64,000 bases of DNA from positions 1-64,000 of the forward strand of contig CALDSV010000016.1 in NCBI GenBank assembly GCA_937924475.1. The letters are read 5' to 3'. This DNA comes from an uncultured bacterium (GTDB lineage: Bacteria; Nitrospirota; Thermodesulfovibrionia; Thermodesulfovibrionales; Thermodesulfovibrionaceae). Of this stretch, positions 1 to 64,000 are shown one piece after another (positions within the stretch are counted from its first letter, which is position 1; every line of letters begins with the position of its first letter). The position numbers and the translations under genes were made by a program. The notes below the pieces were generated by a model. The model searched no databases and was not told where the DNA came from. It worked only from the letters and a program-made list of their open reading frames with translations.

Positions 1-61
1 CTCCAAGCTCCTCCAGGGGATAATCTGCTGCTCCATCTGGTACAATTACGATGTATTTCAT
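1..61 (-). CDS. apgM: Cofactor-independent phosphoglycerate mutase (ApgM), N-terminal fragment
   Basis: Only the first 20 codons are inside the window. They read MKYIVIVPDGAADYPLEELG, which is the typical opening of archaeal-type 2,3-bisphosphoglycerate-independent phosphoglycerate mutase; the Asp-Gly after the first strand belongs to the metal-binding alkaline phosphatase-like core. The ATG overlaps the stop of thrC in an ATGA arrangement, so the two are translationally coupled. In many bacteria this gene sits next to threonine genes, and a homoserine kinase role has been proposed for some relatives. Which activity applies here cannot be told from 20 residues. Confidence 0.8.
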   Translation of the reverse strand, partial: MKYIVIVPDGAADYPLEELG

Positions 62-1131
62 AAAATCTTCTCCACGAAATCTCTTACACTGTTTAATTCT
101 GCAGGCAAAGCCACTGGTTTTTCAGCTATTTTGAAAACAATGTCTGGATCTTTTAGTCCATTGCCTGTGAGGGTGCACACTACAGTGCTATTTTCTTTGA
201 AATATCCCTGTTTGTAAAGTTTAATAACTCCAGCTACAGATGCAGCAGAGGCCGGTTCACAAAAGATTCCTTCATAGGAAGCAATCATTTTTTGAGCTTC
301 AAGAATTTCTTCATCAGTGACAATATCTATTGTTCCACCTGATTCATCACGGGCTTGCACAGCTGTGCGCCAGCTTGCAGGATTTCCAATTCTTATGGCT
401 GTTGCCACTGTTTCAGGTTTTTCCACAGGATGACCAAGAACAATAGGAGCTGCACCAGCTGCTTGAAATCCCAGCATCTTTGGTAAATTCTGGATTTTTC
501 CTTTTTCTTTGTATTCTTTATATCCTCTCCAATAAGCAGTGATATTCCCAGCATTTCCTACTGGAAGGGCATGATAGTCAGGAACTCTTCCTAATTGGTC
601 ACAAACCTCAAAGGCAGCTGATTTCTGCCCTTCAATTCTGTAAGGATTAATAGAGTTTACAAGAGTTATGGGATACTCTTTCACCAATTCCCGGACAATG
701 TTTAATGCTTGATCAAAATTACCCTTTACTTGTATAACAAAGGCTCCATGAACCATAGCCTGAACCAGTTTTCCTGTTGCAATCTTGCCCTCGGGAATAA
801 GCACAATTGCCTTAATTCCTGCTCTTGCTGCATAGGCTGAAGCTGATGCTGAAGTGTTGCCAGTGGAAGCACATATTACAGCCTTTGCACCTTCTTCTAA
901 GGCTTTTGATATGGCTAATGTCATGCCTCTGTCTTTAAAAGAACCTGAGGGGTTTGCTCCATCAAACTTTAGATATAAATTCAGATTTAAATTGAGTTTT
1001 TTTGTAAGATTGTTTACACATACAAGGGGAGTATTTCCCTCTAAAAGAGTAACTATAGGTGTTTTTTCGGTTATAGGGAAAAAGTCTATATATTCCCTTA
1101 TTATTCCTTTCCATGTAGATTTAGTATCCAT
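58..1131 (-). CDS. thrC: Threonine synthase
   Basis: A 357-residue PLP enzyme of fold type II that converts O-phosphohomoserine to threonine and phosphate in the cytoplasm. The Schiff-base lysine is K66 in the motif SGSFKDRGM. An Asn-rich ASTGNTSAS stretch and the glycine loop VGNAGN that holds the PLP phosphate follow. There is no N-terminal zinc ribbon, unlike the second threonine synthase-like gene of this operon. It lies 2 bp downstream of the NIL-domain gene and overlaps apgM by 4 bp. Having two thrC-like genes in one operon suggests that one does ordinary threonine synthesis and the other something related. This copy looks the more canonical. Confidence 0.93.
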   Translation of the reverse strand: MDTKSTWKGIIREYIDFFPITEKTPIVTLLEGNTPLVCVNNLTKKLNLNLNLYLKFDGANPSGSFKDRGMTLAISKALEEGAKAVICASTGNTSASASAYAARAGIKAIVLIPEGKIATGKLVQAMVHGAFVIQVKGNFDQALNIVRELVKEYPITLVNSINPYRIEGQKSAAFEVCDQLGRVPDYHALPVGNAGNITAYWRGYKEYKEKGKIQNLPKMLGFQAAGAAPIVLGHPVEKPETVATAIRIGNPASWRTAVQARDESGGTIDIVTDEEILEAQKMIASYEGIFCEPASAASVAGVIKLYKQGYFKENSTVVCTLTGNGLKDPDIVFKIAEKPVALPAELNSVRDFVEKIL

Positions 1132-1133
1132 GG

Positions 1134-1382
1134 CTACTCAATAATATCTCCTTCTATTAATTCAACTACCACTCCTTGCTCTCTCAAAGAGTTTATGCCT
1201 TGCTCAAGATTTTCTTCTAATCCTTCAAGTTCAAGAATCATCTCTCCAAAGGTATCTGTTACTCTTGCTCTGCGAATATTTGGCATAACATCATATTTTT
1301 TGGCCATTCTGAAAAGCACAGGTTCTTTAATTAATTCTTGAGGGAAAGTAAGTCTTACTCGTAGTTTTTTTAATTCTGACAT
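1134..1382 (-). CDS. NIL-domain protein
   Basis: About 82 residues, the whole protein being one NIL domain, the ferredoxin-like fold found at the C-terminus of the methionine ABC transporter ATPase MetN, where it senses methionine. The opening LRVRLTFPQELIKEPVLF is typical. An in-frame TTG at 1397 exists, but the ATG at 1382 is preceded by AGGAGG at about 7 bases and is the better start. It sits between the sulfur carrier gene and thrC. Stand-alone NIL proteins next to sulfur-assimilation genes have been linked to homocysteine synthesis in anaerobes. A role in binding an amino acid or handling sulfur is inference. Confidence 0.8.
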   Translation of the reverse strand: MSELKKLRVRLTFPQELIKEPVLFRMAKKYDVMPNIRRARVTDTFGEMILELEGLEENLEQGINSLREQGVVVELIEGDIIE

Positions 1383-1393
1383 ATCTTCCTCCT

Positions 1394-1672
1394 TCAAAAG
1401 GACCCTCCTGCTATGGCAGGGACAATTGAAACTTCATCACCGTCTTTAACTATAGTTTCTTCTCCTTGAAGAAATCTTATATCTTCTTCATTTACAAATA
1501 TGTTGATAAACCTTCTTATCTTACCATCCTGACAGAGTCTTTCTGCAAGCCCTGGATAAGTTTTATCAAGTGAGTTAATTATATCTATAATTTTACCAGG
1601 CTCTGCTTCAACAATATCTTTACCTCCAGTAATTTTTTGAAGTGGTGTAGGTATTAAAACTTTTACTGCCAT
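1394..1672 (-). CDS. MoaD/ThiS-family sulfur carrier protein with C-terminal extension
   Basis: A 92-residue beta-grasp, ubiquitin-like sulfur carrier. It has the usual core (VKVLIPTPLQKITGG, then DGDEVSIVPAIAGG). The protein does not end at the Gly-Gly that must be exposed for adenylation and thiocarboxylation: two residues, Ser-Phe, follow. CysO of mycobacteria and HcyS of Wolinella likewise need a JAMM-type protease to expose Gly-Gly. AGGAGG lies just upstream of the ATG. It is sandwiched between a threonine synthase-like gene and a NIL-domain gene, so its likely job is delivery of sulfide to a PLP enzyme rather than molybdopterin synthesis. No JAMM protease gene is in the window; a ThiF/MoeB homologue is at 19847. 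Confidence 0.88.
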   Translation of the reverse strand: MAVKVLIPTPLQKITGGKDIVEAEPGKIIDIINSLDKTYPGLAERLCQDGKIRRFINIFVNEEDIRFLQGEETIVKDGDEVSIVPAIAGGSF

Positions 1673-1674
1673 GT

Positions 1675-2922
1675 TTATTTGCCCTCCTTATTTTTAATCC
1701 TTTGTAAAGCTTCTTCAAAGGAAGCAAGATTTGGTTTTATATGGTAAACTTCTACTGTTTTACCATCTAAAACTTCAGCAGTTTTTAAGCCATTGCCCGT
1801 GATACATAAGACAGTACAGTCTTTTTTATCAATTTTACCTTCTTTAAGAAGTTTAATATAAGTGGCGAGAGTGACTCCACCTGCTGTTTCAGCAAAAATA
1901 CCTTCAGTTCTTGCCAGTAGTTTAATGGCATCTATTATCTCTTCATCTGAGACATCCTCTATTGCTCCTCCACTTTCCCTTACAGCTTGCAAGGCATAAT
2001 AACCATCTGCAGGATTTCCAATTGCAAGGGATTTAGCTATAGTATTTGGCTTTACAGGTCTTATTACATCTGTACCTTGTTTAAAAGCTGTAGATATAGG
2101 AGAGCATCCTGTTGCTTGGGCTCCGTATATCTTAGTTTCTACCTCTTTTATAATGCCAATTTCTTTAAACTCTTTCAGTGCTTTCCACACTTTTGTAAGT
2201 AAAGAACCACTGGCACAGGGAACAACAATACTGTCAGGTGCTTCCCAGCCAAGTTGTTCCACTATTTCAAACCCTATGGTTTTTGAGCCTTCTGCATAAA
2301 AGGGACGGATGTTAATATTTACAAAGGCCCAACGATATTTGTTAGCTATTTCACTACAAAGTCTGTTTACATCATCATAGTTTCCGTCTACGGCAACTAA
2401 GTTTGGCTCATAAACAATGGAGGCAAGAATTTTACTTTGCTCAAGGGTTGCTGGTATAAAAATGAATCTGTTAAATCCTGATTTTGCTCCATGTGCTGAT
2501 ACAGCATGGGCAAGATTTCCAGTAGATGCACAAGCCACAGTGTCAAAGCCGAATTCTTTAGCTTTTGTTAATGCAACTGCCACGACTCTGTCTTTAAATG
2601 AAAGAGTTGGATGGGCAACAGTGTCATCTTTTATATAAAGTTCTTTTACTCCAAGAAATTTTGCTAAATTTTCAGCCTTTACAAGAGGAGTAAAACCTGA
2701 ATTAAGCCCTACCTGTGGTTCTCCATCTATTGGTAGAAGCTCTTTATATCTCCATAAAGTTTTTGGCCTTCTTTCTATGCTTTTTCTTGAAAGAGCTCTT
2801 TTTATCTTTGCATAATCATAAATCGCTTCAAGAGGTCCAAAACAGAATTCACACACATATATGGGTTCAATAGGGTATTCTCTTCCGCACTCTCTGCATT
2901 TGAGTCCCTTTACATGTCCCAT
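1675..2922 (-). CDS. Threonine synthase-like PLP enzyme with N-terminal zinc ribbon
   Basis: 415 residues. The N-terminus carries a zinc ribbon (C9, C12, C24, C27), followed by a fold type II PLP domain with the catalytic lysine K110 in PTLSFKDR and the ASTGN motif. Homology alone would give threonine synthase. The gene is immediately followed by the sulfur carrier and NIL genes, and another thrC lies in the same operon. A role as an O-phosphohomoserine-dependent sulfhydrylase that takes sulfur from the carrier thiocarboxylate is therefore plausible, in the way CysM works with CysO. This is inference. It is the first gene of the operon; the region upstream has no obvious attenuator or riboswitch fold. 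Confidence 0.85.
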   Translation of the reverse strand: MGHVKGLKCRECGREYPIEPIYVCEFCFGPLEAIYDYAKIKRALSRKSIERRPKTLWRYKELLPIDGEPQVGLNSGFTPLVKAENLAKFLGVKELYIKDDTVAHPTLSFKDRVVAVALTKAKEFGFDTVACASTGNLAHAVSAHGAKSGFNRFIFIPATLEQSKILASIVYEPNLVAVDGNYDDVNRLCSEIANKYRWAFVNINIRPFYAEGSKTIGFEIVEQLGWEAPDSIVVPCASGSLLTKVWKALKEFKEIGIIKEVETKIYGAQATGCSPISTAFKQGTDVIRPVKPNTIAKSLAIGNPADGYYALQAVRESGGAIEDVSDEEIIDAIKLLARTEGIFAETAGGVTLATYIKLLKEGKIDKKDCTVLCITGNGLKTAEVLDGKTVEVYHIKPNLASFEEALQRIKNKEGK

Positions 2923-3027
2923 CTCTCACCTCCGATTCTATTGCTTAATTTTTATTATAAACAAAAAAAATACAAGTTTGCTCCTAAAACTAACAAGGCA
3001 GTTGACAGGCCCATAACTTTATTATAT

Positions 3028-3141
3028 TTACCACTTTTCAGCCATAATCTCCTTTCTTTTTCTCTTATATTCCTCTTCTGTAATCAGTCCGGTAGACATA
3101 TTTTTTAAATCTCCAACCAAAAAATTTTTGCTATAAGGTAA
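3028..3141 (-). pseudogene. Remnant resembling a SHOCT-type C-terminal domain
   Basis: An open stretch of 37 codons running from an in-frame stop to TAA encodes GDLKNMSTGLITEEEYKRKR and a short tail. It matches the look of SHOCT domains, which are short helical C-terminal modules with a GLITEEEYxxKRxEIL core. No upstream domain is in frame, and the 5' end overlaps the tail of the decayed gene at 3131. It is best read as the end of a lost gene, but a very short independent peptide starting at the ATG at 3099 cannot be excluded. Confidence 0.4.
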
Positions 3142-3335
3142 AAACTAATCTTCTACATGTTTTATCAACATAGTATCCTATGCCCTCTTTGCTTCTTTCA
3201 CAATTATAACTATCATCCTCACATTTTTTTCATAGAAATATTCTTCTGGATGGAAGATTCTCTTGGAATCTTAAACTCCAGCAGCTATCACAATAGTAAG
3301 AAGAACCCTCATAGAAAACTAACAAATTTTACCAT
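3131..3335 (-). pseudogene. Decayed paralogue of the cysteine-rich secreted protein at 5685
   Basis: On the minus strand a degenerate signal-peptide start (MVKFVSFL then a stop) is followed by pieces DSKRIFHPEEY and, in another frame, KCEDDSYNCERSKEGIGYYV then DKTCRR. These line up with GSQRNCYTEEY, KTCWEGSYDGDRSRQGMGYC and IDKICTR of the intact gene at 5685. In-frame stops interrupt the N-terminus. A single-base change in a run of seven A (around 3221-3230) shifts the frame between the two pieces. Part of the mature N-terminal region is missing altogether. This explains most of the 426-bp space between thrC2 and the next gene. Confidence 0.75.
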
Positions 3336-3348
3336 AAATATCTCTTTT

Positions 3349-5286
3349 TTATTTTGCCAAATCACTTAAGAAAACATAGTAGTTTGGAATAAAACCAAAA
3401 TATTCCCTTTTGTAAATAAGATAAATCTTTACTTTATATGTCCCTTTTTCTATAGCTTTAGCAATTTTATCGCTAATTCCAGCCAAATGATAAAAGGGCC
3501 CAGATTTTGTCATTCCTGTGTAATATAATAAATCGCCCACTTTTAAAGGTTCCGTCACATGAATCTCAATTGTTCTTTTAATAGGTGGCATAAGGGTACC
3601 AAATTTATTAAAATTTAACAAAGGTTCATCCTGGTGTTTTCCTTCTAACTTATAACTATCAGGTGACATCTCTTTAAATCTTTTTAACTCACCTTGTAGA
3701 TAGCTTATCTTCTCTTTTTTATCTGAATGGCTACTTTTTTCATACCTTTCTATTTCCATATCTATTGCTTTAATTGTAGCCTTAATGAGGTCTTCCTTTA
3801 AGGTGTCTTTAGTAAATGGTATGGGTTCTTCTATTCTGGGAAAAATTTCAAAATATGGTTCATTTGGTAACAACGGATAAATTAAATTCTTTACTGAAAT
3901 TGTGTAAGGTAATTTAGTATTTATTCCAAAATCTTTTCTTAAATCGTATTCCATCATAACTCCATCTGGAAACAAAGCTTTGCAGTAGTCAGGAGCTATT
4001 CTTAAAAAGGTGATTTCATAATGTTGTACATCTTTATCAACTCTTTTAGGGCTATTAATAACTTCGGCTTTCAAAGTACTTTTATCTGTGCATCCCTTAG
4101 AGTTAACTCTTATATAAAGTTTGTGCTCTTTTATATGTATTTCTCTAAGGATGAGCTCACCTAAATCTGTTGCTAAAAAGCTAAAGTTTCTTTCAGATTC
4201 TTCCGTGTTAATACCACCCCATTCTACTGCTGTAAAACCTCTTCTATTCTTTTTAAATATCTGAGGTTCCGTAAGACTTTGTTTACTGTTTGTACCTTTG
4301 AAATGCAAAAATACTCTGATAAAAGTATCGGGTTTTGGGTTTATGTCTACATGCAGGTTTTCACTTAAAAATTTCTTATCCATATACCTTATTTCGTAGT
4401 ATTTATGTGGTTTGAGTTCTTTTAACCAATAATTTTTAAAATCATCGGCTTCTTTTTCATTTAAACCCAACTTTGGTAGATAAATATCAAACCATTTAGA
4501 TAATTCGCTATAAGGTACTACCCACCCAGCGTTAGTTAATGGATAGGGCTTTGCTAAATTTACTTCATAAAAAAGGTAGTCATACTGGTTATTAATCTTT
4601 CCGGTTGGTGTAACTTTAACAATCCATTTACCATTGTAAGGGGGTATAGTTTTTGTAATATCACCTTTTGGAGCTAATCTTACCGTAATTGTTTGTTTTT
4701 TCTCTGGATATAAGTATAATGCTGGTTTTTTAACTATTGGGGTTTCTTCGCAAGGGATGAGCTTTTCTTTCACTAAAGAATAACAAATCACATCTTTCTT
4801 GCTGGGAAAGGCTGAAGCGTCTGAATCTTTATGTGTAAGGGCAAAAATTTCAATTTCTGGAGGACCAACTAAAGAGCGCGATTTAGGATACACAAATATT
4901 TTTTCAATTTTTATTCTATCCCCTAATACTACGGAATTTGTTTGAACGATATCTTTACCTTTTGAGAGTAAAACAGTTAGTTCATAAAAGGCGCCACTAC
5001 CACCATAATTCCCCACAAGAATAACAACAGCATCATTGATTCCATCATGGTTTAAATCTTTAAGCTCATAACGCTCGATTTTAACATCAACAATGTTATC
5101 CGGTGGGCCATACTGCCTGAAAATACCATTTTTAAGTGTCACTTTACCATTATAAAATGATAAGTAGTATGAAAAATTTTTAACATCATTTGGCTCAATG
5201 GAAAATCCATGATTAGAGCAAATAAAAAGAAAGAAAACCATTAGAAAAAAACTCTTTAAAATCTCTTTCTTATTCTTAATTTTCAT
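3349..5286 (-). CDS. Exported protein of unknown function with a KPALYLYP domain
   Basis: About 645 residues. The start at 5286 has GGAGGG about 9 bases upstream and opens directly on a signal peptide (KSFFLMVFFLFICSNHGFS); an upstream in-frame ATG at 5400 lacks this logic. An N-terminal part contains LKDLNHDGINDAVVIL, like the DLNGDGxxDAAV segments of secreted proteins with calcium- or propeller-like repeats. The middle part begins KPALYLYPEKKQTITVRL and continues to YDYLFYEV, a signature I recall from many uncharacterised bacterial and archaeal surface proteins. I recognise no enzyme motif. It is probably periplasmic or surface-exposed. It follows decayed small genes in the same orientation. 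Confidence 0.75.
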   Translation of the reverse strand: MKIKNKKEILKSFFLMVFFLFICSNHGFSIEPNDVKNFSYYLSFYNGKVTLKNGIFRQYGPPDNIVDVKIERYELKDLNHDGINDAVVILVGNYGGSGAFYELTVLLSKGKDIVQTNSVVLGDRIKIEKIFVYPKSRSLVGPPEIEIFALTHKDSDASAFPSKKDVICYSLVKEKLIPCEETPIVKKPALYLYPEKKQTITVRLAPKGDITKTIPPYNGKWIVKVTPTGKINNQYDYLFYEVNLAKPYPLTNAGWVVPYSELSKWFDIYLPKLGLNEKEADDFKNYWLKELKPHKYYEIRYMDKKFLSENLHVDINPKPDTFIRVFLHFKGTNSKQSLTEPQIFKKNRRGFTAVEWGGINTEESERNFSFLATDLGELILREIHIKEHKLYIRVNSKGCTDKSTLKAEVINSPKRVDKDVQHYEITFLRIAPDYCKALFPDGVMMEYDLRKDFGINTKLPYTISVKNLIYPLLPNEPYFEIFPRIEEPIPFTKDTLKEDLIKATIKAIDMEIERYEKSSHSDKKEKISYLQGELKRFKEMSPDSYKLEGKHQDEPLLNFNKFGTLMPPIKRTIEIHVTEPLKVGDLLYYTGMTKSGPFYHLAGISDKIAKAIEKGTYKVKIYLIYKREYFGFIPNYYVFLSDLAK

Positions 5287-5350
5287 ATACTTTCCCTCCA
5301 ACGCATGAAAAATATAACAAAGTTTAAAAATAAAATAAGCTCCGCGATTT

Positions 5351-5688
5351 TTATTGTTGAAGCAATAGCTGACAGCCTGACCGATTCTTCCATTGAGCAT
5401 TAAATTCTATCTTTTTAAGGATCAATAGTTTATTAACCTTCTCAAATGGACCCCTTTTAGCAAGACTTATCGCCGGCTCATAGGTAAAAGGTATGAATTT
5501 CCAGAACACCGATCTCTTTGCCTGCCTTAAGTTCTGTTCCAACAATAAGCACTTCTTCTTTTTTTGTTGTGGGATACAATTGCTTTTTGAGAATTTTGGC
5601 TTAACTGTGCATACTCAGGCCACCAATGCCCTCTATCAGCAAGGGATTCGGACAAATTTCCTGATAATGCCTCTTCCCTAAGATTCAT
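5351..5688 (-). pseudogene. Frameshifted small gene downstream of the cysteine-rich secreted protein
   Basis: The ATG at 5688 overlaps the TGA of the upstream gene (ATGA), the hallmark of a coupled gene. The frame reads about 53 codons, including LADRGHWWPEYAQLSQNSQK, then stops. Continuity is restored by shifting frame in a run of seven A near 5560 (KKEEVLIVGTELKAGKEIGV) and again near 5505 (FIPFTYEPAISLAKRGPFEK, then VNKLLILKKIEFNAQW). Joined, it would be a protein of about 110-120 residues. I do not recognise the family. Two frame changes, at least one in a homopolymer, point to real decay or to sequencing error. Confidence 0.6.
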
Positions 5689-5981
5689 TCACATACCGTC
5701 CTTGTGCATATTTTATCAATGCAGTATCCCATGCCCTGACGGCTTCTATCTCCATCATAGCTGCCTTCCCAGCAGGTCTTTCCACACACATATTCCTCTG
5801 TATAGCAGTTTCTTTGAGAACCTTCAAAATGGGGTTTAGGTGTAGGGATAGTATAGTTATAATTTTCGTTTCCACCACAACCTGGGCAGGTATCATAATA
5901 ATAACCCGAACCTGCATAGATATTTGCTGGGATAAGTATTAATTGAAAAAATAAAATCAGGGAAAACAAAAATTTAAGCAT
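5685..5981 (-). CDS. Small cysteine-rich secreted protein
   Basis: 98 residues from the ATG at 5981; a GTG one codon earlier is also possible. GGGAGG lies 8 bases before the ATG. A signal peptide (LKFLFSLILFFQLILIPANI) is followed by a mature part with nine cysteines, including a CPGC pair, and the tail GMGYCIDKICTRTVCE. The cysteine pattern suggests disulfides or metal binding outside the cytoplasm. A decayed paralogue lies at 3131. I do not recognise the family. It is the first gene of a short run that includes the broken gene at 5351. Confidence 0.7.
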   Translation of the reverse strand: MLKFLFSLILFFQLILIPANIYAGSGYYYDTCPGCGGNENYNYTIPTPKPHFEGSQRNCYTEEYVCGKTCWEGSYDGDRSRQGMGYCIDKICTRTVCE

Positions 5982-6225
5982 CACTTTAACCTCCCTTTAA
6001 ATGTATAATTTTTTAATTATAGCAATTTTTTCAACACCTATCTATGAATAGATTGGGATAAAAGTCCAGAAAAAGCTCCTTATGCATTGATAATTTTTAA
6101 AACAAGCACCTACTGGGTAAGGATTTTAATTTTAATAGGATATTCCCCTCCCTTTTTAATTAATAGCAGGTGTGTAAAGGCAGATTGATTCAGTAATATG
6201 GCAACCTCGCAATAACCCCCACTAT

Positions 6226-6660
6226 TCCGTCATTTCAAGCGTAGTGAAGAATTCTCCTCTTACTTTATCATTGCCATAAGCCCCCTAAACCTTCATTGCC
6301 CCCTCTGTCATTGCGAGCGAAGCGATAGCGTAGCAAAGCAATCTACTTTTGCACCCACTCTGTAATTGCAAGGGTGGACCCTTGATTGTCATTGCGACCC
6401 CGAGCTTTGAGAGGGGAAAGCAATCTCATCCTCCTCACTTTTTATGAAAAGCCTGCGATGAGATTGCCTCGCAACCTTCGGTTGTTCGCAACGACGAAGA
6501 GGGGACAATGACGAAGGGACGAGGTTGCCCCGGATGCATAAAGTCGTCCTCGCAAAGGCGGATTGCCATGCAGTCCTTCGGACTACTCGCAATAAAAGAA
6601 AAGAGGAGAGGCAAGTTTTTAATAATAGAATAAGAATAATGTAGCCTTGCAGTGACAAGA
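6226..6660. repeat. Cluster of dispersed palindromic repeats
   Basis: The 770-bp space between the divergent genes at 5981 and 6755 holds several imperfect inverted units of the type GTCATTGCGAG...AAGCAATCTC. They are visible near 6230, 6311, 6388-6521 and 6540-6600. The unit at 6388-6521 is an inverted repeat whose arms are themselves hairpins. About 100 bases of it (6415-6521) match the element at 14704-14830 almost exactly, including the central segment CTCACTTTTTATGAAAAGCC. No transposase is present. The remaining parts of the space (5985-6225) show nothing I can interpret. Confidence 0.8.
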
Positions 6661-6718
6661 GAGAAGTTTTTAACCCTGACAATTATAAAAAGTCATTACT
6701 CTCTCAAGTGATTATTTC

Positions 6719-6754
6719 TTGTTAGTTATCATAATCCAGTGCTATAATAAGCTT
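6719..6754 (+). promoter_or_regulatory. Sigma70-type promoter of mqnE giving a probable leaderless mRNA
   Basis: A -35 box TTGTTA (6719-6724) and a perfect -10 box TATAAT (6743-6748) are separated by 18 bases. Only six bases lie between the -10 box and the ATG at 6755, so transcription would start at or within a base or two of the A of the start codon. No Shine-Dalgarno sequence lies upstream. Confidence 0.65.
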
Positions 6755-7828
6755 ATGTTTGAGGAGATTAGGAGAAAAATAATAGAGGGACAAAGGTTAA
6801 CTAAGGAGGAAGGGATCACTCTTTTCAATACCGAGGACATCCATATCCTTGGTCAATTGGCTAATGAAGTTTCAAAAAAGATAAACTCAGATAGAGCTTA
6901 TTTTATAGTGAACAGACACATAAATCCTACCAATATTTGCATAAATAGATGCAAATTCTGCGCTTTCTCGAGATCTAAAGGTCAAGAAGGTGCCTATGAA
7001 TTAACAATAGATGATGTTATTTCTGAACTTAGGCAGACACAGGAAAAGATTGGTTATCTTACAGAGGTACATATTGTATCTGGCCTGCATCCTGAATGGA
7101 GTTTCCAATTCTATCTTGATATGATTTCCAAAATAAAAAATGAATTTCCCTTAATTACCATAAAAGCCTTTACAGCTGTAGAGATTGATTATTTTTCAAG
7201 AAAGTCAGGATTAACTATCGATGAAACCCTAACTAAACTTAAAGAAGCAGGCGTTAGTATAATGGCCGGTGGAGGAGCAGAAATTTTTAACTCTTCTGTA
7301 AGAAATAAAATATGTCCTGAAAAAATATCTGGTGAAAGATGGCTTGAAATCATAAAGACAGCCCATAAATTAGGAATCAAGACAAATGCTACCATGCTTT
7401 ATGGTCATGTAGAAACTTATAAAGACAGGATAGAGCATTTATCCAAGTTAAGAGAACTTCAGGATGAAACTCAGGGATTCCTTGCTTTTATACCTTTGAG
7501 TTATCAACCTCACAATACTCATATTAAGGTTCCTTATCCTAATGCCTTAGATGACTTAAAAACTATTGCTGTATCAAGACTTTTCCTTGACAATATACCC
7601 CATATAAAAGCTTACTGGATAATGCTTGGTGAAAAGCTTGCTCAACTTGCTCTTCTTTTTGGTGCAGATTGTCTTGAGGGGACTGTAATTGAAGAGAAAA
7701 TTGCCCATTCTGCTGGAGCTCTTTCAAAAAAGGGTATCTCTATTAATGAACTTGCTCATTTAATAAGAGAGACAGGTAAAATTCCTGTTGAGAGAGATTC
7801 CTTTTATAATGTGATAAGAATATGGTAA
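6755..7828 (+). CDS. mqnE: Aminofutalosine synthase MqnE
   Basis: 357-residue radical SAM enzyme that adds the chorismate-derived enolpyruvyl benzoate to the purine nucleoside, giving aminofutalosine in menaquinone synthesis. The 4Fe-4S cluster cysteines are C62, C66 and C69 in CINRCKFC. FTAVEI and GGGAEIF motifs fit MqnE rather than MqnC. The ATG at 6755 is chosen over an in-frame TTG at 6719 because that TTG is part of the -35 box and the conserved protein begins here. It overlaps mqnC by 7 bp. The MqnE/MqnC split follows the first being more divergent from the HGFSPPE motif of MqnC. Confidence 0.9.
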   Translation: MFEEIRRKIIEGQRLTKEEGITLFNTEDIHILGQLANEVSKKINSDRAYFIVNRHINPTNICINRCKFCAFSRSKGQEGAYELTIDDVISELRQTQEKIGYLTEVHIVSGLHPEWSFQFYLDMISKIKNEFPLITIKAFTAVEIDYFSRKSGLTIDETLTKLKEAGVSIMAGGGAEIFNSSVRNKICPEKISGERWLEIIKTAHKLGIKTNATMLYGHVETYKDRIEHLSKLRELQDETQGFLAFIPLSYQPHNTHIKVPYPNALDDLKTIAVSRLFLDNIPHIKAYWIMLGEKLAQLALLFGADCLEGTVIEEKIAHSAGALSKKGISINELAHLIRETGKIPVERDSFYNVIRIW

Positions 7829-8865
7829 GAATTAATACCAAAGAAGCTCTGGAGATGTTAAAGGAATCATCATTGTATGAACTGGGTAAAAAGGCTGATG
7901 ATTTTCGGAAAAAGCTTCATCCTGAAGGAATTGTAACTTTTGTAATAGACAGAAACATAAATTATACAAACATATGCATCAATAAGTGTAAATTTTGTGC
8001 TTTCTGGAGACCCTCCAATCATTCTGAAGCCTATGTCATATCAAAAGAGGAACTTGCTAAAAAAATTCAGGAAACCTTAGAAAAAGGAGGAACTCAAATT
8101 CTTCTTCAGGGAGGAGTTAATCCTGATCTTGGTATTGACTTTTATCTCGATATGCTTAAATTTATAAAGGAGAATTTTAAAATCCATGTTCATGGTTTTT
8201 CACCTCCTGAAATTTCTTTTCTATCGAAAAGAGAAGGTCTTACTATAAGAGAGGTCCTTACAAAACTTAGAGAGGCAGGATTAGACAGCATTCCCGGAGG
8301 TGGTGCAGAGATTCTCTCCGATAGAGTAAGGGAACTTCAGTCACCTAACAAAGTTAAGTCAGAGGAATGGTTAGAGGTAATGCGGCAAGCCCATCTTATT
8401 GGAATGAAAACATCTGCCACCATGATGTTCGGAAGTATTGACAAAGAAGAGGATATAATTGAACATCTTAGTTCAATAAGAAAACTTCAGGATGAAACCG
8501 GAGGTTTTACCGCCTTTATTCCGTGGACGTTTCAGCCAGGAAATACAGAGCTTAAAATAGAGCATCCTGAGATTATGCCAGCTGGGTCCGTAAAATATCT
8601 AAGAGTACTTGCATTGAGCAGGATTTACCTTGATAATTTTAGAAATATTCAAGTTTCATGGGTAACTCAAGGAATTAAGATTGCTCAGATAGGACTTCGT
8701 TTTGGAGCAAATGATTTCGGTTCTACGATGCTTGAAGAAAATGTTGTAAGAGCTGCAGGAGTAAGTTATAGAGTCAGTCTGGAAGAAATAATAGAGGCTA
8801 TAAAGCAAACTGGATTTAAGCCAGCTCAGAGAGATAACAATTACAATATTTTGAGATTTTTTTGA
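7822..8865 (+). CDS. mqnC: Cyclic dehypoxanthinylfutalosine synthase MqnC
   Basis: 347-residue radical SAM enzyme that cyclises dehypoxanthinylfutalosine, a later step of the futalosine menaquinone route. Cluster cysteines are C52, C56 and C59 (CINKCKFC). HGFSPPEI, GLDSIPGGGAEIL and the C-terminal RDNNYNILRF are typical of MqnC. It is clearly a paralogue of the preceding mqnE, sharing the GGGAEI and LQDETxGFxAFIP segments. The start codon lies inside the end of mqnE, so the two are coupled. MqnA is seven genes into the same run; MqnB and MqnD are not in this window. Confidence 0.93.
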   Translation: MVRINTKEALEMLKESSLYELGKKADDFRKKLHPEGIVTFVIDRNINYTNICINKCKFCAFWRPSNHSEAYVISKEELAKKIQETLEKGGTQILLQGGVNPDLGIDFYLDMLKFIKENFKIHVHGFSPPEISFLSKREGLTIREVLTKLREAGLDSIPGGGAEILSDRVRELQSPNKVKSEEWLEVMRQAHLIGMKTSATMMFGSIDKEEDIIEHLSSIRKLQDETGGFTAFIPWTFQPGNTELKIEHPEIMPAGSVKYLRVLALSRIYLDNFRNIQVSWVTQGIKIAQIGLRFGANDFGSTMLEENVVRAAGVSYRVSLEEIIEAIKQTGFKPAQRDNNYNILRFF

Positions 8866-8907
8866 TGAGACTCAGGGAATATTAATTTTAGAGTTATGGA
8901 GGGAAAT

Positions 8908-9849
8908 ATGGCTGAAATCTTTGATGTAATTATAATAGGAGGAGGACCTGCTGGTCTTACAGCAGGAATCTATGCATCCAGGGCAAATTTAAAAACTCTC
9001 ATACTTGATAAATCAAAAACTGCTGGAGCCTTAGCCTACGCATCTTTAATTGAAAACTATCCTGGCTTAGAAAAACCTTTAACTGGCAAAGAACTCTTAG
9101 AAAGAATTCGTTCTCAAGCATTGTCCTTGGGAGCAAAATATGAAGAACAGCAAGTAGTAGGTGTAGATTTGATTTTAGAACCAAAGGAAGTTGTAACAAT
9201 GAATGGAAGTTATAAGGGAAAAGCAATTATTATAGCTACAGGTTCCATGGGTAGAAAACCAACAATCAAAGGGGAAAGAGAATTACTTGGTAAAGGTGTT
9301 AGTTACTGTGCTGTTTGTGATGCTCCTTTTTTTAGAGGTAAAAAGGTAGCAGTCCTTGGTGACAGTGAAGAAGCAGTAAAAGAGGCTCAATATTTGACAG
9401 AGTTTGCAGATGAATGTTTCTTAATATCCTCTTCATCAAAACTTAAAGTGAGCCCTGACCATGCTGTTTTCTCTAATCCTAAGATTAAAATTCTTTTATC
9501 ACATGCTGTAAAAGAGATTAAGGGTTTAGATTTTGTAACAGCAGTTTTACTAAAAGATGAAAATGGACAGGAAAAACACATTGAAGTTTCAGGAGTCTTT
9601 GTTTATATTCAGGGTTCTCAACCAATAACAGATTTTCTCGGAGAATCCATAAGTCTTGATGAGAGAGGATTTATTTTGGTGGATGAATTTATGCAAACTA
9701 ATATTGAAGGAGTTTTTGCAGCTGGAGACGTTGCAAGCCCCTATTTTAGACAGGTGGTCATAGCTTGTAGTCAAGGTGCAATTGCTGCTCTTAGCGCCGA
9801 GAAATATATAAGAGGACGAAGCAGAATAAAATCTGACTGGCATGGGTGA
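8908..9849 (+). CDS. Thioredoxin reductase-like flavoprotein lacking the NADPH motif
   Basis: 313 residues from the ATG at 8908, which has GGAGGG at 4-5 bases; an ATG at 8896 overlaps that ribosome-binding site. The FAD-binding GGGPAG and the C-terminal GVFAAGDV...RQVVIACSQGA are present. The redox-active pair is CAVC (C134/C137) instead of the usual CATC. The NADPH-binding domain is abnormal: the loop reads GDSEEAVKEA, and the basic HRRxxFRA motif that holds the 2'-phosphate is replaced by SSSSKLKVSPDHA. Such proteins may use ferredoxin or another donor in place of NADPH. It overlaps the following HEAT gene by 8 bp. Confidence 0.85.
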   Translation: MAEIFDVIIIGGGPAGLTAGIYASRANLKTLILDKSKTAGALAYASLIENYPGLEKPLTGKELLERIRSQALSLGAKYEEQQVVGVDLILEPKEVVTMNGSYKGKAIIIATGSMGRKPTIKGERELLGKGVSYCAVCDAPFFRGKKVAVLGDSEEAVKEAQYLTEFADECFLISSSSKLKVSPDHAVFSNPKIKILLSHAVKEIKGLDFVTAVLLKDENGQEKHIEVSGVFVYIQGSQPITDFLGESISLDERGFILVDEFMQTNIEGVFAAGDVASPYFRQVVIACSQGAIAALSAEKYIRGRSRIKSDWHG

Positions 9850-10270
9850 TAAAATGAATGGTAATGGCAAGGATTTTAGTAATTGGGATGGTGATGCCTT
9901 TGAAAATTTACTTTTTGATTATCTTGACAATGGATATTTAGAAAATATAATAACTTTCTTTGAGCATGAACCTTCTCAGCTTAGTCTGGTTGCAAAAATG
10001 CTTTCTGATGAAAGATTGAGACTTAAAGTTGGAGCTTTTGCAATTATTGAGGAATTAAAGTCAAAAAACTTTGAAAGTTTAAATTCAATTGTACCCCTAA
10101 TAGTTGAACTTCTAAAATCTCCTCATAAAAACATAAGAGGTGATGCTGCCTATGCTCTTGAGTTAATTGGTGATCCCTCAGCGAAGGAACCGCTCCTGGA
10201 GGCTTTAGAAAAAGAGTCTGATCCCCAGGTAAGAGAATTCATAGAAGATGCTCTAAGGAAGCTTCAATGA
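9842..10270 (+). CDS. Small HEAT-repeat protein
   Basis: 142 residues, soluble, mostly helical. At least two clear HEAT-type helical hairpins are seen: IVPLIVELLKSPHKNIRGDA with AYALELIGDPSA, then KEPLLEALEKESDPQVREFI to the end. An acidic N-terminal part may form a third. HEAT proteins are generally scaffolds or binding adaptors. The gene overlaps its upstream flavoprotein gene and joins archease through an ATGA overlap, so it belongs to the same transcript. A partner role with archease/RtcB is possible but is only suggested by position. Confidence 0.8.
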   Translation: MGDKMNGNGKDFSNWDGDAFENLLFDYLDNGYLENIITFFEHEPSQLSLVAKMLSDERLRLKVGAFAIIEELKSKNFESLNSIVPLIVELLKSPHKNIRGDAAYALELIGDPSAKEPLLEALEKESDPQVREFIEDALRKLQ

Positions 10271-10677
10271 GTTACAGAATAATTGATGTTTCAGGAGACA
10301 TTGGAATAAGAGCAGAAGGTAAAACCCTTGAAGAATGTTTTATAGAGTCTGCCTTAGGGCTTTACAGTCTTGTAACTGACTTAGAAAAAGTGGACCTAAT
10401 AGAGGAAATTGAGATTAACTTAACAGAGCAAAGCATAGAAGATCTCTTAATTTGTTTTCTAAATGAACTTATTTTTCATTTTGATGCCTATGGTTTTCTG
10501 GGTAAATCAGTGTTTTTAAAAATTAATGAAACATATCTTCGTGGAAAGATTAAAGGCGAAATCTTTAATCCTCAAAAACATGAAAGAAGACTCCTGGTGA
10601 AAGCAGCAACCTATCACAATCTAAAACTAAAAAAGGAAAACTCTCTCTTTGTAGCCGAGATTATTTTTGATATTTAA
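10267..10677 (+). CDS. Archease
   Basis: 136-residue archease, the small metal-binding protein that stimulates multiple-turnover guanylylation of the RNA ligase RtcB. DIGIRAEGKTLEECFIESAL, LNELIFHFDAYGF and the near C-terminal LLVKAATYHNL...IFDI are characteristic. The usual N-terminal HTAD is here VSGD, with the metal-ligand aspartate kept. It lies 44 bp upstream of rtcB and overlaps the HEAT gene by 4 bp. Confidence 0.9.
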   Translation: MSYRIIDVSGDIGIRAEGKTLEECFIESALGLYSLVTDLEKVDLIEEIEINLTEQSIEDLLICFLNELIFHFDAYGFLGKSVFLKINETYLRGKIKGEIFNPQKHERRLLVKAATYHNLKLKKENSLFVAEIIFDI

Positions 10678-10721
10678 GGCTATAATAAATTTAAGTAATT
10701 GATTTGGGGGGGTGATGTTTT

Positions 10722-12170
10722 ATGCCCAAAATTGAAGGAACAGAAAGAATAGATCCCTATAGATTAAGAGTTCCAAAAGGATTTGTATCAGGAATGAAAA
10801 CAGAGGGAATAATTTATGTAGACGAAATTCTGGAAGAAGGGCTGGAAATCGAGTCAGTTCGTCAAGTAGCAAATGTTGCAACACTGCCAGGTATTGTAGG
10901 AAAATCTCTTGCCATGCCTGATATTCATACAGGATATGGTTTTCCTATAGGAGGAGTAGCAGCCTTTGATGCAGAGGAAGGTATAATCTCTCCCGGTGGA
11001 GTAGGATATGATATTAACTGTGGCGTAAGACTTCTTAGGAGCAACTTAAATTATGAAGAAGTAAAGCCTAAAATTAGAGAGCTTGTTGATTTACTATACA
11101 CCCATATACCTTCAGGAGTTGGTTCCACAGGGAAAATAAAGCTTTCTCATAAAGATGAAAGGGAGATTGTAAAAAAAGGAGCCATATGGGCTGTGGAACA
11201 AGGTTTTGGAGATGCTGAGGATCTTCATAGGATTGAATCTCATGGCTGCCTTGATGGAGCTGATCCTGATGCAATAAGTTCAAAAGCCTATGAAAGAGGA
11301 AGGTCTCAGCAAGGTACTCTTGGTTCTGGGAATCATTTCCTTGAGGTTCAATATGTGGCTGAAGTTTTTGAACCTGAAATTGCCAATCACATGGGGCTTT
11401 GGAAGGGACAAGTTACCATTATGATTCATACCGGTTCAAGAGGATTTGGCCATCAAATCTGTGATGATTATGTAAAGATAATGCTTCAAGCACTAAAAAA
11501 ATATGATATTGAATTGCCCGATAAAGAACTTGCCTGTGTGCCTTTTCGGAGCAAAGAAGCACAGCAGTATTTCTCTGCTATGAAAGGAGCTGCTAATTAT
11601 GCCTGGGCAAACAGACAGTGTCTTACCCATTGGACAAGAGAGATATTTTTTAAACTTTTCAAAATTTCACCTAAGCAACTGGCAATGACTGTTGTTTTTG
11701 ATGTAGCCCACAATATAGCAAAAGAAGAATTTCATGAAATCAATGGCAAAAGAAAAAGACTCATTGTCCATAGGAAAGGTGCTACAAGAGCATTTCCAAA
11801 GGGACATCCAGAGTTACCAGATTGCTATAAGGATATAGGACAACCTGTTTTAATTCCAGGAGATATGGGGAGAGTATCTTTTGTATTGGTAGGATTGACA
11901 AAGGCTTTGGAGGAGACCTTCGGTTCCATTTGTCATGGTGCAGGAAGAGTTTTAAGCAGAAATCAGGCAATAAAGCAAGCAAAGGGAAGATCAATTAAGG
12001 AGGAGCTTGCCGAAAGAGGTATAATAGTAAGAGCTTCTGGTAAAGAAACCCTCGCAGAGGAAATGCCTGATGCCTATAAAGATGTATCAAATGTTGTTGA
12101 TGTGGTCCACAATGCAGGATTAGCTATGAAAGTAGTAAAACTAAAGCCTCTGGGAGTAATTAAAGGATGA
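10722..12170 (+). CDS. rtcB: tRNA-splicing/RNA-repair ligase RtcB
   Basis: 482-residue GTP- and Mn-dependent ligase that joins 2',3'-cyclic phosphate or 3'-phosphate RNA ends to 5'-OH ends. SPGGVGYDINCGVRLL, GTLGSGNHFLEVQ and DVAHNIAKEE carry metal ligands; HGAGRVLSR contains the histidine that becomes guanylylated in the family. It is full length. A strong purine-rich site (GGGGGGGTGATG) precedes the ATG. The pairing with archease is conserved in many lineages. Its position among menaquinone genes is probably just shared transcription; mqnA starts on its stop codon (ATGA). Confidence 0.96.
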   Translation: MPKIEGTERIDPYRLRVPKGFVSGMKTEGIIYVDEILEEGLEIESVRQVANVATLPGIVGKSLAMPDIHTGYGFPIGGVAAFDAEEGIISPGGVGYDINCGVRLLRSNLNYEEVKPKIRELVDLLYTHIPSGVGSTGKIKLSHKDEREIVKKGAIWAVEQGFGDAEDLHRIESHGCLDGADPDAISSKAYERGRSQQGTLGSGNHFLEVQYVAEVFEPEIANHMGLWKGQVTIMIHTGSRGFGHQICDDYVKIMLQALKKYDIELPDKELACVPFRSKEAQQYFSAMKGAANYAWANRQCLTHWTREIFFKLFKISPKQLAMTVVFDVAHNIAKEEFHEINGKRKRLIVHRKGATRAFPKGHPELPDCYKDIGQPVLIPGDMGRVSFVLVGLTKALEETFGSICHGAGRVLSRNQAIKQAKGRSIKEELAERGIIVRASGKETLAEEMPDAYKDVSNVVDVVHNAGLAMKVVKLKPLGVIKG

Positions 12171-12949
12171 AGCTTAAAGTAGGATGGATTCAGTATGCTA
12201 ATGTATATCCCTTGTTTTATGTCTTAAAAAAGGAAGCTTTACTCACTGATAATATTCATCTTGTAAAAGGAGTTCCATCCCAACTTAATTGGGCACTGCG
12301 AAATGATTTAATTGATATTAGCCCTTCTTCCTCAGTTGAATATTTGGTTAACAAAGAACTTTATGAATATATTGATGGTATAGCTATAAGCTCAAAGGAA
12401 TATGTGGGCAGTGTTCTATTTTTCAGTGATTATGAAATAAATAGAATTGACGGACAAAGGATTCTTCTTACTGATCAATCCGCCACATCTCATCTTTTGT
12501 TAAGAGTTATCCTTGAAAAGTTTTTAGGTTTGTCGCCTCTTTACGATGTATCTTCCACTCCTCACAAAGGAGAGTCTTTTTTACTCATTGGCGATGATGC
12601 CTTAAGATATAGAAAACTTAACAATAACAAGAAAGTCTATGATCTTGCTAAGCTATGGTATGACCATACAGGGCTTCCTTTTGTTTTTGCCCTATGGATT
12701 ATAAGAAAAGAGATTATCAATGGCCAGAATGAAATTTATGAACATTATATCAAATTTAAAGAAAATCTCCTCTATGCAGCAAAAGCCTTCCACGCCTATC
12801 TTCCAGAAATGATAAGAGATTACTATTTAAGGGAATTTATGACAGAGGATGAAATTTTATATTACTGGACAGAAAACATGGATTATGAACTTACCGACAA
12901 ACATAAAAAAAGCCTCTGTCTTTTTGAAAACTATTTGAAGGAATTGTAA
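12167..12949 (+). CDS. mqnA: Chorismate dehydratase MqnA
   Basis: 260 residues with the periplasmic binding protein-like fold of the MqnA family. The enzyme dehydrates chorismate to 3-[(1-carboxyvinyl)oxy]benzoate, the first step of the futalosine pathway and the substrate of MqnE encoded upstream. The N-terminus VGWIQYANVYPLFY, the segment DISPSSSVEYL and the ALWIIRKE region fit the family. The start overlaps the rtcB stop. It is the last gene of the run; an 8-bp gap separates it from the convergent phosphohexomutase gene, with no evident terminator hairpin. Confidence 0.9.
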   Translation: MKLKVGWIQYANVYPLFYVLKKEALLTDNIHLVKGVPSQLNWALRNDLIDISPSSSVEYLVNKELYEYIDGIAISSKEYVGSVLFFSDYEINRIDGQRILLTDQSATSHLLLRVILEKFLGLSPLYDVSSTPHKGESFLLIGDDALRYRKLNNNKKVYDLAKLWYDHTGLPFVFALWIIRKEIINGQNEIYEHYIKFKENLLYAAKAFHAYLPEMIRDYYLREFMTEDEILYYWTENMDYELTDKHKKSLCLFENYLKEL

Positions 12950-12957
12950 ATTTATTC

Positions 12958-14586
12958 CTAAATAAAACATCGTATGCCTTCATAACATATTCTCTTAGTA
13001 AGGCTTTTAGCTTCTTCCATTAATTGCTCTAATTCAGTGAAATTTTTTGTCTCTAAGTATATACGTATTTTAGGCTCTGTTCCTGAAGGTCGAATCATAA
13101 ACCATGATAAATCTTCAAATACAATCTTTATCCCATCTATATCTGTAACGGAAAGAATTTTCTTTTGTAGGTTCCCAAATTTTAAAGTATCTCCTCCTTT
13201 AAAATTTTTACCTAACTCCATAATATGCTGTTTAATATGAGGTCCGAAACTTTCGCGTGGTATTTCTATTCCTGTCCTGGATGAATAATACCTGCCATAG
13301 TGATTCTCTATCTCTTCGAGATAATCACTTAGATTTTTTTTAAAAGTAGCTAACATTTCAAGGGCAAGAAGTACTCCAAAAATTGCATCTTTTTCGAGTG
13401 TATTGCCATAGGCAGAAATTCCATCTGATTCCTCAAAAGCTACAATTGCCTTTTTTGTAGATTGAGGGAGTAAATAAGGTCTAAAATTTTTGAAACCTAC
13501 TTTAGTTTCAATTACTTCCACATTTAATGCTTGGGCAATAGCATTGACAAAATTACTTGTTCCTAAACTCTTTACTACCACACCTCTTAATTCTTTGAAG
13601 TTGTATAGATAATGAAATGCCATAGCACCAAAGTAATTCATAGGAATTTGTCTATTTAGATCAGCAAATCTGACTCGGTCTCCATCAGGATCTATAATAA
13701 CAGCAAAACCTAAACAATTTTCCTTTAGATAAGATAATGCAAGTTTGAGATTTTCCTCACTGGGCTCAGGCGATACTCCTCCAAAAAGAGGGTCTTCTTC
13801 CTTTCTCAGACAAATAAATTTGCCTGGTCTAAAGGATAAAATCCTTGCAAGTCTTCCTCTTGTGGAGCCATGCATGTGATCAATAGCAATTTGAGTTTTT
13901 TCCTTTATTAAAAATTCTTTTATTTTTTCTAAATCGATGAGTCCTTGTTTTTTTATAAATTGGATGTAAAGCTCCGTTATGTCGATCCTTTTAATATTTC
14001 CTGGGAAGTAAGAAGGTATGGAAGGGTTTTTTTTCATTATTTCATTTGCAATTTTTTCTATGATATTAGTTAAGCTTTCAGGAGCAGGTCCGCCATCAGC
14101 AGGATTTAGTTTAAATCCTCCATAATTTGCAGGATTATGACTTGGAGTTAGATTAATGGATGCCGCAGCTCCAAGTTCTACTACAGCTGCTGAAAATTCA
14201 GGAGTGGCAGCCTCTCCAGCATAATAACAATTTATCCCTTCCGATTGAAGTAAGCCTATAACTTCAAAAGCAAAGTCTTTACCCAGTATTCTGTTATCAT
14301 GACCTACAATGATACCTTTTTCTTTAAATTCATCAAAAGAATTAACACCAAACTCTTCCAAAACAACAGCTTCTTTGCTTTTTACTGCCTCTATAATTGC
14401 TTTTGTAAGTACTCTCACATTTTGCATGGTAAAGTCTGAGCCAATTTCTCCACGCCATCCAGAGGTTCCAAAATGAATTTCTGCAGGATCTGTGTTCTCT
14501 TTAGCAAGGGTTTCAATTTCATAAAGTAAATGCCTCTTATTCTGAGGATCACTAAGAAGCTCTTTCCAAAGTTTAGATGCTTTCAT
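12958..14586 (-). CDS. Phosphoglucomutase/phosphomannomutase family enzyme
   Basis: 542-residue alpha-D-phosphohexomutase that moves phosphate between C1 and C6 of hexose phosphates. The phosphoserine is S149 in TPSHNPANYGGFK. The Mg-binding loop is DPDGDRVR (D299, D301, D303), the sugar-binding loop EESDGIS is near 385, and the phosphate-binding loop RPSGTEPKIRIY is near the C-terminus. The length and motifs fit the family; whether glucose or mannose is preferred cannot be decided. It is a single gene, convergent with mqnA and divergent from the pyruvate carboxylase operon. Confidence 0.9.
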   Translation of the reverse strand: MKASKLWKELLSDPQNKRHLLYEIETLAKENTDPAEIHFGTSGWRGEIGSDFTMQNVRVLTKAIIEAVKSKEAVVLEEFGVNSFDEFKEKGIIVGHDNRILGKDFAFEVIGLLQSEGINCYYAGEAATPEFSAAVVELGAAASINLTPSHNPANYGGFKLNPADGGPAPESLTNIIEKIANEIMKKNPSIPSYFPGNIKRIDITELYIQFIKKQGLIDLEKIKEFLIKEKTQIAIDHMHGSTRGRLARILSFRPGKFICLRKEEDPLFGGVSPEPSEENLKLALSYLKENCLGFAVIIDPDGDRVRFADLNRQIPMNYFGAMAFHYLYNFKELRGVVVKSLGTSNFVNAIAQALNVEVIETKVGFKNFRPYLLPQSTKKAIVAFEESDGISAYGNTLEKDAIFGVLLALEMLATFKKNLSDYLEEIENHYGRYYSSRTGIEIPRESFGPHIKQHIMELGKNFKGGDTLKFGNLQKKILSVTDIDGIKIVFEDLSWFMIRPSGTEPKIRIYLETKNFTELEQLMEEAKSLTKRICYEGIRCFI

Positions 14587-14676
14587 TTTATGACTCCTTT
14601 AAGAAGATGATTTATATTTTATCATTTTCTTTGAAAAACTTTTAACGAAAAGAGGCTATTAGACGCTCTGTCCCTC

Positions 14677-14875
14677 CGTCATTACGAGGGTATACCCCTA
14701 ATTGTCATTGCGAGGGTGCTTCAGCACCCGAAGCAATCTCTTCCTCCTCACTTTTTATGAAAAGCCTACAATGAGATTGCTTCGCACCCCTCGGGTGCTC
14801 GCAATGATGAAGAAGGGAAAATGACGGAAGGAGGGTATTGACACGGCTCAATTCTTGAGCCTCCCAATGACGGAT
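14677..14875. repeat. Nested palindromic element, second copy
   Basis: Most of the 361-bp divergent space between 14586 and 14948 is filled by this element. The outer ends TCCGTCATTACGAGG and the complement of CCTCCCAATGACGGA form terminal inverted repeats. Inside, an arm GCGAGGGTGCTTCAGCACCC is a hairpin itself. The arm after the centre (GAGATTGCTTCGCACCCCTC and onward) mirrors it. The central 50-100 bases match 6415-6521 closely. No open reading frame of a transposase is present, so this is a non-autonomous or REP-like repeat. Between 14876 and 14947 lies only AT-rich leader of the next gene. Confidence 0.8.
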
Positions 14876-14947
14876 AGGATTGATTTATTTTAAGATATTA
14901 TTTAAAATCTTTATATTTACCTTACAAGGCATAACAAGGGATAAAAA

Positions 14948-16363
14948 ATGTTTAAAAAGGTTTTGATTGCAAACAGAGGAGAAATTGCATTAAGAATTAT
15001 CAGAGCTTGCAAAGAGCTGGGGATAAGAACAGTAGCCATCTACTGTGAACCTGATGCTACAGCAAGATATGTAAAAAAGGCTGATGAAGCATATCTTGTC
15101 ACTCCTGGACCTCTTAGAGGCTATCTTAATATTTACGGTATTGTAGAACTTGCCAAAAATGTAGGAGCCGATGCTATTCACCCCGGCTATGGTTTTCTTG
15201 CTGAAAATCCTCAGTTTGCAGAAGCCTGCCAACAAGCAGGAATAACTTTTATCGGCCCGAATCCCGAAGCTATTCGGATGATGGGTCTAAAGAATGAAGC
15301 TCGAAAATTTGCTCAGAAACTGGGAATTCCATTGCTGCCAGGTACTCCTCCTATAAACAATTCGGAAGAAGCCATTGAAGCAGCAAAAGAAATTGGTTAT
15401 CCTGTTATGATAAAAGCTGTTGCTGGAGGCGGAGGAAGGGGTTTACGAATTTGCTATGATGAGGAATCTCTTCGCAGACTTATTCCTATTGCCATGTCTG
15501 AAGCAAAAAAAGCCTTCGGCGATGAAAGGCTTTTCATAGAAAAATATCTCGAAAGACCTCATCACATTGAAATTCAGATAATGGCTGACAAGTATGGTCA
15601 TATTATCCATTTAGGAGAGAGAGATTGTTCCATCCAGAGAAGACATCAAAAACTTATTGAAATAGCACCTTCTTTATTGCTCACTGAAAAAGTAAGAGCT
15701 CAGATGGGAGAAGCAGCAAAAAAAATTGCTTATGAAGTAGGTTATGACAATGTAGGAACCATAGAGTTTTTAGTTGATGAAAATCTCAACTATTACTTTC
15801 TTGAGATGAATACAAGAATTCAAGTGGAGCATACCATCACTGAAGAGATAACTGGCATTGATCTTGTACAAAACATGATAAAAATTGCATATGGTGAGCC
15901 TATTGATATAAAACAATATGAAGTTACTCTTAACGGATACGCTATTCAATGCCGAATAAATGCCGAAGATCCATTAAATGACTTTCTGCCCTCTACAGGT
16001 ATTGTCACTGCCTATTATTCTCCTGGTGGCTTTGGGATAAGGATTGATGGTCATGTAACTGAAGGTTACAATGTGCCTCCCTATTACGATTCTTTATTAG
16101 CAAAACTTATTGCAAGGGGAAGAACATGGGAGGAAACTGTAAGAAGAATGCATCGTGCTCTCAGTGAGTACATCATAAGAGGAGTAAAAACAACAATACC
16201 TCTCTATATCAAGATCATGGAAGATGAAGATTTCCTCAAAGGAAACTTTAGCACAAAATACATTGAGGAAAAGCTTAGTAGCCTTCTTTATGAAGAAGAA
16301 AGAGATCCCTTTGATTTAGCTGTAATTTTATCAGCTGCTATTGTAGCCCACAGTAGGGTTTAA
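14948..16363 (+). CDS. pycA: Pyruvate carboxylase subunit A (biotin carboxylase)
   Basis: 471-residue biotin carboxylase that uses ATP and bicarbonate to carboxylate biotin. The N-terminus FKKVLIANRGEIALRII, the glycine-rich ATP-grasp loop AVAGGGGRG, and the catalytic region IEKYLERPHHIEIQ, RDCSIQRRHQK and EMNTRIQVEH are present. The length is normal for a separate subunit. AccC of acetyl-CoA carboxylase is nearly identical in motif. The choice of pyruvate carboxylase rests on the directly following gene, which fuses the carboxyltransferase and biotin carrier. Confidence 0.9.
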   Translation: MFKKVLIANRGEIALRIIRACKELGIRTVAIYCEPDATARYVKKADEAYLVTPGPLRGYLNIYGIVELAKNVGADAIHPGYGFLAENPQFAEACQQAGITFIGPNPEAIRMMGLKNEARKFAQKLGIPLLPGTPPINNSEEAIEAAKEIGYPVMIKAVAGGGGRGLRICYDEESLRRLIPIAMSEAKKAFGDERLFIEKYLERPHHIEIQIMADKYGHIIHLGERDCSIQRRHQKLIEIAPSLLLTEKVRAQMGEAAKKIAYEVGYDNVGTIEFLVDENLNYYFLEMNTRIQVEHTITEEITGIDLVQNMIKIAYGEPIDIKQYEVTLNGYAIQCRINAEDPLNDFLPSTGIVTAYYSPGGFGIRIDGHVTEGYNVPPYYDSLLAKLIARGRTWEETVRRMHRALSEYIIRGVKTTIPLYIKIMEDEDFLKGNFSTKYIEEKLSSLLYEEERDPFDLAVILSAAIVAHSRV

Positions 16364-16385
16364 ATAAATTTGAGAGGTGTATGAA

Positions 16386-18206
16386 ATGTCAAAACCTATT
16401 AAAATAATGGATACTACTTTTAGAGATGCCCACCAAAGTCTACATGCTACAAGACTTAGGCTTGAAGATATAGTTCCTATTGCTGAAAAAATGGATGGAG
16501 TAGGTTTTCATTCTCTTGAAGTATGGGGTGGTGCTACCTTTGACAGTTGCCTTAGATTTTTAAGAGAAGATCCCTGGGAAAGACTGAGAACTATAAGAAG
16601 CCTTGTAAAGAAAACGAAACTTCAAATGCTTCTTAGGGGACAAAATCTTGTGGGATATAGACACTATCCTGATGATGTGGTTGAAAAATTTGTTGAAAAA
16701 ACTATAGCAAACGGTATTGACATCCTAAGAATTTTTGACGCCCTTAATGACTTAAGAAACATGGAACGTTCTATATCAGCCACTCTAAAGTATGGAGGAA
16801 TCGTTGAAGCAGCCTTTTGTTACACCATTGGACCAATTTATACAATAGATTATTTTATTGGTTTAGCAAAAAATCTAAGGGATATGGGAGCTCATATAAT
16901 ATGTATAAAAGACATGGCAGGCCTTCTTGATCCCTATACAGCTTATGAATTAATAAAAAGACTTAAAGAGGAGATAGATTTACCAATTCACCTTCACACT
17001 CACGATACTGCAGGTATGGCAGTAGCCACAACAATTAAAGCTATCGAAGCTGGAGTAGATATTGTTGATACCGCTATTTCAACTATGGCAGGAGGTACAT
17101 CTCAACCTCCTTTAGAGACGGTTTGTCACATACTAAAAGGCACTGAAAGAGATCCTCATTTCAATATGGAGCTTCTTGATGAAATTGCTGATTACTTTTA
17201 TGAAGTAAGAAAGAAATATAAAAACCTTGAAAGCGAATACATCGGACCAGACCCTAAGGTAATTGTTTATCAAGTGCCTGGAGGAATGTTAAGCAACCTT
17301 GTAAATCAATTGAGAGAACAAAATGCTTTACACAGGATAAAAGATGTTTTGGAAGAAATTCCTCATGTAAGAGAAGATTTTGGATTCCCTCCCTTAGTAA
17401 CCCCCTCAAGCCAAATTGTAGGAACTCAAGCAACTCTTAATGTTCTTACGGGTGAGAGATATAAAATGGTAACTACTGAGACAAAAAATTATTTTAAAGG
17501 ACTTTATGGAAGACCACCAGCACCAGTAAATGAAGAAGTAAGAAAAAAAATTCTCGGTGATGAAGAGTTTATTACCGTAAGACCAGCTGATTTATTAGAA
17601 CCGGAGTTTGAAAAAGCTAAAGCAGAAATTGCAGATAGAGTCACCTCTGAGGAAGAAGTGCTTAGTTACTGCCTTTTCCCGAAGGTATATCTTGAATTTC
17701 TTGAGGCAAAAGAAAAGGGCATTAAAGAAGAAGTGCCTGCTCCGAAACCACAGGAGGCTAAACCCGCTCCAAGCCTTGCTCCAACTGAGTTTGTCATAAA
17801 TCTCTATGGAGAATCCTATCATGTTAAAGTAGGAGGCAAAGGGCATAAAGTTGATGGCAAAAGGCCTTATTTTCTCTATGTAAACAATCAACTGGTAGAG
17901 GTAATTGTTGAACCTTTACAAGAAGTTGTTCCCAGTGAAGAGGGCAAAGTTGACTTAAAACCAAAAGAGTCTGTAAGACCTCAACCCACAGAACCTGGAG
18001 ACATAACTTCTCCAATGCCGGGTACAGTAGTAAAAATAAAGGTTAAGAAAGGAGAAAAAGTGAAAGCAGGCGATACAGTTGTTATTGTTGAAGCAATGAA
18101 AATGGAAAACGAAATTCACTCACCAGTAGATGGCACGGTTGAGGAAATATTTATTAAAGAGGGTGACATGGTCAATCCCGATGAAGTAATGATAAGGATA
18201 AAATAA
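16386..18206 (+). CDS. pycB: Pyruvate carboxylase subunit B (carboxyltransferase plus biotin carrier)
   Basis: 606 residues from the ATG at 16386 (GAGAGG about 8 bases before); an upstream GTG at 16377 is less likely. The N-terminal carboxyltransferase barrel starts IMDTTFRDAHQSLHATR and contains LHLHTHDTAG-type metal-binding histidines. A Pro-rich linker (PAPKPQEAKPAPSLAP) leads to a C-terminal biotinyl domain with VEAMKMENEI, the biotin being attached to K572. With PycA it would make oxaloacetate from pyruvate. A decarboxylase (OadA) reading is possible but no sodium-pump subunits are nearby. The TAA overlaps the next ATG (TAATG). Confidence 0.9.
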   Translation: MSKPIKIMDTTFRDAHQSLHATRLRLEDIVPIAEKMDGVGFHSLEVWGGATFDSCLRFLREDPWERLRTIRSLVKKTKLQMLLRGQNLVGYRHYPDDVVEKFVEKTIANGIDILRIFDALNDLRNMERSISATLKYGGIVEAAFCYTIGPIYTIDYFIGLAKNLRDMGAHIICIKDMAGLLDPYTAYELIKRLKEEIDLPIHLHTHDTAGMAVATTIKAIEAGVDIVDTAISTMAGGTSQPPLETVCHILKGTERDPHFNMELLDEIADYFYEVRKKYKNLESEYIGPDPKVIVYQVPGGMLSNLVNQLREQNALHRIKDVLEEIPHVREDFGFPPLVTPSSQIVGTQATLNVLTGERYKMVTTETKNYFKGLYGRPPAPVNEEVRKKILGDEEFITVRPADLLEPEFEKAKAEIADRVTSEEEVLSYCLFPKVYLEFLEAKEKGIKEEVPAPKPQEAKPAPSLAPTEFVINLYGESYHVKVGGKGHKVDGKRPYFLYVNNQLVEVIVEPLQEVVPSEEGKVDLKPKESVRPQPTEPGDITSPMPGTVVKIKVKKGEKVKAGDTVVIVEAMKMENEIHSPVDGTVEEIFIKEGDMVNPDEVMIRIK

Positions 18207-18862
18207 TGGATTTTCTTCAGATAATAAGACAAATTATAATTTCAGCCCCTGCAATACTAATTGCCATAGTTTTCCATGAGCTTGCTCATGGGTGGGTGGC
18301 TAACAAACTTGGTGATCCTACAGCTAAATTGGAGGGAAGATTAACTCTTAATCCCTTATCTCACATTGATCCCTTTGGCACAATAATAATGCCCTTTTTA
18401 TTACTCATTCTTACAAGTGGACAGTGGGTTTTTGGTTATGCAAAGCCCGTACCTGTTAATCCTTATAATTTTAAAAATCCTCGCTTAGGAATGGCATTAT
18501 GTGCTGCTGGTGGACCTGCTGCAAACCTTATAGTAGCTATATTCTGTACAATAATTACTAAGTGGATTTTACTGCCGCTCATGGGAATTATACCTTACTT
18601 CATATTTGATCCTTTAATTTTAGTTTTAAAATCTACAATAATGATAAACATAGTTCTTGCAGCATTTAATCTAATTCCTGTTCCACCCCTTGATGGAGGA
18701 AGAATACTAACAGGATTGCTTCCTCTCAAATACTCGGAACTTATGGAAAGAATTGAACCTTACGGATCCCTCATTGTAATACTTCTAATTGTGACAGGTT
18801 TAACAAGACTTTTTGTACTACCTTTGGTAAAGTTTTTCTATTCTTTACTTTCACTTTTTTAG
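18206..18862 (+). CDS. Site-2 protease family (M50) membrane metalloprotease
   Basis: 218-residue integral membrane protein of the compact M50 group. The zinc-binding HELAHG is in the first membrane segment (H24, E25, H28), and the third ligand is D163 in PPLDGGRIL. About five or six hydrophobic segments are seen. Such proteins cut substrates inside the membrane, often anti-sigma factors, but small ones of this type are widespread and their targets are mostly unknown. It is joined to pycB by a 1-bp overlap and lies 10 bp before trpS, so it is part of a run of housekeeping genes. Confidence 0.88.
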   Translation: MDFLQIIRQIIISAPAILIAIVFHELAHGWVANKLGDPTAKLEGRLTLNPLSHIDPFGTIIMPFLLLILTSGQWVFGYAKPVPVNPYNFKNPRLGMALCAAGGPAANLIVAIFCTIITKWILLPLMGIIPYFIFDPLILVLKSTIMINIVLAAFNLIPVPPLDGGRILTGLLPLKYSELMERIEPYGSLIVILLIVTGLTRLFVLPLVKFFYSLLSLF

Positions 18863-18872
18863 GAGGTATTAA

Positions 18873-19859
18873 ATGGATAGAGTTCTAAGCGGAATGCAAC
18901 CAAGCGGACCACTTCACTTAGGAAACCTAATTGGAGCCCTTTCAAATTGGGTAAGGCTTCAAGATAAATATGAATGTTACTTTTTTGTGGCTGATTGGCA
19001 TGCCTTAACAACTGGCTATGCAAATCCCTCACAAATCAAAGAATATACCTTAGACCTTCTCATAAATTTTATTGCAGCAGGGCTTGATCCTGAGAAATCT
19101 ACTGTCTTTATCCAGTCTCAAGTTCCTGAACATGCAGAGCTTCACATATTTTTAAGTATGATTACTCCTCTTGGGTGGCTTGAAAGAGTGCCTACATACA
19201 AAGAAAAAAAGGAGCAAATTAAAGATAAAGACCTCGATACCTACGGATTTTTAGGATATCCTGTGCTTCAAACAGCTGACATTATCATTTACAGAGCTAA
19301 GTATGTACCTGTAGGAATTGACCAAGTTCCTCATCTTGAGATTTCTCGTGAAATTGCAAGAAGATTCAACTACCTTTATGGAAAGGAATTTTTCCCAGAA
19401 CCAGAAGCTTTGCTTACAGAGTTTCCAAAAGTACCAGGCACTGATGGAAGAAAAATGTCAAAAAGCTATGGAAACGCCATATATCTAAGTGATGATGAAA
19501 AAACCGTGACTGATAAACTAAGAACAATGGTAACAGATCCAGCTCGAAAAAGAAGAACAGACAAGGGAGATCCTCAAAAATGCCCGGTTTTTGATCTCCA
19601 TAAAATATTTTCCACAGAAGAAGAAAAAAAAGAAGTAATTGCTGGATGCACCACAGCAAGTATTGGCTGTATTGATTGCAAAAAAATCCTAATAAAACAC
19701 GTAATTGACACTTTAACCCCCCTATGGGAGAAAAGACAAAAACTGATAGATAATCCAAACCTTCTTATTGAAACTGCAAAAGAAGGTTCAGAAAAGGCAA
19801 AAAAAGTAGCCCAGCAGACTCTTAAAGAGATGAAGGAGGTTATTGGATGGATTTCGTAA
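18873..19859 (+). CDS. trpS: Tryptophanyl-tRNA synthetase
   Basis: 328-residue class I synthetase that charges tRNA-Trp. The HIGH-type signature is PSGPLHLGNLIG (10-21), and KMSKS is at 194-198 in GRKMSKSYGNAI. The length and the VGIDQVPHLE segment are typical. AGGAGG lies before the ATG. The 3' end overlaps the following ThiF-type gene by 13 bp. No T-box or attenuator is seen, as expected for a gene inside an operon. Confidence 0.95.
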   Translation: MDRVLSGMQPSGPLHLGNLIGALSNWVRLQDKYECYFFVADWHALTTGYANPSQIKEYTLDLLINFIAAGLDPEKSTVFIQSQVPEHAELHIFLSMITPLGWLERVPTYKEKKEQIKDKDLDTYGFLGYPVLQTADIIIYRAKYVPVGIDQVPHLEISREIARRFNYLYGKEFFPEPEALLTEFPKVPGTDGRKMSKSYGNAIYLSDDEKTVTDKLRTMVTDPARKRRTDKGDPQKCPVFDLHKIFSTEEEKKEVIAGCTTASIGCIDCKKILIKHVIDTLTPLWEKRQKLIDNPNLLIETAKEGSEKAKKVAQQTLKEMKEVIGWIS

Positions 19860-20566
19860 AATATCAAAGACAAATGCTCATTGAGGGTTGGTCTGAAGAA
19901 GGTCAAAAAAAGCTTAAAAATTCAAAAGTATTTATCGCAGGTGCAGGTGGTCTTGGAAGCCCTGTATCCATATATCTTGCTGTGGCAGGAGTTGGTAAAA
20001 TTATAATTTGCGACTTTGACTCAGTAGAAATAACAAATCTTAACAGACAGATACTCCATAGTCCTACAAGAATTGGTATAAATAAAGCAATTTCAGCAAA
20101 AATCACCCTTACTGCTATTAATCCTGATGTGGAAGTATTCCCAATTACTGAGAAAATTACCTCAGAAAATGCCGAAAAACTCATAGATGATGCTCATATA
20201 ATAATAGACTGCATGGACAATCTTGAGACAAGATATATTCTTAATGAAGTAGCTTTTAAAAAGGGGATTCCCCTTGTATTTGGCGCTATTTATGGAACTC
20301 AAGGAATGCTCAGTTTTATTCATCCACCTGAAACTCCGTGTCTTAAATGCCTCTTTCCTGAAGCACCTCCAAAAGAAACCTTTCCAGTCGTTGGTGCAAC
20401 ACCTGGAGTTATAGGTGCACTGCAAGCTTTGGAAACAATAAAATATCTTGTCGGAATTGGTAAGCTCCTAAAAAATAAACTTCTTGTATGGGATGGTATA
20501 AGTGGAGATTTTAAGACTTTCAAAGCTCAAAAAGATCCATCCTGTCCTGTTTGTAAAGGGGAATAA
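19847..20566 (+). CDS. ThiF/MoeB/HesA-family adenylyltransferase
   Basis: 239-residue E1-like enzyme that adenylates the Gly-Gly end of a ubiquitin-like sulfur carrier. The nucleotide-binding GAGGLGSP (32-39), DFDSVEITNLNRQ and the two zinc pairs CLKC (165/168) and CPVC (233/236) are present. The loop that in E. coli MoeB and ThiF carries a cysteine reads ETFPVVGATPGVIG here, with no cysteine. It should therefore activate a MoaD/ThiS partner but not hold a thioester in the usual place. The MoaD-like protein at 1394 is a possible partner, though far away. It overlaps trpS. Confidence 0.88.
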   Translation: MDFVKYQRQMLIEGWSEEGQKKLKNSKVFIAGAGGLGSPVSIYLAVAGVGKIIICDFDSVEITNLNRQILHSPTRIGINKAISAKITLTAINPDVEVFPITEKITSENAEKLIDDAHIIIDCMDNLETRYILNEVAFKKGIPLVFGAIYGTQGMLSFIHPPETPCLKCLFPEAPPKETFPVVGATPGVIGALQALETIKYLVGIGKLLKNKLLVWDGISGDFKTFKAQKDPSCPVCKGE

Positions 20567-20567
20567 A

Positions 20568-21017
20568 ATGGAATACATTAATGATTTCATGTATTTTGTC
20601 ATTAGACCTGTAGATAATGAAAAAAATATTTATTGCTCTGGGGTTAATCTAACTAAATTTGCTCCCATTACAAAAGGAAGACACAGACTGGGACAAAATC
20701 CTGCCTTAAAGGGACTTCAAACATTAAACAATCATATTAGAGCAATCATTATTGAAAAAAAAGCTACTCCTGAGACAGTGAAAAATTTTTTTTGCCAGCA
20801 TATAAAGCCTGTAAATGAAGATTTATGGTATACAGAGTCCTTTTTAATTCATAATTACTCCCATGAATTAGGAGAGCAAATAAAAAAATTTGCTCCCTTT
20901 GAGCTTTTAAGAAAGATGTTTCGAGCAATGCTTATAAATGAAAACATTCCAGAAAATTTATCCCCTCATGAGTTGCAGAAATATCTTTATTTTTTAGTTG
21001 ATAAATATAAATCTTAA
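20568..21017 (+). CDS. Conserved-looking protein of unknown function
   Basis: 149 residues from the ATG at 20568, 2 bp after the ThiF-type gene and preceded by AAAGGGG. It is soluble, with no signal peptide, and has an N-terminal strand-rich part and a helical C-terminal half. I recognise no family or catalytic motif. Its tight spacing with the ThiF-type gene suggests cotranscription. Codon use looks like that of its neighbours. Confidence 0.65.
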   Translation: MEYINDFMYFVIRPVDNEKNIYCSGVNLTKFAPITKGRHRLGQNPALKGLQTLNNHIRAIIIEKKATPETVKNFFCQHIKPVNEDLWYTESFLIHNYSHELGEQIKKFAPFELLRKMFRAMLINENIPENLSPHELQKYLYFLVDKYKS

Positions 21018-21050
21018 AAACAGATAAACTTATCACTTTTAACTATCAGT

Positions 21051-21421
21051 TCATATAAATCCTTCTGACCACCCTTTTGGGCATAGTTCATTTCCCTCAA
21101 GACTTCTCATTCTCGTGCTTTTTCCTCCACTGAGAATAAAACTTTTCGCTAACTCTTTAATGTTAAAATTTTTAAAATTAGGTGTCTCATCGGCTGTCGT
21201 CTTTTCATTGAGAAAGACAGTAACCTCATTATCATAATTCCATGTTAAGACAAATCACTCCAATCTTAGTGTAATCTTTATCTTTTCATACAACTATCAC
21301 ATAGCTCCTCCAAAACAACTCTTACTTTATTAACTATACACTTTTCATTCAGTTCTTCAGGAACTTCCAGATTATCATAGCTTTCATTATATTCATCTTT
21401 AGTTGCCCTTTTTGGCTTCAT
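21051..21421 (-). pseudogene. Broken gene with two frameshifts
   Basis: Most of the 486-bp gap before katG holds a decayed minus-strand gene. Starting at the ATG at 21421, the frame runs 47 codons (MKPKRATKDEYNESYDNLEV ... ELCDSCMKR) to a stop. A second frame continues DKDYTKIGVICL, and a third reads TWNYDNEVTVFLNEKTTADE ... LSGGKSTRMRSLEGNELCPK to a stop at 21051. Joined it gives about 120 residues of plausible soluble protein. I do not recognise it. The first 47 codons could still be expressed as a small protein. Confidence 0.6.
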
Positions 21422-21494
21422 TATGATAAATTCCTAAATAAGAAGTATTCCTAATTAGCATCGGGACTTCTTTATTTCTTATATAATTTCGTAG

Positions 21495-23654
<2,160 letters not shown>

Positions 23655-23739
23655 CAACTTTCCGTAGTTTCATAGTCCTTACCCCTTAAACACTCAAGTG
23701 TCCGAATGTTTTATAATAGAAAAGTCTGGGGGTTTTTTT

Positions 23740-25104
23740 ATGAACAAAGAAACACTTATTAGATGGGACAAAAAACATATCTGGCATCCCTTTACTCAAA
23801 TGAAGCTTTGGTTTGAAGAGGAACCTACTATTTTCATAGAAGGCAGGGATTGCTTTCTCAAAGACATGGATGGAAAATGGTATCTTGATGGAGTATCATC
23901 TCTCTGGGTAAACATTCATGGACATAAAAGAGCAGAAATTGATGAAGCAATAAAAGCTCAACTTGATAAACTTGCCCACTCTACATTGTTAGGAGCTTGC
24001 AACGAACCGAGTATTGTCCTTGCAAAGAAATTGTCTTCTTTGCTCTGTGAAAAACTGCCCTGGGGTAAGCCTCTTACAAAAATTTTCTACTCTGACAACG
24101 GCTCCACTGCAGTAGAGATTGCTTTGAAAATGGCTTATCAATACTGGATAAATATAGGAATAAAGGGAAAAGATACCTTTGTAAGCCTAAAAGAAGGCTA
24201 TCATGGAGATACAATTGGTGCAGTAAGTGTGGGAGGAGTGGAACTTTTTCATGAAATCTACAAACCCCTCCTAAACAAAGCAATTCAGGCTCCTGCTCCC
24301 TATTGCTATCGTTGTGAACTTAAGCTAAATTATCCTTCCTGTGGATTAGCTTGCTTAAAGGAGATGGAGCAGATTATTAAGAAAAATCAGGAAAAAATCA
24401 TTGCTATAATTGTGGAACCCCTTGTTCAGTGTGCTGGTGGCATAATTGTTTGGCCTCAAGGCTATCTAAAAGGATTAAGGGAGATTTGTAACAAATATGA
24501 AGTCCTTCTTATTGCCGATGAAGTAGCAACAGGATTTGGAAGAACGGGAAAAATGTTTGCTTGCCAACATGAAGAGGTTACTCCTGACATCCTTTGCTTA
24601 AGCAAAGGAATAACAAATGGTTACATGCCTTTGGCTGTAACTGCTACTAATGATAAAATTTTTAATGCCTTCTTAGGTGAACTTGAGGAAAGAAAAACCT
24701 TTTATCATGGACACTCTTACACTGGCAATCCCTTAGCTTGTGCTGCAGCCATAGCAAATCTTGAAATCTTTGAAAAAGATAAAACACTGGAGAGCCTTCC
24801 ACCTAAGATAGAACTCTTAAAGGAAGCGCTTTCCGAGATAGAGAAACATCCCCATGTAGGCGATGTTCGTCAAAAGGGAATGATTGTTGGTATAGAAATT
24901 GTAAAGGATAAAGGGACTAAAGAGCCCTTTCCCTGGAAAGAGCAGACTGGATGGAAAGTTGTTAAAGCTGCAAGAAAATATGGTGTATGGTTAAGGCCCC
25001 TTGGTGATATAATTGTACTCATGCCTCCACTTATTATTTCAGAAGAAAACCTTGAAAGATTGCTTCATGTAATAAAAAATTGTATAATTGAAGTAACTTT
25101 GTAA
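23740..25104 (+). CDS. bioA: Adenosylmethionine-8-amino-7-oxononanoate aminotransferase
   Basis: 454-residue class III PLP aminotransferase of biotin synthesis; it makes 7,8-diaminopelargonate using S-adenosylmethionine as amino donor. KHIWHPFTQM at the N-terminus is a BioA signature, and the PLP lysine is K289 in CLSKGITNGYMPL. ATG at 23740 follows GGGGG; an upstream GTG at 23698 lies in the promoter region, which has TTTATAAT about 25 bases before the start. No other bio genes are nearby, but PycB and possibly others need biotin. Confidence 0.93.
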   Translation: MNKETLIRWDKKHIWHPFTQMKLWFEEEPTIFIEGRDCFLKDMDGKWYLDGVSSLWVNIHGHKRAEIDEAIKAQLDKLAHSTLLGACNEPSIVLAKKLSSLLCEKLPWGKPLTKIFYSDNGSTAVEIALKMAYQYWINIGIKGKDTFVSLKEGYHGDTIGAVSVGGVELFHEIYKPLLNKAIQAPAPYCYRCELKLNYPSCGLACLKEMEQIIKKNQEKIIAIIVEPLVQCAGGIIVWPQGYLKGLREICNKYEVLLIADEVATGFGRTGKMFACQHEEVTPDILCLSKGITNGYMPLAVTATNDKIFNAFLGELEERKTFYHGHSYTGNPLACAAAIANLEIFEKDKTLESLPPKIELLKEALSEIEKHPHVGDVRQKGMIVGIEIVKDKGTKEPFPWKEQTGWKVVKAARKYGVWLRPLGDIIVLMPPLIISEENLERLLHVIKNCIIEVTL

Positions 25105-25123
25105 AAAAGGAGGAAGTAGAAAA

Positions 25124-26119
25124 ATGTTTAAGTTCATATCAATAATTTTTGCCTTGTTTATACTTACTGCCTGTACAGAACAGGTAAAGGTTGATGTGGC
25201 TGGAATAGGAGAGACTGAGGCAACAGGACCGTCAGCTTTAGCCTGGGATGGAAAAAATTTAATAATAGCAAAGGAAGGACTAATTGCCTTTTTAGATAAT
25301 ATTGACACTGCAGCTACTGGGTCAATTTATAACTACGTAGGACATTACTTTTTTGATCGTTATCCCATCAGTATAAAATCTAAGGAAAAATCGGCCTTTA
25401 TAACTGGTCTTGCCTGGGAAAAAGCCTCAGTAGATAGCGGATATATTTGGGTGGCTGATGGAGCAAATCGAAAAATTCTGAAAATAACTCCAAAAGGCGA
25501 TGTAATAAGAACAATAAATCTTACCATATATCCAGAGGATATAACCTTTGATGGTGAAAATCTATGGGTAGCAGACTCAAAAAGAAGGAAAATATTCAAA
25601 TTAAGCCCTATTGACGGAAGCACTTTAGCAGAATATCTCTCACCTATTGCTATTCCTACAGCTTTATCATGGGATGAAAAATATTTGTTAATAGCCGGAA
25701 TTAAAGATGATAAATTCCTTAAAAACTCTTCAGAAAATGTAGAGATAATAAAATTTAATCCTGAAAGTGGAAAAGTTGTTGCCACTGTATTTATTCCTAA
25801 ACATTTCGCTGAACATCTAAAAGAACTGTCTATGCCAACAGCAATGGTATGGATAAACGAAAAAATATGGATAGCTGATAGAAATTCCGGTAAAATCCTT
25901 GTTCTCAGTGACTGGACGATGGCTTCAGAGGATAATAAAAATTATAAACTTACAACCACCACACCAACAGTGAAAAAAATTAAAATAGAGGAAAAATCAA
26001 AAGCTCAAGAAGCGGAGGAAGCAAAAAAAGCTGCTGAAGAGGCAAGAAAAGCTGCGGAGGAAGCAAAAAAAGCTGCTGAAGCTGCCAAAAAAGCCTTTGA
26101 ATTACAACAGAAAAAATAG
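25124..26119 (+). CDS. Lipoprotein with beta-propeller-like repeats and an alanine/lysine-rich tail
   Basis: 331 residues. The signal peptide ends in the lipobox LTAC with the lipidated cysteine at 17. The body contains repeats of the type ALAWDGKNLIIA, GYIWVADGANRKILKITPKG, ENLWVADSKRRKIFKLSP and KIWIADRNSGKILVLSDW, like NHL/SMP-30-type six-bladed propellers. The last 45 residues are a charged helix built on (E/K)AxKAAEEA repeats, probably a coiled coil. The role is unknown; it could be a membrane-anchored binding protein. It ends on the GTG of kdsA. Confidence 0.8.
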   Translation: MFKFISIIFALFILTACTEQVKVDVAGIGETEATGPSALAWDGKNLIIAKEGLIAFLDNIDTAATGSIYNYVGHYFFDRYPISIKSKEKSAFITGLAWEKASVDSGYIWVADGANRKILKITPKGDVIRTINLTIYPEDITFDGENLWVADSKRRKIFKLSPIDGSTLAEYLSPIAIPTALSWDEKYLLIAGIKDDKFLKNSSENVEIIKFNPESGKVVATVFIPKHFAEHLKELSMPTAMVWINEKIWIADRNSGKILVLSDWTMASEDNKNYKLTTTTPTVKKIKIEEKSKAQEAEEAKKAAEEARKAAEEAKKAAEAAKKAFELQQKK

Positions 26120-26934
26120 TGTTTAAAATCGGCAATTTTGAATTACAAAAGGGCCAACTATTTATAATTGCAGGACCTTGTGTAATTGAAAATGAAGAGG
26201 TTCTATATAGGACTGCTGAAACTCTTAAGGAAATAAAAAAATCTTTAAAAATTCCAATAATTTTTAAATCCTCCTATGATAAAGCAAATCGCTCATCCAT
26301 TCATTCTTATAGAGGACCAGGAATTCATAAAGGCTTGGGAATTTTAAAAAAAGTAAGAGAGAAATTTAATATCCCTATTTTAAGTGATGTCCATTCAGTA
26401 GAAGAAATAAAAATTGCAGGAGATGTTCTTGATGTAATACAAATTCCTGCTTTTTTATGCAGGCAAACAGATTTGATCCTGGAGGCAGGAAAAACAGGAA
26501 AACCTGTAAATGTAAAGAAAGGTCAGTTTCTTGCACCTTGGGATGTAAAGAACATAGTGGAAAAGTTTAAGGCTACAGGCAATGAGAAAATAATCATTAC
26601 TGAAAGAGGGACAACTTTTGGATACAATAATCTTGTGGTTGATTTTAGAAGCTTTCCTATCATTCGTTCAATGGGAGTGCCTATTGTCTTTGATGCTACT
26701 CATTCTGTGCAACTTCCTGGAGGTGCTGGTAGTTGTTCATCAGGACAAAGACAATTCGTGCCTTATCTTTCAAGAGCCGCAGTAGCCTGCGGTGTAGATG
26801 GACTCTTTTTTGAAGTCCATCCAAACCCTGAAAAAGCCCTTTGCGATGGACCTAATATGCTCTCATTAAATGATTTTAAAGTTCTACTTGAGGAAATTCT
26901 CCAAATTCATTCTGTAGCTAAAAAATACTATTAA
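26119..26934 (+). CDS. kdsA: 3-deoxy-8-phosphooctulonate synthase (KDO-8-P synthase)
   Basis: 271 residues. It condenses phosphoenolpyruvate with arabinose 5-phosphate to make KDO-8-phosphate for lipopolysaccharide. IAGPCVIEN, KSSYDKANRSSIHSYRGPG, SDVHSV, and DATHSVQLPGG are the family motifs. C24 in PCVIE together with the aspartate in the C-terminal HPNPEKALCDGPN suggests the metal-dependent class. It appears to start with GTG overlapping the previous TAG. It shows that the cell makes LPS. No other kds genes are adjacent. Confidence 0.93.
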   Translation: MFKIGNFELQKGQLFIIAGPCVIENEEVLYRTAETLKEIKKSLKIPIIFKSSYDKANRSSIHSYRGPGIHKGLGILKKVREKFNIPILSDVHSVEEIKIAGDVLDVIQIPAFLCRQTDLILEAGKTGKPVNVKKGQFLAPWDVKNIVEKFKATGNEKIIITERGTTFGYNNLVVDFRSFPIIRSMGVPIVFDATHSVQLPGGAGSCSSGQRQFVPYLSRAAVACGVDGLFFEVHPNPEKALCDGPNMLSLNDFKVLLEEILQIHSVAKKYY

Positions 26935-26952
26935 ATTAGTTATTGATTTAGT

Positions 26953-29175
26953 ATGAAAAAATTTACACTGAGCATTAAATGGCTATTTGTATTAATTATT
27001 CTCAAAGTGGCAATAGGAATCTCCTTAATCAATTTTTTATTCTCTTATATACATCATGAAAGACATTTGAATATCCATTTTTCAACCATATCTTCTCTAT
27101 TTCAAAAAGAGATAGAAAATATAATAAAACCTGTTGAAAGTTTTCTTTACAATATTCAAGGTTTACTTTGCTGCAAAATTTTAGATTTTAAAGATGTTGA
27201 AAATACCAATCAGTTTTTAATGAATTTTATGGATAAATATCCCTATGTAACATCCATTAACTATGGAGATAAAAAAGGTAACGGATACCTAATTTTAAAT
27301 GACAGAGGCAAATGGCTAAATAGAATCAAAAAACCAGAAGATAAGGACTTTGTAACGTGGCATGAAATAAACAGTAATGGAAAAATCATCAGTAGTCGAA
27401 AAATTAAGGACTCCTATGACCCAAGAGAAACTATCTGGTATAAACAGGCAATAAAAAATCAGGCGATTCAGTGGACTGAAGAGTATTTATTTCGCACAAC
27501 AAAAGACCCTGGCATAACTGCCTCCTTAATTTTATGTTCAGAGGAACAAAAAGTAGTGGGAGTTGATATTATGATAAAAGACTTTTCAACTTTTTTAGAG
27601 AAAATTAAAGAAAAAAATCCTTATAAAGATTCCTTCCTTTATCTTTTTTCTGAAAAACATGTAATTGCCTCCACAGATAAAACAAATTTTAAGCCTGGTA
27701 AAATATATTCAATAACTCAAGAAGATTTTCCTTTACTTTACAATGCCTTGTTAAATATCAATAATAGCAGAGAGCTCTATTATTTTAATTTTAGCGGACA
27801 GACATGGATTGCTAAAAGAGAAAAATTAAATCTGGGTAACAGAGAATTATCAATTTTGATAATTTTACCAAAAGTTGTAATCACAAAAGAGCTCAAACTT
27901 TATCTTTTTTATCAATTGCTTGTGTCTATGTTTCTTTCATTCCTGGTGCTTGTTTATATCACTAAAAAATACATGAATCCTTTAATAGATATTTCCCAAA
28001 ATATAAAAAATTTTGGCATAAAAGAAATAACTTTAAAAAATCTTACACAAAGAACTGATGAAATAGGAATTTTAAGTAAATCCATTTCGCAAGCTTCTTC
28101 AGAAATCTTGGAATCAAAAAGGATGCTGGAAGAATCAGAAAAAAAATGTAGAACAATATCAAATTTAGCTCCTGTGGGAATATATCTGATTGACTACGAG
28201 AATGAAAAAATTATTGAAGCTAACTTTACAGGGCTTTCAATGCTTGGCTATTCCTTAGATGAACTAAAAGGGAAATCCTTGAGTGAAATTTTTCCTTCAG
28301 AAACATTGAGGGAACTAAGAGAAATCAACCAAAAAGAAAGTATTGAAACCCTATGTAATGTTTTTGATAAGGAAGGTAACAAACTTGAATGTAGAATTAA
28401 AGCTATAAAATTAATCTTTAAAGATAAATCATACATGCTTATGTCTGCTGATGATATTACAGAAATAAGAAAAATTGAGAAAAAAATCCAAGAAGCTGAA
28501 CAGTTTGAAACCGTAAGACATTCTCTTGGAGAAGCAGTTCATAGATTTAAAGACTTAATAAATGTTATTCATGGTTTTGCTACCATTGCTAAGACAAGAG
28601 ATACAAACGATTTTGTGAAAAATGCCTTAGACCAGATACTGAATGCTTCAAAAAGAGCAATTTATTTAACTAAAGAGCTTTTAACTGTAACAGCTGACAG
28701 AAAATACGATAAGCAAATAGTTGATTTAAATGCCTTAATACTGTCAATGAAAACAAAAATTCATGCTTTTATGGGAGAATCCATAAATGTAGTTTTTGAA
28801 TTGCAAGATAAGCCTATCACTGTAAATTTTGATGTTGAAGCCTTTGACGAAGTGATGACTAATCTACTATCTAATGCAAAAGATGCTATGCCAAAAGGCG
28901 GCATATTAAAAATAAAAACAGAAATATCTCCTCTTTTAGATAAAAATTTTGCCCTTTTATCCATATCAGACACAGGAGTAGGCATGGATGAAGAAACTAA
29001 AAAGAGAGCTTTTGAGCCTTTCTTTACTAAAAAAGGAGCATCTGGAACAGGACTGGGACTTTCAATTGTTTATAAAATCATAAAAGACCATGAAGGCTTC
29101 ATAGAAGTGGAAAGCGAACTCAATAAAGGTACCACATTCAAAATTTATCTACCTTTGTCCTCTATCGTTACTTAG
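26953..29175 (+). CDS. Membrane sensor histidine kinase (Cache-HAMP-PAS-kinase)
   Basis: 740 residues. One membrane segment at about 10-32 and another at 318-340 enclose an extracytoplasmic domain of Cache type. HAMP follows, with TQRTDEIGILSKS, then a PAS domain (about 400-500, SNLAPVGIYLIDYENEKIIE). The phosphoacceptor region EAVHRFKDLINVIHGF is near 530. The ATPase part has an N-box (NLLSNAKDAMPKGG), G1 (DTGVGMDEE), F-box (FEPFFTKK) and G2 (GTGLGLSIV). It is complete. No response regulator is next to it, so it is an orphan kinase here. The ligand is unknown. Confidence 0.9.
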   Translation: MKKFTLSIKWLFVLIILKVAIGISLINFLFSYIHHERHLNIHFSTISSLFQKEIENIIKPVESFLYNIQGLLCCKILDFKDVENTNQFLMNFMDKYPYVTSINYGDKKGNGYLILNDRGKWLNRIKKPEDKDFVTWHEINSNGKIISSRKIKDSYDPRETIWYKQAIKNQAIQWTEEYLFRTTKDPGITASLILCSEEQKVVGVDIMIKDFSTFLEKIKEKNPYKDSFLYLFSEKHVIASTDKTNFKPGKIYSITQEDFPLLYNALLNINNSRELYYFNFSGQTWIAKREKLNLGNRELSILIILPKVVITKELKLYLFYQLLVSMFLSFLVLVYITKKYMNPLIDISQNIKNFGIKEITLKNLTQRTDEIGILSKSISQASSEILESKRMLEESEKKCRTISNLAPVGIYLIDYENEKIIEANFTGLSMLGYSLDELKGKSLSEIFPSETLRELREINQKESIETLCNVFDKEGNKLECRIKAIKLIFKDKSYMLMSADDITEIRKIEKKIQEAEQFETVRHSLGEAVHRFKDLINVIHGFATIAKTRDTNDFVKNALDQILNASKRAIYLTKELLTVTADRKYDKQIVDLNALILSMKTKIHAFMGESINVVFELQDKPITVNFDVEAFDEVMTNLLSNAKDAMPKGGILKIKTEISPLLDKNFALLSISDTGVGMDEETKKRAFEPFFTKKGASGTGLGLSIVYKIIKDHEGFIEVESELNKGTTFKIYLPLSSIVT

Positions 29176-29434
29176 AAAATATCTTAAGATAACATAAATA
29201 ACTTTTTAGACCAAATAAAAATTCAAAAAAGTTGTTCCTGCAAACCCTTCCCTTTTCCGTTATTAACTCTCTTTATTTTCATTGAAGGCTCATGCATGGA
29301 GCCATGGGAACCTTTTCTCCCCCTTAGCCCCTTTTCATTATGATGACAACCTCAAGGGGAAAGGAAGGAAGAAGGATGCCGAGGGATTGCCACGGCCTCC
29401 TTTTTCTATTTAGTCTTCCTGCAAGACCAAACTT

Positions 29435-30007
29435 TTACCTAAACAGAGCGTTTATCTCTGTGCCGCTTCTTTCCTTTTGGTTGTTATTCATATTACAGTC
29501 GTCATTCTTAGGATTTCCGTCTAAACTTATATCAGGATCATAGACAATGATAACTTTATAGGATGGAGGGAATTCGCCTTCTGAAGGAGAAGAAGCATCC
29601 CATTGGCGTTCATAAGTTACTGTTACTTCCTGCCCAGGATTTAGATTTTGAAATTTTTTACGTGCCACAAGTTTACTTGTTCCACCCATAGGACCTTCAT
29701 ATAAAAAAACTTCCTGTTGATTGGGTCCTGAAATATAAGACTCCATTCCTATGTTTTTCACTACACCTGTTATCCTTACCTTACCTGAAAATTGACTTGT
29801 CCTTGAAACAATAGAAAAGTCAATTCTCTGAACTGCAGGATCAGGACATTTTTTTATTGGAATTGGTTTAATTTGTTTTGCCTTATCATCAATGGGCGAT
29901 TTAAGTTGATCCTTTGGTTGCAGTGGTGTTTCTGCATAAACACAGGGTAGAAGAAATAGTGCAAAGATTAATCCTAAAAAAATAGTTAAAAAAGTTAACT
30001 TTTTCAT
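29435..30007 (-). CDS. Secreted protein with a CARDB-like domain
   Basis: 190 residues. The signal peptide (LTFLTIFLGLIFALFLLPCV, then YA|ET) is followed by a Pro/Lys-rich linker and a beta-rich domain: FSGKVRITGVVKNIGMESYI, then NLNPGQEVTVTYERQW, which resembles CARDB (cell-adhesion-related) domains. The C-terminus SLDGNPKNDDCNMNNN looks like a calcium-type or flexible tail. It is the last gene of the sigma/anti-sigma cluster. The function is unknown; surface adhesion or binding is inference. Confidence 0.75.
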   Translation of the reverse strand: MKKLTFLTIFLGLIFALFLLPCVYAETPLQPKDQLKSPIDDKAKQIKPIPIKKCPDPAVQRIDFSIVSRTSQFSGKVRITGVVKNIGMESYISGPNQQEVFLYEGPMGGTSKLVARKKFQNLNPGQEVTVTYERQWDASSPSEGEFPPSYKVIIVYDPDISLDGNPKNDDCNMNNNQKERSGTEINALFR

Positions 30008-30019
30008 TCCTCTCTCCTT

Positions 30020-30436
30020 TCATTGACTTTTTCTTTTGAAATAATAGCCAGGTGCAGTTATTCTTATCTTGTCAACAAATATAGGTGGTCTATAAAAAGC
30101 ATCTCTACACTCTGGAAGCTGTGTTGCAATATAAATTATTAAATGATATTCACCGGTAGTAGGATTAATAGATGAAGAAGCTTCTTGATTGACTAAACAA
30201 TTGGTTGGCATAATACTACCAACTAACTCTCTTGTATTAGCCGTTACTTTTGCTTCCGCAGGTAATGGTAAAACAGAATTATCGGGACCTGTGATTTTAC
30301 CATAGACATCAAAGTGCCCAATAGAGGGGTAGGGTGTTTGTGAAGGTGGATGAGCAAAAAGGGAATTATTGAAAATTAATAAAACCGCTACAATAAGGAT
30401 TAACTTAAAATAAAACTTAATTTCTACTGCTTTCAT
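30020..30436 (-). CDS. Small secreted protein of unknown function
   Basis: 138 residues from the ATG at 30436, which follows GAGGAGG. A signal peptide (FKLILIVAVLLIFNNSLFA) leads to a small beta-rich domain with IGHFDVYGKITGPDNSVLPL and AKVTANTRELVG, like carboxypeptidase-regulatory or Ig-like folds of surface proteins. Two cysteines in the mature part (NCLVN and ECRDA) may pair. It lies 12 bp before the CARDB-like gene. The function is not known. Confidence 0.7.
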   Translation of the reverse strand: MKAVEIKFYFKLILIVAVLLIFNNSLFAHPPSQTPYPSIGHFDVYGKITGPDNSVLPLPAEAKVTANTRELVGSIMPTNCLVNQEASSSINPTTGEYHLIIYIATQLPECRDAFYRPPIFVDKIRITAPGYYFKRKSQ

Positions 30437-30455
30437 TTGTCCTCCTCTTAATTTT

Positions 30456-30764
30456 TTACTTTCTCTGTAAGTCAAGAATTTTTACTCCTATGAAATCAAT
30501 ATTAATGAATTCTCGGCTTTTGGCATGTAGTATACCTTCAAAATCAATGTTTCTGAACTCTCTGTTTTTTACTGTAGGAGGTGGTTGCTGTTTAGGGATG
30601 TTTTCATTAACCTTTGGTGGAAGCGGTGAAGGAGATTGTTGTTTTTGTAGATTTTCATTAATAGTTGGTTGTTTAAGGTTCTTTAAAGGCTCAGCATTAC
30701 TATCTGTTGCAATGATAAAAACAATCAATAAAGAAACACATAAAAAAATTAATTTTTCTTTCAA
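30456..30764 (-). CDS. Small exported proline-rich protein with an internal repeat
   Basis: 102 residues. The start is TTG at 30764, decided by GGAGGAGGTG 4-5 bases upstream; no ATG is available. The signal peptide (LIFLCVSLLIVFIIATDSNA) is followed by a Gln/Pro-rich linker with a repeated NENLQKQQSP / NENIPKQQPP unit. A second near-duplicate is NREFRNIDFEGI / SREFINIDFIGV. It looks like a small surface or periplasmic protein. No family is recognised. Confidence 0.65.
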   Translation of the reverse strand: MKEKLIFLCVSLLIVFIIATDSNAEPLKNLKQPTINENLQKQQSPSPLPPKVNENIPKQQPPPTVKNREFRNIDFEGILHAKSREFINIDFIGVKILDLQRK

Positions 30765-30857
30765 TATTCACCTCCTCCTTTTTTATTTTTGAGACTTCCT
30801 TTTCTGTGCCACCTACCATTAAATCTAAATCAAAAATCTTAACTTTACAAGTTAACA

Positions 30858-30886
30858 ATAAGTATGTTTTCACCTTCAAATTGTTC
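30858..30886 (-). promoter_or_regulatory. Candidate ECF-type promoter inside the cluster
   Basis: On the minus strand GAAC (30886-30883) is followed 19 bases later by ACTTAT (30863-30858). The upstream context AAAAAATTTTTTGAACAA is identical over 18 bases to that of the candidate at 37686. It lies between the subtilase gene and the small proline-rich gene and could drive the last three genes. The -10 assignment is tentative. Confidence 0.4.
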
Positions 30887-30896
30887 AAAAAATTTT

Positions 30897-33002
30897 TTAC
30901 TCCCTTAAAGATATTCCCAAAATCTCCTCTTCCCATTTACATAAATCACCTTTGAAGGAGGGAAGATTTTTTCTATCACCCTTTTGAATGTATAATGCTA
31001 AAAGTCCGCTCACATAAGCAGAAGAAAGTGAGGTGCCTGAAATGAAATTGTGTCTATTATCTGGAAAAGTGGTAATTATTTTTTCAGCTGGAGCTAAAAC
31101 TTTTGCTTTATTAACAATATCCTTAAAAGGATAGGGGTTTTCCTTTTCATCCATTCCTCCCACTGAAATTACATCTGGATGAGAAGCAGGAAAAGTGATT
31201 GAATTTCCAATTATTGATAAAGGCACAACTATAAAAATTCCTCTCTGAACTGCTTTGTCAATTAGGGAACTTAAAAGCCTATCATAATTTAATGAACCAA
31301 AGCTCATATTGATAACTCTAACATTTCTTTTAATTGCCTCATCCAGTGCTTTTAGAATATTAGAACTCTCACATAGCCCCTTAGCTGTATCACCTATCTG
31401 AGTACATGCCCGAAAAGAATAAATTTCAGCCTCTGGAGCAACTCCTGCTATTCCAAAACCATTAATACTTGCTCCAATTACACCTGCAACAGCTGTTCCG
31501 TGAATCTCTTTTTTATAGGTTTCTGCTCTGACAAAATTTTTTGAAAGGACAACCCTTTCCTTCAAATCCCTGTGCTCATAATCTACTCCTGTATCAATGA
31601 CTGCCACCTTAACACCTTTACCTTTATAAAAGTTATGTATTTTTTCAATTTTCATAATGTCAAGGGCGTACTGAAACTTTCTCAATGGTTCTGAAAGGGT
31701 TTGAAATACAAAATTAGGTTGTGCAAGAATAACTTTTTCTTCAGATTTTATCTGTTCTATCTTATATAAGATGTTTTCATCACACCTAAATAAAACAATC
31801 ACTGTATTTAGAGTCTCTAAATTAAAAAATTCAATAATCTCCAATCCATATTTGCCCTTTAATTTTTCAATAAAATCCTTAGAAAAGTCAGTCGTTGAAA
31901 GAGCTATAATAATATGTCCCGGAATAAAACTCTGGGTCCTGAAAGAAAACTTCCACAGATCGCTTTCACCTACTGAATTGTTCTTTTCATCAAAACCTAT
32001 TACTCTCCAGTAATAAGTTTTTCCCTGTTGAAAAATTTTCTTTACAATAAAATCTGGCAAATTATAGTAAGTTTCCTTTGTATAGGCAGAAAAAATAGGC
32101 TTGGAATCTCTGTTTTCAAAAAATTGAACCAGATATATCATTGTTCCATCAAGGTTTTCCCAGATGAATTTCTGAGAAGCATAGTCAAATTCTGAATTAT
32201 TTTGAGGAGATAAAAGGCTTATCTTCAAAAATTCCTTTACTTCCTCTGATCTTACAAAATAAATGGCAGAAGGTAAAGGAATTTCAACAGATGGATTTGT
32301 AATGACAAATCTAACTATGTGTGTTCCTGTTTCAAAGGTAGGAAGAGCTGGGATATCAGGTGTTTGAAAAGTAACTGTTTTCCCATAGGTTATATGCTGA
32401 TTTACATGTGACAGTATTCTTCCATCCACTTCCCAATAACCTCTAAGAAGTCCAGAACCTGTGAATTTAATATCGGCAAAGGCTTTAAGGCCTTTATAAT
32501 TCTTTGGAACAGTAATCTCCGCACGACGATTTTCAAAATAAAGCTCTATTCTTTTTATATCAAACTCAGCAGCCGCTTCTGTTGTAATATAAAAAATTAA
32601 AGAGACAGATGGTGAATATGTTGAAAAGCAGCTTTGATCTGAAAAATTTCTTCTAAATTCGATTTTATTTTCCCTTATTTTTATTGCTCTTTCTATAACG
32701 CTTACAGGTATATTTAACACTTCTACTGCCGTGGCAAAATTACTATTGCCTGCTACATTTATAGTGATTGTTTTTTGAACAGTGCCAATTATAGTATTTC
32801 CAACCACAAATTCCCCTAAATTTGACTTTGCATAACATGGAGGAGGATAATCAGGATTTGTTAATTTGTAATTTAATGTGACTGTATTTGTTTGACCACG
32901 AGGTATATTTGTCTTACTTGCCGTAACCGTTACTCCTGCATAAGATATTGCCTGAATAAATATTAATGAAACAACTATAATCAGAAAAATTATTTTTCTC
33001 AT
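30897..33002 (-). CDS. Secreted subtilisin-like serine protease (S8)
   Basis: 701 residues. A signal peptide covers about 1-22. Residues 23-250 are beta-rich and unassigned, and 255-355 look like a fibronectin type III module (KTYYWRVIGFDEKNN). About 358-433 resembles a subtilase propeptide, ending in VILAQPNF. The peptidase domain follows with D470 in VAVIDTGVD, H501 in HGTAVAG, the oxyanion asparagine N600 and S658 in SGTSLSSAY. The triad is complete, so it should be active. It sits among exported proteins controlled, by position, by an ECF sigma/anti-sigma pair, and may process or shed them. Confidence 0.9.
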   Translation of the reverse strand: MRKIIFLIIVVSLIFIQAISYAGVTVTASKTNIPRGQTNTVTLNYKLTNPDYPPPCYAKSNLGEFVVGNTIIGTVQKTITINVAGNSNFATAVEVLNIPVSVIERAIKIRENKIEFRRNFSDQSCFSTYSPSVSLIFYITTEAAAEFDIKRIELYFENRRAEITVPKNYKGLKAFADIKFTGSGLLRGYWEVDGRILSHVNQHITYGKTVTFQTPDIPALPTFETGTHIVRFVITNPSVEIPLPSAIYFVRSEEVKEFLKISLLSPQNNSEFDYASQKFIWENLDGTMIYLVQFFENRDSKPIFSAYTKETYYNLPDFIVKKIFQQGKTYYWRVIGFDEKNNSVGESDLWKFSFRTQSFIPGHIIIALSTTDFSKDFIEKLKGKYGLEIIEFFNLETLNTVIVLFRCDENILYKIEQIKSEEKVILAQPNFVFQTLSEPLRKFQYALDIMKIEKIHNFYKGKGVKVAVIDTGVDYEHRDLKERVVLSKNFVRAETYKKEIHGTAVAGVIGASINGFGIAGVAPEAEIYSFRACTQIGDTAKGLCESSNILKALDEAIKRNVRVINMSFGSLNYDRLLSSLIDKAVQRGIFIVVPLSIIGNSITFPASHPDVISVGGMDEKENPYPFKDIVNKAKVLAPAEKIITTFPDNRHNFISGTSLSSAYVSGLLALYIQKGDRKNLPSFKGDLCKWEEEILGISLRE

Positions 33003-33014
33003 ACATACTCCTCC

Positions 33015-34940
33015 TTAAAATGAAAATGGCATATTTGTAGTAAATACAAGATAAAGCACAAATTCATCCCTATCTGAAAGGGAATTTATCTTATCGGTTA
33101 TTTTTGAATAAGTTGCTTTTAAGGCTATAACAGGTTTTGCATAGTCCTTGACAAATTTCCCAAGATCATAGGCAAGTTGAACTGTTCCATTTAAGTTTCT
33201 TGTATTGGTTGAGCCATCATTTGCCTTTGTAATTGTATAAGTTCCTGCTATATCAAAAGTAGCTCTCTGATTCAAAAATTTGGTTCTCAAATCAAGATTT
33301 GTAGTATAAGTATCAGTTCTTATACCTGTAAGCTTTATTTTTGATTGATTAAGTGAAAAACTTGTACTAAAAGAAAAGTTAACATCAGTATAAACAGGAG
33401 TGAGAGTATATGTTATAGAGGTCGTATCATTATTCGCCTCTGTTTTATCATTCAAGAAAGAATAAGCTGTTGTAAAACCTATGTTTATTTTATCCTTTAC
33501 GTAGTTAATCCTCCCTGAGATAGTATCGGTTTCTATATTTATTTTGTTAGTTTCTTCTGGTTCTTTAGTGCTTTTCTGAATTGATTTTTGGTAACTTAAT
33601 CCCAAAGGAAGCTCTGGTATTTTATTAAAGGAATAATCCAAAGCCATTTGAGTATTATATATTCTTGGAAAAATTTCATCGCCTCTTACATTATCGTTAT
33701 ATCTTGAAAAAGATAAATTCAATGAATGCCAATCCCAGTTAGCTCCACCTCTTAAACTATATCCTTGACGGTCTTTTTGAATAGTGTTTCCCACTATCTG
33801 ATAATCTCTTCCTATGTATTCATACATGGCTTCATAGTTATACTTGTCTATTGCGCCATAAATCTTGGCTCTGTATGCCTTATCACTATCTTTAGCAAAT
33901 TCGTCAGAAGTATCAGGATCATATTTGGAAAAATCAATTTCAAAATCTGTATTTAATTTGTTTTCAAAAAAATTTGAATTTACCAAAAAACCCAAGACAT
34001 CTCCTTGTCTATTGCCGCCAAAAGAAGAAATACCAAATCCTGTTGATGGTTCACCACCCGTTACATAAATGGTTTTAAACTCCATCTTTTTATCAAAAAG
34101 CTTTAAGCCTGCTGATAAACCCATTATATGGTCATGGTTTGAAGTTTCTATTCCTGTTCCGCCTCTTGAACCATATATAGCTTCACTTTTTACTGTAAAG
34201 GCATTAAGCTGAAATATATCGTATTCAATATTAAATAAGCCTCCCTTGCGACTAAGCCCTGAAATAGTATAGGGGGTTTCAGTTATTTGTATATCTCCAA
34301 TGCTTGTTTTTGCTTTAAACAAATCTTTTGTATATGTTCCTGTCAAAATCCAATTAATAATGTCATAACCCTTCTTCTGTGGTGGTGCAAGGGGCTCACT
34401 CTGATCAAAATATCTCAGATTTGTATTAAATGTAAACTCCCATGTTTGATTTTTTAATTTAGTATCGGAACTTAAATTTCCCTCTATCTTTGAATAGGGG
34501 AGATTCCCAAGTGTATCAGATTTTTTAAGGACTCCCTCATAAATTATGATTGCATTATTATTTGACCAGGCTTCATTAAAGACTTCCGTATGTTTAGTTT
34601 GGAAGGATAAAGTCTTTTCAATTTGATTATTCTCATTATCTTTAGCTGAAATAGTCAATGTATGAGAACCCGGAGAAACTACCATAAAGGGTTTAAACTC
34701 AAATCCTCTTTCAGTGAAAATAACTAATTGAGTAATATCTGTTCCATCAAAAAGAACAACGATTGTTTCTTTCTTAACTTTTTCATCAAACTCCACTTTA
34801 ATATTAGGCTTCTTTGATATAATTTCTGAGCCTTCTTGAGGATATAGGACTTTGAATAATTCTTTTTTCATCTCTGATGCGGATAAAGGAACATGAAAAA
34901 AAATGATTATTAAAGAACTTATAAGAACAAGGAAAACCAT
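33015..34940 (-). CDS. Predicted outer-membrane beta-barrel protein
   Basis: 641 residues from the ATG at 34940, which has GGAGGGGG just before it; the longer frame to 35000 has no logic. A signal peptide (VFLVLISSLIIIFFHVPLSA) is followed by an Ig-like domain (VLYPQEGSEIISKKPNIKVE). The rest has many alternating hydrophobic/polar strands of 10-14 residues ending at a C-terminal phenylalanine (TTNMPFSF), as in proteins folded by the BAM machinery. I do not recognise a porin or receptor family; no TonB box or plug is clear. It may anchor or export the neighbouring surface proteins. Confidence 0.75.
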   Translation of the reverse strand: MVFLVLISSLIIIFFHVPLSASEMKKELFKVLYPQEGSEIISKKPNIKVEFDEKVKKETIVVLFDGTDITQLVIFTERGFEFKPFMVVSPGSHTLTISAKDNENNQIEKTLSFQTKHTEVFNEAWSNNNAIIIYEGVLKKSDTLGNLPYSKIEGNLSSDTKLKNQTWEFTFNTNLRYFDQSEPLAPPQKKGYDIINWILTGTYTKDLFKAKTSIGDIQITETPYTISGLSRKGGLFNIEYDIFQLNAFTVKSEAIYGSRGGTGIETSNHDHIMGLSAGLKLFDKKMEFKTIYVTGGEPSTGFGISSFGGNRQGDVLGFLVNSNFFENKLNTDFEIDFSKYDPDTSDEFAKDSDKAYRAKIYGAIDKYNYEAMYEYIGRDYQIVGNTIQKDRQGYSLRGGANWDWHSLNLSFSRYNDNVRGDEIFPRIYNTQMALDYSFNKIPELPLGLSYQKSIQKSTKEPEETNKINIETDTISGRINYVKDKINIGFTTAYSFLNDKTEANNDTTSITYTLTPVYTDVNFSFSTSFSLNQSKIKLTGIRTDTYTTNLDLRTKFLNQRATFDIAGTYTITKANDGSTNTRNLNGTVQLAYDLGKFVKDYAKPVIALKATYSKITDKINSLSDRDEFVLYLVFTTNMPFSF

Positions 34941-35039
34941 TTGCACCCCCTCCCCCTTAATTTTTTTATTGGTTATCTTTGAGCACAAATGGTTTTCCAA
35001 TTAACATTTATACCTTGGACAACCTTCTAAATTATATAT

Positions 35040-36680
35040 TTATTTAGGCAAATATTCAATCAAAATGTTATCTCCCTCAGACTTTACATCTACTATGCGG
35101 TAAATTTTTAGAAGAGAATTTATTCTACTGTTAATCGCTTCTTCGATTTTCCCTCTGATGTTATCACTCATCAAAAGTTCTTTTAATCTCCTTGAAATTT
35201 CATTCTTTATTTTTTCATCAACATCTCTTTCAAGAGAGTCTGGTAAGATTTTATATCCTCCCACAAATCTTCCACTTACTTCAGGTGAAATCTCAATATC
35301 AATATAAGAAAGTCTTTTGTTTCTTAAGCCAAATTTGAAATAAATTGTAAAATTAAACTTAGTTAAATCATAATCTGGAGCTGACCAGTCATAGTAAAGC
35401 CCTTGTGTATACTCATATCCTTTTATTTCTGTCCCCTCTGTTTCAAAATTAATCTCAAATTTTAATTTACCTTTACTCACTGAAAATGCCGTCTTCCCAT
35501 CCCATTTGGCATTTAAATCGTGAACATAACCTTTGTAGTCATAAGTTATAAGGCTACCTTTAGTGTATTCAAACCGAGGGAGGGAAAAATTCTGACGATT
35601 GTTCATGATTTCAATATAACAATCGTTTTTTTTGAAATAGGGATCTCCCGGCGTACAAGGATAACTATCCTCTGTCAATCTTTGTCTTTTTTGAGTATAA
35701 GGAGTATCACTATGGGTTGGTGTGCCTGCTCCGCATTCAGTTCCAAAGTAGTTATTGAGCCTTATGGATCCTGAAATTAATCCTCCAAAGATAGCTATAA
35801 GTTCATTATTAATGATAAATTTTTCCGTTTCCCATGTATGTTCATAATAGTCTACATCTTTTTCAAGAGGCATCCTATATTTAGGCTCTATGCTTACGTT
35901 TATCATTATTCCTGATCCACTTAATGCTCTCTCTTTTTCAAATAAAGTAATCTCTCCTAACTGGACTTGTTCTCCAGCTTTAATTGTTAAATTAGGAGTA
36001 GTAAATCTTCCTGAAGCTAAGGATGGACCAGAGAGATTATTAATCACTGCATATGCAACCTCTATTGGACTTGATACAAAATCTCCATCTCCAATATTTT
36101 TAACAAGAAATTTTATCTTCATTGTTTTCTGATCAACTAAGGGCTTCATATTCTCTATTCTTGGTTTCTTAACATTAATGCTCACCACCTTGGATTTTTG
36201 TAACATACTCTGTTGAGGTCTACCATATTTATCAAAATCTAATTTCACTGGGTCTGAAGCTATTATCTGCAATGTATATGTCTCACTTTTAAAGGGTTTT
36301 ATTGTTTTAGAACCTTCAATTGTAAAGTTTTCATTTCTATAGTCTGTTCTTGAAAGGGGAATTATGCCAACATCTGGTTTTATTTCAAGTCTTAAATTTG
36401 AAACATTATACCCATTTATTGTCCATCTAAGAGTGACTTCATCTCCATAATTTATAGTATTTGATGAAGTTGAAAAGTTAATGATATTTAGACTACTTTG
36501 TAAGGCTGGTTTAATACCTTTTAAATCTTCTGGTTGAGACTTAGGTGATACCGGAGGATTTTGAGAAGGAGTAGAAGAAGGTTGCATTTTAGGACTCTGA
36601 ATTCTATCAGTCTGACAATATGCTGAGGCTATAAAACAAAGAAAATAAATTGAAATTAATAAAACCCTCAATCCCTCCAT
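35040..36680 (-). CDS. Large secreted protein of unknown function
   Basis: 546 residues. The signal peptide (VLLISIYFLCFIASAYCQ) is followed by a Pro/Ser-rich linker. The next domain (LNIINFSTSSNTINYGDEVT) resembles Ig/CARDB folds common in surface proteins. A further CARDB-like piece is MKIKFLVKNIGDGDFVSSPI. The second half (EYTQGLYYDWSAPDYD and onward) has no match I recognise and ends in a charged helical part (IKNEISRRLKELLMSD). The family is not identified. It belongs to the cluster by orientation and close spacing. Confidence 0.75.
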   Translation of the reverse strand: MEGLRVLLISIYFLCFIASAYCQTDRIQSPKMQPSSTPSQNPPVSPKSQPEDLKGIKPALQSSLNIINFSTSSNTINYGDEVTLRWTINGYNVSNLRLEIKPDVGIIPLSRTDYRNENFTIEGSKTIKPFKSETYTLQIIASDPVKLDFDKYGRPQQSMLQKSKVVSINVKKPRIENMKPLVDQKTMKIKFLVKNIGDGDFVSSPIEVAYAVINNLSGPSLASGRFTTPNLTIKAGEQVQLGEITLFEKERALSGSGIMINVSIEPKYRMPLEKDVDYYEHTWETEKFIINNELIAIFGGLISGSIRLNNYFGTECGAGTPTHSDTPYTQKRQRLTEDSYPCTPGDPYFKKNDCYIEIMNNRQNFSLPRFEYTKGSLITYDYKGYVHDLNAKWDGKTAFSVSKGKLKFEINFETEGTEIKGYEYTQGLYYDWSAPDYDLTKFNFTIYFKFGLRNKRLSYIDIEISPEVSGRFVGGYKILPDSLERDVDEKIKNEISRRLKELLMSDNIRGKIEEAINSRINSLLKIYRIVDVKSEGDNILIEYLPK

Positions 36681-36703
36681 CTTAAAATCCTCATTTAATA
36701 TTG

Positions 36704-37633
36704 TTATCTCCTTATATGCATAATAAATTCATTGTTTCCCTTATTTTCAGTTGCACTATCAGTAGAAAATTTTATTTTTACCTCCACTCCAATATCAGGT
36801 GGCTGTGGTGTTACTTTAAAAAGATAGTTTACACCACATTGACTTATAGCATTCGTGCTAAAAATTTCATAAGGAGGAATTGACACATTTCTACATGTTA
36901 TCTGCATCGCCGGTATTTCAAGTTTACTATCAAAAACATTATTAGAATTTATCAGAGAAAGATAGGGTGGTGGAACTCTTTTCCAGGTATTACCATGAGC
37001 ATAATCCTTAAACCATACTTCAAAATGAATTGTCCCATTGAAACTCCTGTTACCCTTGTTCTGGATTTCGGCATAATAAGAATATTCATTGCTATTCTTT
37101 TTTAAATCAACGATGACAAGATCAATCCCTACCATACCGAGTTTTTCAAAAATCCGACTTAATTGATTGTTTGATTCCACTGATTCATTAATTACATTTG
37201 TAATATCAAGCCTAACAATAACTTCTGTCCTATTTCCCTCTGTTTTTTTACCTGTATTCCATATTACCTCTCCTCCGGGACGGCATAATGCTCTGGAAGA
37301 ATCAATTGTGGCAAGGGGAATTTTTTGTCCTTTTTTATTAATCTCTAATAAAATTAAAGCATATTTATCAGGGCTTACATAAGCTGATTCATTTATGTAT
37401 CCCCTTCCAATATTTCTTATCTTAACTATGATATTGCCTGCGCTATCTTCAAAAATCTCTGAGACAACTAAATCAGGAAGTAATTCTTGCATCTGATCTA
37501 CTTTTGTTGGGGGTGCTTCTCCTTTAGGCTTATGAGTCATAGGTCCGCTTTCAGCAATAGCAAAAGAAGCAAAAAGAAAAGACAGGAAAATTACAAAAAC
37601 TTTAATAGAAATAAAAGCAAAATTTTTTCTCAT
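36704..37633 (-). CDS. Secreted protein with tandem CARDB-like domains
   Basis: 309 residues from the ATG at 37633, preceded by GGAGGA; the frame upstream is not needed. The signal peptide ends about FASFAIA|ES. The first domain has the CARDB signature LLPDLVVSEIFEDSAGNIIV with KIRNIGRGYI. A second begins GIDLVIVDLKKNSNEYSYYA with EIQNKGNRSFNG. CARDB domains mediate adhesion or matrix binding in exported proteins. It is the first structural gene after the anti-sigma gene, and the candidate ECF promoter at 37658-37686 lies directly upstream. Confidence 0.8.
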   Translation of the reverse strand: MRKNFAFISIKVFVIFLSFLFASFAIAESGPMTHKPKGEAPPTKVDQMQELLPDLVVSEIFEDSAGNIIVKIRNIGRGYINESAYVSPDKYALILLEINKKGQKIPLATIDSSRALCRPGGEVIWNTGKKTEGNRTEVIVRLDITNVINESVESNNQLSRIFEKLGMVGIDLVIVDLKKNSNEYSYYAEIQNKGNRSFNGTIHFEVWFKDYAHGNTWKRVPPPYLSLINSNNVFDSKLEIPAMQITCRNVSIPPYEIFSTNAISQCGVNYLFKVTPQPPDIGVEVKIKFSTDSATENKGNNEFIMHIRR

Positions 37634-37657
37634 TTGTTCCTCCAATATTTTTTTTAA

Positions 37658-37686
37658 ATTAGTCAATTTAGAATAGAATTTTGTTC
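37658..37686 (-). promoter_or_regulatory. Candidate ECF-type promoter for the exported-protein genes
   Basis: GAAC (37686-37683) is followed 19 bases later by ACTAAT (37663-37658), close to the GAAC...TCTAA layout of ECF promoters. It is preceded by AAAAAATTTTTT. The start codon of the CARDB gene lies 25 bases further down, with its own GGAGGA. It lies between the anti-sigma gene and its first putative target, which is where a target promoter would be expected. Confidence 0.5.
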
Positions 37687-37704
37687 AAAAAATTTTTTGG
37701 AAAT

Positions 37705-38313
37705 TTATTTGGCAGGTTCAGCAAGGACAATAATATTACTTTGTCTTAATATATTTAAAATCTGATCCTTTTTTTCTCTGTCTTTTATTCCAACTACATA
37801 AAGACCTGTTCTATAAGGACCACCAATTATTCTTCCATCAATTTTTGTTAAAAGTTCTCTAATATCCCTTTCTTTTGCATTCTCTTTAAAGACCACATTG
37901 ATTACATAAGATGTCTCAGCCCTAATATCTGTGGTAGATAGGGTTTGATATCCATATTTTAAATTTAAGATATAAAAAAACATGACAATTATAACCAAAA
38001 ATTGGAAAATAATAAAGCCAAAAGAAAATTCTGGCTTCAAGCTTATAAAATTCCATATTTTGTTTTGGATCCTCTCCCTGCCTTCAATTCTTCTGATTAT
38101 TTTTGGATATATATTGTAAGAAGGTTCTGGTAAATCACTCTTTATTTTTTCATAGCCTTTTTTAACAGTATCCCAAAATTTCAATTCTTCTTGAAGTGCT
38201 GATTCAGATTGTAATATTTTTTCAATTTCCTTAGCTTTGTCATTTTCAATTAATCTCTTAGAATATAAAGGCAAAATTACCTTAATCTCTTCCAATCTTT
38301 TAGAAAAAGGCAT
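37705..38313 (-). CDS. Membrane anti-sigma factor
   Basis: 202 residues. A cytoplasmic N-terminal part of about 95 residues is helical and lacks the HxxxCxxC zinc motif of ZAS anti-sigma domains. One membrane helix follows (FGFIIFQFLVIIVMFFYI, about 98-117). An external domain of about 75 residues reads SYVINVVFKENAKERDIREL ... GRIIGGPYRTGLYVVGI ... IIVLAEPAK. Its predicted strand/helix order resembles the propeptide-like region of the subtilase in the same cluster. The gene overlaps the sigma gene by 14 bp, the usual sigma/anti-sigma coupling. The identification rests on position plus topology. Confidence 0.8.
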   Translation of the reverse strand: MPFSKRLEEIKVILPLYSKRLIENDKAKEIEKILQSESALQEELKFWDTVKKGYEKIKSDLPEPSYNIYPKIIRRIEGRERIQNKIWNFISLKPEFSFGFIIFQFLVIIVMFFYILNLKYGYQTLSTTDIRAETSYVINVVFKENAKERDIRELLTKIDGRIIGGPYRTGLYVVGIKDREKKDQILNILRQSNIIVLAEPAK

Positions 38314-38848
38314 CTTTATTTACCCCCATATTCTCAAGAATTTCTCTTAACTTTTCCTTAGCATAAAAAATTCTTGTTTTCACTGTATTTAAAGGAATAT
38401 CCAGTATTTTTGCCACTTCTTCATAAGTTAATTCATGCATAAATATTAAATCTAAAACCTCTCTATGCTTTATTGGTAGTTTTTTCAATGCCATTGACAT
38501 AAAGTAATCAGCTTCATTTTCTGCTGTTAATCTGAATTGTTCAGCTTTTTGACTTTCTGAGTTTGTTAATTCATCATGTCTATAATCTTTCTTTTTTATT
38601 TCATTCATTGTTAAATTCCGAGCAATTCCAAAAATCCAAGTTAATGCTTTTGATTCTCCTCTAAATTTCTTAGCTGATAACCAAACCTGCAGGTAGGTTT
38701 CAATCATCAGATCCTCTGCAGTTTCAAGATTGTTAACAAAACTGTAGATATATCGATAAACACTTTTAAATGTGAACTCATAAAGCCTCCTGAAAGCCTC
38801 TTCATCACCTTTTGAAATTTGTTTTATCAGTTTTTGTTCTTCATCCAT
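38300..38848 (-). CDS. ECF-family RNA polymerase sigma factor
   Basis: 182 residues with only regions 2 and 4. Region 2 is EEAFRRLYEFTFKSVYRYIY with SFVNNLETAEDLMIETYLQV and the DNA-melting stretch ALTWIFGIARNLTMNEIKKK. Region 4 is LKKLPIKHREVLDLIFMHEL followed by TYEEVAKILDIPLNTVKTRI, a helix-turn-helix. It heads a run of nine minus-strand genes. The immediate neighbour is its probable anti-sigma factor. An extracytoplasmic signal is expected to release it and switch on the exported-protein genes. Confidence 0.95.
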   Translation of the reverse strand: MDEEQKLIKQISKGDEEAFRRLYEFTFKSVYRYIYSFVNNLETAEDLMIETYLQVWLSAKKFRGESKALTWIFGIARNLTMNEIKKKDYRHDELTNSESQKAEQFRLTAENEADYFMSMALKKLPIKHREVLDLIFMHELTYEEVAKILDIPLNTVKTRIFYAKEKLREILENMGVNKDAFF

Positions 38849-38875
38849 TAGTAATGTTATCCTTTTAAAATGTTC
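38847..38875 (-). promoter_or_regulatory. Third copy of the GAAC-N19-ACTAAT motif, overlapping the sigma start codon
   Basis: TTTTTTGAACA with GAAC at 38875-38872 and ACTAAT at 38852-38847, same spacing as the other two copies. Here the second half overlaps the ATG of the sigma gene (38848-38846). A transcript started from it would begin inside the gene, so it may be a binding site or a chance match in AT-rich DNA, and not a normal autoregulatory promoter. Confidence 0.3.
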
Positions 38876-38888
38876 AAAAAACTATAAG

Positions 38889-39332
38889 TTAGGTCTCTTT
38901 TAAGAGTATATCTATTGCTTCTTGTGCATTTTTAGCCTCAATTACTCCATTGATATTCCATGTTTTTATTCCAATAACTTTTTTGCCTATTTTTAATGCA
39001 AAGGCTATCTCACTTAATGTGCCGTACTCACCTCCAATGGCAATCAATACATCAGAAGCCCTTACAATTAGAGCATTTCTCATTTCTCCCATGCCTGTGG
39101 TGATGGGAATTTTTACATAGGGATTGGCATCTTCTTTCCTGAGAGTGGGAAGTATCCCTATGGTGAGTCCTCCTTGAAGGTATGCTCCCTTTGATGCTGC
39201 TTCCATAACTCCACCTAAGCCACCTGTAATAACTAAAAAGCCTTCTTTTGCCAATAATCTTCCTACTTCTTCTGCAATCCTTAGTAATTCCTCCTTAGCT
39301 TTCCCAGCTCCTATTACTCCCACTGTCTTCAT
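38889..39332 (-). CDS. LOG-like Rossmann protein (TIGR00725 type)
   Basis: 147 residues. VGVIGAGKAKEEL, VITGGLGGVMEAASKGA, TTGMGEMRNALIVRASDVLI and GGEYGTLSEIAFAL follow the SLOG/LOG pattern, in which PGGxGTxxE forms a nucleotide-binding or phosphoribohydrolase site; here the first residues are IGGEYGTLSE. The family's substrate is uncertain. It overlaps mutS2 by 4 bp and lies just upstream of the sigma-factor gene, on the same strand, separated by 40 bp. Confidence 0.85.
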   Translation of the reverse strand: MKTVGVIGAGKAKEELLRIAEEVGRLLAKEGFLVITGGLGGVMEAASKGAYLQGGLTIGILPTLRKEDANPYVKIPITTGMGEMRNALIVRASDVLIAIGGEYGTLSEIAFALKIGKKVIGIKTWNINGVIEAKNAQEAIDILLKET

Positions 39333-41674
39333 TTCATCTTCACTACTGTTACAGCATCTCCGCCTTCATCAGTATCGCCTTTTCTGAAACTTTCTACAGC
39401 AGGATGCTCTTTCAAGTAATCCCTTATACTGTCTCTTAGAATTCCCTTTCCGATACCGTGAATTATTATGCCCTTTGAGGATTCATGAAGAGAAAGCTCA
39501 TTTAAATATCTCTCTACTAAAGGAATTGCTTCATCTACTCTCATTCCACGAATATCAAGCTTTTTATTAATAAAATCTATGTTGTTCTCTTTAGTTAGTT
39601 GTCTATTCGTTGAAAGTAATTGCTCTGTGTTTTTCTCTCTGAGTTCTATCTTTTCAAGCTCATCAAGGGTAGCTTCAATTTGCAAAGTATCTGTCTTAAT
39701 TTTTGCTCTGCCTTCATCAATGGATATGACTTTTCCTGAAAGATTAAGATTTTTTATATGGACAAAATCTCCTATATTAATTTTCCCCGACGTTTTTCTC
39801 TCTTCAGGCAGAATCGTCTTTGCCATTTCTGATACTTTTTTAGAAATTTCCTTTAGTTTCTGTTTGTCTGCTTTTTTAGCTTCCTCATATAAGATGTTTA
39901 TTTCTTTTTTTAATTTTTGAATCATGTTGAGGGCTTCCTTTTTAGCTTCTTGTAGGGCTTTCTTTTTGCTTTCTTCAATCTTCAGAAGCTCCTTTTCATG
40001 CCTTTCTTTTTCATATAAAAGGTGTTCTTTTGTTTTTTCTAATTCTTCTGTTTTTGATAGATATTGCTCCTTAGCTATTTCAAGTTCCTTCATAAGTTCG
40101 TAAAGCTTTCTGTCTTCTTTGCCCTTCAGTTCATAAGCTCTACTAATAAGTCTCTCTGGAAAACCGTATTTTTTAGCTACTTCCAGAGCATAGGAAGTAG
40201 TAAGGCTTCCTATATTTAATCTGTAAAGAGGAGTCATGGTCCTTTCATCAAATAACATGGCTGCCACTTCCATCCCTTCTTCTGTAAGGGCAAAGAGTTT
40301 TAGTTTACTGAGATGGGTTGTAACAAAAGTAAGGGCTCCTCGGTTTCTTAACTCCTCAATTATTGCACAAGCAAAGGCAGAACCTTCCTCTGGATCAGTG
40401 TTTGTTCCAATCTCATCAAGAAGAATGAGGCTTTCACTGTCTGCCTCTTCAATTATTTCTTTAAGAGTTACTACATGAGAAGCAAAGCTTGAAAGATGCT
40501 CCTCAATGGAGCCCTCATGATAAAGGTCCACATATATGGACTTGACAAAGGGAATTACTGACGAAGGACTTGCTGTCACAGGTAATCCTGCATTTGCCAT
40601 AGCTGTAAGAAGCCCTATGGTTTTTATGGCAACGGTTTTACCTCCAGCATTGGGTCCTGTAATTACTAATATATTTTTATCTTTAAGCTCAAAGCTAAGG
40701 GGCTCAACTGTTTGTCTGGATAGCATAAGAAGAGGATGTTTTGCATCAATAAAGCTTATGTGTTTATCCTCACTTAAGTAAGGAATATGGGCATTAAACT
40801 TATTCGAAAATAAATTTATTGCCTTGAGTTTATCAATATATATAAGGAGTTGAAATTCTTTTTCCAGAGTGCTTCTGATTTGATGAATATTATCTGATAA
40901 TTCCCTTAGAATTCTTATCTCCTCTAATTGCTCCTCAATTTTTAATTCTTCAAGTTTTTTAGACAAATGAGCTATTTCCTCAGGCTCTACAAAAGCAGTC
41001 TCTCCTGAACGGGAAACATCCTGCAGTTTACCCTTAATCTGTCCCTTTGAATCCATTCTAACAGGTATAACCCATCGGTCTTTTCTTTTCGTTATAAATC
41101 TGTCCTGAAGAAAAATATTTATTTCTTTACGATTTATAAGTTCTTCAAGTTTTTCCCTTATTCTCTCCTCTGTAAGCTTTATTTGTTTTCTAAGATATTT
41201 AAGCATGGTAGAGGCTGTATCAAGAATGTTGCCCTCTTCATCTACTGTATTTTCAAGTTTTTGAAGCAAATAGGGCTGACCTACTGTAAGATGAGAACCG
41301 AGAATATCTTTTATTTTCTTGCCTAAATTTGGAAAATTTAATAATTCTTCAGTGCAGTTAGAAATTCTATCTAATACTCTTAATACCTTTAGAAAATTAG
41401 TTAACTCCCATGCCTCAAAAAAAACCCCTTCTTTTGATGCCCTTTGAAGCAAAGGTGATATATCAGGAAAGGAAGAGAGAGGAATTTCTCCTCCCCTGTC
41501 CATATACTCCTTTATTTCTCCAAATTCTCTTAGTCGTTCCTGAGCTTCTTTTAAGCTTTTAGCAGGATAAATTTGCCTTATTGATTTAGCTGTTGCCTCT
41601 GAATTAGAAAATTCAATTATTATCTCTAAAACTTTAAAATAATCTAAGTCCTGAAGAGCTTTCTCTTTTATCAA
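39329..41674 (-). CDS. mutS2: Endonuclease MutS2
   Basis: 781 residues. The order is a MutS core and clamp, the ATPase with Walker A GPNAGGKTVAIKT and Walker B LILLDEIGTNTDPEEG, a long coiled coil (about 510-610), and a C-terminal Smr nuclease domain with LDIRGMRVDEAIPLVERYL and HGIGKGILR. It has no mismatch-recognition domain I. MutS2 suppresses recombination or rescues collided ribosomes, depending on the species. It overlaps both neighbours by 4 bp, with the YtxH gene upstream. Confidence 0.95.
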   Translation of the reverse strand: MIKEKALQDLDYFKVLEIIIEFSNSEATAKSIRQIYPAKSLKEAQERLREFGEIKEYMDRGGEIPLSSFPDISPLLQRASKEGVFFEAWELTNFLKVLRVLDRISNCTEELLNFPNLGKKIKDILGSHLTVGQPYLLQKLENTVDEEGNILDTASTMLKYLRKQIKLTEERIREKLEELINRKEINIFLQDRFITKRKDRWVIPVRMDSKGQIKGKLQDVSRSGETAFVEPEEIAHLSKKLEELKIEEQLEEIRILRELSDNIHQIRSTLEKEFQLLIYIDKLKAINLFSNKFNAHIPYLSEDKHISFIDAKHPLLMLSRQTVEPLSFELKDKNILVITGPNAGGKTVAIKTIGLLTAMANAGLPVTASPSSVIPFVKSIYVDLYHEGSIEEHLSSFASHVVTLKEIIEEADSESLILLDEIGTNTDPEEGSAFACAIIEELRNRGALTFVTTHLSKLKLFALTEEGMEVAAMLFDERTMTPLYRLNIGSLTTSYALEVAKKYGFPERLISRAYELKGKEDRKLYELMKELEIAKEQYLSKTEELEKTKEHLLYEKERHEKELLKIEESKKKALQEAKKEALNMIQKLKKEINILYEEAKKADKQKLKEISKKVSEMAKTILPEERKTSGKINIGDFVHIKNLNLSGKVISIDEGRAKIKTDTLQIEATLDELEKIELREKNTEQLLSTNRQLTKENNIDFINKKLDIRGMRVDEAIPLVERYLNELSLHESSKGIIIHGIGKGILRDSIRDYLKEHPAVESFRKGDTDEGGDAVTVVKMK

Positions 41675-42006
41675 TCAAACCTCTCCAAGAGCTTCTTCTT
41701 CTTTTCTTCAATTATCCTTGAGAGTTTTTCAATTTGGTTAAGTATTTCTTCTTTCGCATCGGAGGTGAGTTCTTGTCCTTTTTCTTTAATGTCATTAATT
41801 TTTTCCTTTAACATTTCAGAAAGTTCTTCTATCTCTTCATAAAGATCTTCTGCTGCCCTTACAGTTTTTTTCTTTAACTCTTTTGCTTTCTTTTTAATGT
41901 CTTTCCTTGTTTCTTCACCTGATTTTGGTGCATAAAGAAGCGCCACAGCCGCACCTATAAGACCTCCCAGTAAAAAAGCTGCTAAAATTTTACCTTCTTC
42001 TCTCAT
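41671..42006 (-). CDS. YtxH-domain membrane protein
   Basis: 111 residues. An N-terminal glycine/alanine-rich membrane segment (LAAFLLGGLIGAAVALLYAP) is followed by KSGEETRKDIKKKAKELKKK, the YtxH (DUF883-like) signature. The rest is a long charged helix. It is probably a single-pass inner-membrane protein with a cytoplasmic coiled coil. The function of YtxH proteins is poorly known; some respond to stress. It is the first gene of the run into mutS2. Confidence 0.8.
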   Translation of the reverse strand: MREEGKILAAFLLGGLIGAAVALLYAPKSGEETRKDIKKKAKELKKKTVRAAEDLYEEIEELSEMLKEKINDIKEKGQELTSDAKEEILNQIEKLSRIIEEKKKKLLERFD

Positions 42007-42104
42007 TTTAACCTCCCCATTTTATTTCCTAATTTTAACACTTTTTATCAAAATTTATCCCCTCTTGGATATTATAAAAATTATCTTTTCCCTGTATTTA
42101 AATA

Positions 42105-43133
42105 CTAAAAATTGTTACTGTAGAAGGCCTTAATTTTTAAATAAAGCTCATCCAATTCCTTTTTAGGATGCGAATCCCCCACAATTCCACAGCCTGCATA
42201 ATAGGAAATCTCCTTATCTAAACCTACGGCTGTTCTTATAAGCACAGAGAGAGTAAAGTTCTTTTCATTTCTTATCAAGCCAGCACAACCACAATAGTAT
42301 CCTCGAGCATGAGGTTCCAGGATATCAATGATTTCTACAGCTTTTATTTTTGGAGCTCCTGTTACCGAGGCAGGAGGAAAGGTTGCTTTAATTATTTCCA
42401 TTAAATCGGAATCTGTTATCCCTTTTACGGTGGAATGCATTTGATATAAAGTTCGATATTTGGTTATTTTAAAAAGTTCTGTTACTACTACACTGCCTAT
42501 TTTTGATATTCTACCAATGTCATTACGCATCATGTCAGTGATCATGAGATTTTCAGCTTTGTCTTTATGGCTATTCTGAAGAAATTTTAATGATTTAGAA
42601 GTACCCTTTATGGGCTTGGTACTTATTATGTTACCTTTTCTCTCTAAAAACAACTCCATTGACCCTGAAATGATAAAAAAATTAAAAGCTTTAAGATAAA
42701 AGCCATAAGGAACAGGCTGATTTCTATAGAAATTAAAAAATAAAGATTCAGAATCGCCATTAAACTCAAAATCAAAGCGATTTGTAAGATTTACTTGATA
42801 GATAGTTCCTTCTTCAATGTATTTGCGAATTCTTTCTACTCGTTCCATAAATTCCTCTGCTTTGAGACTGCTACCAATAAAAGAGAGGCTGCACTTTGCC
42901 TTTTTCCTCCTAATCTTTCTAAATTTTCTAATTTTCACCTCAATTACTGGTGGTAAAGAAGTTTTTTTTAGAGTTAAATCAAGAATTTCAGAGGAAAGAT
43001 CAAAGGAAAATACAACAAAGCTTCGAGCTTGAAAGTTCTCAACCATTGAAAGGCAATCATAAAACTTTATATCTTCAATATCTGCTTCATAAAAGCCTGA
43101 TTTGCCAAACCAACTTCCTGAAAGGATAAGCAT
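42105..43133 (-). CDS. pabB: Aminodeoxychorismate synthase component I
   Basis: 342 residues, shorter than stand-alone PabB (about 450), because the N-terminal region is reduced. The chorismate-binding core is intact: IYQVNLTNRF, ISGSMELFLERKGN, STKPIKGT, PPASVTGAPKIKAVEII and GYYCGCAGLI. It amidates chorismate to 4-amino-4-deoxychorismate for folate. The neighbour pabC begins upstream and its stop abuts this ATG (TAAATG). The glutamine amidotransferase subunit PabA is not in the window. Confidence 0.88.
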   Translation of the reverse strand: MLILSGSWFGKSGFYEADIEDIKFYDCLSMVENFQARSFVVFSFDLSSEILDLTLKKTSLPPVIEVKIRKFRKIRRKKAKCSLSFIGSSLKAEEFMERVERIRKYIEEGTIYQVNLTNRFDFEFNGDSESLFFNFYRNQPVPYGFYLKAFNFFIISGSMELFLERKGNIISTKPIKGTSKSLKFLQNSHKDKAENLMITDMMRNDIGRISKIGSVVVTELFKITKYRTLYQMHSTVKGITDSDLMEIIKATFPPASVTGAPKIKAVEIIDILEPHARGYYCGCAGLIRNEKNFTLSVLIRTAVGLDKEISYYAGCGIVGDSHPKKELDELYLKIKAFYSNNF

Positions 43134-43877
43134 TTAAGGAGAGTTTTCTCCTTCAATAAGAGAATTTAAATAATCAGTAAGCTGAGGATTTATTCTAAAG
43201 ATTTTATCCTCAAATTGTATCACTGGGCAAACCCCCATCAAAGTATTGGTAATGAAGACATAGGAAGCATCATAGATATCACTTATAAAGAGAGGCTTTT
43301 CCTTTATGGATATTTTTTCGATTAAAATTTCCATTGTTGTTCCCTTCAAAAGTCCACAGGTTTGAGAGGGAGTAAAAAAATTGTTATCTTTAATGATAAA
43401 AATATTGGAGGCAGAACATTCAGTTATCTCATCTTTTTCATTAAGAAGTAGTGCATCATCAAAACCCCTTGACAAAGCTTCTCTTTTCACCATTATGTTT
43501 GGAATATAGTTCATTGTTTTGTGATATACAGTAGGGTCTTGGGTATGTCTTCTAATTTTTGAAAGGCAGATTTTTTTAGGCAATTTATTGGATTTGTAAG
43601 ATTTTATCAATACTAAATATTCTGTTTTTTCTGGAAGACTCCAGTAAAGGAGAGAGCCTTTGGATATGAGACAAAATTTTACATAGAGATTTATCCTGCC
43701 TTTTGTCCTTTTTTCTATCTCTTTATAGAAAGTTTCAAAGTCAGGACAGGAAAGATGAAAATATTGGGCAGATTTTTTTAATCTTTCATAATGTTTAAGT
43801 AGTTTATTCGTCTTACCTCTCCAAAGTATTGTCTCAAAAAGCCCTTCACCAAAAAGTAAGGTACGAGAAGTCATCAT
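43134..43877 (-). CDS. pabC: Aminodeoxychorismate lyase
   Basis: 247-residue fold type IV PLP enzyme that releases pyruvate and p-aminobenzoate from aminodeoxychorismate. The PLP lysine is in YHKTMNYIPN. ALLLNEKDEITECSASNIFI and LLKGTTMEIL are typical of class IV aminotransferases. D-amino acid or branched-chain aminotransferase is the alternative, but adjacency to pabB decides it. A TATATT box lies 7 bases before the ATG at 43877 and no Shine-Dalgarno is seen, so the message may be leaderless. Divergent from the nuclease gene at 43931. Confidence 0.88.
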   Translation of the reverse strand: MMTSRTLLFGEGLFETILWRGKTNKLLKHYERLKKSAQYFHLSCPDFETFYKEIEKRTKGRINLYVKFCLISKGSLLYWSLPEKTEYLVLIKSYKSNKLPKKICLSKIRRHTQDPTVYHKTMNYIPNIMVKREALSRGFDDALLLNEKDEITECSASNIFIIKDNNFFTPSQTCGLLKGTTMEILIEKISIKEKPLFISDIYDASYVFITNTLMGVCPVIQFEDKIFRINPQLTDYLNSLIEGENSP

Positions 43878-43894
43878 TTATTTTAATATATTTC

Positions 43895-43924
43895 TTGTCT
43901 AAATTTTTTAAAGCTTAATATAAT
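43895..43924 (+). promoter_or_regulatory. Promoter of the YprB-like gene giving a probable leaderless mRNA
   Basis: TTGTCT (43895-43900) and TATAAT (43919-43924) are 18 bases apart. Six bases separate the -10 box from the ATG at 43931. The geometry is identical to that of the mqnE promoter. Confidence 0.6.
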
Positions 43925-43930
43925 AGGTTT

Positions 43931-44737
43931 ATGATTAGAAACACTTTTTTGCTTCTGGATGGTATTGGTGAGAAGAGAGAAAGAAGGCTCTGGAAAGAAG
44001 GAGTGCTAAACTGGGAAGATTTTTTCCTATGTAGCGAAATTTTAGATATTTATGGAGAAAAAAAGAAGGTATACGATGAATTTTTATATAGAGCTTCAGA
44101 AGCTTTAGAGGCAGGTGATTTTTTATTTTTCTCAAAAAATTTAAAAAAAAGAGAGCATTGGCGACTATTTGATGAATTTTTACAACATGCTCTATGCCTT
44201 GACATAGAAACCAATGGTTTTAATCCTGAAAAAGGAGGATATGTTACAGTTGTAGGACTTTATTCAATAAGGGGATATAAAGCATTAATAAGAGGAGAAA
44301 ATTTATCTGAGGAGTCACTTCAAGAAGCTCTATCAGAGTATAAATATCTCATCACTTTCTATGGAAGCATTTTTGACATTCCTTTTTTAAAAAAAGAATT
44401 CCCTACGCTACAAATTGAAAATCTGCCTCATTTTGATCTTTTCTTTGCTGGCAAAAGATTGGGAATTCAAGGAGGGCTTAAAAAACTGGAATCCCTTTTC
44501 CTAATCGAAAGAAAAGAAGAGATTAAAGGACTTAATGGTTATGATGCTGTTAAATTTTGGAATTCCTATCTAAAGGGAAATTCTGAAAGTTTGGAACTAC
44601 TCATTTCTTATAATAAAGCAGATACAGAAAATCTATTTAAGCTCGGTAAGATTTTTTATGAGATGCTTCGGACACAGGCAGGAATTGAAGAGTATCTAAA
44701 AAATGGAACAAAGAGAAATTCTCATAAAATTTCTTAA
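43931..44737 (+). CDS. YprB-type RNase H-like exonuclease domain protein
   Basis: 268 residues. FLLLDGIGEKRERRLW near the N-terminus is a helix-hairpin-like start. The nuclease core has LCLDIETNGFNPEKGG with the DxE pair, then LITFYGSIFDIPFL and YNKADTENL, the conserved acidic residues of the RNase H-like DEDD fold (YprB family). It probably acts on nucleic acid 3' ends; the substrate is unknown. Its 3' end overlaps the XerC/D gene by 35 bp, so both come from one leaderless transcript. Confidence 0.82.
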   Translation: MIRNTFLLLDGIGEKRERRLWKEGVLNWEDFFLCSEILDIYGEKKKVYDEFLYRASEALEAGDFLFFSKNLKKREHWRLFDEFLQHALCLDIETNGFNPEKGGYVTVVGLYSIRGYKALIRGENLSEESLQEALSEYKYLITFYGSIFDIPFLKKEFPTLQIENLPHFDLFFAGKRLGIQGGLKKLESLFLIERKEEIKGLNGYDAVKFWNSYLKGNSESLELLISYNKADTENLFKLGKIFYEMLRTQAGIEEYLKNGTKRNSHKIS

Positions 44738-45587
44738 CTACTGTCTTACTGAAAAAGCCCTATCTTTGAATACTGTAAAGTCCTATGAAAATGATTTAAA
44801 GGCTTTCTTGAAATATTTAGATGCAAAAAAAATAATCTTAGATCAATGTGAACAAAAACACATACTGGAATATCTAATAGACTTAAAAGAGAAAGGTTAT
44901 AGCTCAGCATCCACTGCAAGAATTTTATCTTCACTAAAACAATTTTTCCGCTTTCTCATTTATGATAATCAAATCGAACATGATCCTGTAGAGGGTTTTA
45001 AAACTCCAAAAATTTGGTTAAGACTCCCGAAGGCAATCACCTTGGAAGAAGTCAAAAAGTTGCTACAAGTTATGACAGAAAATAAATACTTTCTTAGAGA
45101 TATTAGTATGTTAGAGCTTATGTATGCTTGTGGTTTAAGAGTTAGTGAACTTGTCAAATTAACACTTCATGATATAAACTTTGAAGCAGGCTTTATAAGA
45201 GTAAGAGGAAAGGGAAACAAAGAGAGAATAGTTCCTGTTGCTCAGAGAACTTTACAGAAAGTGAAAGAATATTTAGTCACTCTAAGGCCTAAATTGATGA
45301 AAAAAAGAGCCTCCGATTTCCTCTTTCTTAATAATCGGGGGCAAGCTATGACGAGGCAAAGATTTTGGCAAAACTTGAAAGTCATGGCAAAAATTGCTGG
45401 AATTAAAGTTACACCTCATATGTTAAGACATAGCTTTGCTACTCATTTACTTGAAGGTGGTGCTGATTTAAGATCTCTCCAACAAATGTTAGGACATAGC
45501 GACATTTCTACAACACAGATTTATACAAAAGTCACTATGGATAGACTTCGCAAGGAATATCTTAAACATCATCCAAGAGCTAAGTAG
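44703..45587 (+). CDS. Tyrosine recombinase XerC/XerD
   Basis: 294 residues, the usual Xer length. An N-terminal SAM-like DNA-binding domain (LTEKALSLNTVKSYENDLKA) precedes the catalytic domain with R in YACGLRVSEL, HMLRHSFATHLLEGG, LGHSDISTTQIY and the nucleophilic tyrosine in QIYTKVT. All catalytic residues are present. It should act at dif to resolve chromosome dimers. XerC or XerD cannot be told apart here. It is not next to an integrated element. The end overlaps the convergent mscS gene by 8 bp. Confidence 0.92.
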   Translation: MEQREILIKFLNYCLTEKALSLNTVKSYENDLKAFLKYLDAKKIILDQCEQKHILEYLIDLKEKGYSSASTARILSSLKQFFRFLIYDNQIEHDPVEGFKTPKIWLRLPKAITLEEVKKLLQVMTENKYFLRDISMLELMYACGLRVSELVKLTLHDINFEAGFIRVRGKGNKERIVPVAQRTLQKVKEYLVTLRPKLMKKRASDFLFLNNRGQAMTRQRFWQNLKVMAKIAGIKVTPHMLRHSFATHLLEGGADLRSLQQMLGHSDISTTQIYTKVTMDRLRKEYLKHHPRAK

Positions 45588-46611
45588 AAGAATCACTTTT
45601 AAGCCAAACAACTCTTTGAGGAAAGGGAATTTCAATACCTTCTTGCTGAAACCTTTTAAATATTCTTTTTCTTAATTGGTGCTGGACTGGATATTGATAA
45701 GAAACGTCTTCAATAAAACAAAGAATTGTGAAATCAAGAGAACTCTCACCAAATCCGGGGACAAATCTTACTCTTGGTTCTGGTTCACTTAGAATTCCTG
45801 GAACTTCTTCAATAGCTTTTCTTACTTCCTCCAATAATATTTTTTCAACTTTATCTGGTTCAGAAAAATAGCTAACACTTATAGGAATAGTAAGAGACAT
45901 TTTACTTTCTGGTAATGAATAGTTAACTAAAATGTTCTGTGCAAGCTTGCTGTTAGGTATGATTATTAAATTATTTGAAAGCATTCTTATTCTTGTTGTT
46001 CTCCATGAAATATCCTCTACGTAACCTTCTTGACCATTATCAAGCCTTACAAAATCTCCAACTCTTATTGATTTTTCTGCCATAATATTGACACCGGCAA
46101 AGAGATTCTCCAAGGTATCTTTCAAAGCAAGAGCAACTGCCAATCCACCAATTCCAAGGGCAGTTATTAGTGGAGCTATGGAAATGCCGAAAATATTAAG
46201 AATAATTATCAAACCAATTAAGTAGACAGCTCCTTTAATTAATGTATTAAGAAGACCTGTTGATTGGACAGAAACATTAGACCGCTCAAAAAATTTTGAA
46301 AATAATCTGTTAACGACATTAGCAAGAGCTATGGTGGCAGAGATAATTATCAATACATGAATGACTTTTATCATGTAAAAAGTATACTTGGGGGGAATTT
46401 CAGAATTTTCAATGGCAATATAAAGAGCAATACCTATACACCAAAAAATGGAAGGAGTTTTAATAGTATTTATTATTAAATCATCTAAGCCAGTTTTTGT
46501 CCTTTTAGCCCACTGATGAAGTGATTTAAAGAGGAAAAATCTGAAAAGAAATAGAATACCACCGGAAACAATGAATACAAGAAGTGATATTATAAATTTT
46601 TCAAAATTCAT
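45580..46611 (-). CDS. MscS-family mechanosensitive channel
   Basis: 343 residues. Four to five membrane helices occupy the first 170 residues, followed by the MscS core helix (LITALGIGGLAVALALKDTL) and the upper beta domain (IRVGDFVRLDNGQEGYVEDI). The C-terminal domain has FIEDVSYQYPVQHQLRKRIF and ends with FPQRVVWL. It opens under membrane tension to protect against osmotic shock. It lies 7 bp downstream of the VorB-type gene in the same direction, but the two functions are unrelated. Confidence 0.9.
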   Translation of the reverse strand: MNFEKFIISLLVFIVSGGILFLFRFFLFKSLHQWAKRTKTGLDDLIINTIKTPSIFWCIGIALYIAIENSEIPPKYTFYMIKVIHVLIIISATIALANVVNRLFSKFFERSNVSVQSTGLLNTLIKGAVYLIGLIIILNIFGISIAPLITALGIGGLAVALALKDTLENLFAGVNIMAEKSIRVGDFVRLDNGQEGYVEDISWRTTRIRMLSNNLIIIPNSKLAQNILVNYSLPESKMSLTIPISVSYFSEPDKVEKILLEEVRKAIEEVPGILSEPEPRVRFVPGFGESSLDFTILCFIEDVSYQYPVQHQLRKRIFKRFQQEGIEIPFPQRVVWLKSDSST

Positions 46612-46618
46612 AAATCCC

Positions 46619-47692
46619 TTATACTCTTAGAGATATTCCCTCTGATATTGTATATTTAGAAAGGGCTTCATAAATATCCTCTGCTGTAACAATGCTTCCG
46701 CCAGGTCTACCGTAGAAATACACCTCTGCCATGCCATTTACAGCAAGTCTCACATCTTCAACCATTTGTCCAGCATTAAATTCAACCACTACAAATTTCT
46801 CAACCTCCTGAGCAAGCTGTCTTATTATTTCTTCTGGGAAAGGATAGAGAGTTATAGGTCTAAGAAGTCCTACTTTTATACCTTCTTGCCTGAGTCTCCT
46901 TAAAGCAGATAGAGAAATTCTTGCAGCAGAGCCAAATGCTACGATTATAAATTCAGCATCATCTATATAATAAGTTGCGTATCTTACTTCCTTTTCTTTC
47001 CACTGGTTATATTTTTCTTGTAGCTTTTGGTTGTGTTTTTCAAGTTCACCTTCTCCCATAAGAAGAGTCCTTATAAATCTTGAGGGTCTGCCTTTTGCCC
47101 CTGTTAAAGCCCATGAAGACTTATCATAAAATTTCATCTCTGGAACTATAGGTAATAGGGGTTCCATCATCTGAGCAATCACTCCATCGCCGAGAATCAT
47201 AACAGGATTTCTCCATTCATCAGCCTTTTCAAAGGCAAGAATTGTGTAATCCCAAAGTTCCTGGACACTAAAGGGAGCATAAACTAAGAGGTGATAATCA
47301 CCATGCCCACCCCCTTTTACTGCTTGAAAGTAGTCTGCCTGACTACCAGATATATTCCCCAAGCCTGGTCCTCCCCGCATCATATTCACTATGACTGCGG
47401 GAAGTTCGGCACTTGCCATGTATGATATGGCTTCCTGTTTTAAGCTTATTCCAGGTGAACTGGAAGATGTCATCGCTCTAACTCCACAGGCAGAAGCACC
47501 ATAAATCATATTGATCGCTGCAATCTCACTTTCAGCTTGAATAAAAACTCCTCCTACCTCAGGTAATCTTTTTGATAAGTACTCAGGAATTTCATTTTGA
47601 GGGGTTATAGGATAGCCAGCATAGAATTTCAATCCTGCTTTTATAGCTGCTTCTGCAACAGCTTCATTTCCTTTCATTAGAACTTTATTCAT
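46619..47692 (-). CDS. 2-oxoacid:ferredoxin oxidoreductase alpha subunit, VorB type
   Basis: 357 residues from the ATG at 47692, with GGAGGT 6-7 bases before. An in-frame TTG at 47704 overlaps that site. FYAGYPITPQNEIPEYLSKR, FIQAESEIAAINMIYGASAC, SSSSPGISLKQEAISYM and VVVEFNAGQMVEDVRLAVNG are typical of VorB/KorA, which binds one half of the active site of a ferredoxin-linked 2-oxoacid oxidoreductase. The catalytic TPP-binding beta subunit and the gamma and ferredoxin subunits are not adjacent. It is an orphan or its partners are elsewhere. Confidence 0.88.
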   Translation of the reverse strand: MNKVLMKGNEAVAEAAIKAGLKFYAGYPITPQNEIPEYLSKRLPEVGGVFIQAESEIAAINMIYGASACGVRAMTSSSSPGISLKQEAISYMASAELPAVIVNMMRGGPGLGNISGSQADYFQAVKGGGHGDYHLLVYAPFSVQELWDYTILAFEKADEWRNPVMILGDGVIAQMMEPLLPIVPEMKFYDKSSWALTGAKGRPSRFIRTLLMGEGELEKHNQKLQEKYNQWKEKEVRYATYYIDDAEFIIVAFGSAARISLSALRRLRQEGIKVGLLRPITLYPFPEEIIRQLAQEVEKFVVVEFNAGQMVEDVRLAVNGMAEVYFYGRPGGSIVTAEDIYEALSKYTISEGISLRV

Positions 47693-47720
47693 GCTTACCT
47701 CCAAAAATATCTTTCACAAT

Positions 47721-47749
47721 TTTTTATTTTAACACATTATTGATATAAT
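47721..47749 (+). promoter_or_regulatory. Promoter of the Slp lipoprotein gene, probable leaderless mRNA
   Basis: A perfect TATAAT (47744-47749) lies 5 bases before the ATG at 47755, with a weak TTTTTA as -35 at 17 bases. There is no ribosome-binding site between them. Confidence 0.45.
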
Positions 47750-47754
47750 GAAAT

Positions 47755-48276
47755 ATGAAGTTGACAAAGGTCATATTGGCTTTTTTGATGCTTTTCCTTT
47801 GTAGTTGCGCCTCTTTACCTAAACCTCTTCAGGACACACCTGCTCTAAGAGATATTTCCTTAAATATGGTGAAAAATGATCCTGACAAATACTTAAATGT
47901 CTCTCTTCTTTGGGGCGGAAAAATAACTAATTGCATAAATTATGAAGAAGAAACAGTATTTGAGGTACTCTATTTACCACTTGAAAAAGATGGTTATCCA
48001 ATGGAAAAAGATGCTTCAGAAGGAAGATTCCTTGCAAAGTCTAAAAATTTCCTTGACTGCGCTGTTTATACAAAAGGAAGATATTTAACAGTAATTGGCA
48101 AGTTCAAAGGTTTTAAGGAAGGTAAAATAGATAAAATGTCATATAATTTCCCAATACTGGAATGCGAAGCAACCTATTTATGGAAAAAAAGAATACCTTA
48201 TTATCCTAATTGGCGACCCTATCTATGGTTTTGGTATGGACATCCTCATTTTCTCTTTGAGTATGGTCCTTGGTAA
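47755..48276 (+). CDS. Slp-family outer-membrane lipoprotein
   Basis: 173 residues. A short signal peptide ends in the lipobox LCSC (lipid on the second cysteine). The body matches the Slp starvation-induced lipoprotein family: ISLNMVKNDPDKYLNVSLLW then GGKITNCINYEEETVFEVLY, LPLEKDGYP, and the aromatic C-terminus WYGHPHFLFEYGPW. It is probably anchored in the outer membrane. It joins mutL by a TAATG overlap; mutL therefore probably depends on the same leaderless message. Confidence 0.85.
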   Translation: MKLTKVILAFLMLFLCSCASLPKPLQDTPALRDISLNMVKNDPDKYLNVSLLWGGKITNCINYEEETVFEVLYLPLEKDGYPMEKDASEGRFLAKSKNFLDCAVYTKGRYLTVIGKFKGFKEGKIDKMSYNFPILECEATYLWKKRIPYYPNWRPYLWFWYGHPHFLFEYGPW

Positions 48277-49910
48277 TGGGTAGAATTAAAATCCTCTCTG
48301 AATCCCTTGTCTCTAAAATAGCAGCAGGAGAGGTGGTAGAAAGACCCGCCTCTGTGGTGAAGGAGCTAATTGAAAACTCCATTGATGCAGGGGCAAACTC
48401 CATAAAAATTTTTATTAAAGAATATGGCACAGCTCTAATAAAAGTAGTAGACGATGGAGAAGGTATATATTCTGATGATGTTATTTTAGCTTTTCAAAGG
48501 CATGCCACAAGTAAGATACAAAAGCAAGAAGATCTCTTAAACATAAAAACCCTTGGTTTTAGAGGAGAAGCTCTTTACTCCATAGCAGGAGTTTGTAAAC
48601 TTAAAATCCTTACTCAGCATAAGGAAGAAGAATTAGGAACAGAAGTTTACTCCATAGGAGGAAAACTTATTGAGAGAAAACCAGCTATAACATTAGGTAC
48701 AACAGTGGAGGTAAGAGATCTTTTCTTTAATACACCTGTAAGAAAAAAATTTCTTAAATCTCCTGCTACAGAAAAATCCCATATCATTGAAACCGTTCAA
48801 AACTATGCCCTTTGCTATCCTAAAATTGCTTTTTATCTCAATATTGATGATGAAGAAGTTTTAAATATCCAACCTTCTTCTTCTATTCAGGAAAGAATTT
48901 GCCAGCTTTATGGAATAGAATTTTTTGAAAAGTTAAATTTTAGAGATATTACAGATGATAGATGGAGATTAGAACTTTTCTGGGGTGGCAATGAATTAGA
49001 CAGAAGCAAAAGAGCAAAACAGTTAATTTTCATAAATCAAAGACCTGTTAGAGAACCACTTCTTTTAAGTTTTCTCTATCAGGCCTTCCAAGTAGGTGAC
49101 AAACATCCCCAATTTATAATGTTTTTGAATATTCCAGCTGAGGCTGTAGATTTTAATGTTCATCCATCCAAAAAGGAGGCAAGATTTAGAGACCCTCAAC
49201 GTATCCGACAACTTATTTTTAAATTGAAAGAACAACAAAGTCTTAATAAAGTAGAAGAATCTCCTGTTGTATGGAAAGAAAATTTTGTCTCTAATGGCTC
49301 TTTTACTCAAAAATCTTTTTTTGACTCTCAAAATGAAATTCAGGGACAAGAATTTTTTCAATTTCTTAACTTAGGAGATGCCATTGTGGCTTTGCAAAGA
49401 AACGACGGTATTTTATTTATTGATTACCATGCAGGTCATGAAAGAGTAATCTTTGAAAAAATTCTTAATGGAATGCCTGAAAATTCAACTAAGCTTGTTT
49501 TTCCTCAAATTATAAATCTGACCTCCCAAGATTATTACTTGATAAAGGAAAATTTATCTCTTCTTCATAATCTACAAATAGAGGCTGAGGACTTTGGTAA
49601 AAACTCCATAATCATAAGAAACATTCCTCAAATTCTAAAGGATGCTGATTTAGTGGATATTATTGAAAGTATTGCCATTACATTAAGAGAGGAAATCATT
49701 AAACCAGATTTTATTGATATTAAACAAAAAATAGCCTCAATCATAGCTTGCCACAAGTCCTTAAGGGCAAATAATAAAATAACTCTTAACGAAATTAATA
49801 CTTTATTAAGAGAACTGGAGAAAACCTCTGATCCTGATCATTGCCCCCATGGAAGACCAACTAAAAAATTTATCTCTTTAAAGGAAATAAAAAGCTGGTT
49901 CTCACGTTAA
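48276..49910 (+). CDS. mutL: DNA mismatch repair protein MutL
   Basis: 544 residues. The GHKL ATPase core has LVSKIAAGEVVERPASVVKE, ENSIDAGANSIKI, VDDGEGI and ATSKIQKQEDL with TLGFRGEALYSIAG. The C-terminal dimerisation part contains LFIDYHAGHERVIFEKI and ends CPHGRPTK, with ACHKSLRANNK. The metal-binding DQHA motif is replaced by DYHA, and an ACxR plus CPHGRP set is present, so an endonuclease-type site may be partial. The linker is short. It starts at the ATG at 48276; an upstream TTG is possible. Confidence 0.94.
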   Translation: MGRIKILSESLVSKIAAGEVVERPASVVKELIENSIDAGANSIKIFIKEYGTALIKVVDDGEGIYSDDVILAFQRHATSKIQKQEDLLNIKTLGFRGEALYSIAGVCKLKILTQHKEEELGTEVYSIGGKLIERKPAITLGTTVEVRDLFFNTPVRKKFLKSPATEKSHIIETVQNYALCYPKIAFYLNIDDEEVLNIQPSSSIQERICQLYGIEFFEKLNFRDITDDRWRLELFWGGNELDRSKRAKQLIFINQRPVREPLLLSFLYQAFQVGDKHPQFIMFLNIPAEAVDFNVHPSKKEARFRDPQRIRQLIFKLKEQQSLNKVEESPVVWKENFVSNGSFTQKSFFDSQNEIQGQEFFQFLNLGDAIVALQRNDGILFIDYHAGHERVIFEKILNGMPENSTKLVFPQIINLTSQDYYLIKENLSLLHNLQIEAEDFGKNSIIIRNIPQILKDADLVDIIESIAITLREEIIKPDFIDIKQKIASIIACHKSLRANNKITLNEINTLLRELEKTSDPDHCPHGRPTKKFISLKEIKSWFSR

Positions 49911-50129
49911 TTCTAATTTGATAAAAATCCGAAGGCCCTTCCATAGATTAAGCTTCCTGACCTCTCTGATAATTTCAACATCATTGATTGACCAGCAGCC
50001 TAAAAATCCTCTCAATAGGTGAAGAGGTTTAGAAGTTTTAAGTTTAGAAAAAGTCTAAATTTCCATTAGATTGACTTTTTAATTAATTTATAATTGCAAG
50101 GGAGAAGATTTTTTTCTTATCATAATAAG

Positions 50130-51923
50130 ATGCAAAAATTATATCTCTCAGGTAATGAAGCCATCGCTTATGGTTTAATTGAAGCAGGGATAAAATTTAT
50201 TTCAGGTTATCCAGGCACTCCTTCCAGTGAAATTATTCCTACAGCCCAAAAAATTATAAAGGAAAAAGGTATTAAAGCTTTTATTGACTGGGCAGTAAAC
50301 GAAAAAGTTGCTTATGAAATTGCCTACGCTGCAAGCCTATGTGGTATTAAAGCAGCTGTAACTATGAAACAGGTAGGCCTGAATGTAGCTATGGATCCCT
50401 TTATAAATTCAGCCTATGTGGGCACTGATTCTGCCATGGTTGTAATTAGTGTAGATGATCCAGGCCCTCATTCTTCTCAAACTGAGCAGGATAGTCGTTT
50501 TTTTGCGATGGGAGCAAAAATACCTGTTTTTGACCCATCAACCATTCAGGAGGCTTATGAATTTGCAAAGAAAGCCGTTGAATTAAGTGAAAAATATAGC
50601 ATCCCTGTCATGCTTCGTAGTAGCACTCGCGTATCTCATGGAAGAGCAGATGTAAAAATGGAACAGTTAATGCCTTTGGATTCAATAAAAGTAAATTTTA
50701 AAACCCTTAAGGACTGGGAAAAAAAGCTTTGGCGATATGCAGCAACCCCTCGTCAAAGATTAATGCTTCACAATAAATTAAATAGGATTATTTCTGAAAT
50801 TGAATCCCTAAATGAATTAAAATTTTTCTTCAATGGTCCTCTTTTACTCATTTCGAGTGGTGCTGTCTTTTCCTATCTTTATGAATTAATTGAAGAGTAC
50901 GAACTTCAAGATAAAGTTACTCTTGCAAAAGTTGACATGCCTTATCCCTTAAAGAATTTTGATTTTTCCAATTTTCAAAGAGTAATTACCATAGAAGAGT
51001 CTACACCAGTTATAGAATTACAATTATGTACTGAAGGTAGGAGAAATGGCATAGTTCCAAAAGAAGGAGAGTTAACTATAGAAGTATGCGAAGATATTTT
51101 AGAAAAAATTGGACTAATAAAAAGAGAGAAAAATTTCTTTTCACCTCCTCTTAAAAGACCTTCTCTATGTCCAGGATGTGGTCATAGAATTGCCCTTTAT
51201 GAAGTTAAAAGAGTTTTTGGTAAAAAGGCTATCTACAATGGAGACATTGGTTGTTATACTCTTGCCCTTAACTTTAATGTTACTGATACTGTTTTGTGTA
51301 TGGGAGCAAGTATATCTTTTGGTTTTGGAATGAAAAAAGCTTTTTCTTTGGCGGAAAAACAGCAAGATATTGTAGCAATAATCGGAGATTCAACTTTTTT
51401 TCATTCTGGCATTCCGCCATTAATTGATTCTATCCATTACAAAGTCCCTTTTTTAATAGTTATTTTAGACAATAAAAGTGTTGCCATGACAGGAAATCAA
51501 AAAACCCTCTCTGATGACAAGAGCTCCTTAGGAGAAATTACAGTACCCATTTGTATAGAAGATGTAGTCAAAGGAATTGGAGTAAAGTTTGTTGAAACTG
51601 TTGATCCCTATGATTTTGAGAATTCCATTAAAATCTTAAAAGAAGCAAAAAAATACCTAAAGGAAAAGGCTGAACCAGCAGTGATTATTTTCAGACATTT
51701 ATGCATTAATACTAAAGAAGGATTAGAATTAAATCCTAAATACAGGGTAAAAATTTCCCATGAACTCTGTAAAGGCTGCAAAGTTTGTTTGATAGAATTT
51801 GAATGTCCTGCTATAGAGTTTAAGGAAGAGGAAAATAAAGCAAAGATTAATGATCCCTTATGTATAGGATGTGGTTGCTGTATTCACATATGTCCCAAAA
51901 AAGCAATTGTTTTGTTAGAATAA
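50130..51923 (+). CDS. iorA: Indolepyruvate ferredoxin oxidoreductase alpha subunit
   Basis: 597 residues from the ATG at 50130; the frame could start at a TTG at 50094. The N-terminal pyrimidine domain starts LYLSGNEAIAYGLIEAGIKF. The TPP-binding half has CPGCGHRIALYEV, GDIGCYTL and GDSTFFHSGIPPLIDSIHYK. Two 4Fe-4S clusters are at the C-terminus (CKGCKVC...CP and CIGCGCCIHICP). It oxidises aromatic 2-oxoacids from aromatic amino acids to aryl-acyl-CoA, reducing ferredoxin. It heads an operon with the gamma-type subunit and an aryl-CoA ligase. No good ribosome-binding site is seen. Confidence 0.92.
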   Translation: MQKLYLSGNEAIAYGLIEAGIKFISGYPGTPSSEIIPTAQKIIKEKGIKAFIDWAVNEKVAYEIAYAASLCGIKAAVTMKQVGLNVAMDPFINSAYVGTDSAMVVISVDDPGPHSSQTEQDSRFFAMGAKIPVFDPSTIQEAYEFAKKAVELSEKYSIPVMLRSSTRVSHGRADVKMEQLMPLDSIKVNFKTLKDWEKKLWRYAATPRQRLMLHNKLNRIISEIESLNELKFFFNGPLLLISSGAVFSYLYELIEEYELQDKVTLAKVDMPYPLKNFDFSNFQRVITIEESTPVIELQLCTEGRRNGIVPKEGELTIEVCEDILEKIGLIKREKNFFSPPLKRPSLCPGCGHRIALYEVKRVFGKKAIYNGDIGCYTLALNFNVTDTVLCMGASISFGFGMKKAFSLAEKQQDIVAIIGDSTFFHSGIPPLIDSIHYKVPFLIVILDNKSVAMTGNQKTLSDDKSSLGEITVPICIEDVVKGIGVKFVETVDPYDFENSIKILKEAKKYLKEKAEPAVIIFRHLCINTKEGLELNPKYRVKISHELCKGCKVCLIEFECPAIEFKEEENKAKINDPLCIGCGCCIHICPKKAIVLLE

Positions 51924-51927
51924 ACCG

Positions 51928-52371
51928 ATGAAGATTGTGATACTTGGTAAAGGTGGACAGGGAGTAATATTTTTTTCCAGAATAATTGCTCAAGCAGCAA
52001 TCAATAGAGGTCTTTCTGTTTGTTCTACAGAAATAAAAGGCATGGCAAAAAAAGGCGGTACTGTTGAAATTCAGATGAAGATTGGCCAAGGTATGTGCGG
52101 TCTCGTAAAAAAAGGATCTGCTGATCTGGTAATTCTTCTAAGTGATGATTTGATTGATTATGCTAAGAGTTTCGGAAATAATGTTTTTACTTTTAAAAAC
52201 GATGAAATTCAGGCTGCATTAGAGAAAGTCTCAATGAGATTTATAAACACTTTTTTACTGGGAGTTTTTGTAAAAAGAGCAAAGTTTTTTGACAGTGAGG
52301 ATTTCATAAAAATTCTTGATGAGGAAAATAGAAAATCTTTTTTAAAGGGGTATGAATATGTTCAATCCTGA
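51928..52371 (+). CDS. 2-oxoacid oxidoreductase gamma-type subunit (IorB-like)
   Basis: 147 residues, shorter than most IorB (about 190). VILGKGGQGVIFFSRIIAQA and KGMAKKGGTVEIQMKIGQ give the gamma-domain fold. It lies 4 bp after iorA, and should complete the indolepyruvate oxidoreductase. The shorter C-terminus may be natural in this lineage. The end overlaps the ligase gene. Confidence 0.88.
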   Translation: MKIVILGKGGQGVIFFSRIIAQAAINRGLSVCSTEIKGMAKKGGTVEIQMKIGQGMCGLVKKGSADLVILLSDDLIDYAKSFGNNVFTFKNDEIQAALEKVSMRFINTFLLGVFVKRAKFFDSEDFIKILDEENRKSFLKGYEYVQS

Positions 52372-53635
52372 GAGAGAGACATTACCAAGAGAAGAAATTG
52401 AAAAAATTCAACTTATAGGATTAAGAAAGACTTTAAGATATCTAAAAAATTCTCCTTCAAAACTTAAGGACAAATACAAAGGCATAGAACCCGAAGACAT
52501 CCATAGCCTTGATGATCTTAAAAATCTTCCCTTTATAACCAAGGATGATCTTAGAGAATGTTATCCCTTTAACCACATAGCAGTTGACCTATCAGAATGT
52601 GCAAGGATGCACATGAGCTCTGGTACCACTGGAGTACCTGTTATAAATGCCATGACAAGAAATGATATTATTCAGTGGGGAGAAATAATGGCAAGATGTC
52701 TTGCCACAGCCGGATTAACATACAGAGATAAAATACAGATAATGCCTTCCTTTGGACTTTTCAATGGAGGTTTTGGTTTTCATTATGGTGCTGAGCGACT
52801 TGGTTGTTTTATCGTTCCTGCTGGTGCTGGAAGATCATTAATGCAGCTTAAACTCATAAAAGACCTCGGTGTGACAGCTTTCGGTGCCATTGCTTCTTAT
52901 CCAGCAAGACTAATAGAGGTGGCAAAAGAGAGCGGTTTTGATTTTAGAGAGACAAAACTCAGGGTTGCCATACTTGGCGCTGAAACATGGTCTGATGAAT
53001 ACAGAAAAAGAATAGAAGAAGAGATGGGAGTGAAAACTTTTGATATAATTGGTCTTACAGAGACTGGAGGAGTAGGACTGGGAATAGACTGTGAAGCAAA
53101 AGCAGGAATTCATGTTTGGGAAGATCATTACATTGTGGAGATTATTGATTCTGAAACTGAAAAGCCTCTCTCAGTCCTTCAAGAAGGAGAAATGGTTATC
53201 ACAACTCTTACCAGAGAAGGGCTTCCTTTAATAAGATATAGAACAAGGGACATATCAAAGATACTTACCTACGAAAAGTGTTCTTGTGGAAGAACCCATA
53301 TAAGAGTAGACAGAATAAAGGGTAGAACTGATGATATGCTTAAAGTGAAAGGAGTAAACTTCTATCCATCTCAAGTAGAACAGATTTTGCTGAAATATAA
53401 AGGACTTTCTCCTTATTATCAACTGGTAATTGAAACAATTAAAGGTAAAGATGACATGACAATAATAGTGGAAAAAGCTGACAACGGAATCACTCAAGGA
53501 GAAATTGAAAAGCTTAACCTGGAACTCTATGATTTTCTTGGCTTCAGAAGTAAAATTCAAGTGGTACCTGAAGGAACAATACAAAGAGTGCCCGGTAAAG
53601 CAATTAGAATAGTAGACAAAAGAAAAAAAGCATAG
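52358..53635 (+). CDS. Phenylacetate-CoA ligase family enzyme
   Basis: About 425 residues; starts at 52352 and 52358 are both possible, with AAGGGG spacing favouring the latter. AMP-binding motifs are SSGTTGVPV, TETGGVGLG, YRTRDI and the C-terminal IKGRTDDMLKVKGVNFYPSQ. A CSC...H pattern (YEKCSCGRTH) is typical of PaaK and phenylacetate-CoA ligases. It converts aryl acids with CoA and ATP to aryl-CoA or runs in the reverse sense. Following iorAB, the cluster probably handles phenyl- or indolepyruvate metabolism. Confidence 0.88.
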   Translation: MFNPERETLPREEIEKIQLIGLRKTLRYLKNSPSKLKDKYKGIEPEDIHSLDDLKNLPFITKDDLRECYPFNHIAVDLSECARMHMSSGTTGVPVINAMTRNDIIQWGEIMARCLATAGLTYRDKIQIMPSFGLFNGGFGFHYGAERLGCFIVPAGAGRSLMQLKLIKDLGVTAFGAIASYPARLIEVAKESGFDFRETKLRVAILGAETWSDEYRKRIEEEMGVKTFDIIGLTETGGVGLGIDCEAKAGIHVWEDHYIVEIIDSETEKPLSVLQEGEMVITTLTREGLPLIRYRTRDISKILTYEKCSCGRTHIRVDRIKGRTDDMLKVKGVNFYPSQVEQILLKYKGLSPYYQLVIETIKGKDDMTIIVEKADNGITQGEIEKLNLELYDFLGFRSKIQVVPEGTIQRVPGKAIRIVDKRKKA

Positions 53636-53645
53636 AGTTTCAAAA

Positions 53646-54986
53646 ATGAGAGTAATTATTGTAGGTGCAGGAGAAGTAGGATATCAAATTTCTAAATTTT
53701 TAACCTTTGAGGGAGTAGATGTTGTAATTATTGATAGAGATGGTGAGAAACTAAAAAGAATTTCTGAAGAACTTGATATTGCCACAATTGAGGCAGAAGG
53801 AAGCGACCCTTCAGCTTTCAAAGAAGCTGGTGCTGATAACGCAGACTTGTTGATTGCAGTAACAAACAGTGATGAAACTAACATGATAGCCTGCCTACTT
53901 GCTAAAGCTCTTTTTAACATAAAGCGTAAAATTGCAAGAATCAGAAATCCTGATTATTTCTTTAACAAAGAACTTCTTGGAGAGTCCAACCTTGACATTG
54001 ATCAAGCAATTAATCCTGAACTTGAAGCAGCAGAGGCAATAATTCGTCTAATTGAAAATCCTTTCGCCAGTGAAGTAATTGAATTTGAACAGGGCAAGAT
54101 AATGGTTATTGGACTTAAAATTCCAAAAGAAAGTTCTTTAAATGGAAAAAAATTAAAATCCTTAAGGTCTATAATAAATAAAAACTTTATAATAGGTGCC
54201 ATTGAAAGGGAAGATTCAGTAATAATTCCTTCTGGAGAAGATATTCTACAGGAGGGAGATATAGTTTACATGCCCATTCAAAAGGAGGACATTCTTGAAA
54301 TTATTCAAAGTTTCGGATTTACTATTAAACCTTCAAGAAAAATTATGCTTCTGGGTGGTGGAAGAATTGGCTATTACATAGCAAGTAAAATGGAAAATAA
54401 AGCTGATGTAAAGATAATTGAAAAAGATGCTGAAAGATGTAAATTTCTAAGTAAGCATTTAGGAAAAGCCCTGGTTCTTCATGGAGATGGTACTGATAAA
54501 CAGCTTTTAATTGAAGAGAGCATAAGTAATATGGACACCTATATTGCTTGTTCCAACAATGATGAATTAAATATAATGGCATCTTTACTTGCAAAAAAAC
54601 TGGGAGTAAAAAAAGTTATTTCTATTGTAAATAAAACAGATTATGTATCCCTTGCCCATAACTTAGGAATCCAATCTGTTTTAAGCCCCAGACTTCTTAC
54701 AGCAAGTATTATTCTTAGATATCTTAGACGTGGTGAGGTTATTTCACTAACTGCCATTGCAGAAAATAAAGCAGAAATCATGGAAATTGAAGTAACAAAA
54801 AATACCTCCATCTCAGGAAGAATATTGAAAGAAAATATTTTTCCAAAAAATTCCATTGTTGGCGCCATAATACGACAAGATAAGATTATTATTCCCACAG
54901 GAGATGACATTATAAAGGAAAAAGACAAACTAATTATTTTTACCTTAAGAGATTCAATTAAAGAGGTAGAGAAACTTTTCTCATGA
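53646..54986 (+). CDS. trkA: Potassium uptake regulatory protein TrkA
   Basis: 446 residues with two RCK units. Each has a Rossmann NAD-binding fold (VGAGEVGYQI at 5 and LGGGRIGYYI near 234) and a C-terminal TrkA_C domain (near 140-215 and 370-446). It gates the TrkH channel in response to nucleotides. The start codon is 10 bp after the ligase gene and it overlaps trkH by 4 bp. Confidence 0.94.
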   Translation: MRVIIVGAGEVGYQISKFLTFEGVDVVIIDRDGEKLKRISEELDIATIEAEGSDPSAFKEAGADNADLLIAVTNSDETNMIACLLAKALFNIKRKIARIRNPDYFFNKELLGESNLDIDQAINPELEAAEAIIRLIENPFASEVIEFEQGKIMVIGLKIPKESSLNGKKLKSLRSIINKNFIIGAIEREDSVIIPSGEDILQEGDIVYMPIQKEDILEIIQSFGFTIKPSRKIMLLGGGRIGYYIASKMENKADVKIIEKDAERCKFLSKHLGKALVLHGDGTDKQLLIEESISNMDTYIACSNNDELNIMASLLAKKLGVKKVISIVNKTDYVSLAHNLGIQSVLSPRLLTASIILRYLRRGEVISLTAIAENKAEIMEIEVTKNTSISGRILKENIFPKNSIVGAIIRQDKIIIPTGDDIIKEKDKLIIFTLRDSIKEVEKLFS

Positions 54987-56428
54987 ACTTCAAAGCTGTC
55001 CTTAACATCGTTGGGATTATTCTCGTAATTCTATCAATTTTAATGTTTGCTCCTCTTTTTGTTTCAATTTTAAATAAATCTTCAGATCTTGTAGCGATAA
55101 TTTTTTCTCTATTAACTACTCTTTTATGTGGATCTTTGTTAATAGCATTAACTAAGCAATACAGACACGAAGATATAATGTATAGAGAAGCCTTCATGAC
55201 CGTAACACTTTCTTGGCTAAGTGTTACCTTTTTCGGTTGCTTACCTTATATTTTTACAGGTTCTGTAAATTCCTTTACTGATGCTTTTTTTGAATCTATG
55301 TCAGGTTTTACCACTACTGGAGCAAGTATTTTCTCCGATGTGGAATCACTACCAGCAGGACTTCTTTTCTGGAGAAGCATGACTCAATGGATAGGTGGAA
55401 TGGGAATTATTGTGTTTGCTTTAGCGGTACTTCCCATAATTGGAACAGGCGGGATGCAGCTTTTTAAAGCAGAGGTACCCGAAATAAGTGTTGACAAATT
55501 AAGACCTCGAATAATAGATACAGCAAAGGCTCTATGGTTAATCTATATAGGAATAACCTTTTTTATAATAATGCTATATCTGACTGCAGGAATGGATTTG
55601 TATGATGCTGTATGTCACTCTTTCAGTACTGTGTCCACAGGGGGTTTTTCCACAAAAAACTTAAGTATTGGAGCCTTCAGTAATCCCATGATAGAATATG
55701 TTACTACTTTGGGAATGTTTCTTGGCGGAGTCAATTTTTCCCTATATTTTTATGGTGTGAAAGGGAATCTTAAAGTTTTTTTAAAAAATGCTGAGTTCAG
55801 ATTTTATTTATTTTTAGTTTCTTTTGTGGTAATTTTACTGACTATCAATTTATTTGACTACTACAATTCCCTCACTGACTCCTTCAGATATGCACTTTTT
55901 CAGGTTGTATCAATAATTACAACAACAGGTTTTGCAACAGCCGATTATTTAAATTGGAGCTCTTTCTCTCAATTAGTATTACTTATCATAATGTTTGTTG
56001 GAGGAATGATAGGTTCAACAGCTGGTGGACTCAAGCAAGTAAGAATTTACTTGATGATTAAACAAATATTCAGGGAGTTTCATCAACTCATTCATCCCCG
56101 GGCTGTTTTGGCGTTAAAACTGGATGAAAAATTCTTAACAAAAGAGACCCTTGGTAGTATTTGGGGATTCGTTTTTCTTGCTCTTTTCTTATGTGCTTTA
56201 GCCAGTCTTGCCATGGCTGCCACGGGCATTGATATAATAACTGCTCTATCTACTGTTATTTCAGCAATGAATAACGTAGGACCTGCTTTAGGACATGCAG
56301 GTCCTTCCAGTAATTATGCCTCTATTCCTCTTGTTGGCAAATGGGTGCTTATTTTCTGCATGCTTGCAGGTAGACTCGAGTATTATACTGTTCTTATACT
56401 TTTTACTCCCTTTTTCTGGAAAAGATAA
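54983..56428 (+). CDS. trkH: Potassium transport protein TrkH
   Basis: 481-residue membrane channel with four pore-loop repeats. Selectivity-like segments are SGFTTTGAS, HSFSTVSTGGFSTKN, VVSIITTTGFATADY and SAMNNVGPALG. About ten membrane helices are predicted. It works with TrkA for potassium uptake. It is convergent with the protease gene at 56437, with an 8-bp gap. Confidence 0.94.
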   Translation: MNFKAVLNIVGIILVILSILMFAPLFVSILNKSSDLVAIIFSLLTTLLCGSLLIALTKQYRHEDIMYREAFMTVTLSWLSVTFFGCLPYIFTGSVNSFTDAFFESMSGFTTTGASIFSDVESLPAGLLFWRSMTQWIGGMGIIVFALAVLPIIGTGGMQLFKAEVPEISVDKLRPRIIDTAKALWLIYIGITFFIIMLYLTAGMDLYDAVCHSFSTVSTGGFSTKNLSIGAFSNPMIEYVTTLGMFLGGVNFSLYFYGVKGNLKVFLKNAEFRFYLFLVSFVVILLTINLFDYYNSLTDSFRYALFQVVSIITTTGFATADYLNWSSFSQLVLLIIMFVGGMIGSTAGGLKQVRIYLMIKQIFREFHQLIHPRAVLALKLDEKFLTKETLGSIWGFVFLALFLCALASLAMAATGIDIITALSTVISAMNNVGPALGHAGPSSNYASIPLVGKWVLIFCMLAGRLEYYTVLILFTPFFWKR

Positions 56429-56436
56429 AAACCTTT

Positions 56437-57252
56437 TCAAATCTTGCTTTTCCTCACAGGAATATATTCAACAGAGTGTCTGACTGGTTGAGGATATAAA
56501 TTCATAAGCAACAATATTTCCTTTGGCATATTCTTAGAAACAGGTAGCCCCATTGCTTTTGCCTCCTCTGCGCTAATGGGATAATCATGTGTCCATTTCC
56601 CTGATACAAGTGTTTCAGCAATTTCAAGGGCTTTATCTTTTGGAATATTTGTGGAGAGAATCTCTACGATAGTATGTTTCATTTGTTTTATTGCTTTCTC
56701 TGCCTGATCTGCAAGGATGAGTGTGTTGTCATCAATTTCATTAATAGGTTTTTTCTGAACAGCATTAAGAATTGATACCGCAGGAAGCTGACCTAACTGC
56801 GGATCAAGAGGTCCTAATACCGCATGTTCACACATCACAATTTCATCAGCCGAAAGAGCAATTAAAGTTCCACCAGACATGGCATAATGGGGAATAAATA
56901 CTGTAACTTTTCCCTTATGTTTTGAAAGTGCCCGAGCAATCTGAGTAGCTGCAATTGCTAAGCCACCTGGTGTGTGTATTACAAGGTCAATAGGCATTTC
57001 TGGATCTGTTAAATGAATAGCTCTTAAAACTTCTTCAGAGTCATTAATATCTATGAAACGCATTATAGGAAAGCCTAAAAAACTCATAGTTTCTTGCCTG
57101 TGCACAAGAAGAATCACTCTACTTCCCCTTTGCTTTTCAATCTCTGCAATAAGTTTTATCCTTGCATTCTCAAGAAGTCTCTGTTTTATGACAGGTTGTA
57201 AAGCTATAATAATGAGGAAGAGCCAAAAAAATATAGTAGGATCAAATTGCAT
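56437..57252 (-). CDS. Membrane-anchored SDH-type serine protease (ClpP-like fold)
   Basis: 271 residues. One N-terminal membrane helix (FFWLFLIIIALQPVI) is followed by a crotonase/ClpP-like domain: VILLVHRQETMSFLGFPIM, DLVIHTPGGLAIAATQIARA and HYAMSGGTLIALSADEIVM, in which Ser of MSGG is the likely nucleophile, with K in ALSKHKG or later as base. C-terminal SGKWTHDYPISAEEAKAMGL also fits the SDH (PF01972) family. Substrate unknown; it may degrade membrane-associated proteins. It is transcribed alone. Confidence 0.85.
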   Translation of the reverse strand: MQFDPTIFFWLFLIIIALQPVIKQRLLENARIKLIAEIEKQRGSRVILLVHRQETMSFLGFPIMRFIDINDSEEVLRAIHLTDPEMPIDLVIHTPGGLAIAATQIARALSKHKGKVTVFIPHYAMSGGTLIALSADEIVMCEHAVLGPLDPQLGQLPAVSILNAVQKKPINEIDDNTLILADQAEKAIKQMKHTIVEILSTNIPKDKALEIAETLVSGKWTHDYPISAEEAKAMGLPVSKNMPKEILLLMNLYPQPVRHSVEYIPVRKSKI

Positions 57253-57496
57253 GGAAAACCTCCTTAAGTTTTTTTAAATTATAACAAAATTATAAATAGT
57301 ATGTTTCATCCTCTAAATTTAATCTTTTAAATGTTTTTTAAATAACAAGAAATGCATTGAAGGCGACAGAGTCACTTTAAAATTATATTATAAAACATTT
57401 AAAATAGTACAAATGATTGAAAATATTAAGTTTGCGCTAATCAGTTTTTTATAATTAAACACAGAAAAAAATCTTTTCTCAAGAAAAAATAAGGAT

Positions 57497-57925
57497 ATGA
57501 AAAAACTTCTAATAAAATGGCAAAGAGTAATTGATAATAATAGAACATGTCCGAGATGTGAAGGCACAGAAAAAGAAATTGAAAAAGCCTATGAAAAGAT
57601 AAAAAAAGCTTTGTCGGCCTTAAGCATAGAAGTAGTTCTTGATAAGATAGAATTGACCATGGATGAATTCAAAAAAGCACCATTACAATCAAACCAGATA
57701 TGGATTAACAATAAATCACTTGAAGAATGGTTAAATTCTAAAGTTGGCAAATCAAAGTGCTGTGATGTTTGTGGTGATGAAGAATGTAGGACAATAGATT
57801 TTTTAGGAATAAGTTATGAGAAAATTCCTGAGGCATTAATTATTAAAGCATGCCTTTTAGCTGCTGCAGATATAATATTTATAAAAACTTCTTTGCTTAA
57901 TGTTCCACGTGGAACATCTCTATAA
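57497..57925 (+). CDS. DUF2703-like cysteine-rich protein
   Basis: 142 residues. An early CPRCEGT motif, an NQIWINNKSLEEWLNSKVGK segment and a CCDVCGDEECRT cluster match the DUF2703 family as I remember it. The family resembles thioredoxin-fold or arsenic/mercury-linked proteins; the function is unknown. The last codons before the stop contain the parS palindrome (57901-57916), read as NVPRGTS. The conserved part ends before it, so the C-terminal codons may be there for the site. Confidence 0.75.
   Translation: MKKLLIKWQRVIDNNRTCPRCEGTEKEIEKAYEKIKKALSALSIEVVLDKIELTMDEFKKAPLQSNQIWINNKSLEEWLNSKVGKSKCCDVCGDEECRTIDFLGISYEKIPEALIIKACLLAAADIIFIKTSLLNVPRGTSL
57901..57916. other. parS site (ParB-binding centromere)
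   Basis: TGTTCCACGTGGAACA is a perfect 16-bp palindrome that fits the bacterial parS consensus TGTTNCACGTGNAACA at every position. It lies inside the last codons of the DUF2703-like gene. A second copy lies 1.1 kb away. parS sites are normally found near the replication origin, where ParB loads and SMC is recruited. Confidence 0.85.
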
Positions 57926-57994
57926 AAAATCTAAATTTGGAAATATTAGCCATATTTTTGTAAACTGAATAAATAAACTTTTTAGGAGGTTCTA

Positions 57995-59161
57995 ATGCAA
58001 ATTCAATATGCTGAAAGAATAAGAACTCTTCCGCCCTATCTTTTTGCAGCAATTGACCAGATGAAAAGAGAAGCTCTTCAAAAGGGAGCAGATCTTATTG
58101 ACCTAAGCATAGGCGACCCAGACATTCCCACACCAAAACATATTGTGGAGGCAATGAAGAAAGCAGTTGAAAAACCTGAGCATCATAGGTATCCAAGTTA
58201 TGAGGGCATGCTAAGCTATAGAGAGGCAGTTGCAAGATGGTACAAAAGAAGATTTAATGTGGAGCTTAATCCTGAAAATGAGGTGTTGTCCCTTATAGGT
58301 TCAAAAGAAGGAATTGGACACATACCTTTAGCATTCATAGATCCTGGAGATGTTGTATTAGTGCCTTCTCCAGGGTATCCTGTTTATCCTGTGGGAACAA
58401 AATTTGCAGGAGGAGTTCCTTATTTTATGCCTCTTAAAGAGGAAAACAAATTCCTTCCAGAACTTAAAGCAATTCCTGAAGATATATGCAAAAAAGCAAA
58501 GTTGATGTTTATAAACTATCCGAATAATCCTACATCTGCTGAAGCTCCAAAAGAATTTTTCCAAGAAGTGATAGAGTTTGCTAAGAAATATAACATTATT
58601 ATTTGTCATGATGCTGCCTATTCAGAAATATATTTTGAAGAAAAGCCAATAAGTTTTTTAGAAATTGAAGGCGCCAAGGAGGTAGGCATTGAATTTCACT
58701 CCCTGTCAAAAACCTACAATATGACTGGTTGGAGAATAGGCTATGCTGTAGGTAATAAAGACATTCTTGCAGGACTTGGAAAAGTAAAGACAAATCTTGA
58801 CTCCGGTGTTTTCCAAGCAATACAGGAAGCAAGTATAGTTGCTCTTGATACTGATGATTCCATTCTTAAGCAAATCAGAGATATTTACAAGGAAAGAAGA
58901 GATATTCTATATGAAGGTTTAAAAGTTAAAGGTTTTGAAGTTAAAAAATCTAATGCTACATTCTACCTATGGGTAAAAGTTCCACGTGGAACAAACTCCA
59001 TAGACTTTACAGGAAAACTTCTAAAAGAAGCAGAAGTTCTTTGCACTCCAGGAGTTGGCTTTGGTGAGTATGGTGAAGGATACATAAGATTTGCTCTTAC
59101 TCAATCAAAAGAAAGAATTAAAGAAGCTGTTGATAGAATTGGGAGGATTAGTATATGGTAA
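57995..59161 (+). CDS. dapL: LL-diaminopimelate aminotransferase
   Basis: 388-residue fold type I PLP aminotransferase. AGGAGG lies 6-7 bases before the ATG. GDPDIPTPKHIVEAM, YPSYEGMLSYREAVARWYKR, YPNNPTSA and the PLP-lysine motif SLSKTYNMTGWRIGY match DapL. It makes LL-diaminopimelate directly from tetrahydrodipicolinate, for lysine and peptidoglycan. Related class I aminotransferases are the alternative, but the overall set of motifs is DapL-like. A second parS site is inside the gene. Confidence 0.88.
   Translation: MQIQYAERIRTLPPYLFAAIDQMKREALQKGADLIDLSIGDPDIPTPKHIVEAMKKAVEKPEHHRYPSYEGMLSYREAVARWYKRRFNVELNPENEVLSLIGSKEGIGHIPLAFIDPGDVVLVPSPGYPVYPVGTKFAGGVPYFMPLKEENKFLPELKAIPEDICKKAKLMFINYPNNPTSAEAPKEFFQEVIEFAKKYNIIICHDAAYSEIYFEEKPISFLEIEGAKEVGIEFHSLSKTYNMTGWRIGYAVGNKDILAGLGKVKTNLDSGVFQAIQEASIVALDTDDSILKQIRDIYKERRDILYEGLKVKGFEVKKSNATFYLWVKVPRGTNSIDFTGKLLKEAEVLCTPGVGFGEYGEGYIRFALTQSKERIKEAVDRIGRISIW
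58978..58993. other. Second parS site, inside dapL
   Basis: AGTTCCACGTGGAACA contains the 14-bp perfect palindrome GTTCCACGTGGAAC. The outermost base pair differs from the full consensus on one side (A instead of T). It is read as VPRGT in dapL, the same peptide as the first copy. The two copies are 1,077 bp apart. Confidence 0.8.
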
Positions 59162-59559
59162 AAATCATTACAGTAAAAAGTTCCTCCAGAGAAGAATTTA
59201 TTGACATAACGGGTGAGGTGGAAAAGGCTTTGAAAGAAGCAGGTGTAAAAAAAGGAATTTGTTATCTTTATGTTCCTCACACAACAGCAGGCATTACAAT
59301 TAATGAAGGAGCAGACCCTTCAGTAAAAAAAGATATTATTAATGCCTTAAAGAAGATTGCACCTTATGGTGCAGGCTATTCTCATATGGAGGGAAATGCT
59401 GACAGTCACATAAAAACAACTTTAGTTGGTTCATCAGTGAATATTTTTATAGAAGGAGGGAGACTAATTTTAGGACAGTGGCAAAGTATTTTTTTCTGCG
59501 AGTTTGATGGTCCAAGAACAAGAAAAGTTTTTATGAAAATTATTAAAGAGGAGGAATAA
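59155..59559 (+). CDS. YjbQ/UPF0047 family protein (secondary thiamine-phosphate synthase type)
   Basis: 134 residues, the normal length of the family. YVPHTTAGITINEGADPSVK, GNADSHIKTTLVGSS and ILGQWQSIFFCEFDGPRTRK carry the conserved histidines and aspartates that line the active site. Members show weak thiamine-phosphate synthase activity in vitro, but their true role is not certain. It overlaps dapL by 7 bp and its stop overlaps the next ATG (TAATG). Confidence 0.92.
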   Translation: MVKIITVKSSSREEFIDITGEVEKALKEAGVKKGICYLYVPHTTAGITINEGADPSVKKDIINALKKIAPYGAGYSHMEGNADSHIKTTLVGSSVNIFIEGGRLILGQWQSIFFCEFDGPRTRKVFMKIIKEEE

Positions 59560-60329
59560 TGTTAAATATTAATGCAATAGCTCCTGGTGAGCTAACATTA
59601 GATTCAAATTTTAAGTTTCGCTGTTATCCTGGAATATCATGCTACAGAAGCTGCTGTAAAAACATTGATATAATGCTTACACCCTACGATATTTTAAGGC
59701 TTAAAAATAGACTCGGTATCACATCAGGTGAATTTCTATTGAAATATACTTATGTTTTTATAGAGCCCAAAAGCGGATATCCTTTTGTTTTTCTTAACAA
59801 AAATAACGACGATGAAAAAACCTGTCCTTTTCTCTGTGAAGCAGGATGTTCAGTTTATGAAGACAGGCCTGCTACATGTAGATATTATCCTATAGGACAG
59901 GCATCACTTAAGAAGTTTGACTTTACTGATGGTATCACAGAAGAGCATTACTTTTTTGTAAAAGAGCCTCACTGCAAAGGCTTTGAAGAAGAAAAAGAAT
60001 GGACAGTTGACGAATGGAGAAAAGACCAAGGAGTAGACCTCTATGATGAAATGAACAGGGGTTGGCGAGAGCTTTTCTTTACAAAAAATCTAAAGGCAGA
60101 AAAACTTGATGATAAAAAGCAAAGAGCCTTTTATACAGCCTGCTATGATATTGATGCCTTTAGGAGATTTGTTTTTGAAAGCAAATTTCTCCAGGTTTTT
60201 GATGTATCAGAAGAAAGAATGAATAAAATTAAAAATGATGAAACAGAGCTTCTAAATTTTGCCTTTGACTATATGAAGTTTTTATTGATGATTAAAGAGA
60301 CTTTGAAATTAAAAGAGCGCAAATCTTAG
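59559..60329 (+). CDS. YkgJ-family cysteine cluster protein
   Basis: 256 residues. Cysteines form the YkgJ pattern: FRCYPGISCYRSCC near the start, then CPFLCEAGCSVYEDRPATCRYYP. Such CxxxCC and CxxxC...RPxxCR clusters bind a metal, probably zinc or an Fe-S cluster. A helical C-terminal half follows. The role is unknown. It is coupled to the YjbQ gene and overlaps the convergent AsmA-like gene by 4 bp. Confidence 0.85.
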   Translation: MLNINAIAPGELTLDSNFKFRCYPGISCYRSCCKNIDIMLTPYDILRLKNRLGITSGEFLLKYTYVFIEPKSGYPFVFLNKNNDDEKTCPFLCEAGCSVYEDRPATCRYYPIGQASLKKFDFTDGITEEHYFFVKEPHCKGFEEEKEWTVDEWRKDQGVDLYDEMNRGWRELFFTKNLKAEKLDDKKQRAFYTACYDIDAFRRFVFESKFLQVFDVSEERMNKIKNDETELLNFAFDYMKFLLMIKETLKLKERKS

Positions 60330-61297
60330 AAAATTTTTTCTAAGGGTTTTATGATAGTTCTAATAGGAGAGGTGATCGTTTTACCTAATTCTTTTGATGC
60401 CTCTGCTTTTATTGCTTTCTCTAAATCAGTCTGAAGATTATCCCATCTTCCCCATATATTAAAAGATATAACTATCTCGCCTCTTTTCTCTAAGAGTTTA
60501 ATAAAAACTGGAGCACTTATTCCCATTAAAAAACCTTTTGGTTCTATTTCAATGGCCTTTGCTTTGAGAATAGAAGGAGCTTTTACATAGCCTTTATTTA
60601 CTGTAAAGTTCGCATTAAGGCTTAAATATCCTTTTTTAATTGTCACATCCCCTTTTATATATGGTTTTAAGACTTGGATATTTAAATCATTTATAACTAA
60701 AGTTCCAGTGAAAATTTCTTCTTTAAGATTACCTTCTGATTTTAATTTTATAATTCCTCCTTCAGTACATTTGCCTTCAGCTGTAATATCTATTTTCCCA
60801 GCAAAAGAAGAGTGATTTTTTATTGCCATTTTAAAATCTATTAGTTGCAGATCAAACCTTTTAAGCTCATCTTCAATTCTAATTATTCCATCAGTGACTT
60901 TAAATTCTTTAAAGTAAAAATTTACAGGTTCTTTTTGTTCTTCTTTTTTGAATATAGGTATTTGCCAGACACCGTTTTTACTTTTCCTTAGGTAAAGAGA
61001 AGGAGATTCTAAATGAATTTCTTTAAAATCAAACTTTTTTCTTAATAATGACAAAAGATATAACTTAATTTTAAGCTCTTTTATTTTAAGAAACTCTTCA
61101 CCAGAAGGAGTTTTCATAACTATTTCTTCAGCATAAACATTATTCCATTTAATTTTAAGTTTTTTGATTGATATGTTTTTGTCTAAGTAATTTTCAATGT
61201 TTTTTTTGATAAGACTCTCAAAGGGGAAAAAAACAAAAAAGGCTGATATTGATAGAATTATCAATAAAATTGCAATTAGGATGATTTTTCTTTTCAT
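60326..61297 (-). CDS. AsmA/DUF748-like membrane-anchored protein
   Basis: 323 residues. An N-terminal membrane helix (ILIAILLIILSISAFFVFFP) is followed by repeating beta-rich segments such as SIKKLKIKWNNVYAEEIVMK and FKEFKVTDGIIRIEDELKRF. This is the pattern of AsmA/TamB-like repeating-beta-groove proteins that bridge the periplasm and move lipids to the outer membrane. It is shorter than full AsmA. It abuts rlmN (end 61298) on the same strand. Confidence 0.72.
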   Translation of the reverse strand: MKRKIILIAILLIILSISAFFVFFPFESLIKKNIENYLDKNISIKKLKIKWNNVYAEEIVMKTPSGEEFLKIKELKIKLYLLSLLRKKFDFKEIHLESPSLYLRKSKNGVWQIPIFKKEEQKEPVNFYFKEFKVTDGIIRIEDELKRFDLQLIDFKMAIKNHSSFAGKIDITAEGKCTEGGIIKLKSEGNLKEEIFTGTLVINDLNIQVLKPYIKGDVTIKKGYLSLNANFTVNKGYVKAPSILKAKAIEIEPKGFLMGISAPVFIKLLEKRGEIVISFNIWGRWDNLQTDLEKAIKAEASKELGKTITSPIRTIIKPLEKIF

Positions 61298-62338
61298 CTA
61301 TTTTTCCTTCTCCGAATAGTAAGCTTTTAACTGACCACAGGCAGCAAGTATATCTTTCCCCTTACTTCTTCGCAGGAATACAGAAAATCCTTTTGATATC
61401 AGAATATTTTGAAATTCAAATATTGCATCATAATCAGGTGTTTTAAGTTTACAGCCCTCCCAGGGATTGAAGGGAATAAGATTTATTTTTGAAGGAATAC
61501 CTTTTAAAAGCGACGCAACCCTGTAAGCATCCTCTTCAGAAGTATTAATATTTTTGAGCATTACATACTCAAAAGTGATTCTCTGGCCTGCCTTAAGAGG
61601 ATATTCTTTAAGAGTTTTTATAAGCTCAACTAAAGGATATTTTTTATTTATTGGCATCAAATAATCTCTTGTTTTTTCATCAGATGCATTTAATGAAATA
61701 GCAAGCTTTACAGGTGGTGCTTTATAAGGCAATTCCTTAATAGCAGGAATTATTCCAGCTGTAGAAAGAGTAATTCTTCGAGGAGAAAAATTAATAAAAT
61801 TTTTAAATCGCCACAAGGCATCAACTAAATTTTCAAAATTAAGCAAAGGTTCTCCCATGCCCATGAATACAATATTTGTGATCTTTTTGTCTTCGCTCTG
61901 CAAAAGTTTACTTACTTGGATAAACTGATCTACAATCTCCCAAGCCATTAAATTTCTTTTAAATCCAATTCTCCCTGTAAGGCAAAACTTACATTTAAGA
62001 GGGCAGCCTACTTGACTTGACAAGCAGATGGTTAATCTGTTTTTATCTGGGATAAGAACGCTTTCAATTTGTTCATTGTCCTCTAATTCCCAGAGAAATT
62101 TTTCAGTTCCATCAGAACTCTTGGTTCTTTTAATTAGCTTTATTTGACCTATATAGTATCTTTCCGAAAGATTTTGCCTCAAGGATTTTGAAAATTCAGA
62201 TATTTCATCAATGGAATTAACAAACTTTTTATAAATCCAATGAATTAATTGTTTTGCTCTGTATGAAGGAAGAGAAAGATTGCTAAAAAGACTCTCTATT
62301 TCTTTCTCATTGTATTTTTTCAGATTCTCTTTTTGCAT
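61298..62338 (-). CDS. rlmN: 23S rRNA (adenine2503-C2)-methyltransferase RlmN
   Basis: 346-residue radical SAM enzyme that methylates A2503 of 23S rRNA and A37 of some tRNAs. The cluster motif is CPLKCKFCLTG, the RNA-binding start is LPSYRAKQLIHWIYKK, and the resolving cysteine for the methylcysteine intermediate is near the end in KDILAACGQLKA. It is 2 bp from the LOG gene. No cfr-specific features are obvious, and the genomic context is housekeeping. Confidence 0.94.
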   Translation of the reverse strand: MQKENLKKYNEKEIESLFSNLSLPSYRAKQLIHWIYKKFVNSIDEISEFSKSLRQNLSERYYIGQIKLIKRTKSSDGTEKFLWELEDNEQIESVLIPDKNRLTICLSSQVGCPLKCKFCLTGRIGFKRNLMAWEIVDQFIQVSKLLQSEDKKITNIVFMGMGEPLLNFENLVDALWRFKNFINFSPRRITLSTAGIIPAIKELPYKAPPVKLAISLNASDEKTRDYLMPINKKYPLVELIKTLKEYPLKAGQRITFEYVMLKNINTSEEDAYRVASLLKGIPSKINLIPFNPWEGCKLKTPDYDAIFEFQNILISKGFSVFLRRSKGKDILAACGQLKAYYSEKEK

Positions 62339-62340
62339 TA

Positions 62341-63012
62341 TTAATATTGAAACTCTGGAAGAGGAACACTTAATCTAGTTAAGTAATTCCTTAAATAACC
62401 ATGAACTGCTTCTGGATTGTCAATTAGAACAAAATAATTTAAGTCATCAAGATTTATAGCTCCTATAGAATGTGGAGAGGTTTTTAGCCAATCGATCAAC
62501 CCTTTCCAATATTCAGAGCCATAGAGAATTATAGGAAAAGTTTTAATTTTATTTGTTTGAACAAGGGTTAACGCTTCAAAAAGTTCATCAAAGGTGCCAT
62601 ATCCGCCAGGGAATATTATGAAACCTATGGAATATTTTACAAACATAAGTTTTCTCACAAAAAAGTATCTAAAATTGAGAGATATATCTAAATACTTATT
62701 AGGATGTTGTTCATGGGGAAGGGATATATTTAATCCTATAGATTTACCTTTACCAAGTTTAGCTCCTTTATTTGCTGCTTCCATTATTCCAGGACCACCG
62801 CCAGTGATAATAGAAAAACCATTTTGACTTAGTATCTTTGCAACTTTAAATGCTTCTTGATAGTAAAAACTCTCCTCTGTCAGTCTTGCGCTTCCAAATA
62901 TGGAAACAGCAGGCCCTATACCGTGAAGCGTTTCAAAGCCATCTACCAATTCTGACTGAATTCTGAAAACTCTCCAAATATCAGTGGATTTAAAATCTTC
63001 TATCATCATCAT
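62341..63012 (-). CDS. LOG family protein (TIGR00730 type)
   Basis: 223 residues. GPAVSIFGSARLTEESFYYQ, ITGGGPGIMEAANKGAKLGK, FRYFFVRKLMFVKYS and FPGGYGTFDELFEALTLVQT are the LOG motifs, in which the PGGYGTxxE loop binds nucleotide. Members release the base from nucleoside 5'-monophosphates. The start is one of three successive ATG codons at 63012-63004. It overlaps the GroES-like gene. A second LOG-type gene lies at 38889. Confidence 0.88.
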   Translation of the reverse strand: MMMIEDFKSTDIWRVFRIQSELVDGFETLHGIGPAVSIFGSARLTEESFYYQEAFKVAKILSQNGFSIITGGGPGIMEAANKGAKLGKGKSIGLNISLPHEQHPNKYLDISLNFRYFFVRKLMFVKYSIGFIIFPGGYGTFDELFEALTLVQTNKIKTFPIILYGSEYWKGLIDWLKTSPHSIGAINLDDLNYFVLIDNPEAVHGYLRNYLTRLSVPLPEFQY

Positions 63013-63379
63013 CCTCTAAAAGCTGTGTCCTTATAAGGGCTACCAAAGCTGAATGAGGAACAATCAAATATTTTTTTTCTTCAAATTCTATCTCTAAGGA
63101 GGCATCTTTTAGAAAAAAAGCGTAATCACCCTCTTGAGCCTGTAAGGGAATGTATTTTATTGCTTCAGTATGTTTTTGTTTCCAAGGCTCTTCCAGAATT
63201 ACTGAAGGATCATTTACTGGATAGCCAGGTCCTACTTTTACAATCCTACCGCACATAATTTTATCCTTTTCTTTAACTGTAGGAGGCAAAAAAAGTCCTG
63301 CACCTGTTTTATCTGCCTTTTCATCAGGTTCAATAAGAACCCTGTCGCCTACTATTATTAATTCTCTCTTAGTCTTCAT
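62990..63379 (-). CDS. GroES-like co-chaperonin protein
   Basis: 129 residues from the ATG at 63379, with AGGATGG about 6 bases before; another ATG at 63388 is possible. IVGDRVLIEPDEKADKTGAG, CGRIVKVGPGYP and LIVPHSALVALI follow the GroES beta-barrel. It is longer than GroES (about 95), with an insert (VILEEPWKQKHTEAIKYIPL) and an acidic LEDDDDRR tail, and has no groEL next to it. It is a divergent member of unknown partner. Confidence 0.8.
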   Translation of the reverse strand: MKTKRELIIVGDRVLIEPDEKADKTGAGLFLPPTVKEKDKIMCGRIVKVGPGYPVNDPSVILEEPWKQKHTEAIKYIPLQAQEGDYAFFLKDASLEIEFEEKKYLIVPHSALVALIRTQLLEDDDDRRF

Positions 63380-63438
63380 TTTAACCATCCTTTGAAGGTC
63401 AATTAGAAAAAGCCTACTTTTTAAATAAATTAATATTT

Positions 63439-64000
63439 TTAACTACATTTAGTAAAGCCGCAACTATGACAAGTAGCACACCCCTCTTCATAGGATAAAC
63501 TACTTCCACATTCAGGACATGCGCCATAATGAACTATTTCTAAATTAAATTTTTCTTCTTCTGTCGGTTCAGAATTTTTATTATTTATTTTTTCGACTAC
63601 TGTTACTTTTCCCTCTCTAATTTCTGCTTCAATTGCCTTGGCAATGGCATCAGAGCAGCTTGTTATTTTCCCCATATTTGACCACACAGGTGAATGGCAA
63701 GATATTCCCTTTAGTTGCTTAACAATTTCTTGTGGTTGTATTCCACTTCTTAAAGCAAGAGAGATAAGTCTACCAATAGCTTCTGCTTGTGATGCTGCGC
63801 AACCCCCTGCTTTTCCTATATTTGTAAATACTTCGAAGGGTTTATTTTTCTCATCTTTGTTTATTGTTACATAAAGATTTCCACAGCCTGTTTTCATGAG
63901 TCTTGTAACACCCTGAAGGATTTCTGGTCTTTTTCTGGGCTTTAAGCTAATATGACCAGTTTCTGTTTGCCCTTTTCCTTTTTGAATTACCTGTCCCTGC
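63439..64000 (-). CDS. nrdJ: B12-dependent ribonucleotide reductase (class II, NrdJ), C-terminal part
   Basis: The gene runs off the window end. The visible 186 or so codons include LKPRKRPEILQGVTRLMKTG, GNLYVTINKDEKNKPFEVFT, NIGKAGGCAASQAEAIGRLI and a zinc-type tail with CPECGSSLSYEEGCATCHSC, ending GFTKCS. This is the conserved C-terminus of class II reductases, whose end cysteines take electrons from thioredoxin. No stop or frameshift is seen in the part present. It makes deoxyribonucleotides without oxygen. Confidence 0.92.
   Translation of the reverse strand, partial: QGQVIQKGKGQTETGHISLKPRKRPEILQGVTRLMKTGCGNLYVTINKDEKNKPFEVFTNIGKAGGCAASQAEAIGRLISLALRSGIQPQEIVKQLKGISCHSPVWSNMGKITSCSDAIAKAIEAEIREGKVTVVEKINNKNSEPTEEEKFNLEIVHYGACPECGSSLSYEEGCATCHSCGFTKCS

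What the first reader, a model, noticed from the sequence alone, without database searches (positions are those of the whole stretch)
3131..5984. Small cysteine-rich secreted gene family in active decay
An intact nine-cysteine secreted protein (5685) has a clearly related but broken copy at 3131. Its own downstream, ATGA-coupled gene (5351-5688) is broken by two frameshifts. At least two of the breaks lie in runs of seven A. Such rapid duplication and decay of short exported proteins is seen for toxins, bacteriocin-like peptides or surface antigens. Phase-variable homopolymer switching is another reading.
Basis: partly seen in the sequence, partly recalled or inferred. Interest (0 to 1): 0.55.

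Follow-up and report, generated by a model that had tools for sequence, protein, structure and literature searches.

The report
Conserved secreted protein amid gene fossils
A small, well-conserved exported protein with eight cysteines sits beside two old gene fragments; the fragments are ordinary gene fossils rather than on-off switches, and the locus looks like a stray piece of a larger set of genes for exported, caspase-like proteins.

Summary
The 99-aa exported protein (5685-5984, -) is intact, with eight cysteines, not nine, and under purifying selection (dN/dS 0.13 and 0.07). Full-length relatives were found only in one sister species and one genome of another family. The broken copy near 3131 is real (27.2 bits against a best of 11.1 in shuffles), but the sister species carries the same relic, further eroded, so it is old.

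The "ATGA-coupled gene" 5351-5688 belongs to a different family. It is a fragment (about codons 21-103 of 345) of a DUF2330-like exported protein with an intact paralogue on another contig. A7 runs are not enriched (2 seen, 1.16 expected), and neither relic could be restored by one tract, so phase variation is not supported.

Between the relics lies an intact 645-aa exported protein. Its relatives, the DUF2330-like gene and the 99-aa gene's relative in G022 lie in or beside a cluster for exported TPR-CHAT and WD40-caspase proteins. Best reading: a detached piece of that cluster with two live genes and two fossils. The biochemical role is not shown.

The parts
5685..5984 (-). Intact gene for a 99-aa exported protein with eight cysteines
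   Evidence: ORF; orthologues G013 85% and G022 81%; dN/dS 0.128 and 0.072; cysteines conserved
3349..5286 (-). Intact gene for a 645-aa exported protein; two more in-frame starts extend the frame to 683 aa at 5400
   Evidence: ORF; 84% in G013 and 40-52% in other genus members; dN/dS 0.233
3143..3316 (-). Relic of a second copy of the 99-aa gene: no leader with a start seen, an in-frame stop or frame break, three of eight cysteines kept in the profile alignment
   Evidence: same relic in G013
5402..5647 (-). Relic of a DUF2330-like exported protein gene (about codons 21-103 of 345), two frame breaks
3224..3230 (-). Run of seven A in the first relic
   Evidence: deleted in G013
5559..5565 (-). 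Run of seven A at the first frame break of the second relic
1675..2922 (-). thrC-like gene (name from my reading of the translation) that flanks the island

Best explanation
The locus is a small island beside a thrC-like gene, shared by this genome and one sister species, and made of pieces of a larger gene cluster for exported proteins. Two pieces are live: the 99-aa eight-cysteine protein and the 645-aa protein, probably co-transcribed (about 50 bp apart in the sister). Two are fossils: a second copy of the Cys-rich gene and an internal fragment of a DUF2330-like gene. Shown: anatomy, orthology, purifying selection on both live genes, shared age of the first relic, cluster context of relatives. 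Inferred: both live proteins are exported, the eight cysteines form disulfides outside the cytoplasm, and the Cys-rich protein is a stable structural or binding partner of the 645-aa protein in the cell envelope. Also inferred: cluster segments were copied or moved here and the redundant ones decayed by ordinary frameshifts and deletions.
For: Both live genes are conserved in order in G013 with dN/dS 0.13 and 0.23. The first relic is shared with G013. The second matches an intact gene of the own cluster on contig C34. 645-type genes lie next to TPR-CHAT in G001, G009 and G012. The G022 orthologue of the 99-aa gene lies 168 bp upstream of a TPR gene, cut by the contig end, that matches this genome's TPR-CHAT. 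The other 12 genus genomes with a thrC match have no island piece within 1.5 kb of it, apart from about 45 bp of thrC leader in 5.
Against: G013 keeps both live genes with no CHAT, C14 or serpin match, so they do not depend on those proteins. G005, G008 and G011 have 645-type genes but no CHAT or C14 match. Partnership of the two proteins is not tested, and in G022 the 99-aa relative occurs without a 645-type match. Insertion of the second fragment in G000 cannot be told from its loss in G013. Structure models were poor.
Confidence: 0.6

Rival explanations
1. The 99-aa protein is a regulator (inhibitor, decoy or substrate) of the exported caspase-fold proteins TPR-CHAT and WD40-C14, one of several small Cys-rich partners, with serpins as an alternative in some species.
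For: In G022 the gene is directly upstream of a TPR-CHAT-like gene. Other small Cys-rich proteins lie in the clusters of G000, G001, G002, G009, G012 and G014. Serpins in the genus were found in 2 of 16 genomes, both with C14 and in the cluster.
Against: G013 has the gene but no CHAT, C14 or serpin match. No small Cys-rich gene passing the filters was seen in the cluster stretches of G037, G016 and G039, nor below 190 aa in G026. The other small Cys-rich proteins are not shown to be homologous: a profile of the three orthologues did not report the G011 one.
Confidence: 0.12
2. Phase variation: the A7 tracts switch the broken frames on and off by slipped-strand mispairing.
For: An A run of seven lies in each broken stretch.
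Against: Runs are not enriched. The second stretch has another break outside a run and lacks start, leader and about 240 C-terminal codons. The first has further losses, and in G013 the run itself is deleted.
Confidence: 0.03
3. The 99-aa protein is a toxin or bacteriocin-like peptide with a decayed immunity gene.
For: Small, exported, Cys-rich, with broken frames beside it.
Against: The adjacent broken frame is a fragment of an unrelated 345-aa protein. G013 and G022 share no small partner gene beside it: the next gene downstream is the 643-aa gene in one and TPR-CHAT in the other. No Pfam or NCBIfam match. Mature part strongly conserved.
Confidence: 0.07
4. The frame breaks are assembly or sequencing errors in a draft genome.
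For: The genome is a draft of 80 contigs and homopolymer runs are error-prone.
Against: Both stretches lack coding parts, not only frame, and diverge by about 19% from the intact paralogue in the second case. The first relic is independently present in G013.
Confidence: 0.03

Closest known systems
DUF2330 (Pfam PF10092), for the second relic's intact paralogue
   Same: 345-aa exported protein, weak match over residues 35-215 (E 6.2e-5)
   Different: 22.8 bits, below the curated cut-off of 24.7; the window carries only a fragment
Exported TPR-CHAT (PF12770) and WD40-caspase (PF00656) proteins, for the cluster the pieces resemble
   Same: The own genome has both on contig C34, with the DUF2330-like gene next to TPR-CHAT
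   Different: The window island has neither; G013 has neither anywhere
Ruminococcus albus plasmid gene annotated as BspA family leucine-rich repeat surface protein (NC_014825.1), for residues 184-358 of the 645-aa protein
   Same: 31.9% identity, E 5e-17
   Different: 27% of the query; the annotation refers to another part of that protein as far as I can tell
Phase-variable genes with homopolymer tracts (general knowledge)
   Same: A7 runs in broken frames
   Different: Frames truncated beyond repair by one tract; run not conserved in G013

Membership tests
Orthologue group of the 99-aa protein (window, G013, G022) | Full-length similarity with all eight cysteines aligned | tested here: met
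   85% and 81% identity, eight of eight cysteines
Orthologue group of the 99-aa protein, for the G011 82-aa protein | Found by a profile made without it | tested here: not met
   Not reported at E<=10 by the three-orthologue profile; its match is by construction
DUF2330 (PF10092), intact paralogue of the second relic | Score over the curated cut-off | tested here: not met
   22.8 bits against 24.7
Phase-variable gene | A frame that one tract change would open over its full length | tested here: not met
   Both stretches are truncated and have other breaks
Phase-variable gene | Mixed tract lengths within a population | not testable with these tools
   No reads available
Toxin-immunity or bacteriocin pair | Conserved small partner gene | tested here: not met
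   Next genes differ between G013 and G022
Toxin-immunity or bacteriocin pair | Growth inhibition | not testable with these tools
   Needs experiment
Member of the exported CHAT/C14 cluster | Co-location with CHAT or C14 genes | tested here: inconclusive
   Yes for the G022 relative; no for the window and G013 copies

The most novel reading that the evidence does not exclude
The 99-aa protein is a new type of disulfide-rich regulator of exported caspase-fold proteins in this order, one of several interchangeable small Cys-rich partners, with serpins taking that place in some species; the island is a surviving, detached regulator pair.
Probability: 0.1. Interest if true: 0.65.

Novelty: new member of a known kind. 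Interest (0 to 1): 0.25.

Why it matters
By itself the locus is an ordinary mix of live, lineage-restricted exported proteins and gene fossils. It shows that a frame break in an A7 run is not enough to call phase variation, and that a start overlapping the previous stop need not mean a coupled gene. Its wider value is as a pointer to a cluster of exported caspase-fold proteins (TPR-CHAT and WD40-C14) that in some species also encodes serpins and small Cys-rich proteins. If these work together, a bacterial extracytoplasmic protease-inhibitor system would become testable.

Tried and rejected
Family libraries gave no name for the 99-aa or 645-aa protein: Pfam listed nothing for the first and one match far below its cut-off for the second, NCBIfam nothing for either. 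Five other small exported proteins of the clusters had no Pfam match at E<=0.01. I did not scan PHROGs or PADLOC. PDB profile searches gave nothing useful (best E 0.096 and 3.8). No match of the 99-aa protein in plasmid or phage records. A pattern scan of genome contigs, which finds close relatives only and may leave out the own genome, gave one locus, the G022 contig. Structure models were too weak (mean pLDDT 54.7 and 44.0), so I ran no fold search. Rfam at gathering thresholds and the tRNA scan found nothing in the window.

The G011 82-aa protein has a similar cysteine spacing and sits beside 645-type genes, but an independent profile did not support homology, so I dropped it. Promoter-like sites are no more frequent than in shuffles (4 found, mean 3.5).

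Transfer of the 99-aa gene between families was considered. HslU is 75% identical between G022 and G000, the 99-aa protein 81%, and the TPR-CHAT start 82% over 105 residues by BLASTP but 75% over 122 residues in the genome search. dS for the 99-aa gene is 1.6. This fits strong constraint as well as old transfer, so I left it open.

Literature: 0 papers for CHAT domain + serpin + caspase + bacteria + secreted, Thermodesulfovibrio + serpin, cysteine-rich + Thermodesulfovibrio, DUF2330. Searches listed papers on metacaspases and caspase homologues, serpins, conflict systems and unrelated subjects. I read passages of one paper only (PMC3501461); of the others I saw the listing and, where shown, the start of the abstract.

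Mended since: wrongly placed fields, the serpin-C14 distance (now between ORFs), the second TPR-CHAT identity figure, and the clusters without small Cys-rich genes. Odds for the novel case are unchanged.

Full report
What is there. The window is G000:C16:1-64000 of a 1.87-Mb draft genome in 80 contigs. No call names the organism; from recall it resembles Thermodesulfovibrio. On the minus strand the locus reads: the 99-aa gene (5984-5685), a broken stretch (5647-5402 by homology), an intact 645-aa gene (5286-3349), a second broken stretch (3316-3143), then a thrC-like gene (2922-1675). On the other side mqnE-like and mqnC-like genes begin near 6719 on the plus strand. The names thrC, mqnE and mqnC are my reading of the translations.

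The live small gene. The 99-aa protein has a hydrophobic leader and eight cysteines, all conserved in its orthologues in G013 (same genus) and G022 (another family of the order). It was found in 3 of 61 relatives. Of 395 genomes of the phylum, 5 had a match at E<=0.001: the three full-length ones and two partial ones at 31-38% identity (G167, and G134 with stops inside), which I treat as chance. Of 176 genomes of the order searched with alignment A1, 5 had a match at E<=0.01: the three, G011 (itself a row of A1) and a weak one with two stops, G414. dN/dS is 0.128 against G013 and 0.072 against G022, where dS is 1.6. The mature part (25-99) is identical at 66 of 75 positions in G022 and 64 of 75 in G013; the last 28 residues at 28 and 25 of 28. 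That is constraint, not decay or fast diversification.

The relic at 3131. A profile of the three orthologues scores it 27.2 bits; the best reported shuffle of the same frame scores 11.1. I saw no leader with a start codon, and there is an in-frame stop or frame break near the A7 run; three of eight cysteines are kept in the profile alignment. G013 carries the same relic at the same place with an internal deletion that removes the A7 run. On its own the G013 relic scores only 6.8 bits with the protein profile (E 0.47). Its identity rests on DNA similarity to the window stretch (80.6% over 124 bp) and to the live gene (75.9% over 58 bp). The loss therefore most likely predates the split of the two species.

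The 'ATGA-coupled' frame. A DNA search of 61 relatives found related DNA in 5: this genome (contig C34, 81%), G037 (76%), G012 (72%), G004 (71%), and a 24-base match in G009 that I discount. The C34 copy is an intact 345-aa protein with a hydrophobic leader, weakly like DUF2330 (22.8 bits, cut-off 24.7). The window stretch matches 5402-5647, about codons 21-103. Three frames are needed to read it, so two breaks are real, one of them in the A7 run. The ATG that overlaps the end of the 99-aa gene lies outside the homology, so the coupling is accidental. In G013 the stretch is missing and the two live genes are about 50 bp apart. Insertion here and loss there cannot be told apart.

A7 runs. 92 runs of seven or more A or T occur in the window, 74 of them in ORFs of 150 aa or more and 18 in the remaining 8062 bases. 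At that density 1.16 are expected in the 518 bp of the two broken stretches; 2 are seen, P about 0.32.

The 645-aa gene. dN/dS is 0.233 against G013. 12 of 61 relatives have a match: eight of the same genus (this genome included) and four of other families, these four over the N-terminal part only. In G001, G009 and G012 the 645-type gene lies next to TPR-CHAT. In G005 it is followed by the start of a WD40-like frame at the contig end; in G008 it lies between a TPR-like and a SIMPL-like frame; in G011 it is on a 4.2-kb contig with two small Cys-rich frames (the last three labels are by eye). These three genomes have no CHAT or C14 match. In G001 the gene is split into two overlapping frames and continues on another contig. 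Residues 184-358 match one plasmid gene of Ruminococcus albus at 31.9%.

The cluster. On contig C34 this genome holds a run of mostly exported proteins: CRP-like regulator, SLH-TPR protein, TPR-CHAT, the DUF2330-like gene, TPR/PDZ, WD40 and WD40-C14, GNA1162-like, DUF4384, and a 95-aa protein with 11 cysteines. In the genus CHAT was found in 5 of 16 genomes and C14 in 7 of 16; in each of the 5 CHAT genomes a C14 match lies within 15 kb on the same contig. Serpins were found in 2 of 16, G012 and G014, both in the cluster; in G014 the serpin and C14 frames are 234 bp apart. Serpin-like frames are also in the G037 and G026 clusters by eye; Pfam was run only on the G012 one at that stage. Small Cys-rich frames of up to 151 aa were seen in the clusters of G000, G001, G002, G009, G012 and G014, and not in the stretches fetched from G026, G037 and G039; in G016 the only such frame (140 aa, six cysteines) lies well beyond the cluster among unrelated genes. 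In G022 the orthologue of the 99-aa gene lies 168 bp upstream of a TPR frame, cut by the contig end, which is 82% identical to this genome's TPR-CHAT over 105 residues, or 75% over 122 in the genome search.

Island site. The thrC-like gene was found in 14 of 16 genus genomes. In the 12 other than G000 and G013 no island piece was found within 1.5 kb, apart from about 45 bp of thrC leader in 5. Of these 12, five have an ABC-transporter-like frame just upstream of thrC and G014 another gene; for the six with thrC on the minus strand I did not print the upstream frames.

Against my reading. G013 keeps both live genes without a CHAT, C14 or serpin match. G022 has the 99-aa gene without a 645-type match. 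The small Cys-rich proteins of other clusters are not shown to be related. No usable structure was obtained.

What is known. One paper, of which I saw passages only, reports that Nitrospirae had 1.11 metacaspases per 1000 proteins and that WD40 and TPR are frequent partner domains; the words serpin and CHAT do not occur in it (PMC3501461). That fits the cluster but says nothing on this island.

Mechanism and odds. Anatomy (two live genes, two unrelated fossils, no switch): about 0.9. Origin from the exported-protein cluster: about 0.65. Joint work of the two live proteins in the envelope, the small one held by disulfides: about 0.3, inferred. Regulation of caspase-fold proteins by the small protein: about 0.1.

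Noticed in passing
G000:C34 about 38000-61000 (L028, L029); G012 (L030, L031); G014 (L096): Cluster of exported proteins with TPR-CHAT, WD40-caspase (C14), CRP-like regulator, SLH-TPR, small Cys-rich proteins and, in G012 and G014, serpins; C14 within 15 kb of CHAT in 5 of 5 CHAT genomes of the genus.
   Followed up: partly
L096:12963-15254 (G014): Caspase-like (C14) and serpin frames 234 bp apart on the same strand.
   Followed up: no
L006:855-1227 (G022): Next to the 99-aa orthologue, two overlapping frames look like one Cys-rich exported gene with a frame break; not tested for homology.
   Followed up: no
window:6181-6600: Intergenic element with inverted-looking GC-rich words; a partial copy (78% over 162 bp) lies at 14674-14832, and most of it is absent from the same place in G013.
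   Followed up: no
window:1-3018 against 3084-9000: DNA identity to G013 is 96% on the thrC side and 79-90% beyond it; dS is 0.12 for thrC and 0.22-0.63 for five genes on the other side, which may mark a recombination edge.
   Followed up: no
L022:2487-2738, L023:2866-3144, L034:18350-18640 and the 99-aa protein: A short IPTPTP or IPTPKP stretch recurs in otherwise dissimilar small exported proteins: six ORFs in 135278 aa scanned, three of them the 99-aa orthologues.
   Followed up: no

Follow-up and report, generated by a model that had tools for sequence, protein, structure and literature searches.

An ECF sigma/anti-sigma pair and its candidate regulon of exported proteins: a possible protease-coupled switch

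Organization of the locus

Nine genes on the minus strand at positions 29435-38848 of the window (the whole 64,000-nucleotide stretch of DNA analysed) raise the question of whether the sigma factor and membrane anti-sigma factor at their head control the exported proteins encoded behind them, and what would release that control. A sequence-only reading had proposed the nine same-strand ORFs, all of which are present there, and their regulation by the sigma/anti-sigma pair, which is supported below by a shared promoter of fixed spacing that tracks the sigma gene and by the retention of gene order. The set adjoins mutS2 and a TIGR00725-like gene upstream and runs toward a convergent histidine kinase gene; no tRNA lies near it and no Rfam RNA was found.

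Family assignment of the nine ORFs was performed with Pfam and NCBIfam. The first ORF is an ECF sigma factor with sigma regions 2 and 4 only, matched above cut-off by PF04542, PF04545/PF08281 and TIGR02937, and is followed by an anti-sigma factor with one transmembrane segment recognized by eye, in keeping with the proposed head of the block. The sixth is an S8 subtilase, as claimed (4e-34), and the third a weak CARDB match; no Pfam or NCBIfam family was obtained for the remaining ORFs of the set. The CARDB match lies in 36704-37666 and falls just below cut-off (21.4 vs 22.7 bits). A second CARDB-like protein had been read in the last gene, the product of which is indeed exported, but its CARDB likeness is without Pfam support. 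Signal peptides, said to be carried by all seven downstream products, were seen by eye in 7/7 (for example ..LSA-SEMK, ..SYA-GVTV, ..SNA-EPLK, ..LFA-HPPS and ..VYA-ETPL). Some starts were revised: ATG 37633 for the CARDB gene, ATG 34940 for the barrel gene (641 aa), and ATG 30436 as the better start of a 151-aa ORF, giving 138 aa. The 102-aa repeat gene starts with TTG at 30764 behind a strong ribosome site, and its homologues also have a TTG start. A defence-system reading was dropped, the PADLOC matches being to generic subtilase and IetS models only.

Table 1. Features of the sigma-headed gene set, in the direction of transcription.
Feature	Position	Strand	Basis
ECF sigma factor, 182 aa	38300..38848	-	Sigma70_r2/r4, TIGR02937 above cut-off
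Candidate sigma-dependent promoter TTTTGAACATTTTAAAAGGATAACATTACT, before sigma gene	38850..38879	-	same layout in four same-genus genomes, G033, G399
Anti-sigma factor, 202 aa	37705..38313	-	domain matches of relatives, TM by eye
Candidate promoter TTTTGAACAAAATTCTATTCTAAATTGACT, before CARDB gene	37661..37690	-	same position in G013, G005, G004
Exported CARDB-like protein, 310 aa	36704..37633	-	sub-cut-off CARDB match, signal peptide
Exported 546-aa protein	35040..36680	-	no Pfam family; decayed in G013
Predicted outer-membrane barrel, 641 aa, C-terminal Phe	33018..34940	-	sequence, conservation
Exported protein with S8 subtilase domain	30897..33002	-	Peptidase_S8
Candidate promoter TTTTGAACAATTTGAAGGTGAAAACATACT, before repeat gene	30861..30890	-	sequence pattern, conservation
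Exported repeat protein, 102 aa	30456..30764	-	two 16-aa repeats KSREFxNIDF
Small exported protein, 138 aa	30020..30436	-	signal peptide
Exported 190-aa protein	29435..30007	-	signal peptide

Conservation among relatives

With the anti-sigma factor as bait, its gene was found in five same-genus genomes (window included) and in two other members of the order, among 61 genomes searched. Comparison of gene order, suggested with the sequence-only reading as a check, found that four same-genus species share the order and three order-level genomes the core, so that the nine-gene grouping is beyond chance. The order in G013, G005 and G004, mapped by tblastn and ORF maps, is that of the window, behind mutS2. 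In G008 the set occupies a different chromosomal place, beside rpiB/glyA-like genes. The G005 and G008 sets are split by contig ends, with the rest of the genes on other contigs. G033, G043 and G399 show the order sigma, anti-sigma, barrel, subtilase as far as their contigs reach, and these four genes are the conserved core.

The exported genes lying after the anti-sigma gene and before the barrel, as well as those downstream of the subtilase, differ among relatives, and include a 647-aa protein with an HEFTH motif in G004 and a 298-aa protein in G005. The 546-aa gene is collapsed in G013 (L009:7122-7790) by a deletion and a frameshift; either this gene is dispensable or the collapse is an assembly fault.

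A candidate promoter that tracks the sigma gene

A candidate bipartite promoter, TTTTTTGAACA-N17-WACT, is found before each of the sigma, CARDB and repeat genes. These three promoters, together with the prodomain-like domain of the anti-sigma factor and its tie to proteases (see below), had been missed by the sequence-only reading. Across relatives the GAAC-to-WACT distance is 18 bases with few exceptions, and the candidate TTGAAC-N18-(T/A/G)ACT, with an AAC-containing -35, is kept in the set and its homologues and tracks the sigma gene.

Sixteen same-genus genomes were scanned with a strict pattern; the CARDB site of the window reads GACT and is left out of this count. The five sigma-bearing genomes gave 21 matches, 17 of them upstream of set genes or their homologues, and the eleven other genomes 14; the reversed control gave 90 over all sixteen. 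Under a simple placement model the chance of such promoter placement is at most 1.7e-6 per genome. The bare pattern TTTTTGAACN{16,19}WACT yielded 5 matches in the genome vs 9 for the reversed control, one extra match falling inside an apparent dnaE coding sequence. This count is not significant, and the case for the promoter is therefore carried by position and conservation. A scan for sigma-70 promoters gave no more matches than shuffled sequences.

The repeat gene has the promoter in all five sigma-bearing genomes, including G008 and G005, where it lies on a separate contig. The sigma-less genomes G014 and G002 keep the repeat gene without the promoter, and no anti-sigma or barrel was found in them. 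In G008 the set lies in several pieces with a promoter on each, the sites on contigs C3, C5, C14 and C78 being upstream of set genes; G005 has three further sites before exported proteins, among them the repeat gene, a beta-helix protein and CARDB proteins. Since a promoter of fixed spacing and conserved position tracks the sigma gene, which is our strongest evidence and is comparative in nature, the prediction that the sigma factor drives an exported-protein regulon is well supported.

The candidate -10 of the sigma gene (window 38849-38880) ends one base before its ATG in the window, and one or two bases before it in each of the five genus members as well as G033 and G399 (seven genomes). 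RNA from that site would thus begin inside the sigma ORF. Either translation of the sigma factor requires RNA that starts further upstream, its own site feeding the anti-sigma factor and the cargo and not sigma itself, or the -10 has been misread.

A predicted prodomain-like domain in the anti-sigma factor

The anti-sigma factor is laid out as a degenerate zf-HC2-type domain, one transmembrane segment (about 98-118) and a Fervidolysin_NPro-like periplasmic domain (about 135-200). Within the family, PF22148 matched 6/7 members (best 3.7e-5) and zf-HC2 2/7. The window protein itself gave no Pfam match above cut-off and no PF22148 match, and the zinc ligands of the zf-HC2 type were absent from it by eye. 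The family matches point to the predicted periplasmic domain being a member of the subtilase-prodomain (Fervidolysin_NPro-like) family. With thin alignments, hhalign did not align the anti-sigma factor with the operon's own subtilase, and searches of PDB sequences with the anti-sigma and barrel profiles gave no match. AlphaFold models built from two-row alignments were too poor for use (pLDDT 42 for the anti-sigma factor and 27 for the barrel).

A profile search of 396 genomes of the phylum found more anti-sigma factors with the same two parts beside ECF sigma factors. The NPro-type anti-sigma gene neighbours an S8 peptidase gene in G285, G252:C67 and G087, which are independent sigma/anti-sigma/S8 trios, and a caspase C14 gene with DUF4384 in nine loci tested together and in G174, the caspase gene being divergent, on the other side of the sigma gene, in some of those loci. 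The neighbour is a CHAT gene in G252:C4; G065 has a CARDB protein and no protease was seen; in G263 an NPro-containing protein lies beside an S8 protein and no sigma factor was flagged. By tblastn against 72,556 plasmid records, three near-full-length relatives of the anti-sigma factor were obtained, all alphaproteobacterial (NZ_CP110112.1, AP027331.1 and NZ_CP136863.1; loci L154, L155 and L156). Sigma and S8 peptidase genes are close by in 3/3, and a Gcw_chp/TorF-type porin gene follows the trio in 2/3; two of the three plasmid proteins have zf-HC2 and a sub-threshold NPro match, the third neither. It appears from these loci that NPro-type anti-sigma genes in the rest of the phylum and on plasmids of alphaproteobacteria nearly always adjoin a protease gene, be it S8, caspase or CHAT.

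In other families of the phylum, caspase (C14)-DUF4384 genes lie by the NPro anti-sigma/ECF pair at L101, L102, L103, L106, L107, L113-L116 and L118, and a TPR-CHAT protein is encoded by such a pair at L105. Proteins of 750 aa matched by the anti-sigma profile were first taken as subtilases; of these, the single one tested proved to be a GspD secretin (L109:3398-5635, G024) with a C-terminal Fervidolysin_NPro-like domain (PF22148, 1.1e-12). Similar profile matches lie at the ends of proteins of about 750 aa at L110, L111 and L112.

Subtilase and barrel

The subtilase protein comprises an N-terminal Ig-type part (about 115-350), a weak NPro-like prodomain (356-430) and the S8 domain (461-675), with an intact triad (D470, H501, S658). 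The oxyanion Asn is missing from its canonical place in the subtilases of the window, G013, G004 and G005 and kept in those of G008, G033 and G399; alignment of the window protein to subtilisin places a GN about three residues after the canonical position. Displacement of this Asn in four members of the genus may mean a weak protease.

Among the exported genes, the barrel shows the highest conservation (82% to G004, 40-45% at order level). The barrel profile also found full-length relatives without sigma in G350, G038, G399:C43 and G383, and a broken one in G270. In these sigma-less loci the gene after the barrel encodes the subtilase's Ig-type N-terminal part without S8, and no sigma pair is near. 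The S8 domain is present in 7/7 sigma-linked sets where the gene is visible vs 0/5 sigma-less barrel loci, a small sample of related species in which three of the seven sets were pieced together over contig ends by inference. The basic pair would seem to be the barrel and its Ig-type partner, with sigma, anti-sigma and S8 domain occurring together. Family f29 gave weak, partial barrel matches (E about 1e-11), which were kept apart from this system.

Comparison with known systems

In cell-surface signalling of the Fec type, an outer-membrane protein, an anti-sigma factor and an ECF sigma factor are encoded in one locus. The present set has the same three components, but no TonB-receptor, plug or FecR match was obtained by Pfam in the window. 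In the RpoE-RseA-DegS/RseP and RsiW-type switches a membrane anti-sigma factor is removed by stepwise proteolysis (models in PMC10028731), and similar release is expected here; the difference is that the likely protease is a secreted subtilase of the same set and that the anti-sigma factor has a domain of the subtilase-prodomain type. Csx29-Csx30-CASP-sigma (PMC10028731) and CalpL-CalpT (PMC12751052) are trios of protease, anti-sigma and ECF sigma. CASP-sigma has several sites within its own locus, as is predicted for the sigma factor described here. Those trios are cytoplasmic and CRISPR-triggered, whereas this set has a membrane anti-sigma factor, a barrel and exported cargo. The ECF54 group is reported to have subtilase, carboxypeptidase and CHAT proteins in its genetic context and is discussed as being without anti-sigma factors (PMC8999054), a description from which the present set is apart by its membrane anti-sigma gene.

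The sequence-only reading had not recognized a described system. The arrangement itself (ECF with S8 family peptidase and anti-sigma, or with CARDB) was not found described in the literature searched, subscription papers being mostly outside it, which is weak evidence of novelty. Protease-cut anti-sigma factors and ECF-subtilase neighbourhoods are already known, and the arrangement is seen as a new variation on them.

A proposed switch and its alternatives

With somewhat better than even confidence, we favour an ECF switch that is coupled to a protease and governs a surface-protein regulon. In the resting state, the sigma factor would be held by the one-TM anti-sigma factor. The periplasmic domain of the latter has the signature of the subtilase-prodomain family, so that its most likely docking site is the S8 domain of the secreted protein encoded in the set. 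There it could serve as a substrate, the cleavage of which would start regulated proteolysis, or as a pseudo-prodomain sensing whether the protease is still in the periplasm. Freed sigma factor would start transcription at the predicted TTTTTTGAACA-N17-WACT sites before its own, the CARDB and the repeat genes, so that anti-sigma factor, barrel, subtilase and small exported proteins would be made together. Display or export of the small repeat and Ig-like proteins at the surface is probably the task of the barrel and its Ig-type partner. A surface-assembly or adhesion role, as proposed in the sequence-only reading, would be compatible with the signal peptides, the barrel, the Ig/CARDB modules and the 16-aa repeat protein. 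The resemblance of the inhibitor's predicted outer domain to the part that docks on proteases of the co-encoded kind gives a hint of a self-sensing loop on the surface of the cell.

Such a switch would suggest one way in which the state of a secreted protease could be read by an anti-sigma factor, and the set yields a sequence-defined regulon (sigma, promoter and targets) for exported proteins without known function. As the layout is found again in the phylum and on plasmids of alphaproteobacteria, a single experiment could account for many loci. A tentative and rather doubtful extension is that these are widespread ECF switches in which a prodomain mimic in the anti-sigma factor gauges a dedicated secreted protease, the cell thereby measuring its surface-protein export, and that in this family the sigma-gene promoter overlaps the start codon and produces RNA encoding anti-sigma and cargo, not sigma.

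The sigma regulon could be real and the anti-sigma factor be under a general envelope-stress pathway (DegS/RseP-like), with the NPro-like domain sensing only misfolded or unassembled exports and the subtilase being cargo that processes surface proteins. The missing canonical oxyanion Asn in four genus members agrees with this, as does the presence of NPro-type anti-sigma genes beside non-subtilase partners; indeed the domain may bind other partners, as the caspase and CHAT neighbours and the occurrence in GspD allow. We nevertheless consider this explanation unlikely, since the S8 domain tracks sigma and anti-sigma and the trios recur in another phylum. Less likely still would be a secretion or maturation machine, in which the small repeat and CARDB proteins leave through the barrel, the subtilase trims them and the sigma factor responds to the state of assembly rather than to docking. 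No exported part is better conserved than the barrel, which has its Ig-type partner next to it even without S8, and the small repeat protein varies in repeat number, all of which would suit such a machine, but the barrel was not recognized as a known exporter and repeat genes persist in G014 and G002 without a barrel.

That an ECF pair merely stands in front of unrelated exported genes, transcribed from promoters on the mutS2 side, is very improbable: the set does lie directly behind mutS2 in four species, but the cassette has moved as a unit in G008, and the shared promoter is present with the sigma gene and absent without it, on separate contigs as well.

Repeat number

The repeat protein contains a stretch rich in Q and P, and its 16-aa unit is present in 2 to 6 copies, with two in the window and four to six in relatives. 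The low number in the window could be due to assembly collapse, the genome being in 80 contigs. Between species, the 48-bp tandem units of the gene vary from 2 to 6 (window 30456-30764; L009:12063-12563).
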